Part shown: one piece after another, positions 1 to 64,000 of the stretch | Position numbering within the stretch: position 1 is the stretch's first letter | Layout: each line of letters begins with the position of its first letter | DNA from: an uncultured Hyphomonadaceae bacterium | GTDB taxonomy: Bacteria; Pseudomonadota; Alphaproteobacteria; Caulobacterales; Maricaulaceae | DNA: 64,000 nt | Assembly: GCA_913058335.1 (NCBI GenBank) | Contig: CAJXPX010000003.1 | Location: forward strand, 124,001 to 188,000 | Direction of reading: 5' to 3' | The notes under the pieces: model-generated | Seen by the model: only the letters and a program-made list of their open reading frames with translations | The model's database searches: none | Told to the model about the DNA's origin: nothing | Made by a program: the position numbers and the translations under genes

Positions 1-1148
1 TGACCGACACGCCATTTGATATTTTTGCTGCCGAAGGATTAGACCCGGTCGTCGAGGCCTTCAAAGCAAATTTCGACGAGACGGATGAGATTGGCGCGCA
101 ATTTTGTCTTATGCGGAAAGGCGAAACTTTGCTCGATCTCAAAGGCGGCTGGATGGATCGCCAGAAAACATCGCCAGTTCAAGCAGATACTCTTTTCAGC
201 ATATTTTCCTCCGGCAAAGCCATGGCCGCATTGGTAATAGCTTGGCTCGCTGAAGAAGATCGCTTGGGTTATAACCAACTCGTGACCACGCTCTGGCCGG
301 ATTTCGGACAGCACGGCAAAGATAAGTTAACTATTGCAGAGATTATGTCCCACCAATCCGGTTTACCCGGAATTACGGATTCAAAGTGGAGCCCGGAAGA
401 CTGGTTTGATTGGGAAAAAACGATTAAAACCCTTGCTGCGCAAGAACCAATTTTCGAGCCGGGCACACAAACCGGATATCATCCCGTGACCTACGGTTTT
501 CTCGCTGGGGAAATAGCTCGACTAGCCGATGAATCCCAGCGTCATTTAGGGCAGATCCTACGCGAAGAATTAGCTGCTCCAAACAACGCCGATGTCTGGA
601 TTGGACTACCTGCCAGTGAACATAAGCGCTGCGCCCAAATCGCTAAACCGAAAGCTATCGCCGACCTCGGTGAAATGAACGCTGCGACAAAAGCTGCCTT
701 TATGAGCAAAGCTGCCTCTCCCGGCGGTAAGGGCGCCGCAGCTTGGCGAGAAGCGCAGCTTGCAGGATCGAATTGTCACGCCACCGCCAAAGGGCTGGCG
801 ACTCTCATGCAAATTGCGGTCAATGGGCGCTGTGAAGACACTGCCGTTCTAAGCGAAGATACGCTGACCGCCTTTCGTCAAAAACGAATTGGCGGAAATG
901 ACCTCGTCTTGCCTTTCGAAATTAATTTCGCAGCCGGCGTCATGCTTAATACGCCGAATTATTTTTACGGGCCATCAGCAGATACAGTGGGCCATAGTGG
1001 GTGGGGCGGATCATGTGTTTTTGCCGATCCAAAAACCGGATTGCATGGAGCCTATGTGATGAACCGTCAACACAACACCTTGATCGGAGACATCCGGTCG
1101 CGGCGTCTTATTGACGCCGCCTATAACGCGTTAGGAATAAACTCATGA
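1..1148 (+). CDS. Serine hydrolase of the beta-lactamase/EstB family (first base of start codon lies outside the window)
   Basis: Reading is open from base 3 and continuous to the stop; bases 1-2 are TG, so an A just before the window would make an ATG giving a 382-residue protein (T-D-T-P-F-D start). The active-site SxxK is seen in LFSIFSSGKAMAA, a Tyr motif in GYHPVTYGF, and the C-terminal H-S-G-W-G-G box is present, as in class C beta-lactamase-fold esterases. No signal peptide is visible, so a cytoplasmic esterase or hydrolase is likelier than an antibiotic-degrading enzyme. It is translationally coupled (ATGA) to the next gene and forms a three-gene unit with two hotdog thioesterases, which suggests ester or acyl-CoA catabolism. 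The substrate is unknown. Confidence 0.85.
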   Translation, partial: TDTPFDIFAAEGLDPVVEAFKANFDETDEIGAQFCLMRKGETLLDLKGGWMDRQKTSPVQADTLFSIFSSGKAMAALVIAWLAEEDRLGYNQLVTTLWPDFGQHGKDKLTIAEIMSHQSGLPGITDSKWSPEDWFDWEKTIKTLAAQEPIFEPGTQTGYHPVTYGFLAGEIARLADESQRHLGQILREELAAPNNADVWIGLPASEHKRCAQIAKPKAIADLGEMNAATKAAFMSKAASPGGKGAAAWREAQLAGSNCHATAKGLATLMQIAVNGRCEDTAVLSEDTLTAFRQKRIGGNDLVLPFEINFAAGVMLNTPNYFYGPSADTVGHSGWGGSCVFADPKTGLHGAYVMNRQHNTLIGDIRSRRLIDAAYNALGINS

Positions 1149-1603
1149 GTGACAAAATACTAGAACGCCTCTGGGAAATGGGACCGACTCTTACGACGGA
1201 GACGCCCCACGCGAAACAGCTTGGCATTAAATTTGTGGCAGTAGATAAAGGCCGCGCGACCATGTCCCTGTCTTATAATAAAGAATTGATCGGCGACACT
1301 AATACAGGGGTCCTACATGGCGGCGCCGTAACAACTTTATTGGACCAAGCTTCAGGTCTGGCGTCAATAGCCGGATTTGAAACCCTCGGTGCAACCGCAA
1401 CCTTGTCGCTTCGAATTGATTATATGCGTGCCGCCACACCCGAAAAAACGATTATTGCGCAAGCCCATTGTTACAAAGCTACCAAACATGTCGCCTTTAT
1501 CCGGGCTGTCGCACATGATGGGGATGAGACAGACCCTATTGCCACGGCGCAAGCCTGCTTCATGGCCACAGGCCCGCGTCTTAATGCGGAGGATATCAAA
1601 TGA
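1145..1603 (+). CDS. PaaI-family hotdog thioesterase (first of a tandem pair)
   Basis: This 152-residue protein has the hotdog acyl-CoA thioesterase signature LHGGAVTTLLDQASGLAS, the central helix carrying the catalytic Asp. It most likely hydrolyses acyl- or aryl-CoA thioesters in the cytoplasm. Its ATG overlaps the stop of the upstream serine hydrolase by 4 bases (ATGA), and its own stop overlaps the next hotdog gene in the same way, so the three are one translationally coupled operon. The particular CoA ester cannot be read from the sequence. Confidence 0.85.
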   Translation: MSDKILERLWEMGPTLTTETPHAKQLGIKFVAVDKGRATMSLSYNKELIGDTNTGVLHGGAVTTLLDQASGLASIAGFETLGATATLSLRIDYMRAATPEKTIIAQAHCYKATKHVAFIRAVAHDGDETDPIATAQACFMATGPRLNAEDIK

Positions 1604-2061
1604 GCCGCCCCCCAAAAACACCTACACATTCAGAAGATCCGTCGGAATCCTATCCCGATATTCGTAAATTTCTCGAATCTATTCCCTATGCTCAAACTCT
1701 CGGAGTAAAGCCATTTTTCATGGGGGAAGAGTTTACCCTTATACTTCCCTATAAGCGGGAGAATATCGGCAATCCAACGCTTCCCGCCTTACATGGCGGC
1801 GGTGTCGGCGGATTTATGGAAGTCTGTGCTATCGCCCAACTTTTCATGGGAAGCAAAGCAGAAAATTTATCGAAACCCATAGGCATTAATATTGATTATC
1901 TGCGCCGGGGCAAACCCATTGAGACCTATGCCCGCGCCGATATTTTCAGGCAAGGAAGCCGGGTGGCCAATGTCCGCGTTCGGGCATGGCAGGAGAGCTA
2001 TGACTCTCCTATCGCTACCCTGCACGGACATTTCCTGACGGCAGAGGGTAGCGCGGATTAG
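1600..2061 (+). CDS. PaaI-like hotdog-fold protein (second of the tandem pair)
   Basis: 153 residues. The hotdog helix is recognisable as LHGGGVGGFMEVCAIAQLF, but the usual Asp of the catalytic helix is replaced in a Gly/Glu-rich stretch (G-F-M-E-V), so it uses a different acid or has become non-catalytic. The strand INIDYLRRGKPIETYARA is typical of PaaI proteins. It follows the first thioesterase with an ATGA overlap. A heteromeric pair is plausible, since hotdog enzymes work as dimers or tetramers; this is inference. Confidence 0.8.
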   Translation: MSRPPKTPTHSEDPSESYPDIRKFLESIPYAQTLGVKPFFMGEEFTLILPYKRENIGNPTLPALHGGGVGGFMEVCAIAQLFMGSKAENLSKPIGINIDYLRRGKPIETYARADIFRQGSRVANVRVRAWQESYDSPIATLHGHFLTAEGSAD

Positions 2062-2062
2062 C

Positions 2063-2590
2063 CTAACTCTTCTTTAAATAAGCGGCTACCAAGACAAGTC
2101 TTTGTCCGTTGATCTTGCCCTCAATATGGTCGGGGTTGTCGGTCAGGGAAATGCCGCGGACAGACGTGCCGCGTTTGGCAGTAAAGCCGGCGCCTTTGAC
2201 AGGCAGGTCTTTGATAAGCGTAACCGTGTCGCCGGCGTTTAACACCGTCCCATTACTGTCCCGGGTCGGCGTAGAATTAATTGTCGGCACACCGGCCTCG
2301 GCCCAGGCTTTCACCTCATCTTCGAGATAAAGCATGTCGAGCGCTTCCTGGGCCCAAGCCTGTCCCGAAAGCTGACGAAGTAAACGATAGACCGTCACTT
2401 TTACTGAGTCCTCTTCATTCCACATTGAGGAGGTAAGGCATTGCCAGTAATCATTATGCTCTGTCGGCGCGGTCATATTAGCGGCGCATCTATCGCAAAT
2501 CCTAATCTCCATCGGGGACGGAGCCTCTGTCAGAGCGTAGGGCGTCGTGGCGGGCGATTGTTCGCAAAGGGGGCATTGGGTCATATTCAT
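2063..2590 (-). CDS. PhnA/YjdM-like zinc-ribbon protein
   Basis: 175 residues. The N terminus has a zinc ribbon (CPLC near residue 6, CDRC near residue 33). The C-terminal 65 residues match the PhnA domain (D-S-N-G-T-V-L-N-A-G-D-T-V, KDLPVKGAG, GKINGQRLVLVAAYLKK). E. coli PhnA/YjdM is about 110 residues; this form has an extra helical middle domain (residues about 45-105). Despite the historic name, the family has no proven role in phosphonate use, so the function is unknown. It converges on the thioesterase operon with one base between the stops. Confidence 0.8.
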   Translation of the reverse strand: MNMTQCPLCEQSPATTPYALTEAPSPMEIRICDRCAANMTAPTEHNDYWQCLTSSMWNEEDSVKVTVYRLLRQLSGQAWAQEALDMLYLEDEVKAWAEAGVPTINSTPTRDSNGTVLNAGDTVTLIKDLPVKGAGFTAKRGTSVRGISLTDNPDHIEGKINGQRLVLVAAYLKKS

Positions 2591-2596
2591 TTAAGT

Positions 2597-2648
2597 CCGT
2601 CATTCCTCCGCTTTTCTCTTTAGGGTACGCAGAGCGGCGGTGAATCCA
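2597..2648. repeat. REP-like imperfect palindrome (copy 1)
   Basis: The left arm reads CCGTCATTCCTCCGC and the right arm GCGGCGGTGAATCCAT, giving the form GTCATTC...GAATCCAT seen in many small alphaproteobacterial intergenic palindromes. The ends correspond, inverted, to those of the second element 95 bp further on. It lies just outside the start of the PhnA-like gene. Confidence 0.4.
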
Positions 2649-2742
2649 TTTGTTGAATTTTCTAATTATTTTAGTTTTTACATTGGGTCTTAAGAAACCT
2701 AGTTCATCTCATTTAAGCTTCACACCTTCTTCAACGGCACGC

Positions 2743-2775
2743 ATGGATTACCCGGTCGAGCCGGGTAATGACGGA
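2743..2775. repeat. REP-like palindrome (copy 2), possible terminator for cysS
   Basis: A perfect 9-bp stem ATTACCCGG/CCGGGTAAT with a 5-base loop, flanked by ATGG and GACGG ends. It sits 20 bp beyond the cysS stop. No T tract follows on the minus strand, so a classical terminator is not shown; it looks more like a small repeat-type palindrome that may also stabilise the cysS 3' end. Confidence 0.45.
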
Positions 2776-2795
2776 GGTTGCAAAGGAGAAAAAAC

Positions 2796-4277
2796 TTACT
2801 CCCGCCGCCAAGTTGTGCCGTCCGGGCTGTCCTCTAATACAATACCGCGCGCTTTGAGCTTATCGCGAATCTCGTCACTGCGTTTGAATTGCTCGCCCAT
2901 CTTTGCTTTGTCACCCAGCTTTTTCGCAGCAATGGCAGCCATCTTGGCCGCGTCGCGCTGTTGGATCAGGTCGTTAATTTCATCTTCCTCATCGTCGGAG
3001 GTGTTGCCGCGGAACCACTCCTCCGGGTCTTTTTGGAGGAGGCCGAGAACGCGCGTCGTATTAATCATCATTGACAAAACGTCTGACGTCCCAGGGGGTG
3101 GTTTTCCCTGATCAATAAAACTTTGGAGTAACTCAGTTTCGCCGTCTTCAGATTTAAAGAAGTCGATAAGTCGCGACAAAAAATGCGGAGTGTTTAAATT
3201 ATTATACAAAGATTGCATTAAACCGAGAGAAACGACTTCAGGATTATATATATATTCTTCGCCGATTTGCTTTTTCCGAGCCGCAACAAAAGTGTACCAT
3301 CCATTTAGTTGGGATTTGCTTTGTGTAAGCAACTCTTCAGACCAATCCAATTCAGAATCGAAACTTGCCTTCAACAGTGCCAAACGAATAACTTCCCCGT
3401 CCCACACTTTCAGCAAGTCGTTGATAAGCGTGACATTCCCCAACGATTTGGACATCTTCTCGCTGCCCATATTGAGAAATTCATTGTGTACCCAATATTT
3501 AGCGAAAGGTTTTTCATTGGCGCAGCAGCTTTGCGCGATTTCATTTTCGTGATGCGGAAATTTCAGGTCGACACCGCCGCAGTGAATATCAATGGTTTCG
3601 CCGAGTGTCGCTTTGGACATGGCGGAACATTCAATATGCCAGCCGGGCCGGCCTTTGCCAAAAGATGCCTCCCACCCCACACCGTCCAGCTCCGGTTTCC
3701 AGAGCACGAAATCGGCCGCATTCCGCTTGCGCGCGACTTCGCCTTCCCCGACCCGGTCGCCGCCGCGCAGCGCGTCAAGCGTATTGCCGGAGAGCTTGCC
3801 GTAATCGTCATATTTGGACACGTCGAAAAAGACATGGCCGTCAGATTCATAGGCGAAATCTTTTTCAATTAATTGTTCGATCATCTGGGCCATATGCGAA
3901 ATATGGTTCGTGGCCTTTGGCTGATGCGTTGGCGGGAGGCATCCTATTGCTGCTAAATCGTCGTTATAAATACGCGCATATTTTTCCGTGATTTCGGAAA
4001 TCGGCACGTCTTGTTCTTTGGCGGCCGCGATAATCTTATCATCCACATCCGTAATATTGCGCGCATAGACGACATGGTCTTCGCCGTAGATATGGCGGAG
4101 CACGCGGAAAAGCACATCCGCGACCACCGCGGCGCGGGCATTACCGATATGAGCGTAGGAATAAACTGTCGGCCCGCAATTATACATTGTCACCCGTTTC
4201 GGGTCTTGCGGGATAAACCGTTCTTTTTTCCGCGTCATCGAATTATAGAGCGTTAGGGGATGTTCTTCCGTAATCAT
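2796..4277 (-). CDS. cysS: Cysteinyl-tRNA synthetase
   Basis: Class I aminoacyl-tRNA synthetase charging tRNA-Cys. It has the Zn-binding Cys and HIGH-type motif in C-G-P-T-V-Y-S-Y-A-H-I-G-N, further Zn ligands in GWHIECSAM and HHENEIAQS, and EKMSKSLGN (KMSKS loop). I place the start at ATG 4277 (MITEEHPLTLYNS), giving 493 residues, close to the family norm. The reading frame stays open another 93 codons upstream, but that extension has no family character and would overlap the divergent gene at 4356. The C-terminal helical region has an acidic D-D-E-E-D-E insert. Confidence 0.97.
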   Translation of the reverse strand: MITEEHPLTLYNSMTRKKERFIPQDPKRVTMYNCGPTVYSYAHIGNARAAVVADVLFRVLRHIYGEDHVVYARNITDVDDKIIAAAKEQDVPISEITEKYARIYNDDLAAIGCLPPTHQPKATNHISHMAQMIEQLIEKDFAYESDGHVFFDVSKYDDYGKLSGNTLDALRGGDRVGEGEVARKRNAADFVLWKPELDGVGWEASFGKGRPGWHIECSAMSKATLGETIDIHCGGVDLKFPHHENEIAQSCCANEKPFAKYWVHNEFLNMGSEKMSKSLGNVTLINDLLKVWDGEVIRLALLKASFDSELDWSEELLTQSKSQLNGWYTFVAARKKQIGEEYIYNPEVVSLGLMQSLYNNLNTPHFLSRLIDFFKSEDGETELLQSFIDQGKPPPGTSDVLSMMINTTRVLGLLQKDPEEWFRGNTSDDEEDEINDLIQQRDAAKMAAIAAKKLGDKAKMGEQFKRSDEIRDKLKARGIVLEDSPDGTTWRRE

Positions 4278-4355
4278 GGCGGTGTCTCTACCCAATGCTG
4301 TTCTTGTTTGAAAGCCTCTCTTGTCTGTCAAATGGGTTTTGTTCAAAAGACGGTC

Positions 4356-4964
4356 ATGAGTAACCCTTTCAAGAAACAGCAAATCATTGTCGGCGTTCTC
4401 GCTCTGTTGGTTTTGGCGGTCGCCATTTTCAATCGTCCGGATACTGGAGACGGGGAGCTTCATTTCGATATCAAAGGTACCAAAGCCTATGTTTACGGCA
4501 CCACAGATAGTGCCTCCGCCGGAGCGGTGGACGACTTGGTTCAGGAGAACCCGCAAATAGATACGCTGGTTTTAAAATATATGCCGGGTACGGTGGATGC
4601 GGATCAAAATTTGCGTCTGGCCAGATCAGTCCGGCGCAATCGTTTGAAAACCCACCTTGAAAGAAATAGTCGTATTGCCTCCGGCGCCGTGGATTTGTTT
4701 CTTGCCGGGACTGAACGCACCATGGCCTGCGGCGCGCAGATCGGCGTGCATAGTTGGTCTATTGTCGGACTCGAAACCTACGAGCCGAGGAAAGACATCT
4801 TTGACGCCAGGCAAAGACGCCAAGAAGGATTTCTGCGTGATATGGGAATTGATCCGGATTTTTATGTTTTCACGCGAGACGCCGCCTCTCCGCAAGAGTT
4901 ACACATACTTTCACCGGAAGAGATAAATCGGTATAACCTTCTCTCTACTTCCTTGGTTTGTTGA
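4356..4964 (+). CDS. Membrane-anchored ClpP-fold (COG3904-like) protein
   Basis: 202 residues from ATG 4356; an in-frame ATG at 4332 is an alternative. One N-terminal transmembrane helix (IIVGVLALLVLAVAIF, about residues 9-24) anchors a periplasmic domain. The segment SRIASGAVDLFLAGTERTMA followed by CGAQIGVHSW resembles ClpP/crotonase-like predicted periplasmic proteins, in which a Ser begins this helix and the G-A-x-I-G-x-H segment follows. A peptidase-like role is possible but unproven. It is divergent from cysS with about 78 bp of shared upstream DNA. Confidence 0.6.
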   Translation: MSNPFKKQQIIVGVLALLVLAVAIFNRPDTGDGELHFDIKGTKAYVYGTTDSASAGAVDDLVQENPQIDTLVLKYMPGTVDADQNLRLARSVRRNRLKTHLERNSRIASGAVDLFLAGTERTMACGAQIGVHSWSIVGLETYEPRKDIFDARQRRQEGFLRDMGIDPDFYVFTRDAASPQELHILSPEEINRYNLLSTSLVC

Positions 4965-5151
4965 CTATAAATCAATTTCATTTGATGTCGGAATACGGAA
5001 CGCCCTTCGTGTCTTATCTTGTCATTTTATTACAATTTGCTTCACTTCTTAAAATAAACTAAAAATATGTATAACGGGTGGTCGCATAGCTTATAATTTG
5101 GCCTCATTTAACCCGTTACGAGACAATTGTTTTTTTAAACTGGAGAGTTTC

Positions 5152-5946
5152 ATGACCCATTTATCCCGCACTTTATCCCTTTCGGTTGCTGCAATCGCTT
5201 TACTGGCCACGCCGGCTTTCGCCCAAATGTCTGACGCCGTCAAAGACAAAGCTGTCGATGTCGCCAAAGAAAAAGCCAAAGAAGTCGTCAAAGAAAAAGC
5301 CCTAAAAATGGTCGAGGAAGAGTCAACAGAATCGACTGAAGCAGCAGCGGAGGCGGCGGTGGAGGCCGAAGTAGAAGCCGATACTATGGAGAGTTCGGTA
5401 GAGGCAGAAACGAAAGCTATGGAAGCCGCAGAAGACGCAACAATGGATGCTGTTAAAGAAGCTGCAGAAGAAGACTCTATGGAAATGGTCGAGGAAGAAG
5501 CAGTAGAAGCAGCAAAAGACGCAGCAATGGAGTCTGCTAAAGACGCCGCACCTAGCCTAAGTGACGCCGCTGTTTTGGACGCAGCCAAAGACGCAGCTGA
5601 AGAAAAAGCTACTGACGTCGTCAAAAAAATGGCGAAGGAGAAAGCAGAAGACGCAGCTAAAGATACGGTAAAAGATGTTATGAAAAACAAATCTACCGGA
5701 ACCATGGGGATGAAACCGGTCTTAGGTAAACCAAGTAAAACAGACATGGCAAAAGACGCGATTAAAGAGGCAATGGAGCCCAATGCCGACGAAGACAAGA
5801 AAGGAACCGTCGTTGATACGCCGGAAATCTCTACCCCCTCAATGGCCGCAGAAGGATCTGTTGAGAGCGTCGTTGTATCCTGTCCCGAAGGAACAACTGC
5901 CCAAGAAGATGGAACTTGTATGATAACAGGTGATTACGAAGAGTAA
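5152..5946 (+). CDS. Secreted LEA-like Ala/Lys/Glu-rich helical protein
   Basis: 264 residues. A clear signal peptide (MTHLSRTLSLSVAAIALLA, cleavage after AFA near residue 24) is followed by about 190 residues of highly charged helix rich in A, K, E and D with 11-residue-like periodicity (KDKAVDVAKEKAKEVVKEKA; KDAAEEKATDVV), as in group 3 LEA proteins. The C terminus carries two Cys in a short SCPEGTTAQEDGTCMI segment that could form a disulfide. GGAGAG lies 4 bases before ATG 5152, which fixes the start. The opposite strand is also open here, but only because of the biased codons. A desiccation or envelope-protection role is inference. Confidence 0.7.
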   Translation: MTHLSRTLSLSVAAIALLATPAFAQMSDAVKDKAVDVAKEKAKEVVKEKALKMVEEESTESTEAAAEAAVEAEVEADTMESSVEAETKAMEAAEDATMDAVKEAAEEDSMEMVEEEAVEAAKDAAMESAKDAAPSLSDAAVLDAAKDAAEEKATDVVKKMAKEKAEDAAKDTVKDVMKNKSTGTMGMKPVLGKPSKTDMAKDAIKEAMEPNADEDKKGTVVDTPEISTPSMAAEGSVESVVVSCPEGTTAQEDGTCMITGDYEE

Positions 5947-5982
5947 GCGCCGATCTTTTTAGTCTAGTCAAATTACCGTTTT

Positions 5983-6010
5983 GCAGGCTAGCTTTTCTAG
6001 GCTAGCCTGC
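5983..6010. promoter_or_regulatory. Perfect 10-bp inverted repeat upstream of folE
   Basis: GCAGGCTAGC (5983-5992), 8-base spacer, GCTAGCCTGC (6001-6010). There is no T tract on either side, so it does not look like an intrinsic terminator. It ends 14 bp before the folE ATG and would occlude the ribosome site as RNA, so it could be an operator or a translational control hairpin. Confidence 0.45.
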
Positions 6011-6024
6011 CTATATGCTCGTTT

Positions 6025-6645
6025 ATGAATAATGAACCTGCCTCTAAACTTTCCCTTAAAGCCGTGAATGATGCCTCTCGCCCATCAAAAGAAGAAGCGA
6101 TGGAAGCTGTTCGGACGCTCATCGCCTGGGCTGGAGACAATCCAGACCGCGAAGGGCTGAAAGACACGCCTAAACGCGTTGTGCAAGCTTACCGCGAATG
6201 GTTTCGCGGTTATGAGATGGACCCGGCCGAAGAACTGTCCCGCGTTTTTGAGGATGTTTCAGGCTATGACGACATGGTTATCTTGCGCGAGATCGATATT
6301 GAAAGCCATTGTGAGCACCACATCGCTCCGTTCATTGGTAAAGCCTATGTTGCCTATCTGCCAACGGAAAAAGTAGTTGGAATCTCCAAACTCGTCAAAG
6401 TCGTCGAGGTTTTTTCCAAACGCCTCCAGACGCAAGAAACCATGACCGCCCAAATCGCGGACGCCATTGACGATGCGCTACAACCACGCGGTACGGCGAT
6501 CATGGTTGACGCTGTACACCAATGCATGACAACGCGCGGTGTGCATCACCCGGATGTCTCGACGATTACCACACAGTTTACCGGCGAATTTAAAACCAAC
6601 CCGTCTTTACAGGATCGTTTCTTAAAATTGATAGGGAAATCTTAG
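6025..6645 (+). CDS. folE: GTP cyclohydrolase I
   Basis: Converts GTP to 7,8-dihydroneopterin triphosphate, the first step of folate/pterin synthesis. The 206-residue protein has [13 protein letters not shown], the zinc and active-site box [11 protein letters not shown], and a conserved C-terminal [10 protein letters not shown] containing the other Zn Cys. Length is normal for type IA enzymes. It stands alone with no other folate genes nearby. The immediate upstream palindrome (5983-6010) leaves little room for a standard ribosome site. Confidence 0.96.
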
Positions 6646-7272
6646 GCAGGCAGTCTTTGTGTGCATTTCCGATCAGATTTGGAGCAAAGACGTTTGAGTT
6701 TTCGCATCATGCCTTCCCCTTTTGAATTGTTATGCCGGCTGGGTGGCCGGAACGCGTGTTGCCCGTAAGTGCAGCGCATGAAACTCCTTTCGGTCGGTTC
6801 GTTTTCGACACCGCCAATTGGCCCCGCGCATATGACACAGCCATGACGGCTATGTGAATCCTGTACGAAACATAGTTAATAGAAAGTTAAATCAGCGCAC
6901 GCTTTATCAAGTCGGTTTTATATCTCTCGCCAGCAGATAAAGTCGCCCGATTGTCGAGCGTTATGAATAAACTTCCATCATTCTGTTGCGAAGTTTCACG
7001 AATCATATTTCTTTGCACCAAATGAGGACGGTAGACTCTGATCTGGGTTCCTCCAGCCTCTCCAATCAGTGTTTCAGCTGCTTCCTCGCAACTTTTGGCG
7101 GATGTCTCTTAATCCATGAAATATTCATTCGCCGCATGAAACTTATGCGATAGCTTTCCGACTTAAAATACAGATTTAAAATTGATAAAAAGGCTAAGCG
7201 TGAATCAATAAACTGCTTGGCAAAGCTCTAAACTCCACTCAGGATAAATTGAAAAACTCAAAAGGGTCCTTT
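6646..7272. other. Non-coding stretch holding a gene remnant
   Basis: About 630 bp between folE and the EF-hand lipoprotein gene without an intact gene. The right half holds the decayed LytTR reading frame listed separately. The left half (about 6650-6880) is more GC-rich and shows only a 22-codon open frame (6778-6846) and an imperfect hairpin CACAGCC/GGCTATGTG near 6837; I see nothing identifiable there. Confidence 0.6.
6887..7162 (-). pseudogene. Decayed LytTR DNA-binding domain
   Basis: On the minus strand a frame reads ...H-A-A-N-E-Y-F-M-D, then a TAA (7109-7111), then ETSAKSCEEAAETLIGEAGG, TQIRVYRPHLVQRNMIRE, and a C terminus SLFITLDNRATLSAGERYKT ending at 6887. The order (NEYF..D, GTQIRVYRPHLV, L.LDN...L..GERY) follows the C-terminal beta-rich LytTR domain (the usual R-V-H-R-S-H-W-V and L-P-V-S-R-S-Y boxes). 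There is no start codon after the internal stop, an upstream stop at 7163-7165, and no receiver or membrane domain remains. I interpret it as the 3' relic of a LytTR regulator. Confidence 0.5.
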
Positions 7273-7839
7273 TCATTTTAGACGGCGAGGAATCCTTTCA
7301 ACCCCGTCAGCCATTTCTCCTTCAGAATCGCCTTCGCCCCGTTCATTCCCTCGGCGGGGCATGGTTATAGAATATGTTGTTTCTTGACGGGAAACCATTC
7401 CATCCTTGTTTTCATCAGCCCGGTCAAATTCGGACATTAACCCGTTTGAAAATTCCCTTTTTGTTAACCCGCCGTTGAAGTCAGAATCAAAGCTTAGGAA
7501 ATTTGGCATAACTTCCCTTGAGCCCATGACTGACAAAGCCCAATTCCCATAATCAATCGCGCTAACTTTTGCGCCGGAATTCAGGATAGCCCATTCTTTC
7601 TCGATTCCAGTCTCTAACTCCCCCCTAGAGAGACCAGCCTGCCCATCGGTATCCATTGATGCAAACAGAAGTCCTACAGGCCGCACTGCAGAAATCGAGC
7701 CGCCGCTACGTAGATTGTCTTGCGGCGTGAGGCCGCGCATATCAGAGCCCGAACTCGACGCGCAAGCAGTCAGAGTAAATAGACAGGCAAGGCCAGTCAT
7801 ATTGCTCAACAAAGTTTTTGGAAGGGTCATATGTTTCAT
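7273..7839 (-). CDS. EF-hand lipoprotein
   Basis: 188 residues. An N-terminal signal with lipobox (LFTLTAC, Cys near residue 26) indicates a lipid-anchored envelope protein. Three EF-hand-like Ca-binding loops follow: DTDGQAGLSRGE (about 62-73), DSDFNGGLTKRE (about 117-128) and DENKDGMVSRQE (about 140-151). Such calcium-binding EF-hand lipoproteins are common in alphaproteobacteria but have no assigned function. The neighbours do not suggest a partner. Confidence 0.75.
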   Translation of the reverse strand: MKHMTLPKTLLSNMTGLACLFTLTACASSSGSDMRGLTPQDNLRSGGSISAVRPVGLLFASMDTDGQAGLSRGELETGIEKEWAILNSGAKVSAIDYGNWALSVMGSREVMPNFLSFDSDFNGGLTKREFSNGLMSEFDRADENKDGMVSRQETTYSITMPRRGNERGEGDSEGEMADGVERIPRRLK

Positions 7840-8047
7840 GGTCGGGCCTTATCAATTTATCCGGTATTAGGCGGCCCGATTAGGGGACACACGTTAAATT
7901 GCGTAAACTATCGCATAGTCATGCTAAAGTTCAATCTCTAGAGATTTAAATCTTTCTCTCCAGGATGGGAGCTTTCTCCATTCATTGGCGTATAAGCCCG
8001 GCTTGGCATAATAATAGTTGATAATGGTGTGGAAAAAAGGCGACGGT

Positions 8048-9268
8048 ATGGGAGACGAAACAGTTTCGCGGAAACTTCATACAGGAACCTCCACTTGGGT
8101 AGATACCTCAACCACCCACCTCCCACATCAAAAGACACCTGCTAAAAGGTTTTACGATGTCATTGTCATTGGAAGCGGAATTAGCGGAGCTTTGTCCGCC
8201 TATACTTTAGCGGACGGTATTCGATCGGTTCTTGTCCTGGATAAGCGCACCCCTGTCACTGGCAGCACATTGGCCAGTACGGCGATGTTACAGCATGAAA
8301 TTGATGTTTCACTGACTGACTTGTCCACTATGATTGGTGCGGAAAAAGCGGCTCGAGCTTGGAGGCGCTCCGCTAAAGCCGTCGAAACGCTGAAAGATAT
8401 TATTCTGTGGGACAATATAGACTGCGATTTTCAGGTCAAAGATACGATTTACCTGTCCGGTCCTGAGATGGGATATCGGGCGATGAAACGCGAAACCGCG
8501 CTTCGCTGCAAACAAGGATTGGACGCGCAATATCTGACGGGCTCCGAATTAAAAGAGAAATATGGGATAGACCGAACAGCCGCAATAGTGAGTAAGCCGT
8601 CCGCCTCTTGTAATCCGGCGCAACTAACAGCGGGGCTATTAAAACGCGCGCTCGCCAAAGGGGCTGAACTTGTATCGCCCCTGGAAGTCACAGACATTCT
8701 AGCGACTCAAGAGGAAGTGTCTTTACGTCTTTCTGATAAAAGAAAACTCACCTGCCGACATTTGGTAATTGCTACCGGCTATGAGGTACTTCGCAAGTTA
8801 AAGAATGAAAACCACTCCATCATTTCGACTTGGGCTTTAACAGCAAAGCCAAAATCTCCTGTTCCGACGTGGATGGACCAAACCTTGGTTTGGGAAGCCG
8901 ATGACCCCTATCTTTATTTTCGGCTTACTAGAGACGGATATTTGATTGCCGGAGGAGAAGATGAAGAATTCAAAAAAAGTCATTATAACCGCAAGAAGCT
9001 TCATGAAAAAACCGATAAAATCCTGCGTAAGATAGAAAGTCTGCTGGGCATAGAATTTAACACGCCGGATTATAGATGGGCCGCGCCCTTTGGAACGACT
9101 ATGACGGGCCTGCCACTTATCGGCGCTGTGCCCAAAGAGCCAAATGTCTATACAGCAATGGGGTTTGGCGGAAACGGTATCACATTCAGTATGATAGCTG
9201 CCGAAATCATCACTAAACTAATTGAGGGTGAAACGGACGAGGATCAGGATATATTCGCGCTAAATTGA
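8048..9268 (+). CDS. FAD-dependent oxidoreductase of the DAO (D-amino acid oxidase-like) family
   Basis: 406 residues from ATG 8048, preceded by an AAAAGG ribosome site about 7 bases upstream; ATG 8024 and TTG 8018 are in-frame alternatives. The Rossmann FAD motif YDVIVIGSGISGALSAYTLA begins near residue 28 and the second FAD contact GFGGNGITFSMIAAEII is close to the C terminus. The substrate is unknown; the fold covers D-amino acid, glycine and sarcosine oxidases. It converges on the DNA damage cluster with 12 bp between stops and looks functionally independent of it. Confidence 0.8.
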   Translation: MGDETVSRKLHTGTSTWVDTSTTHLPHQKTPAKRFYDVIVIGSGISGALSAYTLADGIRSVLVLDKRTPVTGSTLASTAMLQHEIDVSLTDLSTMIGAEKAARAWRRSAKAVETLKDIILWDNIDCDFQVKDTIYLSGPEMGYRAMKRETALRCKQGLDAQYLTGSELKEKYGIDRTAAIVSKPSASCNPAQLTAGLLKRALAKGAELVSPLEVTDILATQEEVSLRLSDKRKLTCRHLVIATGYEVLRKLKNENHSIISTWALTAKPKSPVPTWMDQTLVWEADDPYLYFRLTRDGYLIAGGEDEEFKKSHYNRKKLHEKTDKILRKIESLLGIEFNTPDYRWAAPFGTTMTGLPLIGAVPKEPNVYTAMGFGGNGITFSMIAAEIITKLIEGETDEDQDIFALN

Positions 9269-9280
9269 CAGAGTTTTTTT

Positions 9281-9973
9281 CTACCCTGACAAGGCATAAA
9301 TTCCGTCCCGGCCTACCGCAAAATAGCATCGTTCGCCGATCAATTCCTTAGAGATTGCAGAGTGATCTATATTCAACCCTCCGGTGTACGCACCAAAACT
9401 CGGCAAAATGATACGCGCGCTCGAGCTTGCAAAACAAGGCCGGATTTGCGTGCGTCGTCGGGTGGTAATTCGAATTTTCGGGTGAAGATGACCGCAAATA
9501 TTGACTCCGCCCTTGATCGGATTTGTCGGGAGATGAGTGAGTAGAAACTTACCACATTCCATATGATCTTCCTGCATACCGGCCAAACCAATCGGAATGT
9601 CGGGATCATGATTGCCTAAGATCCAGACAAAATCTGATACACTTTCGACAATTCTATTAATGGTATTGAAGTCGGTTTTTGAAAGTCGGTCTCCTGCGGC
9701 TGTATCATGGAAACTATCCCCCAGAGCGGCGACCCTCTTGGGACGGTAAATCGCAATTAAATCTGTTAGGCGCTCTATCGTATCCGCTGTATCATAGGTC
9801 GGCAGAGGAGCAAGCCCATTGGCTTGTAAGTAACTTCCCTTTTCAAAGTGGAGGTCAGCCACCAAAAGCGTTTCACACTGAGGCAGGAAAGCAGCTTTAC
9901 GGTAGTCGAGAACAATTTGCCCGGCCTGAGTTAAAAATTCTAGGCGGGTCTTATTTAACTCGGGAATCGACAA
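9281..9973 (-). CDS. pdeM: Ligase-associated DNA damage response phosphoesterase PdeM
   Basis: 230-residue calcineurin-type metallophosphoesterase with the full metal-binding set: ADLHFEKG (about 39), GDSFHD (about 85), GNHDPD (about 120) and GHLHPK (about 160). In the conserved four-gene set the ligase-associated phosphoesterase accompanies the helicase, exonuclease and ligase seen next door. Its start lies 23 bp inside the 3' end of the helicase gene, so the two are one translationally linked leftward transcript. Confidence 0.9.
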   Translation of the reverse strand: MSIPELNKTRLEFLTQAGQIVLDYRKAAFLPQCETLLVADLHFEKGSYLQANGLAPLPTYDTADTIERLTDLIAIYRPKRVAALGDSFHDTAAGDRLSKTDFNTINRIVESVSDFVWILGNHDPDIPIGLAGMQEDHMECGKFLLTHLPTNPIKGGVNICGHLHPKIRITTRRRTQIRPCFASSSARIILPSFGAYTGGLNIDHSAISKELIGERCYFAVGRDGIYALSG

Positions 9974-12446
9974 AGTCCTGAACCTTTTCCAACATTGCGT
10001 TGCCGCGGTTGTCTCGCGACGCTTCCATTAACATTTGCGCTTCGGCCTCCCCGCGAATGGGTTCTCTCCCAATTTGCATCATAGCAGGGATAGATAAAGG
10101 CGAGGCATGAGGTAATGTTCGGAATACGGTCTGGTTCCGCACCTCTTTCAACCAATGTCGAAGCCGACCAATATCAAGAAGATCGTTTTCCGCCTCCTCG
10201 CGGGCAATGCGTAAAAGTATATGATCTGGATCATACTTTATAAGCACATCGTATATGAGATCCGTACTGAAAGTAACTTGTTTCATAGTCCGTTGCTGCC
10301 CCGGCAATCGTTGTTCTGTTAAGCCTGCGATTGTAGCAATTTTCCGAAAGCTGCGTTTGACCATAGGAGAATTGACAATCCAGTTTTCCAAATCTTCATC
10401 CAAGATATTAGGGGTAAGCAGGTCGGAGATATTATTGACAGGATTAAGCGTGGTTATGGTCAGGGCATAATCAGTGATCGTAAAATTAACAGGCTTAAGC
10501 CCTTTTTTCTCCATGCGTTTAGTTATCAAAAAGCCGAGCGCATTATTCACCTTACGTCCTTCAAAAGTATGCACAACCAAGACATGGTCTTGGCGGTCAA
10601 AGAAAGCCTCCGCTAAAACGCCGTGATGATCAGGAAGCTCTGAAAAATCTTTTTGTAATCTCAGCCAGTTTTGTACCTGTTGGGGTAAGCCTTGCCAATT
10701 TTGAGGATCGCTCAAAACTTCTTTTACGCCTTCCGCCAGATAGGACGAGAGCGGCATCATACCTCCCGCATAAGCGGGTATACGGGGCCGTGAGCGCGGG
10801 GCGGGATAGGCCTCAACCGCCATCTCTCGGATGCCTTGATAAGCGAGTACCTCACCACCAAAAGCAAATGTGTCGCCGGGCCTGAGGTTAATAACAAACT
10901 TTTCTTCTATTTCCCCAATGATCCGGCCCCGCTTTGATTTCGGTGAAGCCATCCGCCGCACTTTAAGCTTTGCAAACTCAACGATGGTTCCGATATTCAT
11001 ACGGTGACGCCGGGCTTGTTGATTACTGGCAATCGTGTAACCCTTGGATGTCGGTTTTAACCGCTGAAAGCGGGAATAATTTTTGAGGGCATAGCCCCCG
11101 TCTTCGGCAAAAGCGAGAAGTTCGTCAAAATCCGCTTTCCCTAAATGCCGATAAGGCGAGGCGGACCGAATTTCTTTCAGAGCCTCCCGCTTTTTAATTT
11201 TACCGGAGCACGCTCGATTGACCAAATATTGTATAACTACATCCATTGAGCCACGGCGATAGACGTCTCCATCCCTGTGGCCGGTTCTGATCGCCTCTAT
11301 GGCGACGGCGCATTCGACGGCCTCTAAGGGGTTAGTGGGAACCAGAATCGCTTTAGACGGCTCATCCATACGGTGGTTCGAGCGGCCAATCCGCTGTAAC
11401 AAACGCGACACGCCTTTCGGGGCGCCGATCTGTAAAATTAAGTCCACATCCCCCCAATCAATTCCCATCTCCAAGGCTGAGGTACTGACCACCGCCCGCA
11501 TCTGACCAGAAGCAATTAGGTTTTCCGTCTTTTGTCGACGTTCTCGGGACAGGCTCCCGTGGTAAACGCCGATAGATAAGTTGCTCTCATTTATTTTCCA
11601 GAGCTGTTGAAACAAAAGCTCAGCTTGGGCCCGTGTATTTACAAAAACAATCGCCGTTTTTGCAGTCAGTATTTTTCTGTAAATATCCTTTACCGCAAAA
11701 CGCGCTGAATGACCACCAAGGGGAAACTGGGACTCAGGCTCAATTATTTCTAAATGCGGCGGAGTATCACCTTTAACCTCTATTATTTCAGCGGCGCGGG
11801 CAGTTCCACCAAGCCAGTCCGCCGCTTTTTTTGGCTCTGCAATTGTCGCCGATAAGCCAAACCGAATATGGTCAGGGGCCAAAGTTTTAAGTCTCGCCAA
11901 AGCCAAAGACGTAAAATCTCCGCGCTTATTGGTAGCAAAGCTATGAAGTTCATCAATCACAACGCATTTAAGCGAAGCAAAATAGGCCGGAGCATTTTCA
12001 TATGATAATAAAAGCATCAAACTCTCTGGCGTTGTCAAGAGAATGTCCGGCGGGACAGTTTGCTGTTTTTTCCGATGGTAGGGTTTTGTATCTCCGGTCC
12101 GGATACCCATTGTGATTGGGAGACCTAAATCTCTCACCGGTCGAGCGAGGTTGCGTTCGATATCATTCGTTAAAGCACGTAAAGGCGAAATATATAGAGT
12201 ATGAAGCGCTGAATTTGTATTCTTGGGGCCAGAATGTATGTCAATAAGACTAGGCAAGAAACCCGCCAGCGTCTTACCTCCCCCCGTTGGGGCAATCAGC
12301 AACGTATCATCACCGCGCTCAAACGCGCTTACCATTTCTCTCTGGTAACCCCGAATTGACCAGCCTTGTTTTTCAAACCAATTATCAAATAATTGCGGAA
12401 CGACTCCCTCCCTCAATCGCTTATCTGTCTGAGACGTATCCAACAT
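9951..12446 (-). CDS. Ligase-associated DNA damage response DEXH-box helicase (Lhr-Core type)
   Basis: 831 residues from ATG 12446, chosen because TAGGAA sits 6 bases upstream; a TTG six codons earlier is the alternative. Superfamily 2 motifs are clear: Walker A LIAPTGGGKTLAG, DEXH box VIDELHS, motif III LSAT and motif VI LQRIGRSNHR, followed by the large C-terminal domain typical of Lhr-Core proteins (helicase plus winged helix). Members are 3'-5' DNA translocases found with the ATP-dependent ligase of this cluster; the likely role is processing damaged DNA. It is cotranscribed with pdeM and divergent from the exonuclease and ligase. Confidence 0.93.
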   Translation of the reverse strand: MLDTSQTDKRLREGVVPQLFDNWFEKQGWSIRGYQREMVSAFERGDDTLLIAPTGGGKTLAGFLPSLIDIHSGPKNTNSALHTLYISPLRALTNDIERNLARPVRDLGLPITMGIRTGDTKPYHRKKQQTVPPDILLTTPESLMLLLSYENAPAYFASLKCVVIDELHSFATNKRGDFTSLALARLKTLAPDHIRFGLSATIAEPKKAADWLGGTARAAEIIEVKGDTPPHLEIIEPESQFPLGGHSARFAVKDIYRKILTAKTAIVFVNTRAQAELLFQQLWKINESNLSIGVYHGSLSRERRQKTENLIASGQMRAVVSTSALEMGIDWGDVDLILQIGAPKGVSRLLQRIGRSNHRMDEPSKAILVPTNPLEAVECAVAIEAIRTGHRDGDVYRRGSMDVVIQYLVNRACSGKIKKREALKEIRSASPYRHLGKADFDELLAFAEDGGYALKNYSRFQRLKPTSKGYTIASNQQARRHRMNIGTIVEFAKLKVRRMASPKSKRGRIIGEIEEKFVINLRPGDTFAFGGEVLAYQGIREMAVEAYPAPRSRPRIPAYAGGMMPLSSYLAEGVKEVLSDPQNWQGLPQQVQNWLRLQKDFSELPDHHGVLAEAFFDRQDHVLVVHTFEGRKVNNALGFLITKRMEKKGLKPVNFTITDYALTITTLNPVNNISDLLTPNILDEDLENWIVNSPMVKRSFRKIATIAGLTEQRLPGQQRTMKQVTFSTDLIYDVLIKYDPDHILLRIAREEAENDLLDIGRLRHWLKEVRNQTVFRTLPHASPLSIPAMMQIGREPIRGEAEAQMLMEASRDNRGNAMLEKVQDFVDSRVK

Positions 12447-12539
12447 ATATATTCCTACGCACAAACACGGAGAGAGTTATGAAATTAATTACAGAATATC
12501 ATCTCATCTTTACACCGGTAAAGTTAGGTCGTTAGACAT

Positions 12540-13562
12540 ATGAGTGCGGGGGAAACATGGATGGCAGTGCGGGACGGTCTGCTCTATTGTATACCGGCGA
12601 ACTGTTATATTGATCCGCATGAGCCTGTTGGCCGAGCCATTATTACTCATGGACATGCTGATCACGCGCGATCGGGACATGGTGAAGTATTCGCGACGTC
12701 TGAGACAATCGCAATTATGAGAACGCGCTATTACACAAATGATAACACGCAGGAAACTGCGCTAAATTACGGAGAACGATTTGATCTAGGGAATGGAGTT
12801 ACGCTCTGGTTTGCAAGTGCTGGCCATATTTTAGGATCCGCTCAGGCTGTATTGGAGTTTCAAGGAGAACGCGTTGTCGCAGCCGGCGATTTCAAGCGTC
12901 ATCCAGATCCAACCTGTGCGCCTTTCGAAGTCGTCCCGTGTGATGTGTTCATTACCGAAGCTACATTTGCTTTACCTGTTTTCCAGCACCCACCATTGGA
13001 AAGAGAAGTTGACAAACTTATGCGCTCTATGGCGACGCTACCCGACCGCACTCACATTGTCGGCGTCTATGCTCTCGGCAAATGCCAACGGGTTATGAAA
13101 ACCCTGCGATTGGCCGGGTACAAGCCTCCTTTTTATATTCATGGGGCCCTTAAGCGCCTCACAGAACTCTATGAAAGCTATGGTCAAGATTTTGGCGAGT
13201 GGGAGCTCGTCAGCGATATTCCACGGTCTAAGAAGGACTACTTTACGGGAAAGGTCGTTCTCTGCCCGCCCGCTCAAATAAATGACCGCTGGTCTCGACG
13301 GTTCGCAAATCCTTTGCCAACGGTCGCCAGTGGGTGGATGCAAATCAGAGCACGCGCCAGACAGAAACGCGCAGAAATGGCTTTGGTCGTCTCTGACCAC
13401 GCGGATTGGGGCGACCTCTTACGGACGTGTGAGGAAACAAAAGCCAAAAATATCTGGATTACTCATGGCCGGGTGGAAGCCTTGGAATATGCCCTTAAAC
13501 AACGGGGCATTAACGCCAAATCGTTGGACTTGATCGGGATGGAAGAGGAGGTTGGAGAATGA
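12540..13562 (+). CDS. Ligase-associated DNA damage response exonuclease (metallo-beta-lactamase fold)
   Basis: 340 residues, MBL/beta-CASP fold. The metal site reads THGHADHARSGHG near residue 38 (HxHxDH), with further ligands in SAGHILGSAQ and AAGDFKR and the C-terminal VSDHADW. The family acts on DNA as part of the ligase-associated damage set. Start ATG 12540 is used; ATG 12561 (MAVRDG) has a GGGGGA about 8 bases upstream and may be the real start. The stop overlaps the ligase start by ATGA. Confidence 0.92.
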   Translation: MSAGETWMAVRDGLLYCIPANCYIDPHEPVGRAIITHGHADHARSGHGEVFATSETIAIMRTRYYTNDNTQETALNYGERFDLGNGVTLWFASAGHILGSAQAVLEFQGERVVAAGDFKRHPDPTCAPFEVVPCDVFITEATFALPVFQHPPLEREVDKLMRSMATLPDRTHIVGVYALGKCQRVMKTLRLAGYKPPFYIHGALKRLTELYESYGQDFGEWELVSDIPRSKKDYFTGKVVLCPPAQINDRWSRRFANPLPTVASGWMQIRARARQKRAEMALVVSDHADWGDLLRTCEETKAKNIWITHGRVEALEYALKQRGINAKSLDLIGMEEEVGE

Positions 13563-15160
13563 AGGATTTCTCTCGTTTGCTTGATGACCTCTACTTCACC
13601 AACTCGAATTTGGCCAAGGAAACGATACTTTCTAATTATTTACGTGAGACGCCTGATCCAGACAGAGGGTGGGCCCTTGCAGCAATCGCCGGAACGCTCT
13701 CTTTTGATCTCTTTAAACGAAGCTTGACTAAAAAACTCATGATGGAGCGAATGGACCCTTATCTATTCGATCTGTCACGCCACTATGTCGGCGAATTAAG
13801 CGAAACAGTTGCTCTTGCCTGGCCTCAAAGTAAAGATGCAGTGCGCCTGAATAGGCTTCCGGATCTGCATGAAGTCATTCAAGAATTTCAACAGCGAAGT
13901 AAAACCGGCATACGCGAATATCTCATCATTCTTCTAGATAATATGACTCCGGCTGAGCGCTGGGCTTTGCTCAAACTGGGTACAAGAGGGCTTCGCATTG
14001 GAATGAGTGCGCGCACCGTCAAGCGTACGCTCGCCAATATGAAAGATGTAGATATCGCTGTAATAGAAGAGCTCTGGCATGGGCTAGAGCCGCCTTATCT
14101 AGACTTATTTGAATGGATAGATGGGAAAGCTGAAATGCCCGATATTAGTCAGGTTTTAACGTATTCGCCCGTCATGCTGGCCCACCCCATTGAAGACAAG
14201 GACTTTGCCCGTATCACAGCCGACACGCATCAGGCGGAATGGAAATGGGATGGAATACGTGTTCAGGTCGCCGGCTTGAACGGAGAGGCTAAAATATTTT
14301 CCCGTACCGGAGACGATATATCTCATAGCTTCTCTGACCTGAAAGACGCGGTTGATTTCGAAGCTATACTGGACGGAGAGCTCCTCGTTCGGACAAACGA
14401 TAAAATCGGTTCATTCAACGATCTGCAACAAAGGTTAGGACGCAAAAAACCAACCAAGAAATTGATGGATGAATACCCGGCCCATGTAATTGCTTATGAT
14501 ATTCTGAGTTTAAATGGCGAAAACCTCCGGAAATTTCCCCTTTCTGAAAGACGGAAAATTTTAAAGTTTTTCATCGAAAAACAAGATTCCACTCGCTTTT
14601 CACTTTCCAAACTTTTGGATTTCGAAACACAAGAGGATCTCGCCAAATTACGAGAAGCTGCTGCCGGGACAAAGGGTTTGATCGAAGGCGTTATGATAAA
14701 ACAAAAGTCCTCGCCTTATATTTCCGGTCGCCCTAAACATCGTTGGTATAAGTGGAAACGTGAACCTTTTCTGTTGGACGCGGTATTGATGTATGCTCAA
14801 CGCGGCACCGGAAAACGTAGCTCGTATTACTCAGATTACACTTTTGGTTTGTGGGGGCCCGACCCTAAAACCAGCGAAGACTCACTCCTGCCCATTGGCA
14901 AAGCCTATTTCGGGTTCACTGACGAAGAATTGAAAGATCTCGATAAATGGGTTCGCAATCACAAATTGGCCCGGTTTGGTCCCGTCCAAGAAGTTGAGAA
15001 GGAACTTGTCTTCGAGGTTGCCTTCGACTCGGCTCAAATCAGTAAACGTCATAAATCAGGTTTTGCGCTACGTTTCCCCCGCATTAGCCGTATCCGGTGG
15101 GACAAACCGGCCCATGAAGCCGATAGAATAGACGCTCTAGCAAGAATTGTTGGTACTTAG
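13559..15160 (+). CDS. ATP-dependent DNA ligase of the DNA damage response cluster
   Basis: 533 residues. An N-terminal DNA-binding domain (about 1-200) is followed by the nucleotidyltransferase core with motif I E-W-K-W-D-G-I-R (AMP-accepting Lys229), FSRTGDD (motif Ia), DGELL (motif III), EGVMIKQ (motif IV) and YKWKRE (motif V), then an OB domain. It joins nicks using ATP, separately from the NAD-dependent replicative LigA. It is translationally coupled to the exonuclease (ATGA). The family is known as the cisplatin/DNA damage response ligase because of its association with the helicase, exonuclease and PdeM. Confidence 0.94.
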   Translation: MKDFSRLLDDLYFTNSNLAKETILSNYLRETPDPDRGWALAAIAGTLSFDLFKRSLTKKLMMERMDPYLFDLSRHYVGELSETVALAWPQSKDAVRLNRLPDLHEVIQEFQQRSKTGIREYLIILLDNMTPAERWALLKLGTRGLRIGMSARTVKRTLANMKDVDIAVIEELWHGLEPPYLDLFEWIDGKAEMPDISQVLTYSPVMLAHPIEDKDFARITADTHQAEWKWDGIRVQVAGLNGEAKIFSRTGDDISHSFSDLKDAVDFEAILDGELLVRTNDKIGSFNDLQQRLGRKKPTKKLMDEYPAHVIAYDILSLNGENLRKFPLSERRKILKFFIEKQDSTRFSLSKLLDFETQEDLAKLREAAAGTKGLIEGVMIKQKSSPYISGRPKHRWYKWKREPFLLDAVLMYAQRGTGKRSSYYSDYTFGLWGPDPKTSEDSLLPIGKAYFGFTDEELKDLDKWVRNHKLARFGPVQEVEKELVFEVAFDSAQISKRHKSGFALRFPRISRIRWDKPAHEADRIDALARIVGT

Positions 15161-15206
15161 TACAGTTTGATGAAACGTTTCCAACGCAACTTACGTAACT
15201 AAGAGG

Positions 15207-16559
15207 ATGAAACCTCTTACTCACTCCCTCGCGGCCGCTTTGCCTCGCCAACGTATTGCTATTATTGGCAGCGGCATCACCGGGCTCGCCGCTGCTTGGT
15301 TGCTCCACCCCCATCATGATATCACTATTTTCGAAGCCAATGACTATCTTGGAGGGCATAGTCATACAGTTGATATAGAAGCGGGAGGAACCACACTACC
15401 CGTCGATACGGGCTTCATAGTTTATAATAACCGAAACTACCCGAATCTTAGCGCGCTTTTCAAGTTGCTAGATGTCCCGACATGGGAAACGGATATGTCT
15501 TTCGGAGCCTCCCTGAATGACGGCGCCTTGGAATATGCCGGCGGGACGAAAGGCGGGTTATTTGCCCAGAAGGGCAATCTCCTTCGCCCTCGATACTGGT
15601 CGATGCTTCGCGAATTAATGCGGTTTTATAAGAACGCGGATCGCTATCGTTTAGAGCCGGAATTCGCGAATCTCTCGCTACGCTCGCTCTTGCAGGATGA
15701 AAACTATTCAGACGCTTTTATTGAAGATCATCTCGCGCCCATGGGGGCGGCGATCTGGTCTTCTGACTCACAGGAAATTCTGGATTTCCCGGCGCAAAGC
15801 TTTATGCGGTTTTTCCATAATCACGGGCTTGACCGTCTGAATGACGCCCCGGTCTGGCGAACGGTTAAGGGCGGAAGCCGCGAATATGTAAAAAAACTTT
15901 GCGCCGGGTTTACCGATCGGATCAGATTGAGCGCGCCCGTACAATCCGTTGAGGGCAGGACAGTCGTCACGAAATCGGATAAGCAGACATATGATCACAT
16001 CCTGTTCGCCTGTCATTCTGATCAGGCTCTGACCCTTCTGCAAACCCCCGATAGTGAGCAAGGGCGCATTTTATCCGCGATGCGTTACCGCCCCAATGAT
16101 GTGGTTTTGCATCACGATGAAAACCTGATGCCAAAACGTAAAAAAGCCTGGGCGAGCTGGAATTATCTTTCCAGGGACGACGCGCAAGGACCGCCCGCTG
16201 TGTCCTACTGGATGAATAGGCTGCAACATGTCCCGACAGAGACGCCCGTCATCGTCACCCTCAATCCGGATCGGCATATCAATCCGTCAAAAATCTGGGC
16301 GAAATTCAGTTACGATCACCCGGTCTTTGACATGGCGGCCGAGCAAGCCAAATCAGATATATGGGCCGTGCAAGGTCAAAACGGATATTGGTTTGCCGGG
16401 GCCTATCTGGGGGACGGCTTTCACGAAGACGGCATTCAGGCGGGGCTTTTTGCTGCCGAGCAGATAGGCGGCATAAAACGGCCCTGGGACAGGCCCGGGC
16501 AGACAGCCCGACTGCGGCTTGATAAATTCGTCCCTAAAATCGACAAAATGGTGGCATGA
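15207..16559 (+). CDS. NAD(P)/FAD-dependent amine-oxidase-like flavoprotein
   Basis: 450 residues. FAD dinucleotide-binding motif RIAIIGSGITGLAAAWLL (about 17-34) followed by EANDYLGGHSHTVD, typical of amine oxidase/desaturase-like flavoproteins, and a C-terminal GAYLGDGFHEDGIQAG. It is the first gene of a trio with a DUF1365 protein and a CFA-synthase-like methyltransferase, a set conserved in many proteobacteria and linked to modification of membrane fatty acids. A related flavoprotein acts as a fatty acyl desaturase in furan fatty acid synthesis in Rhodobacter; whether this one does is inference. The stop overlaps the next gene (ATGA). Confidence 0.82.
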   Translation: MKPLTHSLAAALPRQRIAIIGSGITGLAAAWLLHPHHDITIFEANDYLGGHSHTVDIEAGGTTLPVDTGFIVYNNRNYPNLSALFKLLDVPTWETDMSFGASLNDGALEYAGGTKGGLFAQKGNLLRPRYWSMLRELMRFYKNADRYRLEPEFANLSLRSLLQDENYSDAFIEDHLAPMGAAIWSSDSQEILDFPAQSFMRFFHNHGLDRLNDAPVWRTVKGGSREYVKKLCAGFTDRIRLSAPVQSVEGRTVVTKSDKQTYDHILFACHSDQALTLLQTPDSEQGRILSAMRYRPNDVVLHHDENLMPKRKKAWASWNYLSRDDAQGPPAVSYWMNRLQHVPTETPVIVTLNPDRHINPSKIWAKFSYDHPVFDMAAEQAKSDIWAVQGQNGYWFAGAYLGDGFHEDGIQAGLFAAEQIGGIKRPWDRPGQTARLRLDKFVPKIDKMVA

Positions 16560-17326
16560 GTTTCGTTCAAAATGCCCTTTACCGCGGGACGGTCAGTCAT
16601 ACGCGGAAAATGCCGGTCAAACATCGCTTTGACTATCCGGTTTTCTATGCCGCCATAGATCTGGACAGTTTTGCCCATAAAGGTGACCTGCCATCTTTAC
16701 TCAGTCTGGACGGTTTCAACCTCTTTAGCCTCAGACAAAAAGATTTTGGGGCCCAAACGGATGAGGGATTGAATGACTACGTCCAATCGGTTTTTGCCGA
16801 TGTCGGTGTTAAACGTCCCCATAAAATTATATTGCTGACAATGCCGCGCCTTTTGGGATATGCGTTTAATCCTATTTCTATTTTCTATGCCCTGAACGCC
16901 GAGGGAAATGTTTCCGGCATAATCTATGAAGTTCACAATACATTTGGCGAACGCCATAGCTATGCCTTCGCAATTTCAGATAACCTCTCAAATCATACCA
17001 TTGATAAGTCTCTCTATGTTTCGCCCTTTTTTCATGTGAAGGGCGGGTATCGCTTCACCCAAATTATTCCCGCAGAGAATTTGAAACTTGGCATTCAATA
17101 CTCTGTCAAAGACGAAACCGTTTTCTCCGCTGCGCTCTCTGCGGCGCGGTCATCCTTGACAAACAAAACACTTTTGAAGGTTTTTTTGCTCTACCCACTC
17201 CTGACCTTAAGAGTGACAGGCGCAATTCATTTTCAGGCTTTAAAGCTTTGGTTTAAAAAAGTTCCTCTCACATCGAAACCGGCGCCGCCGAAACAGGCTG
17301 TCAGCTCTAAACCCTCACAGACATAA
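16556..17326 (+). CDS. DUF1365 family protein
   Basis: 256 residues. The N terminus ALYRGTVSHTRKMPVKHRFD and the block LTMPRLLGYAFNPISIFYAL are signatures of DUF1365, a family almost always encoded between an amine-oxidase-like flavoprotein and a CFA synthase homologue, as here. The biochemical role is unknown; the context points to fatty acyl chain or phospholipid modification. It starts inside the stop of the flavoprotein (ATGA), and the methyltransferase follows 11 bp after its stop. Confidence 0.88.
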   Translation: MSFVQNALYRGTVSHTRKMPVKHRFDYPVFYAAIDLDSFAHKGDLPSLLSLDGFNLFSLRQKDFGAQTDEGLNDYVQSVFADVGVKRPHKIILLTMPRLLGYAFNPISIFYALNAEGNVSGIIYEVHNTFGERHSYAFAISDNLSNHTIDKSLYVSPFFHVKGGYRFTQIIPAENLKLGIQYSVKDETVFSAALSAARSSLTNKTLLKVFLLYPLLTLRVTGAIHFQALKLWFKKVPLTSKPAPPKQAVSSKPSQT

Positions 17327-17337
17327 TTATAAAAAAT

Positions 17338-18561
17338 ATGACAAATAGCTTGACCCTTTACGATCCTCCAAAGCCGAATGATCACAACCTGAACCTGCGC
17401 GGCCGCTTATTGGCCCTCGCCTTTGCCAAAATGGATTTCGGCCATCTTTACGTTCACTTTCCAAATGGTGCGATACGGAGTTTCGGGCCAAGCGACGGGG
17501 AGCCAGCACGCTTGAGTATATCCTCCAATAGAGCAATCTCCCGCATTCTCACTAATGGCGCTTTGGGTTTGAGCGAAGGCTATATGGCGGGGGAATGGGA
17601 AACCGACAATCTCCCTTACCTGCTGCAGATATTGGGGCGGAACATGCTTCGCCTCGAAGCTCTCATTCCCAGCTTTTTTAAAATGGATTGGGTGGATCGC
17701 TTTGCTCATGCTTTTCGCAAAAACAGCCGCGCGGGAAGTCGTAAGAATATTGCCTTTCACTATGACCTAGGGAACTCATTCTATAAATTATGGCTTGATC
17801 CCAGCCTGACTTACTCCTCGGCTATCTTCACGCGGCAGAACCAATCACTGGAAGAGGCTCAGCTTGAAAAATATCGCCGCCTTTGCCGTCATGTCGGTAT
17901 TAGAAAAGGCGACAAGGTCTTGGAAATTGGGTGCGGTTGGGGCGGATTTGCAGAAATCGCCATTTCCGAATTCGGCGCCCATGTCACGGGATTGACCTTA
18001 TCGCGCGAGCAGCTTGTATACGCCCAGAAGCGTCTATCAGAAGCGGGGCTAAGCGAACACTCAGATCTGCGTTTGCAGGATTACAGGGATTGTAAAGATC
18101 AATTTGATCATATTGTCTCCATCGAAATGTTCGAAGCCGTCGGAGAAGCTTATTGGCCGACTTATTTTGAGAGCCTTCGGCGATGTCTCAAACCCGGCGG
18201 GCGGGTCGGCATCCAAACCATCACAATCGACCATGACACATTTGAACACTACCGCACCCATGTGGACTTCATCCAGAAATATGTGTTCCCGGGCGGTATG
18301 TTACCAAGTGAGCCCGTTTTCGAAAAACTGGCTAAAAAAGTAGGGTTTAATATATTAGAGCAGAACCGTTTCGGAGAAAGTTATGCCCGGACTTTGGCCA
18401 TCTGGCGGGAGCAATTCTTTGAAACGATTGAAACCGTTCGTGAGCAAGGTTTTGACGAACGGTTCGAAAAAATGTGGGATTATTATCTATCATATTGTGA
18501 AGCCGGATTTAAACTTGGTACAATCAATGTGAGCCAGATTGTTCTGAGCGAAGAAGCATAA
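17338..18561 (+). CDS. Cyclopropane-fatty-acyl-phospholipid synthase family methyltransferase
   Basis: 407 residues. After an N-terminal lipid-binding-like region, the SAM-binding motif V-L-E-I-G-C-G-W-G-G-F-A-E lies near residue 196, followed by VSIEMFEAVGEAYW (the conserved E-M-x-E-A-V active-site helix) and HVDFIQKYVFPGG. The family adds a methyl or methylene group from SAM to unsaturated phospholipid acyl chains. It may make cyclopropane or methylated acyl chains; the association with the flavoprotein and DUF1365 suggests a modified fatty acid rather than a classical stand-alone cfa. Confidence 0.88.
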   Translation: MTNSLTLYDPPKPNDHNLNLRGRLLALAFAKMDFGHLYVHFPNGAIRSFGPSDGEPARLSISSNRAISRILTNGALGLSEGYMAGEWETDNLPYLLQILGRNMLRLEALIPSFFKMDWVDRFAHAFRKNSRAGSRKNIAFHYDLGNSFYKLWLDPSLTYSSAIFTRQNQSLEEAQLEKYRRLCRHVGIRKGDKVLEIGCGWGGFAEIAISEFGAHVTGLTLSREQLVYAQKRLSEAGLSEHSDLRLQDYRDCKDQFDHIVSIEMFEAVGEAYWPTYFESLRRCLKPGGRVGIQTITIDHDTFEHYRTHVDFIQKYVFPGGMLPSEPVFEKLAKKVGFNILEQNRFGESYARTLAIWREQFFETIETVREQGFDERFEKMWDYYLSYCEAGFKLGTINVSQIVLSEEA

Positions 18562-18596
18562 ATCCTGTAAAAACAATATGTTAATTTATCTTATTT

Positions 18597-18621
18597 GGAA
18601 CTCTCTTAAGAGCGGTCCGTA
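18597..18621 (+). promoter_or_regulatory. EcfG-type promoter for the DUF892 gene
   Basis: GGAAC (18597-18601), 16 bases, CGTA (18618-18621), the pattern known for EcfG/SigT promoters. It lies 57 bp before the DUF892 start, as expected for a general stress gene. Confidence 0.7.
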
Positions 18622-18677
18622 TATAAAGTACAAGGCAATCAACCTTGAACTCATTTCTATATAGGAGATTCATTTCT

Positions 18678-19178
18678 ATGCCTCTCAATAATTTAAAAGA
18701 CTTATATATTGCTGAACTCAAAGATATTTACAGTGCGAATAAGCAATCCAAATCAACTACAAACATGTTGGCGAAAGAGGCCACAGATGCGGATTTGGTC
18801 AAAGCCTTAGAACGTGGCGTTGAGGGCGTTGATGACGGTCTAAAAGCCTTGGAGTCTATTCTTGATAAACATGGCCACAATCCCTCCGGCGAATTCTGCA
18901 AAGGAATGGAAGGCTTGATAAAAGAGGCCAAACATCATGTAACTGACGAAAGCTTCGGCGACACAGACGTCAAAGACGCCATGATCATTACGCAATATCA
19001 GCGTATGGAACATTACGCAATCGCCGGATATGGTTGCTTGTTTACCTTTGCCCGTCGGTTAGACCTTGATGACGACGCTGCAAAAATTAAAAAGTGTCTA
19101 GAGGCTACAAAGGAAGGCGATGTCTATCTTTCTGCCCTCGCAGAAAAAGATATCAACAAAGCCGCACTGGCAGCATAA
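18678..19178 (+). CDS. DUF892 ferritin-like stress protein (YciE-like)
   Basis: 166 residues from ATG 18678, where AGGAGA lies about 9 bases upstream. Helical ferritin-like four-helix protein beginning NLKDLYIAELKDIYSANKQ, with the LYIAELKDIY helix typical of DUF892/YciE. Members are linked to stress survival and can bind a di-iron centre (E/H residues in YIAELKD, HHVTDE, YQRMEHYAIAGYG). An EcfG-type promoter precedes it and a good terminator follows, so it is probably a monocistronic general stress gene. Confidence 0.88.
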   Translation: MPLNNLKDLYIAELKDIYSANKQSKSTTNMLAKEATDADLVKALERGVEGVDDGLKALESILDKHGHNPSGEFCKGMEGLIKEAKHHVTDESFGDTDVKDAMIITQYQRMEHYAIAGYGCLFTFARRLDLDDDAAKIKKCLEATKEGDVYLSALAEKDINKAALAA

Positions 19179-19199
19179 TTTAGACATATAATTGTTAAG

Positions 19200-19229
19200 A
19201 GCTGCTCCCTTTCTGGGGCAGCTTTTTTT
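19200..19229 (+). terminator. Intrinsic terminator of the DUF892 gene
   Basis: Stem AGCTGCTCC/GGGGCAGCT (one G-U pair) with a 6-base loop, followed by a run of T to 19229. It starts 22 bp after the stop. Confidence 0.85.
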
Positions 19230-19337
19230 ATGCCCTGAAATAATCAGATTTTCACCAGGATTTGGTTTAAGAAATACCATACTGTTTCGTGATAGAAATA
19301 TCTGGATTTGACACTCGGCAAAGATTAGAGCGCGACT

Positions 19338-21155
19338 ATGTGTGGTATTATTGGAATAACAGGCCGTAAATTTGTTACGGACAGACTGATCGACGGGCTG
19401 AAGCGGCTTGAATATCGTGGCTATGACAGCTCGGGCATTGCTGTGCTGACGGACGGCTCGCTGCAACGCGAACGCGCCGAAGGCAAAATCAAAAATCTCG
19501 AAGCCAAATTAAACGCGGCCAATATTGATGGGCAATCCGGGATCGCGCATACGCGCTGGGCCACGCATGGCGTTCCGAATGAAACCAACGCACATCCGCA
19601 TTTTTCGGGCCGTGTCGGTGTCGTCCATAACGGTATTATCGAGAACTTTCTCGAACTCCGTAAAGAGCTGTCCAAAACTCGTGAATTTAGAACAGAGACT
19701 GATACGGAAGTCGTTGCGCATTTAGTAGATGCCGCCCTAGAACAAGGCGACAACCCAAAGGACGCCTTTCGCAAATCTCTCAAACAACTGACGGGGGCCT
19801 ATGCCTTCGGCGTCATAATTGACGGGGTGGAAGATCAGATATTCTGCGCGCGGGCGGGCTCTCCACTGGCCATAGGGATAGGCGAGGGAGAAATGTATAT
19901 CGGCTCTGACGCGATGGCGTTGACTCAGCTCACCAATAACCTGATTTATCTGGAAGAAGGCGATTGGGCAATTTTGACCCCGGATAGCTATGAGATTTTT
20001 GATCGCCAAGACAAGCCCGTTACCCGTGAGGCAACGATTATTTCCGGCGGCCCAGCCATGGCGGAAAAAGGCAATTACCGCCACTTCATGCTCAAGGAAA
20101 TTTATGAGCAGCCTGAAACCGTTGGGCGCACCCTCGCCAATTATATCGACGAGTTTCGCCTGACCGCCAATATCCCGCCTGAGCTGGATTTCAGCGAGTT
20201 TGACCGCATAGTCATTATTGCCTGCGGCACAGCCTGTTACGCAGCCATGGTCGCAAAATACTGGTTCGAGCAATTGGGCGGCGTTGCTGTCGATGTCGAT
20301 ATCGCGTCGGAGTTCCGATACCGAAAACCTGTCATTTCCAAAAACTCTCTTTTTATCGCCGTGTCCCAATCCGGCGAAACCGCGGACACACTGGCCGCGC
20401 TCCGCTATGCCAAGGAGCACGGCACGAAAACGGCGGCGCTTGTAAACGTCATGACCTCGACCATGGCGCGCGAAGCCGATATTGCTCTGCCGATTAATGC
20501 GGGGCCGGAGATTGGGGTCGCTTCGACCAAAGCTTTTACCTCACAGCTTACCGCTCTTGCCTCTCTAGCGCTTTCGGCGGCGGTGACCCGCAGAGCACTC
20601 TCCCGCGACGCGGAAATTCGCCTTGCCCGGGCGCTGATCGAAACGCCGCGCCTCATCAAAGAAAGTCTCTTACTGGACGGACAAATTGAACGTTTGGCCT
20701 TTGAACTCTCCTCTTCGAAACAAGCGTTTTACCTCGGACGAGGATCGCAAGTCCCGATCGCTTATGAGGGCGCGCTCAAGCTTAAGGAAATTAGTTATAT
20801 CCATGCAGAAGGTTACGCCGCCGGGGAGCTAAAACACGGCCCCATTGCGCTAATCGAAGACGGCACACCGGTTATCGTTCTCGCGCCTTATGACAATCTG
20901 TTTGAGAAAACGATTTCCAATCTGCAGGAAGTCGCCTCGCGCGGGGCCAAGATAATTCTTATCACAGACGAAACAGGCGCAAAATCCGCTGGCGACCTCG
21001 CCTCCTATGTTATCACCATGCCGGATTCAGACAGCTTCGTCGCGCCGATTATTATGACCCTTGCCGTACAACTCCTAGCCTATCATACCGCCGTTCATCT
21101 CGGCACGGATGTCGACCAACCGAGAAATTTGGCAAAGTCGGTGACGGTGGAGTAA
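19338..21155 (+). CDS. glmS: Glutamine--fructose-6-phosphate aminotransferase (isomerising)
   Basis: 605 residues. It starts M-C-G-I-I-G with Cys2 as the glutamine amidotransferase nucleophile once Met is removed; TRWATHG and the asparagine synthase-like N-domain follow. Two SIS domains cover about 285-605 (SQSGETADTLAALR; GRGSQVPIAYEGALKLKEIS), ending in the signature DVDQPRNLAKSVTVE. It makes glucosamine-6-phosphate for peptidoglycan and LPS. It is not preceded by glmU, and no ribozyme-like leader is visible upstream. Confidence 0.97.
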   Translation: MCGIIGITGRKFVTDRLIDGLKRLEYRGYDSSGIAVLTDGSLQRERAEGKIKNLEAKLNAANIDGQSGIAHTRWATHGVPNETNAHPHFSGRVGVVHNGIIENFLELRKELSKTREFRTETDTEVVAHLVDAALEQGDNPKDAFRKSLKQLTGAYAFGVIIDGVEDQIFCARAGSPLAIGIGEGEMYIGSDAMALTQLTNNLIYLEEGDWAILTPDSYEIFDRQDKPVTREATIISGGPAMAEKGNYRHFMLKEIYEQPETVGRTLANYIDEFRLTANIPPELDFSEFDRIVIIACGTACYAAMVAKYWFEQLGGVAVDVDIASEFRYRKPVISKNSLFIAVSQSGETADTLAALRYAKEHGTKTAALVNVMTSTMAREADIALPINAGPEIGVASTKAFTSQLTALASLALSAAVTRRALSRDAEIRLARALIETPRLIKESLLLDGQIERLAFELSSSKQAFYLGRGSQVPIAYEGALKLKEISYIHAEGYAAGELKHGPIALIEDGTPVIVLAPYDNLFEKTISNLQEVASRGAKIILITDETGAKSAGDLASYVITMPDSDSFVAPIIMTLAVQLLAYHTAVHLGTDVDQPRNLAKSVTVE

Positions 21156-21677
21156 AATATGTTGTCCTGCAGATGGGCTACTATCCTCTCCTCTATATAT
21201 CAGCGATGGCTGACACAGCCCATTTCTAAAACGATTGTCCGGCCGTTTTAGAGTTAAAGTTATTGAGATTATCAAAAATATATTGGTTTCTGTAAGCGCG
21301 TATTGGGTTACGCGCAGACGTTTAATATCAAAGGCCAATCCTCTCACATTAATACGGCAAATATGTCCGATGGCGTCAAAATTATGGCGTCAGATGAATT
21401 TATGGGGCGAGTACTCCGGAGCGCAAAAGGGGTAATTTAGCGATACCGACCTAAAGGACAAAGTTGCGCTTTTTCTACTAAATGACCCCGGTTTGAATTT
21501 GTCGCGGGGCGAGGCAGGGCGTCGAACTTTATCTGGATGTGACTCGACAAATAGGGAAATCAGACGACTGGCCTGCGCTTTAATCAACATCTGAGTTCAA
21601 GGCGATGAGAGACGCGAGCGCGGACGTGCAGGAGTAACAAAGCAGGTTGAGCAGCCCAGAGGCTTTTTAAACTAGCC
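21156..21677. other. Gene-free interval between glmS and sdaA
   Basis: About 520 bp. It holds a 9-bp hairpin (listed separately) near the glmS end and a more GC-rich part around 21480-21640. Short open frames on both strands show no recognisable protein. I see no RNA gene or insertion sequence ends. Confidence 0.5.
21225..21252. other. Hairpin 70 bp downstream of glmS
   Basis: Perfect 9-bp stem TCTAAAACG (21225-21233) and CGTTTTAGA (21244-21252) with a 10-base loop. There is no T run after it, so it is not a clear terminator; it may protect the glmS 3' end. Confidence 0.35.
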
Positions 21678-23051
21678 TCAACACTCCACCACATTTACAG
21701 CTAGGCCGCCTTGGCTCGTTTCTTTATATTTTGTGCTCATATCGAGGCCGGTTTGACGCATAGTTTCGATCACCTGATCAAGACTAACTTTTGAAGCCTC
21801 ACTACTATGGAGCGCTAACCTCGCTGCATTGACAGCTTTCACCGCGCCAATCGCGTTACGTTCTATGCAAGGAATTTGCACGAGGCCGCCGACCGGATCG
21901 CAAGTCAGGCCGAGATTATGCTCCATGCCGATTTCGGCGGCACTACAAACTTGTTCAGGGCTCGCGCCCCAAACCGCAGCAAGGCCGCCAGCCGCCATTG
22001 AACAGGCTACACCAACTTCCCCTTGGCAACCCATTTCGGCGCCGGAAATTGACGCCCGCTGTTTATAGAGCAGCCCGATACCGCCTGCCGCCAGAAGGAA
22101 AGTGCGGATCGCGTCTTCGCCTTTTTCCACGCAGTAATGACGGATAACCGCCGGGATAATCCCGGCTGCGCCATTGGTCGGCGCGGTGACAACTTTGCCG
22201 CCCGCTGCATTTTCTTCGTTTACCGCCATGGCATAGACATTGAGCCAGTCAAAAAGCTGTTCGCGCTCATTTGATTGAGGGGCATTTTGCAGCTTGTCCC
22301 AGAGCTTGGGCGCGCGTCGGGTCACTTTCAGACCGCCGGGCAGGATTCCATGCGTAGAAAGACCGTGATCAATACAGGTCATCATCGTCTGGCTAATGAC
22401 GTCGAGTTTTTTCTCTGTTTTACTCCGTGGACGTTTCGTGTCCTCATTTGCGAGAATCACTTTTTGAATAGATAAGTTTTCACGGTTGCATATATTGAGG
22501 AGTTCTGCGGCCGACGTGAATTGATATGGCCCCTTCTCTTCACCTGTTTCAACGCGGTCATTTTTGGTCGGCTTTTTGAGTTGGGATTTAGACGCAATGA
22601 ATCCGCCGCCGGTCGAGTAATAAGTTCGGCTGGCAATCACTTTGCCCTCGGAGTCATACGCCTGAACATACATTTCATTCGGATGGAGATCTGCTGCGGT
22701 ATCATAATCCAGGCGGATATCCTCCTTATAGGTGAAATCGATTTCGTGTTCTTCGCCAATCATAAGACGATTTTCGTCTTGAGCCCGAGAGCAGATTTGA
22801 TCTGCTTTTTCAGGATTGAATGTTTCCGGTTTCAGTCCTGCCAAGCCCAAAAGCGCCGCTCGGGGAGATCCATGACCTTCTCCGGTAAAGGCAAGAGAAC
22901 CGCGCAAATCAACCTGCACGCGCGATGTCTGATCTAATAGTTCTTTTTGTTTGAGCCGCTCCACAAAACGCTCCGTGATGCGCATAGGGCCAACAGTATG
23001 GGAGCTTGACGGGCCTATCCCGACGCGAAAAATATCTAAAACGGATAACAT
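21678..23051 (-). CDS. sdaA: L-serine ammonia-lyase (iron-sulfur type)
   Basis: 457 residues, single-chain form with beta and alpha domains. The start [20 protein letters not shown] is the family signature. Conserved Cys for the 4Fe-4S cluster are in [12 protein letters not shown] and elsewhere in the alpha domain ([19 protein letters not shown] region, here beginning [11 protein letters not shown]). It converts L-serine to pyruvate and ammonia. It is divergent from the class-V aminotransferase gene, with 60 bp between the start codons. Confidence 0.96.
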
Positions 23052-23111
23052 GGCACAGAGGTAACGTCTTTTCGGACTTTGGCAAAGCCGATTTCTGTCC
23101 TAAGCTCAGTT

Positions 23112-24278
23112 ATGAGTTTTTCTGACCAAGAGATTGCAAATATTCGGGCCGAGACGCCCGCCTGCGCCGCTCAAGTCCATTTTAACAATGCCGGGGCCGC
23201 TCTTATGCCCAATCCGGTGTTTGAAGCGATGCAGAGTCATCTGGAACTAGAGCGTGAATTTGGCGGCTATGCAGCCGAATCTCTTGGGAAGGAGAAAATC
23301 TCGGCCTTTTATCCGGCGTTGGCAAAGCTCTTAAATGCCAAGTCTACAGAAATTGCCTTTGCCTCCAACCACACCCGCGCTTGGGAGATGGGACTTTACG
23401 CGATTGATTGGCAAGCGGGCGATAGACTCCTCATCCATGACAATGCCTATACGTCTAATTATTTAGCCTTTCTTCATTTAGTAAAAACCAAAGGCATTAT
23501 TCTGGATCGAATGCCTTCCAATAAATTCGGTATAATTGATGTCGAACAGGTTGAAACGCATATTTCGAACCGAACAAAAGCTATCGCGCTGACCCATATG
23601 CCGACCTTCGACGGCAGCATTCAACCTGCCGCCGCCATTGGCTCGATTGCGAAAGCTCATGATCTCTTTTATATTGTCGATGCTTGTCAATCTATCGGGC
23701 AAGCGGAGATTGATGTTCAGGCGATTGGATGTGATTTGCTCGCTGGGACGGGACGCAAATGGTTGCGCGGGCCACGGGGAACCGGATTTCTATATGTCCG
23801 GGAAAGTATACTCGATAAATTATCGCCTCCTTTGGTTGATAATATCTCTGCGATTCAACTCTCAGATTCAGAATTCAAATGGGTAGATGGAGCTAAACGG
23901 TTCGAGACTTATGAGAGGCATGTCGCTGGGCAAATCGGGCTGGGTGTGGCGGCGAACTATGCGGGCGACTTGGGACTGTCCAGAATTGAAGCCCGCGTAA
24001 AAATGCTTTCAAAAACTCTACGGGATAAGCTAGCAGGCCTATCTGTCCGCATATTGGATCAAGGGGACGAGTTAAGCGGTATAGTGACATTTAAATCAGA
24101 TATTAAACCTGCCAAACAAATTATAGATACGCTTTGGCAGAAGCGTATAGCGGTCAGTTATATCTCGCCGCATCAGGTTACAGAGCGGCCCGATGCTGTC
24201 AGGGCCTCCATTCACTATTACAACACACAAAACGAAATCGAAATGTTTTGTGATGGCCTTAAGCAAATTATTACATGA
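23112..24278 (+). CDS. Class-V aminotransferase-fold PLP enzyme
   Basis: 388 residues from ATG 23112; an in-frame TTG at 23079 is less likely. PLP-binding features: VDACQSIGQAEIDVQAIGCD (Asp of the PLP pyridine contact) and the Schiff-base Lys in AGTGRKWLRGPRGTGFLYV. This is the isopenicillin-N-epimerase/cysteine-desulfurase-like subgroup; the N-terminal F-N-N-A-G-A-A-L-M-P is typical. The substrate is unknown. Gluconokinase starts inside its stop (ATGA). Confidence 0.85.
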   Translation: MSFSDQEIANIRAETPACAAQVHFNNAGAALMPNPVFEAMQSHLELEREFGGYAAESLGKEKISAFYPALAKLLNAKSTEIAFASNHTRAWEMGLYAIDWQAGDRLLIHDNAYTSNYLAFLHLVKTKGIILDRMPSNKFGIIDVEQVETHISNRTKAIALTHMPTFDGSIQPAAAIGSIAKAHDLFYIVDACQSIGQAEIDVQAIGCDLLAGTGRKWLRGPRGTGFLYVRESILDKLSPPLVDNISAIQLSDSEFKWVDGAKRFETYERHVAGQIGLGVAANYAGDLGLSRIEARVKMLSKTLRDKLAGLSVRILDQGDELSGIVTFKSDIKPAKQIIDTLWQKRIAVSYISPHQVTERPDAVRASIHYYNTQNEIEMFCDGLKQIIT

Positions 24279-24763
24279 AGCGACTAATAGTCTTAATGGG
24301 AGTATCTGCGTCGGGTAAGTCCACTATTGCTTCTAAACTCTCGGAAATCAAAGCGCTGCCTTATCTAGAAGGCGATGAATTCCACCCTGAAACCAATATA
24401 AAAAAAATGTCGAGAGGTATCCCTCTGACGAATACTGATCGAAAGGCATGGATTGACGCTATGGCCAAGGCCGTTGCCGAGCATAAAAGTGAGACTATCC
24501 TACTTTCCTGCTCCGCGCTGAATACCTTTGTGCGAAATCGGTTGAAGAAAGAATGCGGCCGGGAAGTCACATGGATATATTTAAAAGTATCACGGGAGAA
24601 TCTGGACCGTCGGATCCAAGAGCGCGAAAATCATTTTATGCAAGCGTCCCTGCTAAACAGCCAATTATCTGCTATGGAGCCACCAAATGACTGTCTTTGT
24701 GTCGATGCAAATAAGACAGTGGCAGACATAGTAGATCAAATTGATATAGCTCTTTCCCTTTAA
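24275..24763 (+). CDS. gntK: Gluconokinase
   Basis: 162 residues. P-loop M-G-V-S-A-S-G-K-S-T near residue 7, followed by LEGDEFHPETNIKKMSRGIPLTNTDR, the classic gluconate kinase block (E-G-D-x-x-H-P, N-x-x-K-M-x-x-G-x-P-L-x-D), with Asn in place of Asp in PLTNTDR. It phosphorylates D-gluconate to 6-phosphogluconate. It is coupled to the PLP enzyme by an ATGA overlap and converges on glpD. Confidence 0.9.
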   Translation: MKRLIVLMGVSASGKSTIASKLSEIKALPYLEGDEFHPETNIKKMSRGIPLTNTDRKAWIDAMAKAVAEHKSETILLSCSALNTFVRNRLKKECGREVTWIYLKVSRENLDRRIQERENHFMQASLLNSQLSAMEPPNDCLCVDANKTVADIVDQIDIALSL

Positions 24764-24773
24764 TCTTAAAACG

Positions 24774-26288
24774 TTAGGTCAACCCCGCGGCCTGAAACCA
24801 GTTTTTGAACTCTAATTTCTCGTCTTCGCTCATATGAAGACCGCATTTTGTTCGTCGCCAGAGAATATCCTCCGGCGCATTCGCCCACTCATATTCCACC
24901 AGATAACGCACGTCCGCTTCGGTCAAATCGCCGCCAAAAAAGCGCCCTACCCCTTTTTTTAAAACACGCGTTACTCGCGTTCCATACCGCCGACAGAATA
25001 AACGCACTAATTTTGGATCTAGATTTGGGTAATGATCTAATTGAGACTGATAAAAGTCTTCAAAATCCGCTTCGGGAATATTTCCTCCTGGAAAGTAAGC
25101 TTTCTTAGTCCAGGGTTTTCCCATTTCTGGATAATAATGCTTTATCTTCTCCATAACATGATCGGCAAGTTTGCGAGAGGTAGTAATCTTCCCGCCATAA
25201 ACAGAAACAAATGGCGCATCCGTTTCATATTTTTGCAAATCTAAAACATAATCGCGCGTTACGTCGGACGCATCGGCAGCTTTGTCATCATAGAGGGGGC
25301 GTACACCGGAATAGGTCCAAACCACATCACTGGGAGTGGTTTCAATTTCAAAATACTCATTCACGCAATCGCAGAGATATTGGATTTCTTCGTCTGAGGC
25401 TATTGGTGGATCGTTTGGATTTTCATGCGGAACATCCGTCGTTCCGATTAAGGTAAATTTATGCTCATAAGGAATGGCGAATATAACTCGTTCATCTGAA
25501 TTCTGAAATATGAAGGCATGGTCGCCATCGTAAAGCTTAGGGACGATGATATGACTCCCTTTGACCAATCTGAGCGTTGTCTTATCTTTCACATTACTCT
25601 GCTCGACCGAGGCCAAGAGACGATCTACCCAAGGGCCGGCAGCATTAACAATACCTCTCGCTTTAATTGTTTTCACCGTTTCGCCGCTTTGTAGCTCAGC
25701 CAGATATAGACCTCCCTCACCTTTTATAGAACGCACTTCAGTTCGAGTAAAAACATCGGCCCCTTGCTGGGCTGCATCTACGGCATTAAGCACCACCAAA
25801 CGGGAATCCTCAACCCAACAATCGGAGTATTCAAATCCCGTTTCCAGCCGATCTTTTAATACATCGAAAAGAGACCCTTGACCGCGCTTGCGGGTTTTAG
25901 TCCCAGGTAAAAGATCTCGCCCGCCGAGATTGTCGTAGAGGAATAACCCCATGCGTAAGAGCCATTTTGGCCGCAAGCCTTCATCATAAGGCAGAATAAA
26001 GCGTAGGGGCCAGATAATATGAGGGGCAGCGCGAAGTAGAATTTCACGTTCTTTCAGAGATTCCCTAACCAGTTTGAAATCATAATGTTCGAGATAACGA
26101 AGCCCTCCATGAATGAGCTTTGTACTTGCGGAAGATGTGTGGCTCGCTAAGTCGTCTTTTTCGCATAAGACAACCGAAAGCCCCCGGCCTGCGGCGTCAC
26201 GCGCCACAGCTGTACCGTTTATACCTCCGCCAATGACAAGCAAATCATAGACCGGAACTTTGATGTCTATACGGGTGGTTGGCGACAT
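24774..26288 (-). CDS. glpD: Aerobic glycerol-3-phosphate dehydrogenase
   Basis: 504 residues from ATG 26288, fixed by CAGGAGAG about 7 bases upstream; an earlier in-frame codon at 26312 has no ribosome site. FAD motif YDLLVIGGGINGTAVARDAA near residue 13, then SSASTKLIHGGLRYLE, a GlpD signature, and FTLIGTTDVPHENP. It is an FAD membrane-associated enzyme oxidising glycerol-3-phosphate to DHAP and passing electrons to quinone. No glpK, glpF or glpR is next to it. Confidence 0.95.
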   Translation of the reverse strand: MSPTTRIDIKVPVYDLLVIGGGINGTAVARDAAGRGLSVVLCEKDDLASHTSSASTKLIHGGLRYLEHYDFKLVRESLKEREILLRAAPHIIWPLRFILPYDEGLRPKWLLRMGLFLYDNLGGRDLLPGTKTRKRGQGSLFDVLKDRLETGFEYSDCWVEDSRLVVLNAVDAAQQGADVFTRTEVRSIKGEGGLYLAELQSGETVKTIKARGIVNAAGPWVDRLLASVEQSNVKDKTTLRLVKGSHIIVPKLYDGDHAFIFQNSDERVIFAIPYEHKFTLIGTTDVPHENPNDPPIASDEEIQYLCDCVNEYFEIETTPSDVVWTYSGVRPLYDDKAADASDVTRDYVLDLQKYETDAPFVSVYGGKITTSRKLADHVMEKIKHYYPEMGKPWTKKAYFPGGNIPEADFEDFYQSQLDHYPNLDPKLVRLFCRRYGTRVTRVLKKGVGRFFGGDLTEADVRYLVEYEWANAPEDILWRRTKCGLHMSEDEKLEFKNWFQAAGLT

Positions 26289-26397
26289 GAACAATCTCTC
26301 CTGCGATGACACTCAAGACGTAGAAGGTGGGTCAATTATTCGCAAATGAAAAGTCTGGCAGAATAAGATGTTTTCGCAAACTTTACGAATCTGGGAA

Positions 26398-27249
26398 TTA
26401 TAGGCTTTTAAGCCATGAATTTAGATATAATAGGATCTCTTGGCTATGTTTAACCCAACGGAAATGATCAATTTTAGGCTTTAAAGCCTCAGAAGCCTGA
26501 TATTTAATTCGTGTCAAACTCGCTAAATTTAGTTTTTCGACCAAATGGTTCATCGCACCGTGAGGCGCAAAATTGTCCCCTTCAATGGATATAGCCAAAA
26601 CCGGGTGAGTTATTTTCTTCATTGCCGCTTCGTAATCGAAATTCGCTCCTTTGGGCTCGAATAATCCCGTGCGCCCCTGTCTTGCCCAGTCACCCATCAC
26701 GGTTTTGGGTTGACGCCCTCCAAAACCAAGTTTGTGACCTGGAAAATATCCAAATAATGCAGACATGATCAATGTGCATTGGATTGCGATCCAAATTTTT
26801 AAATTCTGCGGAAAAGGATAGGCGCGAAAATAAACGGATCCGCTGGCGATCAAAGCTACAGCTTTCACTTCTTCCGGATGAGCTGCGGTGTAAAGCAAGC
26901 TCAAATGACCGCCGAGGCTATGTCCTAATAATACAATGTCACGATCAGGACAGATTTCTTTTGCCGCGCGGATATGAGCCGATATATCCAGTTCGATCAT
27001 CTCGCAATAGCCAAATTCTGACGGGGGGACTTTTCGGTCACTGGTCCCTTGCCCTCTTAGGTCACAGAGTAAAACCGAATAGCCCTGTTCGGTTAACGCT
27101 TCTGAAAGGGGGCTATAATACCCAGCTTTCACACCCATCGCCGGAAGGCAGAGAAACAGGATATTGGAAGGGGTATTGTCGGGCAAGCATAAAACCGCTT
27201 CGCTCTTTGCGCCGTCTTGCGTCAGAATGGTGACGGATCGAAGTTCCAT
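26398..27249 (-). CDS. Alpha/beta hydrolase (COG4757-like), last gene of the AfsA-like operon
   Basis: 283 residues. Nucleophile elbow L-G-H-S-L-G-G with Ser111, a DLRGQGTSD loop (about 63-71), and a C-terminal DHFRW that probably contains the catalytic His; the I/D-H-F-x-x-x/R-W type C terminus resembles predicted COG4757 hydrolases. It starts 24 bp after the stop of the radical SAM gene, so it is likely the fourth gene of the 30640-to-26398 transcript. In a small-molecule pathway it could release or hydrolyse the acyl product; that is inference. Confidence 0.8.
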   Translation of the reverse strand: MELRSVTILTQDGAKSEAVLCLPDNTPSNILFLCLPAMGVKAGYYSPLSEALTEQGYSVLLCDLRGQGTSDRKVPPSEFGYCEMIELDISAHIRAAKEICPDRDIVLLGHSLGGHLSLLYTAAHPEEVKAVALIASGSVYFRAYPFPQNLKIWIAIQCTLIMSALFGYFPGHKLGFGGRQPKTVMGDWARQGRTGLFEPKGANFDYEAAMKKITHPVLAISIEGDNFAPHGAMNHLVEKLNLASLTRIKYQASEALKPKIDHFRWVKHSQEILLYLNSWLKSL

Positions 27250-27273
27250 AGGCTCCTCAAGGCTACTTCTCGC

Positions 27274-28764
27274 TTATTTCATCAGTAGCGGAAACAGTTC
27301 CGGATTGCCCAGTATAAATTTCGTGACAAAATTCGTGCCAAACCTTGTGTCCCGTGCAAAGTGTTTCTTTTTATCACTGATACATTTTAGAAGCATTTTA
27401 CCCTGTGTATTCAAAGTATGTGCCATATAATCTGTTTGAAGATTACCGTGCCAAACAACGCCCATTTTATTAACAACATAGCGGTCTGCTTGTTCTTCGA
27501 CACATCCGGCTTTTATATGACTCTTGAGAATTTTCATTGCCGGGCCATATCGGTCACTGTCTTTAAATTTTTCGAGCAGAGATTTATCTATTTCCTTAAA
27601 TCTTGGGAACATCACCATAAGGCGGTCGAGAATGCCATCCATCCTTATAGATTGCATAGTTGTTGAAGAAATCCCGTATTGGTCAATATTGGCAATATAA
27701 TCTTCAATTTTGTCAGGATTGATAGACACCATATCCTTTACATTTCCTCGCGCCGCACAACCAATTCCAATAATGTCTTGGCGGCCGCAATGAGCTGTTT
27801 GGTATTGTGAAGGTGCATCTCGTTTGGAGAAAGTCTCAGCGATTGTATTGTGATATCCATGTTTGGTCATGAAATCATAACCAAACTCCCGCATCGCCAA
27901 AAGTTGCCACATCGTACCGGGCTGTTCCAGTCGTTCCTTGATGATAAGTTTATGCATGGGCCGGTAAGGTAGATAGACGGTGCCAAATAAATCGGCCTCT
28001 TCGGGCTGGTATTGATTGACCAGAGTATCAAGGTCATCCACAAATCCATCAAAAGTTTGTCCGGGCAGATCGTACATCAAATCGACACAACGGTCGCCTT
28101 TGTAATTTATCTTTTCCATATTGGTGAAAAGTTCGTCAATATCTTCTCGGCTATCCACTCTTCCGATTTGTTTACGAAGCACCGGATCAAATGTCTCTAT
28201 CCCAAAAGTCACCCGGTCAAAGTCGAAGTCTTTCACGAGTTTTAACTTCTCTATATCTTTGAAAGACCTTGGCTCACCCGTAAAAGTTTTTTCAATCACG
28301 TCATAGTTCGGGACGACCTTTTTCAAATGGGTAAAGAGTCTTTCCATTCCTTTATGAGACAAAGTCGACGGTGTACCGCCGCCTATATATATCGCCGTAA
28401 AATTTCGGGCTTGGACATAAGGCTGCGCCATATACCAATCAATTTCCTTTATGAGGTAATCAACATAAAGATCGAGCCTGTCCTTTGACTGGCGCGGATA
28501 ATGATTCTTATTAAAATTGCAGTAATGACAGAAGGATTTACAATAAGGCACATGAATATACATCATGATGTCGTCATTCAAATTGCCTCCCTCATCTTTT
28601 AATTTGAGTAGGTTTTCATTCACCTGCTCCCTTGTTTGCCAATCCCAATCCATCGTTCCGAAATTAGGCATGATGAAATGGGTGATCGCATAGAGCCGAT
28701 CAAATGGCGTGGGCTGCGGCGGGTTTGGGCCGTAGTAATTAGGCGTAAAATCTATTTTTGACAT
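27274..28764 (-). CDS. HemN-like radical SAM protein (not canonical coproporphyrinogen dehydrogenase)
   Basis: 496 residues from ATG 28764, which shares a base with the stop of the preceding flavoprotein gene (TAATG). Radical SAM cluster motif CKSFCHYC (Cys75, Cys79, Cys82), the SAM-binding Y-I-G-G-G-T-P-S near residue 122, and the HemN/HemW-like order of later motifs. The N terminus F-T-P-N-Y-Y-G-P-N-P-P and the C-terminal part do not look like standard HemN. HemN-like enzymes also catalyse methylations and cyclopropanations in natural product pathways, so a tailoring role next to an AfsA-like protein is plausible. The reaction is unknown. Confidence 0.8.
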   Translation of the reverse strand: MSKIDFTPNYYGPNPPQPTPFDRLYAITHFIMPNFGTMDWDWQTREQVNENLLKLKDEGGNLNDDIMMYIHVPYCKSFCHYCNFNKNHYPRQSKDRLDLYVDYLIKEIDWYMAQPYVQARNFTAIYIGGGTPSTLSHKGMERLFTHLKKVVPNYDVIEKTFTGEPRSFKDIEKLKLVKDFDFDRVTFGIETFDPVLRKQIGRVDSREDIDELFTNMEKINYKGDRCVDLMYDLPGQTFDGFVDDLDTLVNQYQPEEADLFGTVYLPYRPMHKLIIKERLEQPGTMWQLLAMREFGYDFMTKHGYHNTIAETFSKRDAPSQYQTAHCGRQDIIGIGCAARGNVKDMVSINPDKIEDYIANIDQYGISSTTMQSIRMDGILDRLMVMFPRFKEIDKSLLEKFKDSDRYGPAMKILKSHIKAGCVEEQADRYVVNKMGVVWHGNLQTDYMAHTLNTQGKMLLKCISDKKKHFARDTRFGTNFVTKFILGNPELFPLLMK

Positions 28765-30110
28765 TAGGTGCCTCTTCGCGAAACGAGTTGAAAGGTTTGA
28801 TCCTTTGGTGGTATTGACGCTGTCTTCAGGCAAAATGCGACAGTCTCTTTGGCGGCACGAAAACAGTTTTCAATCGAGGCGCCTTTGATAAAATCGCCAG
28901 TGACATATAGACCAGGATTGTTAGATTGTGCGGCCTTTAGCATTTCTCTGAAATTAGCCTCATTTAATGTGTAAGCACAAAGGCCCCGCCGCCAAGATTT
29001 GCGTTTCAAGGCTTGGCAAATATTTCCGGTTAGATTAAAATAAGGGGCAGCTTGCTCTTCAGCGATGGACAAGAGTTCATCATCCGTCAATACATGCGAG
29101 TTCAAGGCTTCAGACGCGGAACCACTAAATGTGTATCGCACAACATTTAGGGCCTTCGTCCCGTAAGCCCCGATATTACTTAAAGCAGAATTGGCCGGAA
29201 AAGTGAGCGCCCGTAATTCCGCATTAAAAACAGGCCGCTTATACTTGGCGACAATTACAGTGACTGGGAAATATCTTGCCTGTCTTAGTGTTTCGGAAAA
29301 CACTGAAAAATCAGAACTTAATAGGTCTGCAGCGGCGTAGGACGGTAGGGCTAAAATAACTTTCGGATATAGCGACATAAATCCGAGGCCAGTAACAGCA
29401 TAAAATCCATTCGTTCTCCGAAGCGCTTTTACCGGTGTTTGAAGTTTCGTTCTTATATTCTGATCGGCTTTGAAAGCCGTAAGAATTTCCGAAATAGGGG
29501 ATTTTAGTTGTTCATATTCATCTTGCAACATATGCAAATGGGTGCCGAAATTTTCTAAAGCAATTTCATCCGGCTCTGCCCCGTTCATCCTTACTGTCAA
29601 TGCTCTGGCTAGAGATTTTGAAAATTTAGGAGAAAAATAATCTGTAATGGTTTTGGAGCGATTTTTGCCAAGAGTTTTGAAATACGGTCCTAACACATCG
29701 CCATTTTTCCTCTCTGCTTTCACCGCTTTCAAAGCACTACGAAGTTTCCACAAGTCCGCAGGTGTTGCAGAACGCAGCAAAGTTAGTCTCTGCTTTGTTC
29801 TGTTTTCTGAATTAAACGGTAAAATCTTTCCATTCGAGAGTCGCGCGGAATTCAGGCCAAAATATTCGTATTTTGCAGGGCCATAATACTCTAGGAATTG
29901 CCTGAATTCCTTATACTGATATCCAATATTTTTGCCGCCAAGGCAGATTTCTTGACCGTTCAAATGAGATATGGCCATACGACCACCAAGGCGGTCACTC
30001 GCTTCATAAAGATCAACTTGCCACCCTTGCCGCGCGAGATAATGCGCCGACGCCAAACCAGAGACGCCCCCCCCAATTACCGCAACTTTATCGTGTGTTT
30101 CTTCACTCAC
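28764..30110 (-). CDS. Protoporphyrinogen-oxidase/amine-oxidase-like flavoprotein
   Basis: 448 residues with a GTG start (30110) whose last bases form the TGA stop of the AfsA-like gene (GTGA). The FAD Rossmann motif KVAVIGGGVSGLASAHYLA and EASDRLGGRMA place it in the NAD(P)-binding flavin amine oxidase superfamily (PPOX, phytoene desaturase, monoamine oxidase). The C-terminal FAD contact GLYVTGDFIKGASIENCFRAA is conserved. It is tightly coupled on both sides, so it must work with the AfsA-like and radical SAM proteins. The specific oxidation is unknown; a heme role is not supported by the neighbourhood. Confidence 0.8.
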   Translation of the reverse strand: MSEETHDKVAVIGGGVSGLASAHYLARQGWQVDLYEASDRLGGRMAISHLNGQEICLGGKNIGYQYKEFRQFLEYYGPAKYEYFGLNSARLSNGKILPFNSENRTKQRLTLLRSATPADLWKLRSALKAVKAERKNGDVLGPYFKTLGKNRSKTITDYFSPKFSKSLARALTVRMNGAEPDEIALENFGTHLHMLQDEYEQLKSPISEILTAFKADQNIRTKLQTPVKALRRTNGFYAVTGLGFMSLYPKVILALPSYAAADLLSSDFSVFSETLRQARYFPVTVIVAKYKRPVFNAELRALTFPANSALSNIGAYGTKALNVVRYTFSGSASEALNSHVLTDDELLSIAEEQAAPYFNLTGNICQALKRKSWRRGLCAYTLNEANFREMLKAAQSNNPGLYVTGDFIKGASIENCFRAAKETVAFCLKTASIPPKDQTFQLVSRRGT

Positions 30111-30640
30111 GCGGAATTTCTTTCGTAACGCGCCAGTAATTTATGGTGAATTAGTTTTATATGGCTCTGATAATGAACGCAGGCCTTACCATTCTGGAGA
30201 AAGATACCGTCAAATGATAACGATTGAAGTTTGCCTCTTCGATAAACCGGATTAAACATACGGCACTCAATGAATAGATCATCTGAGAGGTTGATGAAGC
30301 CGGAAAATCGCATATCGCAGCCTTCCAACACGAAACAATAATCATAACCGACTTCATGGAAAAGATGTGGTATAGCCAGCCCTAGCTGACGACCGGCTTC
30401 AATAATATATAATCCGGGCAGATGTTCCCTCGAATGTTCGAAAAAATAATTATGGTCAGAAACTATTTTCACCTTGGCCAGATAGACGGTTTGGCCAACC
30501 TCATCTGTTTGCGGCAAGATAGATGAAATAAAGACATTTTCTTTAAATTGCTTATGCACGTCGGCTCGGCTCACAGGAACAGATACAGGAATCAAGCCCC
30601 TTTCACCCCTCCCCTCGAACCGCGTTGTCATTACCGACAT
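30107..30640 (-). CDS. AfsA-like hotdog protein, first gene of a four-gene operon
   Basis: 177 residues. It reads VHKQFKENVFISSILP, then DHNYFFEHSREHLPGLYIIE followed by A-G-R-Q and a C-terminal VHYQSHIKLI; the order (H-K...V-F-I-S, H..F.E......P.L.L.E..RQ) matches the A-factor biosynthesis (AfsA/ScbA) hotdog repeat. Streptomyces AfsA has two such repeats and condenses a beta-keto acyl chain with DHAP; here there is only one. GAGG lies 6 bases before ATG 30640. Its GTGA junction with the flavoprotein starts the operon. A butyrolactone-like signal or acyl product is inference; I am moderately sure of the family. Confidence 0.65.
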   Translation of the reverse strand: MSVMTTRFEGRGERGLIPVSVPVSRADVHKQFKENVFISSILPQTDEVGQTVYLAKVKIVSDHNYFFEHSREHLPGLYIIEAGRQLGLAIPHLFHEVGYDYCFVLEGCDMRFSGFINLSDDLFIECRMFNPVYRRGKLQSLSFDGIFLQNGKACVHYQSHIKLIHHKLLARYERNSA

Positions 30641-30651
30641 TCCTCACCTCA

Positions 30652-30665
30652 CAACTTTATAGTGT
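30652..30665. repeat. Twin repeat box 1 upstream of the AfsA-like operon
   Basis: CAACTTTATAGTGT on the + strand, 12 bp before the AfsA-like start, repeated as CAACTTTTTAGTGT at 30709-30722 (13 of 14 identical, 57 bp apart). Box 1 is also partly palindromic (CACA-N9-TGTG, 30650-30666). The two boxes flank a TTGACA element on the minus strand, so they could be operator sites. Confidence 0.5.
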
Positions 30666-30708
30666 GATAATTAATGTCAACTCTTTCAGGTTGTCAATAG
30701 ATTTATTG

Positions 30709-30722
30709 CAACTTTTTAGTGT
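30709..30722. repeat. Twin repeat box 2 upstream of the AfsA-like operon
   Basis: CAACTTTTTAGTGT, the second copy in the same orientation, touching the 3' end of the cardiolipin synthase gene. The interval between copies holds a minus-strand TTGACA (30691-30696) with a TAATTA-type -10 about 18 bases on, a plausible promoter for the operon. Confidence 0.5.
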
Positions 30723-30723
30723 A

Positions 30724-32181
30724 TCATAAGAGAGGTCCCGCCAGACGGAGTATATTTTCTTTCCAACGAATTGATAAACTCCGTTTTTTCCATTGCGCTC
30801 GATCAATGAGATGGGAGTTTTCTATATAATCTTCTACAAGTCGTGATAGGGCTATGTGGAAATAGCGATCATAGACTGCCATTGTTATTTCAAGGTTTAG
30901 GTAAAAGCTTCGCATATCGACATTCACTGTTCCGACGAAACTAATATCATCATCAATTAAAATAGATTTTGTATGAAGCATTCCGCCTTGGTAACGATAT
31001 ATTTTCACACCGGCCCGGAGCATTTCGGAAAAAACAGCCTGTCCAGCGAAACGGGCCATGAGTGAATCAACTTTATGGGGAAGGATTACTCTGACCTCCA
31101 ACCCTCGCTTTGCCGCATTACAGAGGGCCAACACGATCGCTTCATCCGGAACAAAATAGGGGGTGGTGATGGTGATGCGGGTCTGCGCTCCGAAAATGGC
31201 TGAAACGATGACTTCGTATATGAGGCTTGAATAGGACTCCGGGCCAGAAGGTATGAGTTGTAATACAGCATCCCGAGCAAAATTCTCATTCGGGGTATAC
31301 TGCGGCAACTTCATTATATCTGATTTGTCAAAATCGGTTCCGACATGATCAAAGATAAAATCTGTATTAAAGACGACCGCTAGAGACGCCACAATATTCC
31401 CCTCCATCCGGATCATGATATCAACCCATGCTCCGACATTGGCGTCTCGTTTAAAATAAACCGGATCGGCTAAATTTAAACTACCTGTGTAGCCAATAGA
31501 TTGATCTATAACGATAATTTTTCGATGATTTCGTAAATCCGTTCGCTTCGAGACCGACTTTAATATGCCAACGGAAAGAGAGGCCTCTACACGAACGCCG
31601 ACCTGCATCATACTACGCGGCCAATGACTATTAAGAAAAGTTTTGCTTCCAAAATCATCTGCCAATATGCGGCAGTCGACCCCGCGCTTGGCCGCGCGAA
31701 TGATGGCTTCTAAAACTTCATTCACCCGTCCTTGAGGATCAATTATATAAAACTCTAGAAATAAGTGTTCTTTAGAGGCATCAATATCTTTTATGAGCAC
31801 GTCAAAAAGAGCGTGTGCATCCGAGTAGAGCTTTAACTTATTTCCAATGGAGGGATGAAAGCCGGTTTCTCTGGAAATCACTTTAGACATATGCCTAAAA
31901 TAATCTGACACCTCCAGCTCTTCTCTTATAGTCTCCGCTTCATCAATTTCATATGCATCTTGAAAATGCTGTCTTATTTTCGGCCCTAATTTAAGACGTT
32001 TCCGTCCCAATCGATGATCACCGAAAAGGAAGTAGATAAGAAGACCGATTACAGGTACCGCTGCAATAACCATCAGCCACGCCAATGTTGTATGAACGGC
32101 AAGACGGCGACTAATCACTCGAAAAGAGAATACAACAACAACCAAAATATGTAGAAGCAATGTTATCGGTGCGCCGAACAT
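30724..32181 (-). CDS. cls: Cardiolipin synthase (phospholipase D family)
   Basis: 485 residues. Two N-terminal transmembrane helices (about 4-25 and 34-52), then two PLD catalytic motifs: NHRKIIVIDQSIGYTGS (about 218-234) and LHTKSILIDDDISFVGT (about 400-416). It makes cardiolipin by transphosphatidylation between phosphatidylglycerol molecules in the inner membrane. GGAGG lies just before ATG 32181. A GGAAC-N16-GGTA sequence at 32228-32252 on this strand may be a weak EcfG promoter. It is divergent from the EEP-family gene. Confidence 0.92.
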   Translation of the reverse strand: MFGAPITLLLHILVVVVFSFRVISRRLAVHTTLAWLMVIAAVPVIGLLIYFLFGDHRLGRKRLKLGPKIRQHFQDAYEIDEAETIREELEVSDYFRHMSKVISRETGFHPSIGNKLKLYSDAHALFDVLIKDIDASKEHLFLEFYIIDPQGRVNEVLEAIIRAAKRGVDCRILADDFGSKTFLNSHWPRSMMQVGVRVEASLSVGILKSVSKRTDLRNHRKIIVIDQSIGYTGSLNLADPVYFKRDANVGAWVDIMIRMEGNIVASLAVVFNTDFIFDHVGTDFDKSDIMKLPQYTPNENFARDAVLQLIPSGPESYSSLIYEVIVSAIFGAQTRITITTPYFVPDEAIVLALCNAAKRGLEVRVILPHKVDSLMARFAGQAVFSEMLRAGVKIYRYQGGMLHTKSILIDDDISFVGTVNVDMRSFYLNLEITMAVYDRYFHIALSRLVEDYIENSHLIDRAQWKKRSLSIRWKENILRLAGPLL

Positions 32182-32227
32182 GTCGCCTCCATTTAAAATT
32201 TATAGTTTCTAATTGTTCCGATTAAGT

Positions 32228-32252
32228 TACCCTATCGAGAACAAATCGTTCC
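32228..32252 (-). promoter_or_regulatory. Possible EcfG-type promoter for cls
   Basis: On the minus strand GGAAC, 16 bases, GGTA: one base off the CGTA seen at the stronger sites in this window. It lies 47 bp before the cls start. Confidence 0.35.
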
Positions 32253-32270
32253 TTTAGCCGTAAAGCCCTT

Positions 32271-33008
32271 ATGCAACTAAAAATCCTGACATGGAACATT
32301 CAAGCGGGAATTGGCACGCAGGCTGTTCACCAATATGCGTCACAAGCCTATCGACAGGTCTTACATACCCCTGCCAAGAAACGCACACTCAAACAAATAG
32401 CCCACGTGTTAAAAGATTATGACCTTGTGGCCCTCCAAGAAGTTGACCTTGGCGGAAGACGCTCAAATTTTCAAAACCAAGCGGATTTATTACAATCCTA
32501 CGCCAAATTTCCTCACACGGTCGCACAAGAGAATCGAGTCGTTGGTAGGGTATCACGTCACGGAAATGCTATTTTTTCCAAGCATCCTATTTTAGAAACA
32601 CAGGATCTAAAACTACCGGGAAGCCGTTCAGGTCGAGGAGTATTAATTGCGAAAATAGATTTACCAACTCCGGTATATTTCGCCAATACGCATTTAAGCT
32701 TAGGCCTCGCCGACCAAAATCTCCAGACAGGGTTTATTTCTGAAAATGCCCCTATTGATGGGATACTTATCATTGCCGGGGACATGAACTGTGGATCCAA
32801 TTCTATTCCGATGAAGTCTCTTTCCACAGAAAGAAAGCTAAATATTTTAACCGAGCCGCATGACAAGAGCTATCCGAGCTGGAAACCCCGCAAAGATTTC
32901 GACCATATACTTACGGATGAAAAATTAGGACCTGCAAAGGCAAATGTTGTAGACTCATTCTTGTCCGATCACCGTCCCGTTCAAACGACTCTAAATTTGA
33001 AAAGCTAA
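32271..33008 (+). CDS. Endonuclease/exonuclease/phosphatase (EEP) family protein
   Basis: 245 residues. EEP core motifs: LKILTWNIQAG (Asn near residue 8), LVALQEVDLGGRRS (metal-binding Glu near 48), FANTHLSLG, IAGDMNC (about 162-168) and the terminal SDHRPVQTT. The family includes nucleases, inositol and sphingomyelin phosphodiesterases. It sits next to cardiolipin synthase and upstream of a lipid kinase, so a phospholipid-headgroup phosphodiesterase role is attractive but unproven. No signal peptide is seen. Confidence 0.82.
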   Translation: MQLKILTWNIQAGIGTQAVHQYASQAYRQVLHTPAKKRTLKQIAHVLKDYDLVALQEVDLGGRRSNFQNQADLLQSYAKFPHTVAQENRVVGRVSRHGNAIFSKHPILETQDLKLPGSRSGRGVLIAKIDLPTPVYFANTHLSLGLADQNLQTGFISENAPIDGILIIAGDMNCGSNSIPMKSLSTERKLNILTEPHDKSYPSWKPRKDFDHILTDEKLGPAKANVVDSFLSDHRPVQTTLNLKS

Positions 33009-33022
33009 TCCTCTTTTACTGA

Positions 33023-33047
33023 GGAACATTCGTTTCCTTTAGACGTA
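33023..33047 (+). promoter_or_regulatory. EcfG-type promoter for the lipid kinase operon
   Basis: GGAAC (33023-33027), 16 bases, CGTA (33044-33047), in the gap between the EEP gene and the lipid kinase gene. Confidence 0.7.
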
Positions 33048-33112
33048 AAATTGCCGTGTTAAGCCTTTCAAATGCATTACAATTCTAGCTGCAAGAAAGG
33101 AGACAGGGGAAT

Positions 33113-33988
33113 ATGGCACTGACTTTTAAAAAACCGGCTTTACTTATTAATCTGTCCTCTGGCAGCGCCAGTGACATATCGCAAGATGTGGCGGCGAGGT
33201 TGGAAGAAAAAGGGCATGCAACCCCAGAGTATTTTGTTTCCGAAGGTGCCGAAATTTCCCAACAGTTTGAAGCGTTAAAATCTTACAAACCTGACCTTAT
33301 AATCGTGTTTGGCGGCGATGGGACTTGCCGCTCGGCCGCACATATAGCTCGAGAGTATGATATTCCGTTAATTGCTCTGCCGGGGGGAACCATGAACATT
33401 TTCCCTAAAGAATTGTATGGGACAATCGAATGGGAAGAAGCGCTGGACTTGGCTTTATCGCAGACAGAACCACGATGGCAAAGAGCTGGCATGTTAAACA
33501 ACACCCCGTTTTATTGCGGCGCCATTATCGGTGCGCCCACCCAGATGGCAACCTTAAGAGAGAGTGTGCGGGACGGGCAACTCTCAGAAGCTGTCACAGC
33601 TATTCCTAAAGTGGTCCAATCGGTAACGGAGGGAAAAACATTTTCCTATCATGTTGACGGAGAGCAGATAGATTTTCAGGCAAATGCAATCCTTCTCACG
33701 CTTCCGCCACGGATAGAGGGCGAAGATTACGCATCAGAAATAGATTTAGCTTCTGTCATGCCATTAAGTGTAGGGGAGCTTTTGAAAGTCGGGGCACAAA
33801 GCCTTTTAATGGACTGGCGGGAATCCGAGGATATTGACGTTAAAAAAATACAAACTCTTGAAATTGAAGGCCAAGGGAAGTTTGAAATACTTTTAGACGG
33901 CGAGGCGGAAATTATTCCGGCTCCCATTCATGTATCGCAAGAAGAGAAAGGCGTACGTGTTATGGCGCCGACCGCGATTGTACCGTAA
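33113..33988 (+). CDS. Diacylglycerol/lipid kinase family protein
   Basis: 291 residues, DAGK catalytic fold. The nucleotide-binding motif VFGGDGTCRSAAHIA starts near residue 65, followed by LPGGTMN (about 90-97). The family phosphorylates diacylglycerol or related lipids (YegS, DgkB). AGGAG lies before ATG 33113. It is the first gene of a stress-promoter-driven operon with a phosphoesterase and a DUF4112 protein, next to cls, which suggests stress-linked lipid turnover. Confidence 0.85.
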   Translation: MALTFKKPALLINLSSGSASDISQDVAARLEEKGHATPEYFVSEGAEISQQFEALKSYKPDLIIVFGGDGTCRSAAHIAREYDIPLIALPGGTMNIFPKELYGTIEWEEALDLALSQTEPRWQRAGMLNNTPFYCGAIIGAPTQMATLRESVRDGQLSEAVTAIPKVVQSVTEGKTFSYHVDGEQIDFQANAILLTLPPRIEGEDYASEIDLASVMPLSVGELLKVGAQSLLMDWRESEDIDVKKIQTLEIEGQGKFEILLDGEAEIIPAPIHVSQEEKGVRVMAPTAIVP

Positions 33989-34018
33989 CTTCATGGCTTC
34001 ACTAATTTCAAGGACCCT

Positions 34019-34864
34019 ATGACATCCATAATTCAATTCGCAGATATTCACTTCGGAGTCGAAGACCAAGAGGCAATGGGCTGCGTCAAAGCCTGTATTG
34101 AAAAACTAGAGCCGGATATTATTGTTATTTGCGGGGACATTACTCAGAACGGATCGGACGCGGAATTTAAGTCTGCTCATGATTGGATTAAAACTCTGAA
34201 CGGCCCAAAACTCATTACGCCAGGTAATCATGATACGCCCATGTATGGCTTAATAGAGAGGTTTACCCGTCCTTTTGCTAAGTACAAAAAGTGGATTGAG
34301 CCCTTAAGCGTTCCCCACTTTACCAATAGTGACGTCACCATTCTTCCCTATAACTCTTCACGCGGCTGGCTCTTTGGATTTGATTGGTCGCTTGGCGCGG
34401 TGAATCTGAAGGACATGGCCAAACTTACGGATGAAGTGAAGCGATTAAGTCAAGGCGGTGTCGAAATGATTATGGCACATCACCCATTGATTTATCCTGA
34501 AATGTCTCCTCTCCAAAAGCTTACAAAAAATGGCCCAGAAACCCTGAAATATTTAAGCCATCGAAATGTGGATGTGGTTTTGACGGGACATGTTCATGTC
34601 CCTTTCGCAATTGAACGACAACCTAATGAAACGGAAGTCATTTCTATAGGAGCGGGAACTCTTTCCACGCGGCGTAGGGATAAGCCCGCCAGCTTCAATC
34701 ATATTTCAGTTGATCAAAAAATGATCAAAGTCAGTGCTATTGACTTTACAGATGGAAAGTTTCTAACCACTGAAACATTCTCTAAACGGGTCGACGCGTT
34801 AAACAGTCGCCGCCCCCTTAAACCTTCTAATGAACGAGATGTAGGCTATGACAAACTATCCTGA
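34019..34864 (+). CDS. Calcineurin-like metallophosphoesterase (cyclic nucleotide phosphodiesterase-like)
   Basis: 281 residues. Metal motifs: FADIHFG (about 7), CGDITQNGSDAEF (about 40), TPGNHDTPMYG (about 66), MAHHPLIYPE (about 152) and LTGHVHVPFAIE (about 188). The D-x-H, G-D, G-N-H-D, G-H-x-H set is complete. CpdA-like class III phosphodiesterase architecture. It lies 30 bp after the lipid kinase stop. Substrate could be a cyclic nucleotide or a phospholipid headgroup; the context slightly favours lipid. Confidence 0.85.
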   Translation: MTSIIQFADIHFGVEDQEAMGCVKACIEKLEPDIIVICGDITQNGSDAEFKSAHDWIKTLNGPKLITPGNHDTPMYGLIERFTRPFAKYKKWIEPLSVPHFTNSDVTILPYNSSRGWLFGFDWSLGAVNLKDMAKLTDEVKRLSQGGVEMIMAHHPLIYPEMSPLQKLTKNGPETLKYLSHRNVDVVLTGHVHVPFAIERQPNETEVISIGAGTLSTRRRDKPASFNHISVDQKMIKVSAIDFTDGKFLTTETFSKRVDALNSRRPLKPSNERDVGYDKLS

Positions 34865-35270
34865 TACTGCGCCTAACGAGCACGAAGAGCACGAAAAAAT
34901 AGTGCAACACATCGAGAGTTTGGCCACGCTCATGGACAGTCAGTTTAAATTACCCGGCACAGGCATAAATTTGGGCTTGGACGCGATTGTTGGTTTAATT
35001 CCCGGTCTGGGCGATACGGCGAGTTTAGGGGTTTCCGGCTATATTGTTATTCAGGCTGCCCGCTTAAATTTGCCGAAACGAAAGCTATTTCGAATGGGGT
35101 TTAATATTTTCATTGACTGGCTTATTGGCCTGGTGCCTCTCATCGGCGACATTTTCGATATTGGCTGGAAGGCTAATAAGAGAAATGCAAAAATGACACG
35201 AGAGCTTCATGAAAAGAGGAAACGGAAAGAACCTATCAATGCACTTCCCCGTGCCTCATCGCAATCTTAA
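34848..35270 (+). CDS. DUF4112 membrane protein
   Basis: 140 residues with the DUF4112 pattern: LDAIVGLIPGLGDTASLGVS and FIDWLIGLVPLIGDIFDIGW, two Gly-rich amphipathic membrane segments each containing the P-x-x-G-D box, then a basic tail. It begins 17 bp inside the 3' end of the phosphoesterase gene, so it is coupled to the lipid kinase operon. The family has no known function. Confidence 0.85.
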   Translation: MTNYPDTAPNEHEEHEKIVQHIESLATLMDSQFKLPGTGINLGLDAIVGLIPGLGDTASLGVSGYIVIQAARLNLPKRKLFRMGFNIFIDWLIGLVPLIGDIFDIGWKANKRNAKMTRELHEKRKRKEPINALPRASSQS

Positions 35271-35305
35271 TACATTGAGCAAAACGCCCTCCGCTGTCAT
35301 AAAAA

Positions 35306-35325
35306 AAACCGCCATAAGGCGGTTT
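35306..35325 (-). terminator. Intrinsic terminator between convergent genes
   Basis: Stem AAACCGCC/GGCGGTTT with loop ATAA. The A run at 35301-35308 becomes a U tract on the minus strand, so it fits the leftward gene 35728-35348 best; the plus side has only a short T run, so it may work weakly for the DUF4112 operon too. Confidence 0.75.
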
Positions 35326-35347
35326 AATTATAAATATTTACTGTTAC

Positions 35348-35728
35348 TTACTGAGGGTCAGTATCATCGTCAGGACTATCTTCCTCAGGCTTCTCCACAT
35401 CTATCGTTGGAAGCTCAACAGTTGTTTCTTCAGTTCCGGTTTCTACCGTCGGCACTTCAACTTCGACTGTCTCGGACTCAACATCAACTGTAGGAACATC
35501 GACTTCTGTTTCCCGAGTTCCGATTTCAACATCTGCCACGTCAGCATCGAATTCAGGCATATTTCCGTCTTCAACAGCTACATCGACATCAGGTAAACGG
35601 GCTTCTTCAGTTTGGTCGACATCCACTAAATAAAGGGCTGCGACGGCAACACCGATGATAACGACGGCGCCAATTGCAATACCAGCGATCTTGCCGCCGG
35701 ATGACTTTTCATTGTATTCATTACTCAT
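35348..35728 (-). CDS. Small single-pass membrane protein with acidic V/E/D-rich repeat tail
   Basis: 126 residues, unknown family. A Gly/Ala/Val-rich transmembrane helix (about 13-34: AGIAIGAVVIIGVAVAALYL) is followed by about 90 acidic residues with repeated alternating V-E/D units (VDVPTVDVES, VEVPTVETGT, VELPTIDVEK), predicting an extended or beta-rich periplasmic tail. It follows a 58-residue PLDc_N-like gene (44 bp gap) and is probably cotranscribed with it from a stress-type promoter. The high charge may make it a periplasmic spacer or cation binder. Confidence 0.7.
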   Translation of the reverse strand: MSNEYNEKSSGGKIAGIAIGAVVIIGVAVAALYLVDVDQTEEARLPDVDVAVEDGNMPEFDADVADVEIGTRETEVDVPTVDVESETVEVEVPTVETGTEETTVELPTIDVEKPEEDSPDDDTDPQ

Positions 35729-35772
35729 AATTTCTCTCTTTCTTTTATCTATAGTTATATCGTATTAGCGTT

Positions 35773-35949
35773 TTAAGCAGATGATTTTGGTCCGACAAAA
35801 AACCATACTATGAATCCGACAAGTGGGAAGATCACAACAAATAATGTCCATAGGACCTTAGCTAAAGTAGATGCACCTGAACCAAGAATGTTAATGACCG
35901 CCCAAATTATTAGAATCAAGTGAATTAAACCAAGTAATCCTTCGAGCAT
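35773..35949 (-). CDS. PLDc_N-like two-helix membrane protein (58 residues)
   Basis: Reads MLEGLLGLIHLILIIWAVIN, then a short loop, then LAKVLWTLFVVIFPLVGFIV and W-F-F-V-G-P-K. The pattern (first helix, K-x-L-W-x-L-x-V-x-x-P-L-x-G second helix, ending F-x-G) is that of the phospholipase-D-nuclease N-terminal domain family, here standing alone. GGAGAA lies 5 bases before ATG 35949. Function unknown, perhaps membrane integrity under stress. Confidence 0.75.
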   Translation of the reverse strand: MLEGLLGLIHLILIIWAVINILGSGASTLAKVLWTLFVVIFPLVGFIVWFFVGPKSSA

Positions 35950-35997
35950 AATTGTTCTCCATTATTATTGCGGCATGATCGCCGCATCACACCTACT

Positions 35998-36023
35998 AAA
36001 CATTAACATCACGGAATGGTTCC
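35998..36023 (-). promoter_or_regulatory. EcfG-like promoter for the PLDc_N/acidic repeat genes
   Basis: On the minus strand GGAAC (36023-36019), 17 bases, GTTT (or N16-TGTT). It lies about 50 bp before the 58-residue gene and back to back with the topoisomerase promoter. Confidence 0.5.
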
Positions 36024-36048
36024 CGGATTTTTAATTCATTATAAATTA

Positions 36049-36074
36049 GGAACATATTTTAAGCTTAGTGCGTA
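36049..36074 (+). promoter_or_regulatory. EcfG-type promoter for topoisomerase IB
   Basis: GGAAC (36049-36053), 17 bases, CGTA (36071-36074), ending 36 bp before the presumed ATG 36111. Confidence 0.65.
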
Positions 36075-36110
36075 TTTGATACCCATGTAACATTTACTTT
36101 GGATCTAAGA

Positions 36111-37088
36111 ATGCAGCCTATGCCAAAACTCATGCGGTATAGCGAGGACAGCGAACCTGGAATTTCCCGACACAGGCGGGGTCGAAATTTTTATTACAAA
36201 TCCCCGGACGGTAAAACGCTCGAAACTGACACTGATCTTGTCCGGATAAAAGCACTAGGCCTGCCACCTGCTTATGAAGACGTATGGATTTGTCTTGATG
36301 AATTTGGGCATTTACAGGCGACAGGGCGTGATGAAAAAGGTCGAAAGCAATATCGCTATCATAATAATTGGTCAGAATTTCGGTCTGTTCAGAAGTTCGA
36401 TAAATTAATAGATTTCGGAAACTACCTGCCTTCCCTTCGACGTAGAGTCCGACGAGATCTTAGAGAAAACACAGCCTCAAAGAAATATACGAGTGCAGCT
36501 TTAATCCGATTGATCGACAAAACGTCGATGCGGATTGGCAATCAGTCTTATGCTGATGAAAATGGAAGCTACGGCGCCACAACCTTACGACGCAAACATA
36601 TCAGCTATGAAGAAGATGAACTTATATTCAATTTCAAAGGAAAAGGTGGGAAAGAAGTGAGTTTTAGAATGAATGATAAAATTCTTCATCAAACATTGGA
36701 AAAAATAGATAATCTGCCGGGCCATCGATTATTTCAATACTTATCTGCCTCCGGCGATATCTGCGCCTTAGATAGCTCTGACGTAAATCAGTATATTGGG
36801 GAAGAGTTTTCAGCAAAAACATTTCGTACTTGGCGCGGAACTGTTGCCGCTTTCAAAGCCGCTGCCAGAACGGATAATCTGACTATAAAAACAATGAGTG
36901 AAGCGGCCGCAAAGGAACTACATAATACGCCAGCCATATGTCGACGTAGTTACATCCACCCTAAAGTCATTGATTTAGCCACTACCGAAAATGAGATTAA
37001 AACGAAGAAAATTGACGAAGGGAAGGATTCAAGCAAGCGAGGGCTTCGTAAATACGAAGCTCAGTGTCTAAACTTTCTTAGATCTTAG
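36111..37088 (+). CDS. DNA topoisomerase IB (poxvirus-like)
   Basis: 325 residues from ATG 36111; ATG 36120 and an upstream TTG 36099 are alternatives. Core residues of type IB enzymes are visible: TSMRIGNQSYADENGSYGAT (catalytic Arg), FKGKGGKEV (Lys), FRTWRGT (second Arg) and the nucleophile Tyr281 in RRSYIHP. It relaxes supercoils by a reversible 3'-phosphotyrosine nick without ATP. Bacterial IB enzymes are accessory. Here it follows an EcfG-type promoter, which suggests use under stress. Confidence 0.9.
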   Translation: MQPMPKLMRYSEDSEPGISRHRRGRNFYYKSPDGKTLETDTDLVRIKALGLPPAYEDVWICLDEFGHLQATGRDEKGRKQYRYHNNWSEFRSVQKFDKLIDFGNYLPSLRRRVRRDLRENTASKKYTSAALIRLIDKTSMRIGNQSYADENGSYGATTLRRKHISYEEDELIFNFKGKGGKEVSFRMNDKILHQTLEKIDNLPGHRLFQYLSASGDICALDSSDVNQYIGEEFSAKTFRTWRGTVAAFKAAARTDNLTIKTMSEAAAKELHNTPAICRRSYIHPKVIDLATTENEIKTKKIDEGKDSSKRGLRKYEAQCLNFLRS

Positions 37089-37193
37089 AGAATTAATTCA
37101 ACAGCTAAATTTTGGTATCTTAAGGAACCAATTCCTCCAATAGAGGCTTATTAAAATTATAAGTTAAGTAATTTATATTTTAAGGAGCATAAA

Positions 37194-37322
37194 ATGCGTT
37201 TTATTTTACGTACGATAGCCGCCGCTGCAATTTCTCTTATCGTGAAAGAGGTTTTAACACGGGATGCCGAAACATCTGAAAATGACATCCCAACATCTCC
37301 CCCCTCAAGGAAGGTGAAGTAA
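37194..37322 (+). CDS. Small hypothetical protein (42 residues)
   Basis: ATG 37194 with AAGGAG 8 bases upstream opens a 42-codon frame: MRFILRTIAAAAISLIVKEV, then a polar Ser/Pro/Lys-rich tail. One short hydrophobic segment could be membrane-associated. A GGAAC box (37124) lies upstream but without a proper -10 partner. It precedes the DUF421 gene by 28 bp. No family recognised. Confidence 0.5.
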   Translation: MRFILRTIAAAAISLIVKEVLTRDAETSENDIPTSPPSRKVK

Positions 37323-37350
37323 CATCTCTTTCTCTAAATTCAATGACTGG

Positions 37351-37872
37351 ATGGGCATGGCGCCAATCAATGCTGCCCTTATATTTCTATCAATCATCGG
37401 TGCATACGCAGCGCTTGTAATCCTCACAAGAATTGCAGGGGTTAGATCTTTTTCAAAGATGAGCGGCTTCGATTTTGCGATAACTGTTGCGATTGGCTCT
37501 ATTTTTGCTTCAATCGTAATGGGCAATTCTGTTTCTTTGATTCAGGGCGTGGTTGTCTTGACAATTTTATATGCTTGTCAAATCGGCTTTGCCGCTATGA
37601 GACTCAAATTGGATTGGTTTCCGAAATTGGTCGATAACAAACCAAGGTTAATTATGATCGGAAAAGAGATCCAATATGACCACCTTCGAAAAGCTAAAAT
37701 GAGTGAAACGGATTTGATGGCCAAACTTAGAGAAGCAAATGTTGGAAATTTTGATAGTATTGAGATTGTGATCGCCGAGACTACGGGCGACGTCTCTGTT
37801 CTTCACCATCAGGACAAGGCCCTTAGTCCGGGTGTCTATAAAGACATACTCGGTGCAGAGCGGCTTCCTTAA
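37351..37872 (+). CDS. DUF421 (YetF-like) membrane protein
   Basis: 173 residues. Three N-terminal transmembrane helices (about 8-27, 37-55, 61-80) then a soluble domain with KPRLIMIGKEIQYDHLRKAK and the SETDLMAKLREANVGNFDSI block characteristic of DUF421. In Bacillus YetF-like proteins have been linked to spore membrane function, but the general role is unknown. It follows the 42-residue gene closely and may share its transcript. It converges on gdhA. Confidence 0.85.
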   Translation: MGMAPINAALIFLSIIGAYAALVILTRIAGVRSFSKMSGFDFAITVAIGSIFASIVMGNSVSLIQGVVVLTILYACQIGFAAMRLKLDWFPKLVDNKPRLIMIGKEIQYDHLRKAKMSETDLMAKLREANVGNFDSIEIVIAETTGDVSVLHHQDKALSPGVYKDILGAERLP

Positions 37873-37903
37873 CCTTCTTGCTGGTCTCTAGGGTTGTGAT
37901 AAA

Positions 37904-39295
37904 TTAGATTCCAAAGGCCAGCAAAGCATCTGCTAACTTACCAAACGCAGCTTGATTAGCTCCTTTTACGTAATCAACATGATCGCTATTTTTTCCATGG
38001 TTTTTGCAATCTTCGTGAATGCGATGCATAATTTGTTTAAGCTTTTCATCCATTGTCTCGAAGTCGCCTTTTTCAAAGGCCGCATTCTGACTCATTTCCA
38101 ATCCGCTCAAGGCAACTCCGCCAGCATTAGACGCTTTGCCGGGGGCATATAAAATTTTGCTCTTGCGAATAACTTTTGCGGCTTTGGCTGTGCAAGGCAT
38201 ATTCGCTCCTTCTGCCAGAGCTATGGCTCCATTTTCCTTAAGTTGTTTAGCATCTTTTTCATGGAGCTCATTCTGCGTAGCACAAGGTAAAGCAATATCC
38301 GCCTTGATTTGCCACGGCGTTTTGCCCGCTGTAAATTTCATTTCCCCAAACTTTTCTGTACAAGCCTCTAGGCTGGCTCCAGATCTCGATTTCAATTCCT
38401 TGATGAAATCAATCTGATCAGGTTTGAAGCCGGACTTAGAATAAAGAATTCCATTACTGTCAGACAGGGTTAAAACTTTCGCGTTCAACTGAATAGCTTT
38501 TTCAGCTGCATGAAGAGCTACATTCCCCGCACCGGAAATCAAAATTGTTTTCCCGTTAATTTTATCCAAATGCGCGTCAAGCATATTTGAGAGGAAATAG
38601 ATTAGGCCGTAACCTGTGGCTTCGACCCGCACGGGGGAGCCGCCATAGGACAATCCTTTTCCCGTCAAAGTTCCCGAAAAGCTATTGGTCAGCTTCTGAT
38701 ATCGACCATATAGATACCCGATTTCACGCGAGCCTACATTTATGTCCCCCGCCGGAACGTCAGTGCGCGGGCCGATGTGACGATAAAGCTCATCCATGAA
38801 CGCCTGACAAAATCGCATTATTTCTCTGTTAGAACGCCCTGACGGATCAAAATCAGACCCACCTTTGCCACCGCCCATAGGAAGTCCAGTCAAAGCGTTT
38901 TTAAAGGTTTGCTCAAAGGCTAAAAATTTTAGGACTGAGAGATTCACAGTAGGGTGAAAGCGAATTCCTCCTTTATAAGGACCAATCGCACCGCAATTTT
39001 GTACCCGCCACCCCTGATTTATACGAATGTTTCCGCCATCATCTTCCCAGCAGACACGAAAGGTAATGATACGGTCGGGCACTGTTAGTCGCTCGAAGAT
39101 ACGAGCTTCTTGAAGGCGTTTGTCACATTCAATCACATCCGTAAGACTTTCTCCAACTTCTTGAACAGCTTGCAGAAATTCATCTTCCCCATTATTTCTA
39201 CTGTTAATTCGCTCCATAACCTCAGACCAATCATAGGCCTTTTCTTTAGAATTCGTTTGAGTGGTTTTTGAATTGGTAATATTGTTTTTTGGCAT
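37904..39295 (-). CDS. gdhA: NADP-dependent glutamate dehydrogenase
   Basis: 463 residues. Family motifs: INQGWRVQNCGAIGPYKGGI, LTGLPMGGGKGGSDFDPSGR (catalytic Lys and Asp), DVPAGDINVGSREIGYLYG, and the Rossmann GNVALHAAEKAI. It interconverts 2-oxoglutarate plus ammonia and glutamate. The GKGGSDFDP form is typical of the anabolic hexameric GdhA. The first 30 residues are polar and variable. An EcfG-type promoter lies 27 bp before its start, which would place ammonium assimilation or glutamate pools under stress control. Confidence 0.95.
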   Translation of the reverse strand: MPKNNITNSKTTQTNSKEKAYDWSEVMERINSRNNGEDEFLQAVQEVGESLTDVIECDKRLQEARIFERLTVPDRIITFRVCWEDDGGNIRINQGWRVQNCGAIGPYKGGIRFHPTVNLSVLKFLAFEQTFKNALTGLPMGGGKGGSDFDPSGRSNREIMRFCQAFMDELYRHIGPRTDVPAGDINVGSREIGYLYGRYQKLTNSFSGTLTGKGLSYGGSPVRVEATGYGLIYFLSNMLDAHLDKINGKTILISGAGNVALHAAEKAIQLNAKVLTLSDSNGILYSKSGFKPDQIDFIKELKSRSGASLEACTEKFGEMKFTAGKTPWQIKADIALPCATQNELHEKDAKQLKENGAIALAEGANMPCTAKAAKVIRKSKILYAPGKASNAGGVALSGLEMSQNAAFEKGDFETMDEKLKQIMHRIHEDCKNHGKNSDHVDYVKGANQAAFGKLADALLAFGI

Positions 39296-39321
39296 AAGAT
39301 CCTCAGTATGTGTGAAAATCC

Positions 39322-39346
39322 TACGCAGCCTCGCTTCAGGCGTTCC
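39322..39346 (-). promoter_or_regulatory. EcfG-type promoter for gdhA
   Basis: On the minus strand GGAAC (39346-39342), 16 bases, CGTA (39325-39322). Spacing to the gdhA ATG is short (about 26 bp from the -10). Confidence 0.6.
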
Positions 39347-39432
39347 TAAGTTGTGACTAAATCTATCGGTTAAGACATCACATTAAAGTTATGATTCGTT
39401 TGGATAACTAGCAGTTCAGACTCACATGAAAT

Positions 39433-39457
39433 GGAACACAATCAAAAAATGGGCGTA
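39433..39457 (+). promoter_or_regulatory. EcfG-type promoter for the first single-domain response regulator
   Basis: GGAAC (39433-39437), 16 bases, CGTA (39454-39457), 14 bp before the ATG at 39471, which would leave almost no leader. Confidence 0.6.
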
Positions 39458-39470
39458 GATTTTATAAGTT

Positions 39471-39869
39471 ATGAAACAAGAAATCGCTCATAAATCGATT
39501 TTAATCGTCGAAGATGATCCTTTTATCGCAATGGATCTGGAAGATACTTTTGTCGATGCTGGATATACAGTTATTGGGCCGGTCGCGGATGTCGAAACTG
39601 GCTTGTCCCTTATAAAGCAATCCAGACCTGACATTGCCACACTTGATTACAATTTAGGACATGAAAACAGCGTACCCATTGCAAATGCCTTAGAGCAAAT
39701 GGATATTCCTTATATTTTCCTCTCCGGGCAAATGAGCCGGGTTATAGAAACCCATAACATTCCGGCGCAAAGCATTATTGGTAAGCCATATGTGCCTTCA
39801 AAGCTTTTGGGGGTCATAGCTTATATGATGCGAAAAGCGACACCTGGAACCAATCTAGCATTCGGTTAG
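39471..39869 (+). CDS. Single-domain response regulator (GSR-type, paralogue of 50200)
   Basis: 132 residues, receiver domain only. Acidic pocket E14-D15-D16, phosphoacceptor Asp59 in T-L-D-Y-N-L-G, switch Ser85 in YIFLSG and Lys105 in IGKPY. The P-Y-I-F-L-S-G region corresponds to the P-F-x-F-A-T-G box of FATGUY-type single-domain regulators that feed phosphate signals to PhyR in other alphaproteobacteria. It is close to the regulator at 50200 (shared ATLDYNLG.E.SVPIA). An EcfG-type promoter precedes it, consistent with feedback in the stress pathway. Confidence 0.85.
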   Translation: MKQEIAHKSILIVEDDPFIAMDLEDTFVDAGYTVIGPVADVETGLSLIKQSRPDIATLDYNLGHENSVPIANALEQMDIPYIFLSGQMSRVIETHNIPAQSIIGKPYVPSKLLGVIAYMMRKATPGTNLAFG

Positions 39870-39879
39870 AGCTAGCCAT

Positions 39880-40025
39880 TCTGCTTGCCACACGAGTTCG
39901 TTTTCAGGGAAAACCTTGGCACGAACACCGGATGGCGGGGAAGGCCGTTAACACCGGGCCGCACCAAGGCCGCCACGCCTAAGAGCGCAGCGAGGGAAGC
40001 TATATGTTTCTGAACCGAGACTGCA
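39880..40025. other. GC-rich, structured segment of foreign appearance
   Basis: About 145 bp clearly richer in GC than the AT-rich flanks. It contains GTTCGT/ACGAAC and CCTTGG/CCAAGG inverted pairs. On the plus strand a frame reads KPWHEHRMAGKAVNTGPHQG ending at a TAA (39979-39981), and the opposite strand is also largely open, but neither has a start codon with a ribosome site. It looks like a small repeat or a relic of an acquired element; I cannot identify it. Confidence 0.4.
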
Positions 40026-40081
40026 TTAACCTATGATATTTAAAATGTTTTATTTTTAGTCTCTTGGAAACGATTAGACTG

Positions 40082-41470
40082 CTAGCCGCGTCCGGCAATC
40101 CAATCTTGACCATGTTCCTGCTCTAATAAATACTCTGGATCAGCGATCATTTTTTGAGACATATTATAATGCTTTCGTAGCTCTGCCTTATCAACTTCTG
40201 ACGGCAAAAGCTCCTCCGCGGCCATTTTTAAGTTTTCCAATTGTTTCAAAACGCAGGATTTATGGTCATCCGTTCTCACAATAGACACAATTTCCGTCAG
40301 AACTGTCATCATCTTGATGGCAGTATTTCTATCTGTCGCGACATAGGCTCTAGACTGATTGCAAATAGCATCTACGAAACGTTCGAATGTAACTGGATAA
40401 GCTATCAGCCTTAAATTGCCTTCCTCGTCATGCCGAAATGGACTTGGATACTCGCCTCCGGCAAAACGTTTCATGGCGCTGTGGAACCAATTAATGCAGT
40501 TCATAGCCGTGAAGGGATCGTTCACCCCCGGAGACAGTGCCCGCGCCAAGATTTCAACCAACTCATCTGCCAGAAATAGAATATTTTGATAAGCTGACCG
40601 AGAGTGTCCTGTTGCAAACCCGTTCAAAAAGTCGAGTTTTTGCTCTTTAGTCAGGTTGTCTTTTGACCAGACCCGCACCAAAATATCGTCCTTTGTGATA
40701 AAATCCCCGGGCCGGTATTCAATTTTTGCCACAACTCCTAAGTCCGAGCATAGCTTCAACAAAGCCTCCTCATTCAGCGTTTGAACAAATCCTTCAAAAC
40801 GGGACCGGATGATTTGGGCCTCGCTTAATTTATATTCACTCAAATCCACTTTTTTATCATTCTCTGAGCGCCCGATATTCATAGGGTAACGCGTCTCTAT
40901 ATCCTTAGACAGACGCCGACCGACCCGGCTTGTGATATTACCCACATTGAGTGTCTCCGGAATGTGGTGAATGAAATAGATCAATACTCCGACACTCATC
41001 AAAGTGAGCCCCATAGCAACAAGCAGAGATATATTTGGGATAAATTCAGTAATGGCATCTTGTGCATCCGTGCCGTCCCCAGTTCGGGCCACCCGCAAAA
41101 TCAACAAGCAGTAAATAAAGGTCGAAGTAAACGTTCCCAAGGTCACTTGGTTGCCGCGGTCACGCATGAAATTCCCGATGAGACGAGGGCCATATTGACC
41201 TGCTGCGCTGGTTACAGCCACCATAGTGATGGAAAAAGTCGTGGCAGCGACGCCGATCATGGATCCAGCAATTGTGGCCAGTATAGTTCGAGCTCCTGTG
41301 GCCTTATTTGATAGAAAAAAAATCGAATCGTCCGAAACTTTAAGACCATAAATTTCGTCCAGAGCAATCGTCACATATGCAAGAAAAATTGCACCAAACG
41401 CCATGAGGCCCGGTATGAAATAATAGCTGCTTTGCAAGTCCTGCCAAATTTTGATTAGCCGTGCGCTCAT
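40082..41470 (-). CDS. DUF2254 integral membrane protein
   Basis: 462 residues. Four transmembrane helices in the first 170 residues (about 17-37, 58-84, 106-124, 140-163) with the signature AGSMIGVAATTFSITMVAVT, then a large cytoplasmic C-terminal domain including ALSPGVNDPFTAMNCINWFH. These are DUF2254 features; the function is unknown. It is the last of three genes (DUF2945, MscS, DUF2254) separated by 1-2 bp, under an EcfG-type promoter. Confidence 0.88.
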   Translation of the reverse strand: MSARLIKIWQDLQSSYYFIPGLMAFGAIFLAYVTIALDEIYGLKVSDDSIFFLSNKATGARTILATIAGSMIGVAATTFSITMVAVTSAAGQYGPRLIGNFMRDRGNQVTLGTFTSTFIYCLLILRVARTGDGTDAQDAITEFIPNISLLVAMGLTLMSVGVLIYFIHHIPETLNVGNITSRVGRRLSKDIETRYPMNIGRSENDKKVDLSEYKLSEAQIIRSRFEGFVQTLNEEALLKLCSDLGVVAKIEYRPGDFITKDDILVRVWSKDNLTKEQKLDFLNGFATGHSRSAYQNILFLADELVEILARALSPGVNDPFTAMNCINWFHSAMKRFAGGEYPSPFRHDEEGNLRLIAYPVTFERFVDAICNQSRAYVATDRNTAIKMMTVLTEIVSIVRTDDHKSCVLKQLENLKMAAEELLPSEVDKAELRKHYNMSQKMIADPEYLLEQEHGQDWIAGRG

Positions 41471-41472
41471 AG

Positions 41473-42540
41473 TCAGGACTTCTTTTTAGAGAATGGTGCT
41501 TCAGATGACTTTTTCTGAGAAACCGTATTCTCTTTGACGTTATTTTTTCCCATTACTTTATATCGAGGCTCTGGCGAGGTTCCATCACGCGGCGTAGGCC
41601 ATCCTTCGCGCTGACCCGTTCGGTCCCCATCAGTTTCCTCGGTTTGGTCGTGTATAAGTTGGACTTTAGTATCATACGGCATATCAATTTTCGCCTTATC
41701 CAAAGCAAGTTTTATAGCTCGTAAAACACTGGCACGATTCGTAACGACATCGCCTCGAGGGCTATCTGTCCACCACCTAGCCCGTATAGTCACCCAGCTT
41801 GCAGCCAAGTCCCAAACGAAGGCTTGCGGCTCGTGCGAAGTATCAACGCTTTCAACACTCGAAATTGCCTTCTTAATAACGTCGCAAGCCTCATCGAGAT
41901 CGTCTCCATATCCGATCCCGACATCATATTGATCCCTACGCTGACTTTCTCCTGTCTTGACCAAGACTGCATTAGTATAAATTTCGCTATTGGGAATAAC
42001 AGCTCTCTGTCCGTCATATGTCTTGACAATTGTCGCCCGGGTTTCGATTTTTTCAACCGTCCCCTCAAAACCGGAGGCCTCGATTTGATCTCCAATTTCA
42101 AATGGTTGCCGTAATAGCAGTAATAGTCCGGCCAGCCAGTTTTGCAGAATATCTTTGAACGCAAAGCCGATCGCAACAGAAGAAACCCCTAATCCGGCAA
42201 TCAAGTCGCCAGGTTTAAGGGTTGGAACGACGATTGTTGCTGCAATTAAAAACCCAAAAAGAACAATCACCCATTTAGAGAACCCGCCGAGAACTTCCCC
42301 AAGATTCCCGCGATTTCGGCTTTTGCTTGCTTTCAAAATAACGCGGCGCAAAATCATGGCCGCAACGAAAAATAGAATGAGAACGATAAGAGCGACAACC
42401 ATATTTGGAAGCGATTTTATGAAGCCATCCAGCCAAGCATCAACTCGTTCCAATGCCATAGTCGGGTCAGCATCTATCTCCCCAGGAACATCCTCTACAA
42501 CACTATCCTCAGTCGGCGTATTCTGATTTTCTTGAAACAT
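41473..42540 (-). CDS. Small-conductance mechanosensitive channel (MscS family)
   Basis: 355 residues. Three transmembrane segments (about 44-64, 88-108, 115-135) and the pore and beta-domain motif LGVSSVAIGFAFKDILQNWL, followed by GDQIEASGFEGTVEKIETRA, typical MscS. It releases solutes on hypo-osmotic shock. An acidic N-terminal tail of about 30 residues and a Lys/Ser-rich C terminus are added. It sits between DUF2945 and DUF2254 genes in one stress-driven operon. Confidence 0.92.
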   Translation of the reverse strand: MFQENQNTPTEDSVVEDVPGEIDADPTMALERVDAWLDGFIKSLPNMVVALIVLILFFVAAMILRRVILKASKSRNRGNLGEVLGGFSKWVIVLFGFLIAATIVVPTLKPGDLIAGLGVSSVAIGFAFKDILQNWLAGLLLLLRQPFEIGDQIEASGFEGTVEKIETRATIVKTYDGQRAVIPNSEIYTNAVLVKTGESQRRDQYDVGIGYGDDLDEACDVIKKAISSVESVDTSHEPQAFVWDLAASWVTIRARWWTDSPRGDVVTNRASVLRAIKLALDKAKIDMPYDTKVQLIHDQTEETDGDRTGQREGWPTPRDGTSPEPRYKVMGKNNVKENTVSQKKSSEAPFSKKKS

Positions 42541-42541
42541 A

Positions 42542-42757
42542 TCAGACCTTAGTCACTTCCGAGTGTGATTTTAAAACAGCATTGCCATCATTTTGCCTAA
42601 TATAATACGCCGGTTTTTCTTGGCTAGCTTCACGCGTCACATCGGTATCTTTAATTCTCAGAGTCACTTTTTTAGTATAAACGGTATCGATTTTGCCGTT
42701 TCCCGCTCCATTACCCCACTCCCACTGAACTTTCGTTCCTTCAGTATATACCATCAT
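42542..42757 (-). CDS. DUF2945 (HVA1/TUDOR-like) small protein
   Basis: 71 residues: EGTKVQWEWGNGAGNGKIDT then TREASQEKPAYYIRQNDGNA, VLKSHSEV. This is the W-x-W/G-x-G-x-V beta-barrel DUF2945 pattern. ATG 42757 and 42754 are adjacent alternatives. The family is frequent next to stress genes in alphaproteobacteria and has no assigned function. First gene of the operon with MscS and DUF2254; its stop is 1 bp from the MscS start. Confidence 0.85.
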   Translation of the reverse strand: MMVYTEGTKVQWEWGNGAGNGKIDTVYTKKVTLRIKDTDVTREASQEKPAYYIRQNDGNAVLKSHSEVTKV

Positions 42758-42779
42758 AATCTTTCCTAATTATGTGGCT

Positions 42780-42804
42780 TACGCTCGGAAGTTTTCGGGG
42801 TTCC
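42780..42804 (-). promoter_or_regulatory. EcfG-type promoter for DUF2945-mscS-DUF2254
   Basis: On the minus strand GGAAC (42804-42800), 16 bases, CGTA (42783-42780), 22 bp before the DUF2945 start. Confidence 0.7.
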
Positions 42805-42847
42805 TGAATTTATTTTCATGAAATGCAGGCTAAAAGGTTGGAAGGAA

Positions 42848-42872
42848 GGAACCGAAATAGGCTCTGTCAGTT
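42848..42872 (+). promoter_or_regulatory. EcfG-like promoter for the OmpA-like/Crp genes
   Basis: GGAAC (42848-42852), 16 bases, AGTT (42869-42872): one base off CGTT. It is back to back with the DUF2945 promoter. Confidence 0.5.
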
Positions 42873-42916
42873 AGTTAGGGGAGACTTGATACTTCAAACT
42901 AACCCACTTACGAGAC

Positions 42917-43390
42917 ATGTTAAAACTTTTTTTCTCCAGCACCGCCCTTATCCCGGTAATCTTACTATCCTTGAATGTCCAGGCGGAGAGTAGTGCAAGC
43001 CAGACAAAAACTGAAAGTCTAAGCTATAATACATCGGTTGAACAAAAGATCGAAAAAATGAGCAACTGCCAATCCGGTGAAATTCCTGTTTATTTTCACG
43101 ATCAATTTATCACGCAGCATTCTGCTGAATTGTTAAACACGGCTTCCGAGGTGACGACTAACTGTGAAATTAAAGCGTTAAGTGTCGTCCTCTACAATAA
43201 CGACGAAACATCAGAAATGATGGTAGAGCGTGAAGATGGAATTAAGTCTTATCTAGAGGCGACTGATCTCAACGCCCCTATTGATGTCCAAGTAGAACAA
43301 GGCGAAAGAGATTCCCTCTGGCTTAATGGGCGCCGCGCGGTTATAGAAATAAAACTCAACCAAAAAACAGATCTGGTCGCTACCAGCTAA
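42917..43390 (+). CDS. Secreted protein with a degenerate OmpA-like domain
   Basis: 157 residues with a signal peptide (SSTALIPVILLSLNVQA, cleavage near 24). The mature part reads IPVYFHDQFITQHSAELLNT, ...ALSVVLYNNDETSEMMVERE, DGIKSYLEATDLN, then NGRRAVIEIKL. The order (I-x-V-Y-F, a helix, I-x-V-x-G/Y-x-x, E-R, Y-L, G-R-R-A-V-E-I) follows the OmpA/MotB peptidoglycan-binding fold, but the usual N-x-x-L-S-x-x-R-A box is diverged. Periplasmic, possibly binding the wall. The Crp gene follows 18 bp later. Confidence 0.6.
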   Translation: MLKLFFSSTALIPVILLSLNVQAESSASQTKTESLSYNTSVEQKIEKMSNCQSGEIPVYFHDQFITQHSAELLNTASEVTTNCEIKALSVVLYNNDETSEMMVEREDGIKSYLEATDLNAPIDVQVEQGERDSLWLNGRRAVIEIKLNQKTDLVATS

Positions 43391-43408
43391 ACGTTTAAGT
43401 CAATTCTT

Positions 43409-44125
43409 ATGAATCCACTTATTAAGCGCGTTGCGCATTATGCCGACGTAGGCCCTAAACATTTCGAAGGGTTGATAAACTTACCTCACAAAATTGAAGT
43501 TCGGAAAGCCGGTCAAGAAATAGTCTCCGAAGGCGATGTTATAGATTTTGTCTTCATTATCGAATCCGGCTGGGCGATCCGGTTTGACTTACTGGATGAT
43601 GGTCGTCGTCAGATCTTAAATTTTATGTTGCCGGGAGACTGTTTTGACATGATGTCATTGACCAATGCCAAATCAGATCACAGCGTGTCAGCAGCAACTG
43701 ACCTGACACTTCGTCGACTCAAAGCCTCGGATTTTCTTTCCTCCATTAAACAAGAGCCCGCTCTCGCAGCGGCGTTCTGGTGGGTTGCTGTGCAGGAGGA
43801 AGCTATCCTTAGAGAACAAATTATAAGGGTCGGTAGGCGCTCAGCTAAAGAACGAGTGGGACACCTGATTTTAGAGCTAAACCGTCGCATGGCTGCCACA
43901 ACGGGAAAATTAGAAAATTTTCTTTATTTACCTGTACCGCAATCCTTACTTGCAGACGCATTAGGCCTTTCTGTCGTCCATATTTCCAGAACCCTGACAA
44001 AATTAAAAGCCGAACAGCTTATCAGTACGGACCATAACGGCATTCAAATTTTGGATCGACCAAGGTTAGAGAAAACATCCAATTTTGACAGTAAATATTT
44101 GCATATGGAAAAACTAACTTTTTAA
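43409..44125 (+). CDS. Crp/Fnr-family transcriptional regulator
   Basis: 238 residues. N-terminal cyclic-nucleotide-binding-like beta roll (about 15-130: EIVSEGDVIDFVFIIESGWA, GRRQILNFMLPGDCFDMM) and C-terminal winged helix-turn-helix (LPVPQSLLADALGLSVVHIS near 170-190). No N-terminal Cys set for an Fnr Fe-S cluster, so it is not a canonical oxygen sensor; the ligand is unknown. It shares the stress-type promoter with the upstream OmpA-like gene. A strong terminator follows. Confidence 0.88.
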   Translation: MNPLIKRVAHYADVGPKHFEGLINLPHKIEVRKAGQEIVSEGDVIDFVFIIESGWAIRFDLLDDGRRQILNFMLPGDCFDMMSLTNAKSDHSVSAATDLTLRRLKASDFLSSIKQEPALAAAFWWVAVQEEAILREQIIRVGRRSAKERVGHLILELNRRMAATTGKLENFLYLPVPQSLLADALGLSVVHISRTLTKLKAEQLISTDHNGIQILDRPRLEKTSNFDSKYLHMEKLTF

Positions 44126-44141
44126 AAGAAGTAAGCATAAA

Positions 44142-44168
44142 AAAAGCCCCGCTCGAAACGGGGCTTTT
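44142..44168. terminator. Bidirectional terminator between the Crp gene and phyR
   Basis: Perfect 10-bp stem AAAAGCCCCG/CGGGGCTTTT with a 7-base loop; A run on the left and T run on the right serve both converging genes. Confidence 0.9.
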
Positions 44169-44187
44169 GAATTTCTGGAGATTACCT

Positions 44188-44961
44188 TTATCCGTGATGG
44201 AAAAACAGCGCTTGGCTGATAGCAGCTTTCACATTTTCCGGACGGAAAGGTTTACTTATCAAATAAGCGGGCTCTGGCTTATCACCTGTTAACAGGCGTT
44301 CGGGGAATGCCGTAATGAAAATAACCGGGACATCGTAATTCCCTAAGATGTCTGTAACAGCATCAATGCCCGAACTTCCGTCAGCAAGTTGAACGTCCGC
44401 TAACACAATGCCAGGTTTCTTGTTTTTGGCTGCTTTCACCGCTTCTTTATGAGTGGCGGCAATAGCGTCTACACTATGACCTAATTCTTCGACAAGCCCT
44501 TCGATATCAGCTGCAATGATGGGCTCATCTTCGATAATAAGCACATTTGTTCGCAACTCTTTTTCGATATCCGCTTCCGCTTGCTCAAGGAGGGTTTTGG
44601 ATTCTTCAGTTGAAACTCCCATGATCACGGCAATCTCTTCGACCGACATACCTTCTAAAGCGTTAAGTAAAAATGCCTGACGAGAAGTTGGCGTTAATTT
44701 GTGGATCCTCACGGATTGCGCATCCGCACCAGGAACATCGTCCGATTCCAGCTGCGCGCCCGTAGTATTCCATATTCCAAGGAACATTTGAAAAAGAGCG
44801 ATTTTAGGGCTTAAGGAATCGTCCATATCGACGTCGCCGGCGACGAGGGCTTGCAGTGCTGTCCTGACATAAGCATCCCCTCCGGTTTGTGTCCCTGTTA
44901 ACGCACGGGCGAACCGCCGCAAATATGGTAATTGCGGCGCATATTTTTCAACCAGACTCAT
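44188..44961 (-). CDS. phyR: PhyR anti-anti-sigma response regulator
   Basis: 257 residues in the PhyR architecture: an N-terminal EcfG-like region with sigma-2-like (about 10-60) and sigma-4-like (about 85-130: LEGMSVEEIAVIMGVSTEES) parts, then a receiver domain (138-257) with E-D-E at 144-146, phosphoacceptor Asp189 in LADVQLADGSSG and the K in ISKPF. Phosphorylated PhyR binds NepR and frees EcfG. It is divergent from nepR-ecfG, and both have EcfG-type promoters in the shared gap, so it is positively autoregulated. Confidence 0.96.
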   Translation of the reverse strand: MSLVEKYAPQLPYLRRFARALTGTQTGGDAYVRTALQALVAGDVDMDDSLSPKIALFQMFLGIWNTTGAQLESDDVPGADAQSVRIHKLTPTSRQAFLLNALEGMSVEEIAVIMGVSTEESKTLLEQAEADIEKELRTNVLIIEDEPIIAADIEGLVEELGHSVDAIAATHKEAVKAAKNKKPGIVLADVQLADGSSGIDAVTDILGNYDVPVIFITAFPERLLTGDKPEPAYLISKPFRPENVKAAISQALFFHHG

Positions 44962-45042
44962 AATCTTCCCTTCAGAATGTTCTGCAAACTTTACTTCGTT
45001 TAAAACTTAAATGATTAAAATGTAAATTACACTTATTGCACA

Positions 45043-45068
45043 TACGCAATGGGAACCAAGTAAGTTCC
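45043..45068 (-). promoter_or_regulatory. EcfG-type promoter for phyR
   Basis: On the minus strand GGAAC (45068-45064), 17 bases, CGTA (45046-45043). It overlaps the plus-strand nepR promoter. Confidence 0.75.
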
Positions 45069-45076
45069 AAGGCGTA
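45052..45076 (+). promoter_or_regulatory. EcfG-type promoter for nepR-ecfG
   Basis: GGAAC (45052-45056), 16 bases, CGTA (45073-45076), 38 bp before the nepR ATG. Confidence 0.75.
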
Positions 45077-45113
45077 TCTAAAAATTAACGGGTAAAAGAA
45101 GGGCCTTACACGA

Positions 45114-45293
45114 ATGACGCAGAATGCGAATAAACCAGATAACAAACGTGCCAAATCCGGCGAAGAGTTTACCAAGGACCCGTTGAAAGATAAAATTGGG
45201 AATAATTTGCGCCAACTTTACGATAATGTTGTCAATGAACCCGTCCCGGATGACTTCCTTTCGCTTTTAGAGCAAGCGGATAAGGGCAAGTAA
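45114..45293 (+). CDS. nepR: NepR anti-sigma factor
   Basis: 59 residues. The conserved core reads DKIGNNLRQLYDNVVNEPVP followed by D-D-F-L-S-L-L-E-Q, the NepR signature (I-G-x-x-L-R-x-x-Y, E-P-V-P-D-x-F-x-x-L-L). It holds EcfG inactive until PhyR-P titrates it. The N-terminal 22 residues are polar and variable. ecfG begins one base after its stop (GTG start), so the two are tightly coupled. Confidence 0.95.
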   Translation: MTQNANKPDNKRAKSGEEFTKDPLKDKIGNNLRQLYDNVVNEPVPDDFLSLLEQADKGK

Positions 45294-45294
45294 A

Positions 45295-45951
45295 GTGGCT
45301 AAAAACATTGATGAAAACAAAGAAAAGCTCGCTTCGGGCTCAACCCCTTACGACCCCAATGACACTGCGCCTTGGGCGCCCCTTGATGAAGAGCTGTTTC
45401 GCAAGGAGCTAACTGAGCTTATCCCGCATCTACGAGCCTTTTCTAGATCTCTTTGCGGAAACGCCACCCTTGCGGATGATGTTGCACAAGACGCTATGCT
45501 TAAAGCGTGGAAATCCCGCGACAAATTCAAACCGGGATCTAATTTAAAGGCCTGGACCTTCACGATCCTTCGCAATCAGTTTTATTCTATCAAACGCCGG
45601 TCTTGGCGCGCGACCTCGCTCGATCAAGAAGTTGCCGAGCAAACGATTATGGCGACTGCAGATCAAGAGAAGTCTGTTCAATTAAACGAGCTTCGCCGCG
45701 GATTGGATAGTCTTAAAGAGGATCAGCGCGAAGCTCTTATCCTCGTCGGAGCTTCAGGTCTATCATATGAGGAAGCCGCCGAAATCTGCAATTGCGCCGT
45801 TGGTACAATAAAAAGTCGGGTAAGCCGGGCACGAAAAGCACTTGAAGCCGTTATGGAGTCAGGAACGTTTAACACCCAAGCTGATAAAGTTGGAGCAATG
45901 GATGCGATCAGCTCCATTTTAAATGAGGCTGACACCATCGCAGGAAGATAA
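45295..45951 (+). CDS. ecfG: EcfG general stress sigma factor
   Basis: 218 residues, GTG start. Region 2 reads DDVAQDAMLKAWKSRDKFKP then LKAWTFTILRNQFYSIKRR; region 4 reads GASGLSYEEAAEICNCAVGT then IKSRVSRARKAL. ECF-type sigma-70 without regions 1 and 3. Position directly behind nepR and opposite phyR identifies it as EcfG (ECF15), directing the GGAAC-N16/17-CGTT-type promoters seen repeatedly in this window. The N terminus carries a charged extension of about 35 residues. Confidence 0.96.
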   Translation: MAKNIDENKEKLASGSTPYDPNDTAPWAPLDEELFRKELTELIPHLRAFSRSLCGNATLADDVAQDAMLKAWKSRDKFKPGSNLKAWTFTILRNQFYSIKRRSWRATSLDQEVAEQTIMATADQEKSVQLNELRRGLDSLKEDQREALILVGASGLSYEEAAEICNCAVGTIKSRVSRARKALEAVMESGTFNTQADKVGAMDAISSILNEADTIAGR

Positions 45952-45968
45952 GTTTCAGACTACGGGAA

Positions 45969-46967
45969 ATGCGGGGAAGGCTAATCTTGGAAAAAACTAC
46001 GACGAAATTCTCAATGACTGATTTGAGGGTACGCTTCGGGGCGATCTTAGGCCTCTGCTTGCTTCCGATTCTTATTTTTTCTGTGATGTTGTCAGTCCAA
46101 ACGGGAAGCGCGCTTTATGTCGCCATTTGCCTTCTAGCTTGGTGCTTTGCCTATACGGCTATCTGGTTTTCAACCGATAAACTTATACTCGCTCCGTTGC
46201 GAAAAATACGTCTTGCTTCCATGAGATTCACTAAAGGCGATTTTGAGGCTCGGGTCGCAGATTTGAATAGAGTCCCCGAGCGCATCTCTTCATTAGGTAT
46301 GACATTTAATCGAATGGCCGAACATATCAGTGAACGCGAGGCCAAGTTGCTAGACAACCTCATTGAAAAAGAAACACTTCTCCGAGAAATCCACCATAGA
46401 GTAAAAAACAACCTCCAAATCATTATATCGCTTTTGAATATGCAGGAACGAAAGCTTACGGATGTGGCGGGGCTGGAAGCGATCCAAGAAACGCGCAGTC
46501 GTATAAATGCCATCGCGCTTGTTCATAGAGGGCTTTATGAGGGGGATGATCTGCGGGTTATTCGAATGGATGTCTTTTTAAAACGGCTTATCGCCGAGCT
46601 CCAAACCGGGTTGGAAGCCGAGGAGGCAGGCATTGACGTAGACCTAGAAGTGGGTTGCGATGCGATGGAACCTGATATTGTTATTCCTGTCGCTCTCTTC
46701 ATCGTGGAAGCCTTAACAAATTCCGTTAAACATGGATTAGCCGGAGGCGGCACTGTTTCAATCAACTTGAGAAACGAAAATGAAGAAATCACTGTTTCTG
46801 TCGTGGATGACGGACAAGGTGTAGGTTCAGCTCCGGTGACAGGTGTTGGTTATAAATTAATGCGTGGGTTTGCTCGACAACTCGGCGGCGAGTTTAATAT
46901 ACAAAAACGAAAAAAGGGTCACGGCGTGACCCTTAAATTTCCTTTGAAAGACGACGCCGTAGATTAG
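45969..46967 (+). CDS. HisKA_2-type sensor histidine kinase next to ecfG
   Basis: 332 residues. Two transmembrane helices (about 23-43 and 49-68) with almost no periplasmic loop, a HAMP-like linker (about 75-125), a HisKA_2 dimerisation domain with EIHHRVKNNLQIIISLL (phospho-His about 143), and a HATPase domain (ALFIVEALTNSVKHGL, DDGQGVG). Kinases placed directly after nepR-ecfG usually phosphorylate PhyR. With no large sensor domain, the signal is probably within or near the membrane. It is 17 bp after the ecfG stop, so likely cotranscribed. Confidence 0.9.
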   Translation: MRGRLILEKTTTKFSMTDLRVRFGAILGLCLLPILIFSVMLSVQTGSALYVAICLLAWCFAYTAIWFSTDKLILAPLRKIRLASMRFTKGDFEARVADLNRVPERISSLGMTFNRMAEHISEREAKLLDNLIEKETLLREIHHRVKNNLQIIISLLNMQERKLTDVAGLEAIQETRSRINAIALVHRGLYEGDDLRVIRMDVFLKRLIAELQTGLEAEEAGIDVDLEVGCDAMEPDIVIPVALFIVEALTNSVKHGLAGGGTVSINLRNENEEITVSVVDDGQGVGSAPVTGVGYKLMRGFARQLGGEFNIQKRKKGHGVTLKFPLKDDAVD

Positions 46968-46983
46968 GCGAACTTGAAGGATG

Positions 46984-47193
46984 TTACGCTTCACCCTTTA
47001 ATTTCATTAGGGCCGTCTGAGCGCTTTTCAAATGATTTTCTTCACCGCCCTGAATACCTTCTGCAGACCCACGGACGAGGGCTTCCTCATCTTCGATCCA
47101 TTGCTCAAGGAGTTTTGTTTTCTTCGCATCGCTTAAACTGTCATCTGCGATTAACGCATCTGGATTGTCGTATTTTTCGTAATCTTGTTTCAT
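46984..47193 (-). CDS. Small acidic hypothetical protein common near GSR loci
   Basis: 69 residues: YDNPDALIADDSLSDAKKTK, LLEQWIEDEEALVRGSAEGI, then a helical tail. The D-P-x-x-L-I-x-D-x-x-L-S-x-x-x-K-x-x-L-L-E-Q-W pattern is shared by small conserved proteins in many alphaproteobacteria, of unknown role. A GGAAC box (GTTCC at 47236-47240 on the plus strand) lies upstream but its -10 (CATA) is poor. It converges on the kinase gene. Confidence 0.7.
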   Translation of the reverse strand: MKQDYEKYDNPDALIADDSLSDAKKTKLLEQWIEDEEALVRGSAEGIQGGEENHLKSAQTALMKLKGEA

Positions 47194-47259
47194 AAAAATT
47201 TCCTCTCTGAACCTATATGAATACTTGCTCTGTTTGTTCCGTTTTATAGAGGTTTTCTT

Positions 47260-47285
47260 GGAACTTAAATGCTCTGTTTATCGTT
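47260..47285 (+). promoter_or_regulatory. EcfG-type promoter for the YqjD/YqjE-like genes
   Basis: GGAAC (47260-47264), 17 bases, CGTT (47282-47285): a full consensus match, 51 bp before the ATG at 47336. Confidence 0.75.
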
Positions 47286-47335
47286 AGATTTATATAATGG
47301 CGCAACCCTGCGCGTAATAAACAAGGAGAATTATT

Positions 47336-47653
47336 ATGGCTACTTCAAAAAGTTCCTCAAAGAAAAATGTTGTCGCACTTTCAGGTAACGACGAAAATAT
47401 TGCTGACCAACTTGAGACTCTCAGAGGTGACATCGCTAAATTAGCTGAAACTGTTAAAGTGCAAGCTAAAGCAAGTGCATCTCAGAAAACCAGAGCTGTC
47501 AAAGATGTTACCGCAGAGAAAACTGAGATTGCTAAAGCGCGATATGATGAGCTGACAAACAAAGCAGAAGCATCAATTAAAGACAATCCGCTTACATCTA
47601 TTGCTATTGCAGTCGGAGCAGGCATGGTTCTTGGCGCATTGTCACGCCGGTAA
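47336..47653 (+). CDS. DUF883/ElaB-YqjD-like membrane-anchored protein
   Basis: 105 residues. A long Ala/Lys/Glu helix (about 20-85) ends with KDNPLTSIAIAVGAGMVLGA and a basic L-S-R-R end; the D-N-P-x-x-S-x-x-I-A-x-G-x-G-x-x-x-G glycine-zipper tail is the YqjD/ElaB mark. E. coli YqjD is a stress-induced inner-membrane protein that binds ribosomes. AAGGAG lies before ATG 47336 and a consensus EcfG promoter precedes it. First of three genes. Confidence 0.88.
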   Translation: MATSKSSSKKNVVALSGNDENIADQLETLRGDIAKLAETVKVQAKASASQKTRAVKDVTAEKTEIAKARYDELTNKAEASIKDNPLTSIAIAVGAGMVLGALSRR

Positions 47654-47659
47654 TCCCGA

Positions 47660-48091
47660 ATGCTAAGAAAAGCATATTATTTGATTTCATTATTGTTGAA
47701 ATCTAGAAAAGTGGTCTCGAACAAATCTAGGTTCGGGATTATTTTTTCTTATATATTAATGGGTATAGGAACTGTATTTCTGACCTGTGCAGCTTTTGTC
47801 TTCATTCAAAGCCAATATTCAACGGATATCGCTTTTGCAGTTTTGGGAGTTGTATTTCTAGTTGTCGCTTTTACACTTTACTTTATTTCGAAGAGAAAGT
47901 TAGAAAAGCCAGATACTGAAACGCCTATAGGTCTAGAAGACGATCCACTAAGCGCATTCCTACCAGACGTTATAAAAGAAAATGAAACAATCAAAAATTT
48001 AGTTTCGCAAATTTCGCATAACCCTATTATGGCTACATCTGCAGCCGTGACTCTAGGCGTATTGTTATCACGCGAGTTTTTTGAGGATTAA
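47660..48091 (+). CDS. YqjE/phage-holin-like membrane protein
   Basis: 143 residues with two adjacent transmembrane helices (about 27-47 and 56-75) and a C-terminal SHNPIMATSAAVTLGVLLSR that resembles the glycine/alanine-zipper tail of the neighbouring YqjD-like protein. Placement right behind a YqjD-like gene (6 bp gap) matches YqjD-YqjE order. Function unknown; possibly complexed with YqjD in the membrane. Confidence 0.75.
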   Translation: MLRKAYYLISLLLKSRKVVSNKSRFGIIFSYILMGIGTVFLTCAAFVFIQSQYSTDIAFAVLGVVFLVVAFTLYFISKRKLEKPDTETPIGLEDDPLSAFLPDVIKENETIKNLVSQISHNPIMATSAAVTLGVLLSREFFED

Positions 48092-48095
48092 TCTA

Positions 48096-48236
48096 ATGAA
48101 TAAAAAACCAGATCAAGTTGAAGAAGTCGACGCTAAAAGCGGAACCCGTGTCAAAGGCATGACGAGTGTTCTTGGATTATCTATCACAGCGATCATAGTA
48201 ATTATGGTCATTGTTCTAGCGGTTTTTGTTTTGTAA
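48096..48236 (+). CDS. Small single-pass membrane protein (46 residues)
   Basis: ATG 48096, four bases after the YqjE-like stop. It reads a polar N terminus (MNKKPDQVEEVDAKSGTRVK) and a single transmembrane helix of V/I/L (about 28-46) that ends at the stop. It completes the stress operon at 47336-48236 and is followed by a strong terminator. No family is recognised. Confidence 0.65.
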   Translation: MNKKPDQVEEVDAKSGTRVKGMTSVLGLSITAIIVIMVIVLAVFVL

Positions 48237-48253
48237 CAACACATATAATAATT

Positions 48254-48292
48254 GAAAAAGGCCTGTTCCAATAATTTGGATAGGCCTTTTTC
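48254..48292. terminator. Bidirectional terminator after the YqjD-like operon
   Basis: Stem GAAAAAGGCCT/AGGCCTTTTTC, with an inner TCCA/TGGA pair. A run on one side, T run on the other, so it can also end the leftward PfpI-type gene. Confidence 0.85.
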
Positions 48293-48347
48293 ATTCTGTC
48301 TATTTACATGATCCCACTTTATTAAGCGGGATCATTATTTTTATCGC

Positions 48348-48911
48348 TTAAGCTGCATTTCCGATAGAGCGATCATGCTGACCCTCACGAATTTCTTCGA
48401 TAATTTTAGTATTAAAAGCCTCTAAGTCATCTGGAGAGCGGCTTGTAATAATGCCATTGCTCACGGCGACTTCTTTGTCCACCCATTTGGCACCCGCATT
48501 ATGAAGGTCATCTTGTATTGATGGATAGGAAGTCATCTCCCGACCTTTGACCAGTCCTGCACTAATAAGTATCCAGGGCGCATGGCAAATCGCAGCTATA
48601 ATTTTACCCTGCTTTGCAAAATTTCGGACGAGGCTTTTCACAGATTCTTCTGTTCGGAGGCTATCCGGGTTAGCTAACCCACCTGGTAGTACCAAAGCGT
48701 CATAATCATCAGATTTGGCATTTCTAACGAGCAAATCCGGTTTAATTGAACGGTTGTCCCCTTCACCAGCTGAAATTTCCTTCATTTCCAAAGAAGCTAA
48801 CTCAACCGTTGCGCCTTGCTTTTCCAACGCTTCTTTCGGTGAGAACAACTCATCTTCCTGAAATCCATTTGTCGCAATGATTAGGACTTTAGCATTTTCA
48901 ATCTTAGTCAT
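48348..48911 (-). CDS. DJ-1/PfpI-family protein (class I glutamine amidotransferase-like)
   Basis: 187 residues from ATG 48911 (GGAGAT 5 bases upstream). The nucleophile elbow AAICHAPWILISAGLVKGR has Cys-His, and the early Glu lies in NGFQEDEL; this Glu/Cys/His set is that of PfpI/YhbO-type proteins, reported as stress-protective deglycases or chaperones. It sits inside the general stress region but has no GGAAC promoter of its own. Catalytic activity cannot be judged from sequence. Confidence 0.88.
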   Translation of the reverse strand: MTKIENAKVLIIATNGFQEDELFSPKEALEKQGATVELASLEMKEISAGEGDNRSIKPDLLVRNAKSDDYDALVLPGGLANPDSLRTEESVKSLVRNFAKQGKIIAAICHAPWILISAGLVKGREMTSYPSIQDDLHNAGAKWVDKEVAVSNGIITSRSPDDLEAFNTKIIEEIREGQHDRSIGNAA

Positions 48912-49084
48912 ATTTATCTCCATGTTTCGGAATGAAACCGCGGGCACACCGGAAAGATGTGTCTATTAGGCGCGCGATGCCATAATCTGGCGTCTTAAAA
49001 GAGAAACGTGAAGTTTAAGATTTTGTTGCGTTAAAGATCATCAAGTCAAGGTGAGTAAGAGCGTTCATTATAAAGCCTCTGTTT

Positions 49085-50086
49085 CTAGAGCCCCATATCA
49101 GACGCTTTCCAGACACATTCAAAGGTCATCCCCCTACTCTTCCATTGAAGATTGGGATTACCTTTATAAGTCGAACGCGTCATTTTCATTAAAACCCGCA
49201 TTCCAAAGCCTGTCGTTTTTGAAGGAGGCGTAATCTTTTGCGAAGCTGTTTCGTCCCATAAGAGTTTAAATTCATTGCGCGCTTTATCTACTTTCATCTC
49301 TATTCTTAAAGTGCCAGATTTGCCAGCCTCCCCATTTTCCGAAAGAGCGCCGTATTTCACAGCATTAGTCAAAAGCTCGTTCAGACAAAGGCATAAGGTC
49401 TGAGCAGCAGACCCGTTTAAAACAAAAGAATCAATATCACTGATTACACGGGCATCGTTGTCTAATGATGCAAGAATTTCTTTTGCAATTTGCGAAGCCG
49501 TTGCGCTTCTTGTCGCGGACCGAAGAGTTAAATCATTAAGGGAGCCCAGGGCTTGAATACGTCCCAAGAAAGCTTGCTCTAACTCTTCAATGGTACTTGC
49601 TGAACGCAACGCCATCCGAAACATTCCGCTGATTAAAGATAAGCTGTTTTTCACTCGATGGGCCATTTCATGAGCCAAAAGTTCATTATGTTCTCTAGCC
49701 GCCATAAGATCCGAAATGTCTAAAAGGACACCAACCAGAATAACTTCACCGTTCTCAGATCGGATAAACTTACCCCGCCCATCCACCCAAATGGTTTCCC
49801 TCTTGGCATTCCGGATTCGATATTGGGCCTCATAAAGTGTGCCGTGTTCCTTGGCCGAAGCAATTAGCTTTTTAACCAGAGACTGATCTGCCGGGTGTAT
49901 GGTTTCAAAATAATCTTTTGCAGGGAATACATCCTTTTTTTCCCATAGTCCTGTAATAGATCGCGCAACATTATCCAACGAGCACTCATTTCGTGTGATA
50001 TTCCACATCCAACGCCCGATTCCAGCCGCTTGAGGCGCAATTTCATACCATTCTTCTTCACTCAGGGCGTTGAAACTATTGGACAT
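49085..50086 (-). CDS. PAS-containing cytoplasmic sensor kinase (HWE/HisKA_2 type)
   Basis: 333 residues, no transmembrane segment. PAS/PAC domain (about 20-125: WMWNITRNECSLDNVARSIT..., YRIRNAKRETIWVDGRGKFI), then an H box HEMAHRVKNSLSLISGMFRM (phospho-His about 143), and an ATPase core (LCLNELLTNAVKYGALSENG). A second kinase of the class that feeds PhyR. It is divergent from the response regulator at 50200, and a pair of interleaved EcfG-type promoters fills the gap, so the two are probably a unit in stress control. Confidence 0.88.
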   Translation of the reverse strand: MSNSFNALSEEEWYEIAPQAAGIGRWMWNITRNECSLDNVARSITGLWEKKDVFPAKDYFETIHPADQSLVKKLIASAKEHGTLYEAQYRIRNAKRETIWVDGRGKFIRSENGEVILVGVLLDISDLMAAREHNELLAHEMAHRVKNSLSLISGMFRMALRSASTIEELEQAFLGRIQALGSLNDLTLRSATRSATASQIAKEILASLDNDARVISDIDSFVLNGSAAQTLCLCLNELLTNAVKYGALSENGEAGKSGTLRIEMKVDKARNEFKLLWDETASQKITPPSKTTGFGMRVLMKMTRSTYKGNPNLQWKSRGMTFECVWKASDMGL

Positions 50087-50140
50087 ATTCGGTATCCATT
50101 GACGTTATATTTACCTAGTGTTTTTACATTGTAATGAAAC

Positions 50141-50166
50141 GGAACAAACTGATTATTTAGATCGTT
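50141..50166 (+). promoter_or_regulatory. EcfG-type promoter for the second single-domain response regulator
   Basis: GGAAC (50141-50145), 17 bases, CGTT (50163-50166), a full match, 33 bp before the ATG at 50200. Confidence 0.75.
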
Positions 50167-50168
50167 CC
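50143..50168 (-). promoter_or_regulatory. Interleaved EcfG-like promoter for the PAS kinase
   Basis: On the minus strand GGAAC (50168-50164), 17 bases, TGTT (50146-50143). Its -35 is built from the -10 of the opposite promoter and vice versa. Confidence 0.5.
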
Positions 50169-50199
50169 GCTCGCGTTATAAAAAGGGCCTTTAAATTCT

Positions 50200-50538
50200 A
50201 TGTCAAAGTCTGTTCTCATAGTCGAAGACGATCCTTTGATCGCGATGGATATGGAGGACTTTTTCGAGTCAAAGAATTATGACATATTAGGCCCAGCTTT
50301 CAATGTGGTTGAGGCCCTGAATTTACTAAAAGAGAACCGCCCCGATTGCGCAACTCTCGATTATAATTTAGGGAAGGAAACTAGCGTTCCGATTGCGGAC
50401 ATTTTATACAATTCAAATGTCCCATTTGTTTTTGTAACTGGACGGCTTGCAGAGATTAAGCGCGAGAACAATCTGCCTTCCGCGCCAGTGTTGACGAAGC
50501 CAGTACACTATACAGAAATTTTGGCCCATTTCGACTAA
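50200..50538 (+). CDS. Single-domain response regulator (FATGUY-like, paralogue of 39471)
   Basis: 112 residues, receiver only. Acidic triad E9-D10-D11, phosphoacceptor Asp54 in T-L-D-Y-N-L-G, Thr80 in PFVFVTG (compare P-F-x-F-A-T-G of FATGUY regulators) and Lys100 in LTKP. It shares the ATLDYNLG.E.SVPIA block with the protein at 39471. In other alphaproteobacteria such regulators relay phosphate between HWE kinases and PhyR; the divergent PAS kinase is the obvious partner. Confidence 0.88.
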   Translation: MSKSVLIVEDDPLIAMDMEDFFESKNYDILGPAFNVVEALNLLKENRPDCATLDYNLGKETSVPIADILYNSNVPFVFVTGRLAEIKRENNLPSAPVLTKPVHYTEILAHFD

Positions 50539-50569
50539 GATAGCCCTCTATTCCGGACCTCAGCTAAAC

Positions 50570-53500
50570 TTAAAAGTCCCGTTTCCATTTTAAAGAAAGC
50601 GCCTGCTCATTATCGGACTGTACCCGGGAGCGCAAAGACAGGTTTCGCCTGACTTCCCAATCGATAATCGCACCGGAAGCATTATCCCCTCCTCCGGAAA
50701 AGACCTGTAAATAGACATCTTTGGCCAAGTAACGTCCGCCAGTGATTTGCGCGGACCCATCATCATTAAATCCAACACTCAATTGTCCAACGCCTAGCGC
50801 ATCACGTAAGCCTCCTAACAAATCAAAACCGCCGCCATTTCCGGAGAATTGCGCCAAAGCGCCAGCAAGCTGCGCCGCTTCTACTGCTGAAAGTTCTGTA
50901 GCCGACCGGCCGAATAATAATGCGGATAGAATCTCATCATCAGGACGCTCCGGCGTTGAGGAAAGCTCAATTTCTGGCTTCTCGACGGTTCCTGTAATTT
51001 TAACGCCGGCGTCAAGGTTCTGTGTTTCAGTATTGGCGACAAAATTAATCTTCGCCGTGGAGACAGGGCCATCAAATTCGATCACCCCTGACTCGAAGTC
51101 CAGCTCCTTTCCCGCAAGTTTATAGCCCCCCCGAATAACACGTGCTTCTCCGTAAATTTCAGGCTCGAGCGCAGTGCCTTTAATGTCGGCGTCAATAGAC
51201 ATCTCGACGTCTAGTCCCTGGCTTCGAATGAAGATGCGTCGGGGCGCTGACACCTGAAGATCTAGCGCAACAGGATAGGGTGCGGCTTTGGCTTTAGGCG
51301 CTTGGGTTTCAGGCGGCAGATTAATTTCTTCGACATCTATCGTCACAACGCCGGGGCCGCCGGCGACAAATTGTTTAACTTCTGCGCGCTCAATCGTAAC
51401 GTTGCCTGATAGCGTTCCTTGCTCTTTTTCAGTTTCAAAAGCCACGTCTCCAGAGACACGGCCTGATAAATCTTGGCGATCCAAAGCACGAAAGCTTTGG
51501 GCCTTAAAATTAGCTTGGCCAATGGGGACACCAAACTCACCGAGTTTGAAATTACCTGTCCCAGAGAAACGCCCTTCATTTCCATCGGTCAGAGACAGGT
51601 TTTCTAGAGACACATTATCATTGGAGAAACGAAATAGAAATTCTCCCTCTCTGATTTGCGTCCCGAGTTCGATCATTTCAAGTTCTATAGCCCTGCCGCT
51701 GGCCTCGCCAGAGATTAAAGGCGAGCCGAGCGTGCCGCTAACGTCTAAATTTGCCTTTAACTGACCCGAGAGCCCAGCATCCTTTGGAGCTATTAATCCC
51801 AACACGCCATTCGCGGCTCCGTTTGCAGAAAGTTTTGCCTTTAGCGGAGCCGTCATGTTTGGGCGAATTGACAAGAGGCTATTCTCGCTTTGGAGAGCAA
51901 GTGAACCACTCCCGTCGAGGTTAAACGCATCTTCTGAGAGCCCTTTTAAAGTCCAGTCCAAATCTGCCCCTCCCAGGTCACCATCAAATTTAACCGTGAG
52001 CCCTTTTCCTTTACTGCGCTCAAACCCTCTCCAGTCCGTTAGGGTAATATCAATTTTCCCTTCTGGACGGTTGTTAGGGACGCTAAGGTCAAGGGTCATT
52101 GCTAATATCCCCTTCGTATCCGCAAGGATATTCCCGACAGGAAGTGTGCTGATGGGCAACCCTTCCACAGTGGCAACTAAACGTTCTTGCTCGCCTCTTT
52201 CGTAATTTAAATTGACTCTCCCATCAGACACTTTGAGAGCCGCCCTTATGAGAGCATTCCCCTCCCCATACTCGATTCGAAGCGGTTCTATTGCGCTAAT
52301 TGGGACGCGGCCATAAGCGGCCTCTGGAGCGAAAGTCACGAGGAAGTTATTATTTTCATCTCGAGACGCTGTGATAGGAGTCTCTAGTTTAAAAGGGGTG
52401 TCTACGACTTCGCCGACGACTTGTCCTGCCGTCTGCATATCGCCTGTCAAATCAGATAAACTTCCTTTCAACGACGCTTCTAGATTATCAATCTCTATCT
52501 GTTTATACGCAACATTTTTGGCACTTGCCTCCAAGACAAGTCCCTGTTCGCCATTTAAGTTATCAAGCTCCAAATCAAGTCGCGCATAGCGTCCGCCCTC
52601 TTCCGGTAAATCTAGCGAAATTCGGCCTTCTGCGATGCCGTTTTCAGGCAAGGCCAACTCGCCATTTGCCGTGAGATGGCCCACAGAGGCCTGAAGGTCA
52701 GCAAGACGAAGGACTGTTTGAGTTGAAGAAAACTGAGCGGAAACCGTCACATCCCCATACTCTGATTCTGCATCAAATTGTATTGGGCCTTTCGGCGCTT
52801 CGAGCACATCCTGAATCTCTGTACGCAATCGGGCTTTGGAAAATACTCGATCATAAGCTGAAAGCTCAGCTGTCGTAGCATCCAAACGCACATTCGGAGA
52901 GGCTCTGCGGCCCGAAACTGTCCCGCTAACAACTGTTCCTTCTGCAAGAGTAACGGATTTAAAAGTCACCGCTTCTTTGAGCGAGGCCTCCATATCCACG
53001 TCCATGACTTCTGTGATTCGACCAGAAAATGCGGCTGTCACCCCATCACCATTCACGAGGCCACGCGTAAACTCGACCCCACCTTCAACGGGGCGCGCAG
53101 CGATATCAAAAATCATCATAGAGCCAATAAGAGCATTCAAAGGCTCCTCCATTTCGGAAGTGGGAACGAACCGTCCATCTGCCGTGATCGCGGGGGCGCT
53201 ATTAGCTGTTTGCACAGCTTTATAGTCAGTTGTAAATTGGCCAGACGGAACTGTTCCTATGGCGTTTAAAGCTAAATTTGCTCTCCCTGACAGGGAGTAG
53301 GTCAACGGGTCCAGCGCAAGACGACCAGCGGTCGTTGCCGTATCTTTTCCACTGGTCACTTTCGCAGAGTCTAAGCGCAAAGATTTTTTCTCAAGATTAT
53401 ATTGACCCTTTGCCATGAGCTTTAGAGAGGAGCTAAGCGCCAACGGTATATCCGTTACTAAATCAATGCCTTTAGCTGTAAGGTCTGTTTCAAAATCTGC

Positions 53501-54718
53501 AATTTGGCGGTCTTCGTTTAATGATAGTCGAACTGGGCCTGAGAGAGAGGAAGCACGGCCTTGAGGCGTAATAAGAGAATTTACAATTATACCTCCCTGA
53601 AACGACATCTCTGCCGCGCCTGTCACATCCCCGTTTAGCTCCACACCGCCAAGCTGATATTCTTTCGGAAGTTTGTAAAATCGTGAAACATCTGGAATAT
53701 CGGCGGAGATCTGAGCATTCTGAGGCACGAAACCTTCCTCCGGCAAATTTCCGGCGGCTATAATAGACGCGCCGCCTGCCTGAACAGAGAGATCAAAAGG
53801 CTTTTCTCTTTGCTCTCTTAAAAGGGACAAATCACCAATTATACGGCTATCAATATCGCGGGCTGGCGCTAAAAGTGGCCAGTTTTCTGTTTCTGCCGCC
53901 GCAGAAATAGATAGCTTTTCTTCCGTCCAGTTTCCAGCCACATCCATTACAGGAATGCCGTCGAAAGCTAAAGATATATCTCCTGCACCCGTTTCAACAT
54001 CACCGGTTATTTTTCCATTGCCCGTTACAGTTTGTCCGTCCGGCGCCTGAATCAACGTGGCAATTGTCCCGCCCGGAAGTCCGGTTAGCCCAAACTCGCC
54101 TCTCATCTCGCCTTGAGGAGAGCGGTTAAAATCCAATTTAACCGCGTCGCCTTCTACGTCTGTGCGAACAGCGTCCAAAAGCGCTTTCATAGAGCCGTCC
54201 CCGGTCAAGGCGTATTTTGCCTGAAGGCGCGCAGAGACAGACTGACCAATAACGGGCTCTTGAAGGTTTAATGAAGGTGTTGCGAAATTTTCAAGTGTGA
54301 CCATTAATCGGTCGTCGGAGGGTTCCGAAGCGGGCGTCTCGTTTAAAACGGGCTTCCGGCGTATGTCGATATCCGCAATCGTAAGGTCTTCAATATAGAG
54401 ATGATTGTCGATGAACTTCAGAGGCTTCCATTTAAAATCAATGTCTTCCGCCTGCGCCCAAACGCCGTCTTTATCCCGTATTTTCAGAGAAGCTATTGTC
54501 AATGACTTGAGTGGGTCGCCTGAAAGACCTGAAATCTCGACACCTTCAATAGGGCCAAAGCTACGAGAATTTATTTGATCTTCAATAAACCGCGCCCCAG
54601 AAGGCGTAGTAATGTAAACGCGGAGTCCTAAACCCAAAAGCACCAGCAGAGCGATCAGCAAAAGCCCTCCGCCAATCACCCATTTCTTCCAAGAGGTATT
54701 TTTAACTGTTTCAGACAT
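50570..54718 (-). CDS. tamB: TamB translocation and assembly module subunit
   Basis: 1382 residues. One N-terminal transmembrane anchor (about 12-33: VIGGGLLLIALLVLLGLGLR), a long beta-helical periplasmic stretch, and the C-terminal DUF490/TamB domain (ISGRAIELEM...GRSATELSAVEAAQLAGAL, ending KWKRDF). Spans the periplasm and works with TamA in outer membrane protein insertion and phospholipid transport. Its ATG shares one base with the tamA stop (TAATG), so the two are translationally coupled. Confidence 0.95.
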   Translation of the reverse strand: MSETVKNTSWKKWVIGGGLLLIALLVLLGLGLRVYITTPSGARFIEDQINSRSFGPIEGVEISGLSGDPLKSLTIASLKIRDKDGVWAQAEDIDFKWKPLKFIDNHLYIEDLTIADIDIRRKPVLNETPASEPSDDRLMVTLENFATPSLNLQEPVIGQSVSARLQAKYALTGDGSMKALLDAVRTDVEGDAVKLDFNRSPQGEMRGEFGLTGLPGGTIATLIQAPDGQTVTGNGKITGDVETGAGDISLAFDGIPVMDVAGNWTEEKLSISAAAETENWPLLAPARDIDSRIIGDLSLLREQREKPFDLSVQAGGASIIAAGNLPEEGFVPQNAQISADIPDVSRFYKLPKEYQLGGVELNGDVTGAAEMSFQGGIIVNSLITPQGRASSLSGPVRLSLNEDRQIADFETDLTAKGIDLVTDIPLALSSSLKLMAKGQYNLEKKSLRLDSAKVTSGKDTATTAGRLALDPLTYSLSGRANLALNAIGTVPSGQFTTDYKAVQTANSAPAITADGRFVPTSEMEEPLNALIGSMMIFDIAARPVEGGVEFTRGLVNGDGVTAAFSGRITEVMDVDMEASLKEAVTFKSVTLAEGTVVSGTVSGRRASPNVRLDATTAELSAYDRVFSKARLRTEIQDVLEAPKGPIQFDAESEYGDVTVSAQFSSTQTVLRLADLQASVGHLTANGELALPENGIAEGRISLDLPEEGGRYARLDLELDNLNGEQGLVLEASAKNVAYKQIEIDNLEASLKGSLSDLTGDMQTAGQVVGEVVDTPFKLETPITASRDENNNFLVTFAPEAAYGRVPISAIEPLRIEYGEGNALIRAALKVSDGRVNLNYERGEQERLVATVEGLPISTLPVGNILADTKGILAMTLDLSVPNNRPEGKIDITLTDWRGFERSKGKGLTVKFDGDLGGADLDWTLKGLSEDAFNLDGSGSLALQSENSLLSIRPNMTAPLKAKLSANGAANGVLGLIAPKDAGLSGQLKANLDVSGTLGSPLISGEASGRAIELEMIELGTQIREGEFLFRFSNDNVSLENLSLTDGNEGRFSGTGNFKLGEFGVPIGQANFKAQSFRALDRQDLSGRVSGDVAFETEKEQGTLSGNVTIERAEVKQFVAGGPGVVTIDVEEINLPPETQAPKAKAAPYPVALDLQVSAPRRIFIRSQGLDVEMSIDADIKGTALEPEIYGEARVIRGGYKLAGKELDFESGVIEFDGPVSTAKINFVANTETQNLDAGVKITGTVEKPEIELSSTPERPDDEILSALLFGRSATELSAVEAAQLAGALAQFSGNGGGFDLLGGLRDALGVGQLSVGFNDDGSAQITGGRYLAKDVYLQVFSGGGDNASGAIIDWEVRRNLSLRSRVQSDNEQALSLKWKRDF

Positions 54719-56544
54719 TAAAAAGCCTGTCCGATAGAGATATAAATTTGAAAAGCGTCATCGCCGGGACGTTTATTTATGGGAAAGGCGATATCGGCGC
54801 GTATCGGCGCGAAACTCGTGAAGTATCGAACGCCAAACCCTGCCCCATATTGAGTCGTGTCAAAATCTGGAAATTCCTCACTTCCGACGGTGGCCGCATC
54901 AATAAAGCCAACAAAACCGAGGTTGCCGTCAAATAGGCCGTCATGCCCACGATACCGAATTTCCGCGCTTCCTTCTAAAATGCTTCGCCCGCCAATTGTT
55001 TCGCCTTCCGCGTCTCTTGGCGAGATAGATTGGTAGCTATAACCGCGAACAGAGCCGCCTCCGCCGCCATAAAAACGCTGATTTAAAGGTACGGCCGCAA
55101 TACCTGCGCCAAATATGGAACCATATTTTGCCCGGACTGCCGCAATAAACTTTTCACTTACCTTTTGATAAGTGCTGCCGCCAAGTTCTCCGATAACATA
55201 AGCCCCTTTGTCATCGCCGAAGTTGTAAGTCGGCAGCGCATTTGCCTCGACAAAAATACCTTTAGACGGATCAAATATATTGTCTCTGCTATCGTAAACA
55301 GCCCCGCCTGTCGCCTGAACCAGATAAGACCTCGTTTTCGTCGCGTCATCTTCTTCAACTTTGAACTGAGATGCCTCGACCCCAATCCCTGCACTTACTT
55401 TGAATTTTGAGCTGATTTTTTGCGTCATAAGAGCATCTATTCCGACACGTTCCCCTCGGAAAAACTCAGAATTTTCTCGGGCCGCCTCAGCGGCCAGATC
55501 AAGCTCTCTATCGACCCGCCAAGCATAGGGAATATTATAATCAACGCCGAGGCTTTGGAGGTTTGTTTTGGCAATAGCTGTCAGGGTTAAGGTCTGCGCG
55601 TAACCAATAAAATTACGGCGCTCATAGCTCGCCGACACACCGCTACCGTCCGCGGTGGAATAGCCGACTTCTCCGGAAATTGTATTCTTATCGCCCTGTT
55701 CAATGTTTAACAAAACATTCCGGGTAATTGTTCCGTCGGCATTTTCCGTTCCGCCTTCTTCAAGGCTTGCAGTTGCACTCTCAAAAACGCCTGCGCCAAT
55801 GGCACGCGAGGACAATTTATTTATTTTACTTTGCTCATAAAGTTCACCGGGCTCGAAAGGGGAAATCATGTCTGGCCAACTTTCTTTAATATAAGCCGAC
55901 CCTGTTTGCTTAATCTCTCCAAAGCGGGTTTTACGTCCCGTGGATACAATGTAATCGACCGCCATACTGTCTGTCGCGTGATCTACTACTGCCTTGCGCG
56001 GCAGGGCTTCAACGTCAGGATACCCTTGTCCTTTAAGCTTATTCACAACCCGAAGTTCAGACGCCACCACTTGGGCAGATATAGCTGGATTACCCTCATT
56101 GTCGGATACCATTTTTCTCAACGCGTCACTACTTTCCGGGACATTTTCCCCGAAATTAACATCTAAAGTGCTGAATTGAAATCTGGGCCCTGGCTCTATC
56201 AACAAAACGGGGGTCAAAGCATCACGAGATTTTTCATTACGGTCGCCCCAAGAAAATCCGTCCTCGGAAATCGTACCAATCTGAACATCAATCACGCTTT
56301 CGTAATAACCTTGGGATCTCAAAATTGACTCGGCTTTTTCAACAACTTTTCCGGCTCGGCGGCGCGCCTGAGCCGTTGACCGCGGAGCTTCGTCAACCTG
56401 CCCGATAGTCAAGATCAATTGATCTCGTAGCTCTTTCGGCAAGTCCCCCTGAACCCGCGCCAGCGGTTCGTCTGCCCAAGCCGTATTTACGGCGGCAAAA
56501 CTACAACCCAACCCAAGCCAGATGACAAGAGCCGGATGTGACAT
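54718..56544 (-). CDS. tamA: TamA autotransporter assembly factor (BamA/Omp85 family)
   Basis: 608 residues with a signal peptide (cleavage near A-W-A at residue about 24). POTRA repeats cover about 30-260 and a 16-strand beta barrel the rest: the VRGYSY motif in FYGGGGGSVRGYSYQ (the conserved V-R-G-F/Y loop) and the terminal IYISIGQAF ending in Phe, needed for barrel assembly. It precedes tamB and ends inside its start. Confidence 0.95.
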   Translation of the reverse strand: MSHPALVIWLGLGCSFAAVNTAWADEPLARVQGDLPKELRDQLILTIGQVDEAPRSTAQARRRAGKVVEKAESILRSQGYYESVIDVQIGTISEDGFSWGDRNEKSRDALTPVLLIEPGPRFQFSTLDVNFGENVPESSDALRKMVSDNEGNPAISAQVVASELRVVNKLKGQGYPDVEALPRKAVVDHATDSMAVDYIVSTGRKTRFGEIKQTGSAYIKESWPDMISPFEPGELYEQSKINKLSSRAIGAGVFESATASLEEGGTENADGTITRNVLLNIEQGDKNTISGEVGYSTADGSGVSASYERRNFIGYAQTLTLTAIAKTNLQSLGVDYNIPYAWRVDRELDLAAEAARENSEFFRGERVGIDALMTQKISSKFKVSAGIGVEASQFKVEEDDATKTRSYLVQATGGAVYDSRDNIFDPSKGIFVEANALPTYNFGDDKGAYVIGELGGSTYQKVSEKFIAAVRAKYGSIFGAGIAAVPLNQRFYGGGGGSVRGYSYQSISPRDAEGETIGGRSILEGSAEIRYRGHDGLFDGNLGFVGFIDAATVGSEEFPDFDTTQYGAGFGVRYFTSFAPIRADIAFPINKRPGDDAFQIYISIGQAF

Positions 56545-56960
56545 GAAAAATCGCTGAAAAATAACCGAAGTCCTTCAAATCCAAAATACAATCCGAAGAC
56601 GGATCCCAAAAAGATAATGCCTGAACCTTTGTACGGTTGCTATTATATTTGGCATATTCACACAGCGCTTCACCTGAACCGCAGTGAATTAAAAGTTACA
56701 TTACAGACGGATAACAGCCAGTTACAAAGTCAGGAGCCCTGAATTTGCTTCTTTACGTTTTACTCCGCTTCAGTTGAGTAGACGATTTTATAAAGTTTGG
56801 TCTTCAAAGGAAAATCCAGCATCAATATAATAAAGACCGGGTAAGAATCCTTCAACCTAGAGCCCTACCGCTCAATCAAAATTTAGCTGAGTAGATAATG
56901 AGGGATAAGTCTATCAGCCCGAGTATCGGTATACTAGAGAACTCATGGATCTAAGTATAA
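56545..56960. other. Non-coding region between tamA and tRNA-Arg
   Basis: About 415 bp, AT-rich, presumably with the tamA promoter on the minus strand. No open frame with family character, no repeat and no GGAAC pattern that fits EcfG. Confidence 0.5.
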
Positions 56961-57037
56961 TGGCGCACCGGGGAGGATTCGAACCCCCGACCCCTTGATT
57001 CGTAGTCAAGTACTCTATCCAGCTGAGCTACCGGTGC
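56961..57037 (-). tRNA. tRNA-Arg (ACG)
   Basis: 77 nt with encoded CCA. Acceptor stem GCACCGG/CCGGTGC with G discriminator, D arm GCTC-AGCTGGATA-GAGT, anticodon arm CTTGA-CTACGAA-TCAAG with anticodon ACG (A34 to be deaminated to inosine), T arm GGGGG-TTCGAAT-CCTCC. All stems pair, with single G-U pairs in the D and T stems. Confidence 0.96.
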
Positions 57038-57155
57038 TTAGAGTGCGCGTTTTACGGCGCGGTGGTCGCAATCTCTTGCGAGGGCGCGTTAAAGCGGAAT
57101 TGAGCGGGATTTGCAAGAGCTATTTCAGTGATTTTTCGCCAATCACTGTAGAGTG

Positions 57156-58115
57156 TTAGTTGTCCTTTGCCAAATGCACGCCGCGCATTAAGGCGCGAGC
57201 CACACACCGGGCGGCTGCTCCGCCAAGTTCGGCTAAAGCGGACGCTGTTTCGCAAGCCACACCTGCGCTGGAGAGTGCAAAAATCGTATCACCGTCAAGG
57301 GGGGTGTGGGCGGGCTGTACAGCCATCGCAATGCCGTCCTGCGCCATGATGGCTAATCGTTTGAGCTGTTTCTGAGTCAAGGCAGCATTGGTCATCACGG
57401 CGCCAATCACAGTCGATTGCCCGGCAGATTTCAAAAACGCCAATTTCGTATCAGAGGCCTCGACAAATTTGTAATCCGGCGAAGGACGCTGTCCGCCAAA
57501 CTCTCCATCTCTTTCATATGGCCAAGCCCAAGGACACTCTGTTCCGGGCATATAAGGAGATCCAACGGGGTTAGCCGCGATGATAGCCGTAACAGTTAAT
57601 CCATCAATCTCTTCGGAAGCCATACCGAGGCCGCCCTTATATTGACCCGCTGTGGCGCCAAAGCCTGCTCCGGCCTGTCCTTCCTGAACGTCTGCCCCAG
57701 CTGCTTCGCAAGCTTCTAATGCCAGCCGCCGAAAAGGCGGCTCTAGCCCCCAGCCTTTATCACCGCCATTCGCATTATCAAATAAAATTGCGCTAGGCAC
57801 GATGGGCGAGACCGGCACGGGCGCCGGTCCTGGCGCATAACCAATTCGCTTTTCGCCCAGCCACGCCGTCACGGCATCCGCTGCCGCCAATCCGTAAACA
57901 GAACCGCCAGATAGAACCACGGCGTGAACTTTGTCTATCAGGCCGCCATCCTGCAATGTCATAATTTCCCGGGTGCCCGGTCCACCGCCGCGCACATCCA
58001 CGGCGCATAATGCGGGGGAGTCAGGTAATATAACCGTGACGCCTGTCTTGACATGTATGTCATGGGCTTGACCAATACGCACGCTGAGAATCGAAAGAGC
58101 AGAAGGTAAAGTCAT
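57156..58115 (-). CDS. P1-family (DmpA/NylC-type) peptidase
   Basis: 319 residues. Signature segments: DVRGGGPGTREIMTL, AVVLSGGSVYGLAAADAV, GQAGAGFGATAGQ, and the end block AVMTNAALTQKQ, then QPAHTPLDGDTIFALS. These belong to the N-terminal-nucleophile P1 family of L-aminopeptidase DmpA and endo-type nylon oligomer hydrolase, which self-cleave before a Ser/Thr. The cleavage residue is probably a Thr/Ser near 230 (TVIGAVMTN region); I cannot fix it. Cytoplasmic. Confidence 0.88.
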   Translation of the reverse strand: MTLPSALSILSVRIGQAHDIHVKTGVTVILPDSPALCAVDVRGGGPGTREIMTLQDGGLIDKVHAVVLSGGSVYGLAAADAVTAWLGEKRIGYAPGPAPVPVSPIVPSAILFDNANGGDKGWGLEPPFRRLALEACEAAGADVQEGQAGAGFGATAGQYKGGLGMASEEIDGLTVTAIIAANPVGSPYMPGTECPWAWPYERDGEFGGQRPSPDYKFVEASDTKLAFLKSAGQSTVIGAVMTNAALTQKQLKRLAIMAQDGIAMAVQPAHTPLDGDTIFALSSAGVACETASALAELGGAAARCVARALMRGVHLAKDN

Positions 58116-58688
58116 TACTTTTTCTACGTGAGATTTTTCTTCTTTGCCAGCGCGGTAATATATCTGTTCTGGTGCTCAAAGCTTAACGAACAGATGTTCT
58201 CTCCCACTCGCAATCTAGTGCAGAGCCTCGTTCGCGTTTTTCAAAATAAAATGGACAGCCCGCAGAGCTTGAGGCCCTGTCGGAACAATCAAGAAAAACG
58301 CCAATAAAATTTTTCTAAAAGCAGACAGTTCTGGGGCGAGGGTTTTTGAGGAACGACCATTACATTTAACACAGTTTAGAGAGGGGCGCAGCGATCTCAG
58401 TATGCCAGGCGTACGATGTCAAAGATCTGGCGCAAGTTTGATGTCACACACACTCCTCAGTCTCGTCATCTCTAGCATCGGTAGGTGACGAGCACTTGTC
58501 CATGAACAAAAGAACGAGTTTGAAATCACCCTGAAAGCGAAAAGTCAGGACTGTTCTCTTATTATTTCTCATAAAAATGATACAAATGGCATTACTTTCC
58601 TGAACCGGACAGGTCAGAGCATTTTTGCAACTGAGACCTTGCATCAATTCATATTGCTTCTAAACCTAAGTCTCGTTATGGGGCCGCC
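58116..58688. other. Gene-free interval upstream of marC
   Basis: About 570 bp. A 67-codon minus-strand frame (58444-58647) has no family character or ribosome site that I can see. Two GGAAC words occur but their -10 partners do not fit. No tRNA, hairpin-plus-T terminator or repeat found. Confidence 0.45.
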
Positions 58689-59333
58689 ATGTTTGATCTA
58701 ACTTTATTCGTCAGCGCCTTTGCGACGCTTTTTGTGGTTATCGACCCGCCGGGATGCGCGCCTATTTTTGCGACTCTCACACAGGGCACAACCAAATCCC
58801 ATCAGCGGGAAATGGCGTTCAAGGCTGTCACCGTGGCAGCCATTGTCCTTATTGGTTTTGCCTATGGCGGCGAATGGTTGTTTGCGAAGCTCGGCATCAG
58901 TCTGGATGCACTGCGCCTTGCAGGCGGAGTCATGCTCTTTATCATCGGCTTGAATATGGTTTTCGAAAAACGCACGGAAACCCGGGAAGAACGCGCCGAA
59001 GATCTGCTCGAAGAAATTGAGAATCCAGAAGATATCTCTGTTTTCCCTATGGGCATTCCTATGATTGCAGGCCCCGGCACAATGGCAACCCTTCTGCTAT
59101 TAATGAGCAATACGACAACAGGTGGGCAAGAGTTTTCAATTATGCTCGCCTTGGTCATCACGCTCCTAATCACTCTGGCGGCTTTTTTAGTCGCCGGCCC
59201 ATTGATGAAGCTGATGGGGAAAACATTTACCAATGTGCTGACCCGTCTACTTGGTGTTTTACTCGCAACGCTGGCGTCGCAATTTATCATAGACGGGGTT
59301 AGCGGCGCGTTAGGTCAGCTCCTCCAATCATGA
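58689..59333 (+). CDS. MarC-family integral membrane protein
   Basis: 214 residues, about six transmembrane helices. The first FVSAFATLFVVIDPPGCAPI and the conserved GIPMIAGPGTMATLLLLMSN, with a charged loop RTETREERAEDLLEEIENPE between helices three and four, are typical of MarC/UPF0056. Despite the name, a role in multiple antibiotic resistance has been disproved for E. coli MarC; the function is unknown. A strong terminator follows. Confidence 0.9.
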   Translation: MFDLTLFVSAFATLFVVIDPPGCAPIFATLTQGTTKSHQREMAFKAVTVAAIVLIGFAYGGEWLFAKLGISLDALRLAGGVMLFIIGLNMVFEKRTETREERAEDLLEEIENPEDISVFPMGIPMIAGPGTMATLLLLMSNTTTGGQEFSIMLALVITLLITLAAFLVAGPLMKLMGKTFTNVLTRLLGVLLATLASQFIIDGVSGALGQLLQS

Positions 59334-59348
59334 GAATGTCTGTTACAA

Positions 59349-59375
59349 AAAAAGCCCGCTGCTAGCGGGCTTTTT
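59349..59375. terminator. Bidirectional terminator between marC and the M1 aminopeptidase
   Basis: Perfect 12-bp stem AAAAAGCCCGCT/AGCGGGCTTTTT with loop GCT. A and T runs on either side serve both converging genes. Confidence 0.92.
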
Positions 59376-59397
59376 ATACTTAGTTTTCTATGTCTTT

Positions 59398-62202
59398 CTA
59401 GCGAGCGCTTAATGCCGCGGCGAGTTCTTCGCCTTTTTCGTCCCGCAAGGCGGCACAGAGCTCAATAGACTCAAGTGTCTGAGCGAGGCTGCGCTCATAC
59501 CCGGGAATAACGGCTGCATTTTCCGTCATGAAATCACGGACTTCATCCCGGCGCTCCAGCGAACAGAAATAACCGCCAACGCTCGGCATACCGCCCTTAC
59601 GGACATCCGGCACGCGGTATGTAACATATTGAGTGAAATTACCTTTAAGCCAATCCCAAGTCATGTCTCCGAACTCTTTCGACCCTAATAGACCGTAGAT
59701 TACCGAATTGGATTGACGCCCTGTCAGAGGGCCGTTCTTATCCAGAGCCAAGGCGAGAAGCTTATGCGCAACCTCATCATCCTGGGTTGACGTCAACGCG
59801 CCGAGTGCCGCGCTTTTTTCAAAGGGGGACCCATTTACAACTAAGTCAAGTAGTGGATCGTAAGCTTGTTCACCGCTGGATTTCATCGCTTCATCCAGAG
59901 CCAATCCGAGCATATTCGGAGCGACCGCTTTTTTATCGGCTTTTTTCTTTAGCCCGAGATAGCTCTTGCCTTTCTTGGCCATGGATTTCGCGAGAGCTTC
60001 GTCTTGTCCGCGATTGACCAAAAGGCTTGCCAAAGACGGGGCAAGAAGGTTTCCTTCGACCGTGTCTTTGCCGGCAATACGGGCATATCTGTCAGAATAA
60101 TTTTCCTGAACATAACGCGCGAGGTTATCTTCCGTCCCGTCCAAATCATCCCCCATAAATCCGATAAGGGCGGTTGAGCTGGACGCAACATCATATTCCG
60201 GATGCGCCGCCAGCTTGGACATACCGTCGAGAAAAACAGAGGATTCCACCTCTCCGGCGCGGAAAGCCGCTTCCAGGCTATCCTGTAAGGTCAGAGCTTC
60301 GCGGGTATTCAGACTATCAATATTCTGAATTAGGTTTGTCCATCCTTCACTATCCAATGTGAACCGGTAATAGCCGGAGCCATTTTCATTGAGCGTCACC
60401 CAATCCGCCACCTCGCCCACGCGTGGGGACGCAATGGTTCCGGTTCGCTCTTTAAGAAGTTCGCAGCTTTTGACAGTTTCTTCCCCATAGCCGAATTTGG
60501 CACAAACGGGAATTTGCCAAAGCTGACCCTGAGACGTTTTGGAGCCAAGCGGCGCGTAGCGTGACTGCGTTAGCATAACCGCGCTTTGAGGTTCAGTGCC
60601 ATCCTCTGTTGTGGCCTCCAACTGTGTCACCTGCCCGGAAACCAGTGGCAAGCCGGGTTGGTCAACAAAGCTTTTCATAGCCGAGGCAACGTCAGGATTG
60701 CCGGAACCATCTGAAATAGACCGGAAAAAATCATTGCCAGTGGCCACATCGTCAGCATAGCGTTTCATGTGAAGACGGACGCCATCTCGAAACGCCTCTT
60801 CCCCGACAAAGGATTCAAACATGGACAAGACTCCGCCGCCTTTGCGGTAAGTAATGCTATCAAACTGATCCATGACATTTTCAGAGCGTTCAAGTGGCTC
60901 GCGGACTTTCCGTGTTGTGGACAGCGTATCGGTGTTCATAGCGCCCAAAGCAGACTTTAGGGTGTTCCGGTCATAATTACCTTCAGGCTTCCACATTGCG
61001 GTACCTTTGTTACCGGCCCAGGTTGCAAAAGCTTCGTTCAGCCAAATGTCTTCCCACCAGACAGGCGTGACCAAATTCCCAAACCATTGATGGGCAAGCT
61101 CATGAGAATGTACACCAGCGTAAGAGCGTTTCTGAGAAAGCGGTGGGTTCTCGCCCAGTAACAATAGGGACTCACGATAAACAATCGCCCCGGGATTTTC
61201 CATGGCGCCGAAGGCGTAATCAGGCGCGGCAATAATATCTAGCTTCTCATAAGGATAGGGCGTTCCGAAATACTCTTCGAGAGCAGCCAATATGCCCTGC
61301 GTATTCTCAAGTGCATATTCCATATTTTTGCCTTCGCCGCGGGCAGCGATCCCGCGGAGGCGAAGATTGGTTTCGCGTATAGATGTTTTCGGCAGGGAAC
61401 CGTAATCGACAACATCCCAAGGGCCAACGCCGAAAGCGACCAGATAGGTCGGGAGCGGCCGCGTGCGGGCAAAGGTGTGATTTGTCCAAATTTCTCCGTT
61501 TACTTCAACATCTTTTGTGCCGAGTTCAGGCGTATTTGCGTAAACGACCTGATCTTTCGGGGCCATAATGGACATATTAAACGGCACTTTGAAACGGGGT
61601 TCATCAAAGCTTGGAAAGGCTTCTCGCGCGCCGAGCGGCTCAAACTGCGTGACGATATAGGCATCTTCGCCGCGGCGAACTTGGTAAGCGGAATTCAAAG
61701 CCTGATTATAAGGGGTTTCATACTCCATCACAATAACCGCCTCACCTTGCGGCAGTTCCGCTTCGGAGGTTAGATAAGCCACACCTGACGGCGCGTCTTC
61801 CAACGGCACGGCATTAAATTCGAGCGGAAAGGATTGGTCAGCGCTGTAAACAATTTTTGCGCTGGAAACGGTCATTTCCTTGGCATGAATCCAGATTTTT
61901 TGAGTAGACTCTTCTAGCTTCACATCTATGGAAACTGTCCCGCTCATACTATCGGCCTGCGGATCAATTCTGAGCTGAATATCATAAGATTCCGGCATCA
62001 CGGTGTCCGGCAATTGCGCTTGCGGAATGTCGCTTGATTCGGACATTATCTGGCCTGCATCCATCATCGTATTTTCAACTTGGTCAGAAGGCTGAGTTGA
62101 TGAAATTGTTGACTGGGCATAGCCCGCACCCGGCGCCAGGAGAAATCCGACAGATACCAAAGTGGCGAGAGAGAAATGTTTCAGAGATAGGCGCTGTATC
62201 AT
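59398..62202 (-). CDS. Secreted M1-family zinc aminopeptidase (ERAP1-like C domain)
   Basis: 934 residues with a signal peptide (cleavage after G-Y-A, residue about 29). GAMENPG exopeptidase motif at 332-338; zinc site H367-E-L-A-H371 with Glu390 in WLNEAFATW. A long C-terminal helical ERAP1-type domain follows. It removes N-terminal residues from peptides in the periplasm. AGGA lies 7 bases before ATG 62202. It probably supports peptide use. Confidence 0.95.
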   Translation of the reverse strand: MIQRLSLKHFSLATLVSVGFLLAPGAGYAQSTISSTQPSDQVENTMMDAGQIMSESSDIPQAQLPDTVMPESYDIQLRIDPQADSMSGTVSIDVKLEESTQKIWIHAKEMTVSSAKIVYSADQSFPLEFNAVPLEDAPSGVAYLTSEAELPQGEAVIVMEYETPYNQALNSAYQVRRGEDAYIVTQFEPLGAREAFPSFDEPRFKVPFNMSIMAPKDQVVYANTPELGTKDVEVNGEIWTNHTFARTRPLPTYLVAFGVGPWDVVDYGSLPKTSIRETNLRLRGIAARGEGKNMEYALENTQGILAALEEYFGTPYPYEKLDIIAAPDYAFGAMENPGAIVYRESLLLLGENPPLSQKRSYAGVHSHELAHQWFGNLVTPVWWEDIWLNEAFATWAGNKGTAMWKPEGNYDRNTLKSALGAMNTDTLSTTRKVREPLERSENVMDQFDSITYRKGGGVLSMFESFVGEEAFRDGVRLHMKRYADDVATGNDFFRSISDGSGNPDVASAMKSFVDQPGLPLVSGQVTQLEATTEDGTEPQSAVMLTQSRYAPLGSKTSQGQLWQIPVCAKFGYGEETVKSCELLKERTGTIASPRVGEVADWVTLNENGSGYYRFTLDSEGWTNLIQNIDSLNTREALTLQDSLEAAFRAGEVESSVFLDGMSKLAAHPEYDVASSSTALIGFMGDDLDGTEDNLARYVQENYSDRYARIAGKDTVEGNLLAPSLASLLVNRGQDEALAKSMAKKGKSYLGLKKKADKKAVAPNMLGLALDEAMKSSGEQAYDPLLDLVVNGSPFEKSAALGALTSTQDDEVAHKLLALALDKNGPLTGRQSNSVIYGLLGSKEFGDMTWDWLKGNFTQYVTYRVPDVRKGGMPSVGGYFCSLERRDEVRDFMTENAAVIPGYERSLAQTLESIELCAALRDEKGEELAAALSAR

Positions 62203-62367
62203 AAATGGTCCTTTGTAGATTTTCTTTCTGATAAACGATAAATCCGGTCATTGCTAGAGACTTAGTCAGAGCACTTTGAGGAATTTTTTCCTCCTTTGGA
62301 CGGAGTTTCCCCATTACATTCCATATAAACTATCGCCAGTTTAAAGGTTATGGTATAACAACACAGC

Positions 62368-63378
62368 ATGAGTATTGAACCGCAAAATTTGGACCATGGG
62401 GAGGATACACGTTTTGATCGTCCCGACCGGCGCGGACGGCCTGGACGTTTACCGCCGGAAAACTCCGCTCGAATTACGCGCCGCATTACGGCGCTAGCCG
62501 TCGGCATTGGCATTATTTTAATGGTGGGAAAAGTCCTGCTCTGGGAAAACACCCATTCTGTGGGCGTACTGGCGTCCCTAGTGCATTCCGGTTTAGATAT
62601 GTTTGGAGCCATTTCAAGCTTTATCGCTGTGCGTTTCGCCGCCAAAAGGCCGGACGGGCGATATCGTTTCGGGCGCGGAAAAGCAGAAAGTTTTTCCGCT
62701 GTGTTTCAGGTCTGCCTCATTGTTTTCGCCGCCTCTCATCTTTTGGAAGAAGTGGTCGAGCAAATTGGGACAAATCATCCGCTTACGCATTCCGGTCTCG
62801 CCATTGCAGCGATGGTTCTATTTGTCATTATTACGGGCTGGTTACTCATCGCCCAAAGCTGGGCCATCCGGGCAACAGGGTCTATCGCAATCAGAGGGGA
62901 CCGCGCCCATTATACGGCGGATATGTTTGCAAATCTTTTTGTTATTATCGGTTTGGCGATTTCCGCCTTTACGCCTTTCGTTTGGGCCGATGCCGCCGTC
63001 GGACTTTTTATGGCGCTTTGGCTTCTTTATACCGCCTACCGCGTTGCGCGCTTGGCATGGGCGCAGCTTATGGATATGGAACTGAGCGAGGAAGAGCGGT
63101 CTTTGATTATTCGGCTCGCTATGGCCGACCCGCGCGTCAGAGCCGTAACCGAGCTGCGAACCCGGGCGTCAGGGCCGCATATTCATATCCAAATGCGATT
63201 AGACCTTGATGAAACTCTCTCGCTCTCACAGGCACATGAAATTGTTTTAAAAGCTGAAAAACGGCTTATGGGAGATTTTCAGGCAGCCGATATTCTTATT
63301 CACCCTCACCCGGTTGGATGCGGCCATTCTCATGGCAATCGGCGGTTTTTTTCCGATACCCTGCCTGAAAAACCTTAG
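62368..63378 (+). CDS. Cation diffusion facilitator (CDF) transporter
   Basis: 336 residues. Six transmembrane helices from about 48 to 230; metal site residues HSGLD (helix 2) and HYTAD (helix 5) match the H-x-x-x-D/H-x-x-x-D of FieF/ZitB proteins. The cytoplasmic C-terminal domain has PHIHIQMRLDLDETLSL and a terminal H-P-H-P-V-G-C-G-H-S-H, which may bind metal. Exports Zn(II) or Fe(II) by proton exchange. A hydrophilic, Arg-rich N-terminal 40 residues is unusual. fzlA follows 44 bp later. Confidence 0.92.
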   Translation: MSIEPQNLDHGEDTRFDRPDRRGRPGRLPPENSARITRRITALAVGIGIILMVGKVLLWENTHSVGVLASLVHSGLDMFGAISSFIAVRFAAKRPDGRYRFGRGKAESFSAVFQVCLIVFAASHLLEEVVEQIGTNHPLTHSGLAIAAMVLFVIITGWLLIAQSWAIRATGSIAIRGDRAHYTADMFANLFVIIGLAISAFTPFVWADAAVGLFMALWLLYTAYRVARLAWAQLMDMELSEEERSLIIRLAMADPRVRAVTELRTRASGPHIHIQMRLDLDETLSLSQAHEIVLKAEKRLMGDFQAADILIHPHPVGCGHSHGNRRFFSDTLPEKP

Positions 63379-63422
63379 CTGTATTAAGTCTTCATTACCT
63401 ATATTTAGTCTATCTCAAAGGG

Positions 63423-64000
63423 ATGCGTACTCTTTATCATTTCGCCCTACACCCCGCCAGCCGACAGGTGCGAATTGCGCTGGCTGAAAAAAAATTGAAG
63501 GTCCATGAAAGCCCGATTAATCCTTGGCAATTAGATCAAGGAGATTGGAGAGAATTTGAGAAATTGACGCCGGAAGGCGTTCCACCTACCCTTATTGACG
63601 TCATCCCCGGCGGGAAAGTCGTGATAACCGGGGCGCGCGCCATATGTGAATATGCCAATGACGGATCCACGCGCCACCCATTATTGGCAGAAAATATTGT
63701 CGAGCGCGCCGAAGCGCGCCGCCTCGCAGATTGGATGGACCAAAAGTTTACGCAAGAAGTGGATGCTTTGATTTTGCATGAAAAAGTTGAAAAATCTGTC
63801 GCGGGTTTAGGGTCCGCCGATACCTCTGTTCTGCGCGAAGGCCGCGCCGCGCTCGCTCAGCATCTGGGATATTTTTGCTGGCTTCTGGATCAACGCGATT
63901 GGCTAGCCGGACGCTATTTCAGTCTCGCTGATATTGCTGTTGCCGCGCATATTTCCTGTCTTGATTTTCTCGGCGAAATTAGTTGGCGCGATTGGCCAAC
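63423..64000 (+). CDS. fzlA: FzlA-like glutathione-transferase-fold cell division protein (3' end beyond the window)
   Basis: 192 codons visible, no stop before the window end. The thioredoxin-like N domain starts MRTLYHFALHPASRQVRIAL (Pro-Ala-Ser-Arg instead of a catalytic Cys or Tyr), then the helical domain ADWMDQKFTQEVDALILHEK and RDWLAGRYFSLADIAVAAHI. The long D-W-x-D-x-K-F block and the A-A-H-I-S-x-L-D-F-L-G end match FzlA, an essential FtsZ-binding GST-fold protein of alphaproteobacteria that links FtsZ to septal wall synthesis. A plain glutathione transferase is the alternative. Confidence 0.72.
   Translation, partial: MRTLYHFALHPASRQVRIALAEKKLKVHESPINPWQLDQGDWREFEKLTPEGVPPTLIDVIPGGKVVITGARAICEYANDGSTRHPLLAENIVERAEARRLADWMDQKFTQEVDALILHEKVEKSVAGLGSADTSVLREGRAALAQHLGYFCWLLDQRDWLAGRYFSLADIAVAAHISCLDFLGEISWRDWP

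Follow-up and report, generated by a model that had tools for sequence, protein, structure and literature searches.

Gene content of the locus

The window, a 64-kb stretch of DNA from an uncultured Hyphomonadaceae bacterium, contains four open reading frames (ORFs) that form one minus-strand operon (30640-26398), in the order AfsA-family protein, flavoprotein, radical SAM enzyme and hydrolase. These genes and their two immediate neighbors are as follows.

24774..26312, minus strand: glpD, glycerol-3-phosphate dehydrogenase (NCBIfam NF008899, 701.6 bits; context, outside the claimed pathway)
26398..27249, minus strand: alpha/beta hydrolase (283 aa; PF00561)
27274..28764, minus strand: HemN-superfamily radical SAM enzyme, class C-methylase-like (496 aa; PF04055)
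28764..30110, minus strand: FAD-dependent oxidoreductase, PPOX/amine-oxidase type (448 aa; PF01593)
30107..30640, minus strand: AfsA-family single-hotdog protein (177 aa; PF03756)
30724..32181, minus strand: cardiolipin synthase gene, cls (TIGR04265, 425.9 bits; context only)

An earlier note on this DNA had described the four genes as a single transcriptional unit spanning 26398-30722. All four ORFs do lie on the minus strand, and the junctions it named (GTGA, TAATG and a 24-bp gap) are all present in the sequence; the span holds for the operon but not for its upper limit, since the AfsA gene ends at 30640 and not at 30722. The flavoprotein gene has a GTG start that overlaps the stop of the AfsA gene, and the radical SAM gene encodes 496 residues from an ATG, the listed 519-aa ORF beginning at an upstream TTG. 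The AfsA gene could equally well begin at a second ATG, three codons further in.

The upstream cardiolipin synthase gene ends 83 bp short of the AfsA gene, on the same strand, and could be cotranscribed with the operon. In G003, a genome of the same genus that shares the four-gene order of the window, it is located elsewhere (C2:621293), so its adjacency to the operon is not conserved. glpD adjoins the operon in both genomes, with a DeoR-type regulator gene intervening in G003, and no operon homologues were found near glpD at seven loci in six other genomes of the genus (16 to 17 kb each). A link to glycerol and cardiolipin metabolism through glpD and cls was considered and set aside, the glpD adjacency being present in both genomes and the cls adjacency not. 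The earlier remark that no other heme gene is near agrees with a scan of 13 neighboring ORFs (19338-41470), none of which is a heme gene.

Family membership of the four proteins

Most of what is known of AfsA enzymes comes from Streptomyces hormones. The AfsA assignment of the earlier note was upheld by HMM search, which gave the 177-aa protein 75.6 bits with PF03756 (E 4.9e-21; cut-off, 24) over one stretch, meaning a single hotdog. Its motif, H69-x3-H73-x-P-G-x4-E81-A-G-R84-Q85, has H69, H73, E81, R84 and Q85 invariant across seven aligned AfsA domains. The match to the ScbA/BarX gamma-butyrolactone synthase model NF041195 is partial and below threshold (35.1 bits; cut-off, 200). A structure model (pLDDT 85, with low confidence for the first 15 residues) has FabZ dehydratases as its nearest solved folds, anammox FabZ among the best, and anammox FabZ is also the best of the profile matches, at an insignificant E of 0.03 to 0.05. 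The sequence motif is unlike that of FabZ: two FabZ proteins of the taxonomic family have HFPGxPxxPGVLxxExxAQ, versus EHxxEHLPGxxxxEAGRQ here, and three FabZ-type proteins of that family reach only 21.5 to 22.6 bits with PF03756.

The radical SAM protein (PF04055, 65.3 bits) contains the CX3CX2C motif noted before, at C75, C79 and C82. It is not an ordinary HemN, scoring under the curated cut-offs of the HemN (TIGR00538, 122.4 of 324.95 bits), HemW (TIGR00539, 151.9 of 205.4 bits), HemZ and HutW models. HutW/ChuW (TIGR04107) is its best NCBIfam match, at 200.5 bits against a cut-off of 400, and all seven members of its family match this model; a sample of 200 genomes from the phylum yielded two true HutW proteins, at 596 bits, and a separate true HemW (272.6 bits) is encoded elsewhere in the window's genome. 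The fourth Cys of HemN (CGC) and its N-terminal PRYTSYP are found in 9/9 HemN proteins of the order and 0/7 family members, whereas a Tyr before GGG is present in 7/7 family members, 2/2 HutW, 0/9 HemN and 0/2 HemW. In the tree, the family forms a separate clade of seven (support 99/99) that groups with HutW at only 89/88, with a warning from the tree program about long branches; L011 is absent from this tree and included in the motif count. The family also has its own N- and C-terminal blocks.

Class C radical SAM methylases are known from a handful of pathways. Residues Y69, Y126, R184 and D228, invariant in 7/7 family members, align with Tyr34, Tyr96, Arg153 and Asp196 of the class C methylase NocN, a comparison of the four alignable residues, with the contacts Ser225 and Ile302 falling outside the aligned stretch. 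In the excerpted NocN study, these four residues hold the second SAM (PMC13266988). Such conservation suggests that the radical SAM enzyme probably performs a one-carbon transfer.

The flavoprotein matches PF01593 (81.7 bits). Protoporphyrinogen oxidase (PPOX) is its nearest named family, although the score with TIGR00562 (70.3 bits) is under the curated cut-off of 97.85, which counts against an ordinary HemG; the hydroxysqualene dehydroxylase HpnE model TIGR03467 gives 61.2 bits (cut-off, 283.05). The nearest solved folds to its structure model (pLDDT 79) are PPOX and L-amino acid and nicotine oxidases. In the hydrolase (PF00561, 70.9 bits), S111, D225 and H262 are invariant in seven aligned members and are the probable catalytic triad.

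Occurrence among relatives and mobile elements

The operon is rare among relatives of its source. The gene order, whose conservation the earlier note had put forward as a check, recurs in 1 of 17 other genomes of the genus, namely, G003, so that chance is an unlikely cause of the grouping. The radical SAM gene was found in 2/18 genomes of the genus and 2/328 of the order, and only in the window's own genome among 385 genomes of the class (E 1e-40) and 398 of the phylum (E 1e-45). PF03756 at E 0.001 detected proteins in 5 of 137 genomes of the family, two of which (G000 and G003) pass the cut-off; of the three below it (L014, L015 and L016), the first two were recognized by eye as FabZ beside lpx genes. 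Among 289 genomes of the class, PF03756 occurs in two, the second being L046, where an AfsA-like gene is present and the other three operon genes were not recognized by eye among the ORFs listed. Outside cellular genomes, 21 stretches of viral contigs matched and none is a relative; plasmids gave only two Listeria records at 26 to 29% identity and phages seven records, those listed being 23 to 29% identical, none of them a member of the radical SAM family at the limits applied.

Between the window and G003, identity is 58% for the AfsA protein, 50% for the flavoprotein, 59% for the hydrolase and 89% for the radical SAM protein; in the comparison that included substitution rates, the radical SAM protein is at 88.5%, its partners at 52 to 59% and GlpD at 70%. 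Despite its high identity, the radical SAM gene was judged not to have moved recently on its own from one of the two genomes to the other, as just 36% of 153 fourfold sites are the same; the dN is 0.08, and divergence is given as dN and fourfold sites since dS is saturated.

Actinobacterial gene clusters

When a 91-residue active-site segment served as the query for a peptide-pattern scan covering 84,980 species genomes, six relatives of the radical SAM protein emerged, one a HemW fragment and five actinobacterial proteins with 56 to 59% identity. The five are a lower bound: a scan with a two-row radical SAM alignment, in which 47 stretches matched its two peptides and none was a relative, was a false negative because the actinobacterial proteins differ at the peptides used. 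In 5/5 actinobacterial loci, an AfsA gene, a hydrolase gene and a flavoprotein gene adjoin the radical SAM gene, in the altered order AfsA-[KAS III]-radical SAM-hydrolase-flavoprotein, and Streptomyces is among the bacteria with all four enzymes side by side inside a fatty-acid-type gene cluster. The AfsA proteins exceed the PF03756 cut-off in 5/5 and have two PF03756 stretches each, the second of which aligns with the single domain of the window; the BLAST match between them is weak (E 4e-6 to 4e-4). The longer cluster includes an acyl carrier protein (ACP), a ketosynthase and an enoyl-CoA hydratase in 5/5 loci and KAS III and FabG-like and FabI-like reductases in 4/5, with an MFS-type gene (85 to 100% identity) in three. 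Adjacency of the four genes in every actinobacterial locus means that the set almost certainly constitutes a single conserved pathway. Homologues of the actinobacterial ACP, ketosynthase, KAS III and reductases are absent from the 64-kb window and from 28 kb around the G003 copy, so that the donor in the Gram-negative lineage would have to come from primary metabolism.

Proposed pathway and alternative explanations

From these families we infer substrates, an order of steps and a product. A beta-ketoacyl thioester would be supplied by host fatty-acid machinery or, in Streptomyces, by the dedicated ACP, ketosynthase, KAS III and reductases, and the AfsA protein would join it to a C3 acceptor, probably dihydroxyacetone phosphate (DHAP) or a similar compound, giving a phosphorylated butenolide. 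In excerpts of the gladiostatin polyketide synthase (PKS) study, AfsA-like domains are reported to form a phosphorylated butenolide in vitro by joining DHAP to 3-ketothioesters (PMC7756379). We rate an AfsA-type condensation here as slightly better than an even prospect. The radical SAM enzyme would hold two SAM molecules, the second giving a one-carbon unit to an sp2 carbon as a methyl, methylene or cyclopropane carbon; the flavoprotein may oxidize or isomerize the skeleton, and the hydrolase may open an ester, lactone or thioester. Ancient horizontal transfer could have spread the pathway between the Gram-negative lineage and actinobacteria. The earlier reading as a small-molecule operon gains from the AfsA match, from a gene set conserved though rarely and from redox enzymes that score below the HemN and PPOX cut-offs, and we lean narrowly toward the operon being the tailoring core of a small-molecule pathway common to both lineages and working as proposed.

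The AfsA-like protein might instead be a dehydratase- or isomerase-type hotdog acting on a fatty-acid-like chain, and the product of the set a lipid of unusual kind (unsaturated, cyclopropanated or ring-bearing), on the model of certain anammox gene clusters. FabZ, including anammox FabZ, provides the nearest folds, albeit with insignificant profile matches, and no other dehydratase-type hotdog was seen in the actinobacterial clusters, four of which have a ketosynthase, an ACP and FabG-like and FabI-like genes, leaving a dehydratase role free; the operon also adjoins glpD and cls, and excerpts of Rattray et al. describe anammox fatty-acid synthesis genes together with SAM radical enzymes and relatives of amine oxidases and phytoene desaturases (PMC2649909). 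We nevertheless consider such a lipid unlikely, given the motif unlike that of FabZ, the 75.6 bits with PF03756 against at most 22.6 for the FabZ-type matches, the enoyl-CoA hydratase in 5/5 actinobacterial loci and the loss of cls adjacency in G003.

A conventional gamma-butyrolactone-type hormone, with the other genes as decoration, would fit the role of AfsA as the key enzyme of such signals, as stated in the excerpted source (PMC7756379), and the partial ScbA/BarX match. That score is far below its cut-off, no TetR/ArpA-type receptor is among the 13 neighboring ORFs scanned, and the actinobacterial set, with dedicated fatty-acid-like genes joined in three loci by an MFS-type gene, looks more like a cluster that makes a product than like a gene for a signal, all of which makes a hormone distinctly improbable. 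Least probable of all is heme or tetrapyrrole metabolism by a HutW-like ring-opening enzyme and a PPOX-like oxidase: HutW is the best model match of the radical SAM protein, all seven members of its family match that model and group with HutW in the tree, and PPOX is the nearest named family and fold of the flavoprotein, but the HutW score is half of the cut-off, the 13 scanned ORFs include no heme gene, and the partners in five actinobacteria are ACP, ketosynthase, AfsA and hydrolase. Neither AfsA nor an ACP belongs in the breakdown of heme.

Relation to known systems

The AfsA protein of the window resembles the butenolide synthases AfsA, MmfL and those of gladiostatin in matching PF03756 above its cut-off and in the H-x3-H-x-PG...E-A-x-R-Q motif common to aligned AfsA-family domains, and differs from them in falling short of the ScbA/BarX cut-off and in having one hotdog, where its actinobacterial relatives have two. 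With the class C radical SAM methylases (NosN/NocN, TbtI, C10P, Jaw5, ChuW/HutW and CoeI), the radical SAM protein shares a HemN-type core, CX3CX2C, the four alignable NocN second-SAM residues and the absence of the HemN trip-wire motif and fourth Cys. It stands apart from them in its seven-member clade with distinct terminal blocks and in its partner, an AfsA protein and not a thiopeptide, indole, heme or iterative PKS system. The methylenomycin mmy genes likewise bring together a KAS III, an ACP, a butenolide synthase and a flavoenzyme, with a late lactone hydrolysis proposed, but their butenolide synthase, MmyD, is AvrD-like and uses a pentulose, and the excerpted account mentions no radical SAM enzyme (PMC12593393). 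In the clusters proposed for anammox ladderanes, SAM radical enzymes and phytoene-desaturase-like flavoproteins are described alongside fatty-acid genes, and the excerpts describing them mention no AfsA protein (PMC2649909).

No described product or route pairing these enzymes was found in the openly licensed literature, and the actinobacterial product may be published elsewhere. We tentatively raise the possibility of an undescribed natural-product class common to Streptomyces and the Gram-negative lineage. Its scaffold, a butenolide or an acyl-C3 unit, would be formed by the AfsA enzyme, a dedicated class C radical SAM enzyme would add a one-carbon unit as methyl, methylene or cyclopropane, and a PPOX-type flavoenzyme would rearrange the double bonds; if this is true, the exceptionally strong conservation of the radical SAM protein would make the one-carbon step the defining one for the product. 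The joining of AfsA to a class C-type radical SAM enzyme in a four-gene set, kept in two phyla with altered order, provides a small and testable starting point for new chemistry. In the Gram-negative lineage, four genes would suffice in addition to primary metabolism, and the Streptomyces clusters point to the carrier protein and synthases that may feed the pathway. No part of the set is conserved as strongly as the radical SAM protein, which is therefore a good probe for more such clusters.

A conserved and rare four-gene operon

Four minus-strand genes of the window, whose junctions are overlaps or a 24-bp gap, are flanked by glpD (24774-26312) and a cardiolipin synthase gene (30724-32181). 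Their products all score over the cut-offs of their Pfam families, including the AfsA family, confirming the operon as the earlier note had described it.

Genes of the operon and their Pfam matches
30640-30107, minus strand, AfsA-like protein (177 aa), PF03756, 75.6 bits
30110-28764, minus strand, flavoprotein, Amino_oxidase PF01593, 81.7 bits
28764-27274, minus strand, radical SAM protein, Radical_SAM PF04055, 65.3 bits
27249-26398, minus strand, hydrolase, Abhydrolase_1 PF00561, 70.9 bits

Two conserved proteins of the DUF4112 (34848-35270, 118 bits) and DUF2254 (40082-41470, 370 bits) families are encoded near the operon.

The gene order recurs in G003, another genome of the genus, where glpD is again the neighbor and a DeoR-type regulator gene lies between. 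Conservation is rare: the radical SAM gene is present in 2 of 18 genomes of the genus, some of them incomplete, in 2 of 328 genomes of the order (cut-off 1e-60), and, in samples of the class (385 genomes) and phylum (398), in a single genome each time, the window's own. Matches at E 1e-20 or better occur in 11 of 60 relatives, but nine are only 26-31% identical, those read being HemN-like, and the gene proper is confined to the window genome (100%) and G003 (89%). The same two genomes are the only ones among 137 of the family to pass the PF03756 cut-off, and seven glpD loci from six other genomes of the genus show no operon homologue in 16-17 kb of surrounding sequence. On contig C2 of G014, a further genome of the genus, two glpD genes (L039, L040) are each 60% identical to the window's; the DeoR-type gene adjoining one of them shares 65% identity with its counterpart at G003's operon. 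Another family of the same class has a lone AfsA-like gene (L046:9521-10285; PF03756, 49 bits) followed by an ORF that by eye resembles a HAD phosphatase, perhaps a separate small butenolide-type locus.

Since dS is saturated, divergence between the window and G003 was expressed as dN and fourfold sites. The radical SAM proteins are 88.5% identical (dN 0.08) despite agreement in only 36% of 153 fourfold sites, indicating that the gene is old in both genomes. For the AfsA protein, flavoprotein, and hydrolase, identity is 52-59% (dN 0.36-0.46), so purifying selection is much stronger on the radical SAM gene than on its partners; GlpD is 70% identical (dN 0.22).

The same enzymes in actinobacterial gene clusters

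Six relatives came from a scan of genome contigs with the radical SAM active-site segment. One is a HemW fragment of a Burkholderiales MAG (L053, 36%); the other five are actinobacterial loci, in Streptosporangium nondiastaticum, Streptomyces roseoverticillatus, S. klenkii, Streptomyces sp. NRRL B-1140, and Streptomyces sp. S465. A prior scan with different radical SAM peptides returned no relative, so there are at least five such loci. Compared with the window's over the full length, their radical SAM proteins share 56-59% identity, the hydrolases 38-40%, the flavoproteins 37-40%, and the AfsA proteins only about 20-24% (four aligned); all five AfsA proteins pass PF03756, with two hotdog domains each.

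By tblastn, all five loci also contain ACP, ketosynthase, and enoyl-CoA hydratase genes beside the AfsA, radical SAM, hydrolase, and flavoprotein genes. KAS III and FabG-like and FabI-like reductase genes occur in all except NRRL B-1140. Three loci carry an MFS-type gene (85-100% identity), and S465 has a distant MFS match (31%). Pfam confirmed ketosynthase, ACP, and ECH in two loci each, and KAS III, FabI-like, FabG-like, and MFS proteins in one each. At E 1e-4, neither the 64-kb window nor the 28 kb around the G003 copy contains a homologue of any of these extra genes. Beside the NRRL B-1140 copy (L051:14387-20202), large PKS-like ORFs were seen by eye, a KS-bearing one on the plus strand, which the cluster KS matches at 33%, and another on the minus strand; this copy may therefore be part of a larger polyketide cluster or supply one.

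The window genome is inferred to be Gram-negative from lpxD-fabZ-lpxA, seen by eye in genomes of its family. The same four enzymes occur in two phyla, differently ordered, and neither chance nor hitch-hiking accounts for this. The set is a real, conserved, and rare pathway module that combines known enzyme families in a new way, with putative product and chemistry. It is apparently undescribed: titles and abstract openings in the openly licensed literature revealed no such cluster, and the actinobacterial product may be known in subscription papers. The earlier note's proposal of a candidate undescribed small-molecule pathway was a good one.

Enzyme identities and proposed chemistry

AfsA-family proteins condense 3-ketoacyl thioesters with DHAP to give phosphorylated butenolides, as demonstrated in vitro for the gladiostatin PKS domain (PMC7756379). 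The window protein could instead be a dehydratase, as its model (pLDDT 85) is closest to FabZ among solved folds, a sequence search of the PDB having found no AfsA structure. However, where FabZ proteins from the bacterium's own family carry HFPGxPxxPGVLxxExxAQ, it has the motif common to aligned AfsA domains, with H69, H73, E81, R84, and Q85 invariant. We prefer an AfsA-type function and keep the dehydratase as a rival.

The flavoprotein model (pLDDT 79) is closest to protoporphyrinogen oxidases, followed by L-amino acid, nicotine, and monoamine oxidases and phytoene desaturase; its sequence falls under both the PPOX and HpnE cut-offs. The probable Ser-Asp-His triad of the hydrolase is kept in all seven aligned members.

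The radical SAM protein is not an ordinary HemN. It scores under the cut-offs of HutW (200.5 versus 400 bits), HemW (151.9 versus 205.4), HemN (122.4 versus 324.95), and HemZ (106 versus 321.4), and the HemN fourth cysteine and N-terminal PRYTSYP, present in all nine HemN proteins of the order, are missing from all seven members (window, G003, and the five actinobacterial proteins). The genome encodes a separate HemW elsewhere (272.6 bits), whereas a search at E 1e-80 gave no HutW. A 19-protein tree places the members in one clade (99/99) that joins two true HutW at 89/88, a grouping that long branches may have produced falsely. A tyrosine before GGG is shared by all members and both HutW, and is absent from nine HemN and two HemW. 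C326, two residues after the conserved QTAHC block, and C336, in a GxGC motif, are invariant in the members; no residue equivalent to C326 was seen in the HutW and HemN sequences compared.

According to the paper on the NocN structure (PMC13266988), the second SAM in NocN is held by Tyr34, Tyr96, Arg153, Asp196, Ser225, and the Ile302 main chain. In the window protein, the first four have Y69, Y126, R184, and D228 as their aligned counterparts, all invariant in the family; Ser225 and Ile302 lie outside the aligned stretch, so the comparison covers four of six contacts. These residues fit a two-SAM, one-carbon-transferring enzyme, and characterized enzymes of the NocN class methylate, lactonize, or cyclopropanate sp2 carbons (PMC13266988; PMC6050322).

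While the gene set and its families are observed, the steps and their order are our reconstruction: the AfsA protein would condense a C3 phosphate with a 3-ketoacyl thioester supplied by host fatty-acid synthesis, after which the radical SAM enzyme might put a carbon on an sp2 position, the flavoprotein tune the oxidation state, and the hydrolase release or open the product.
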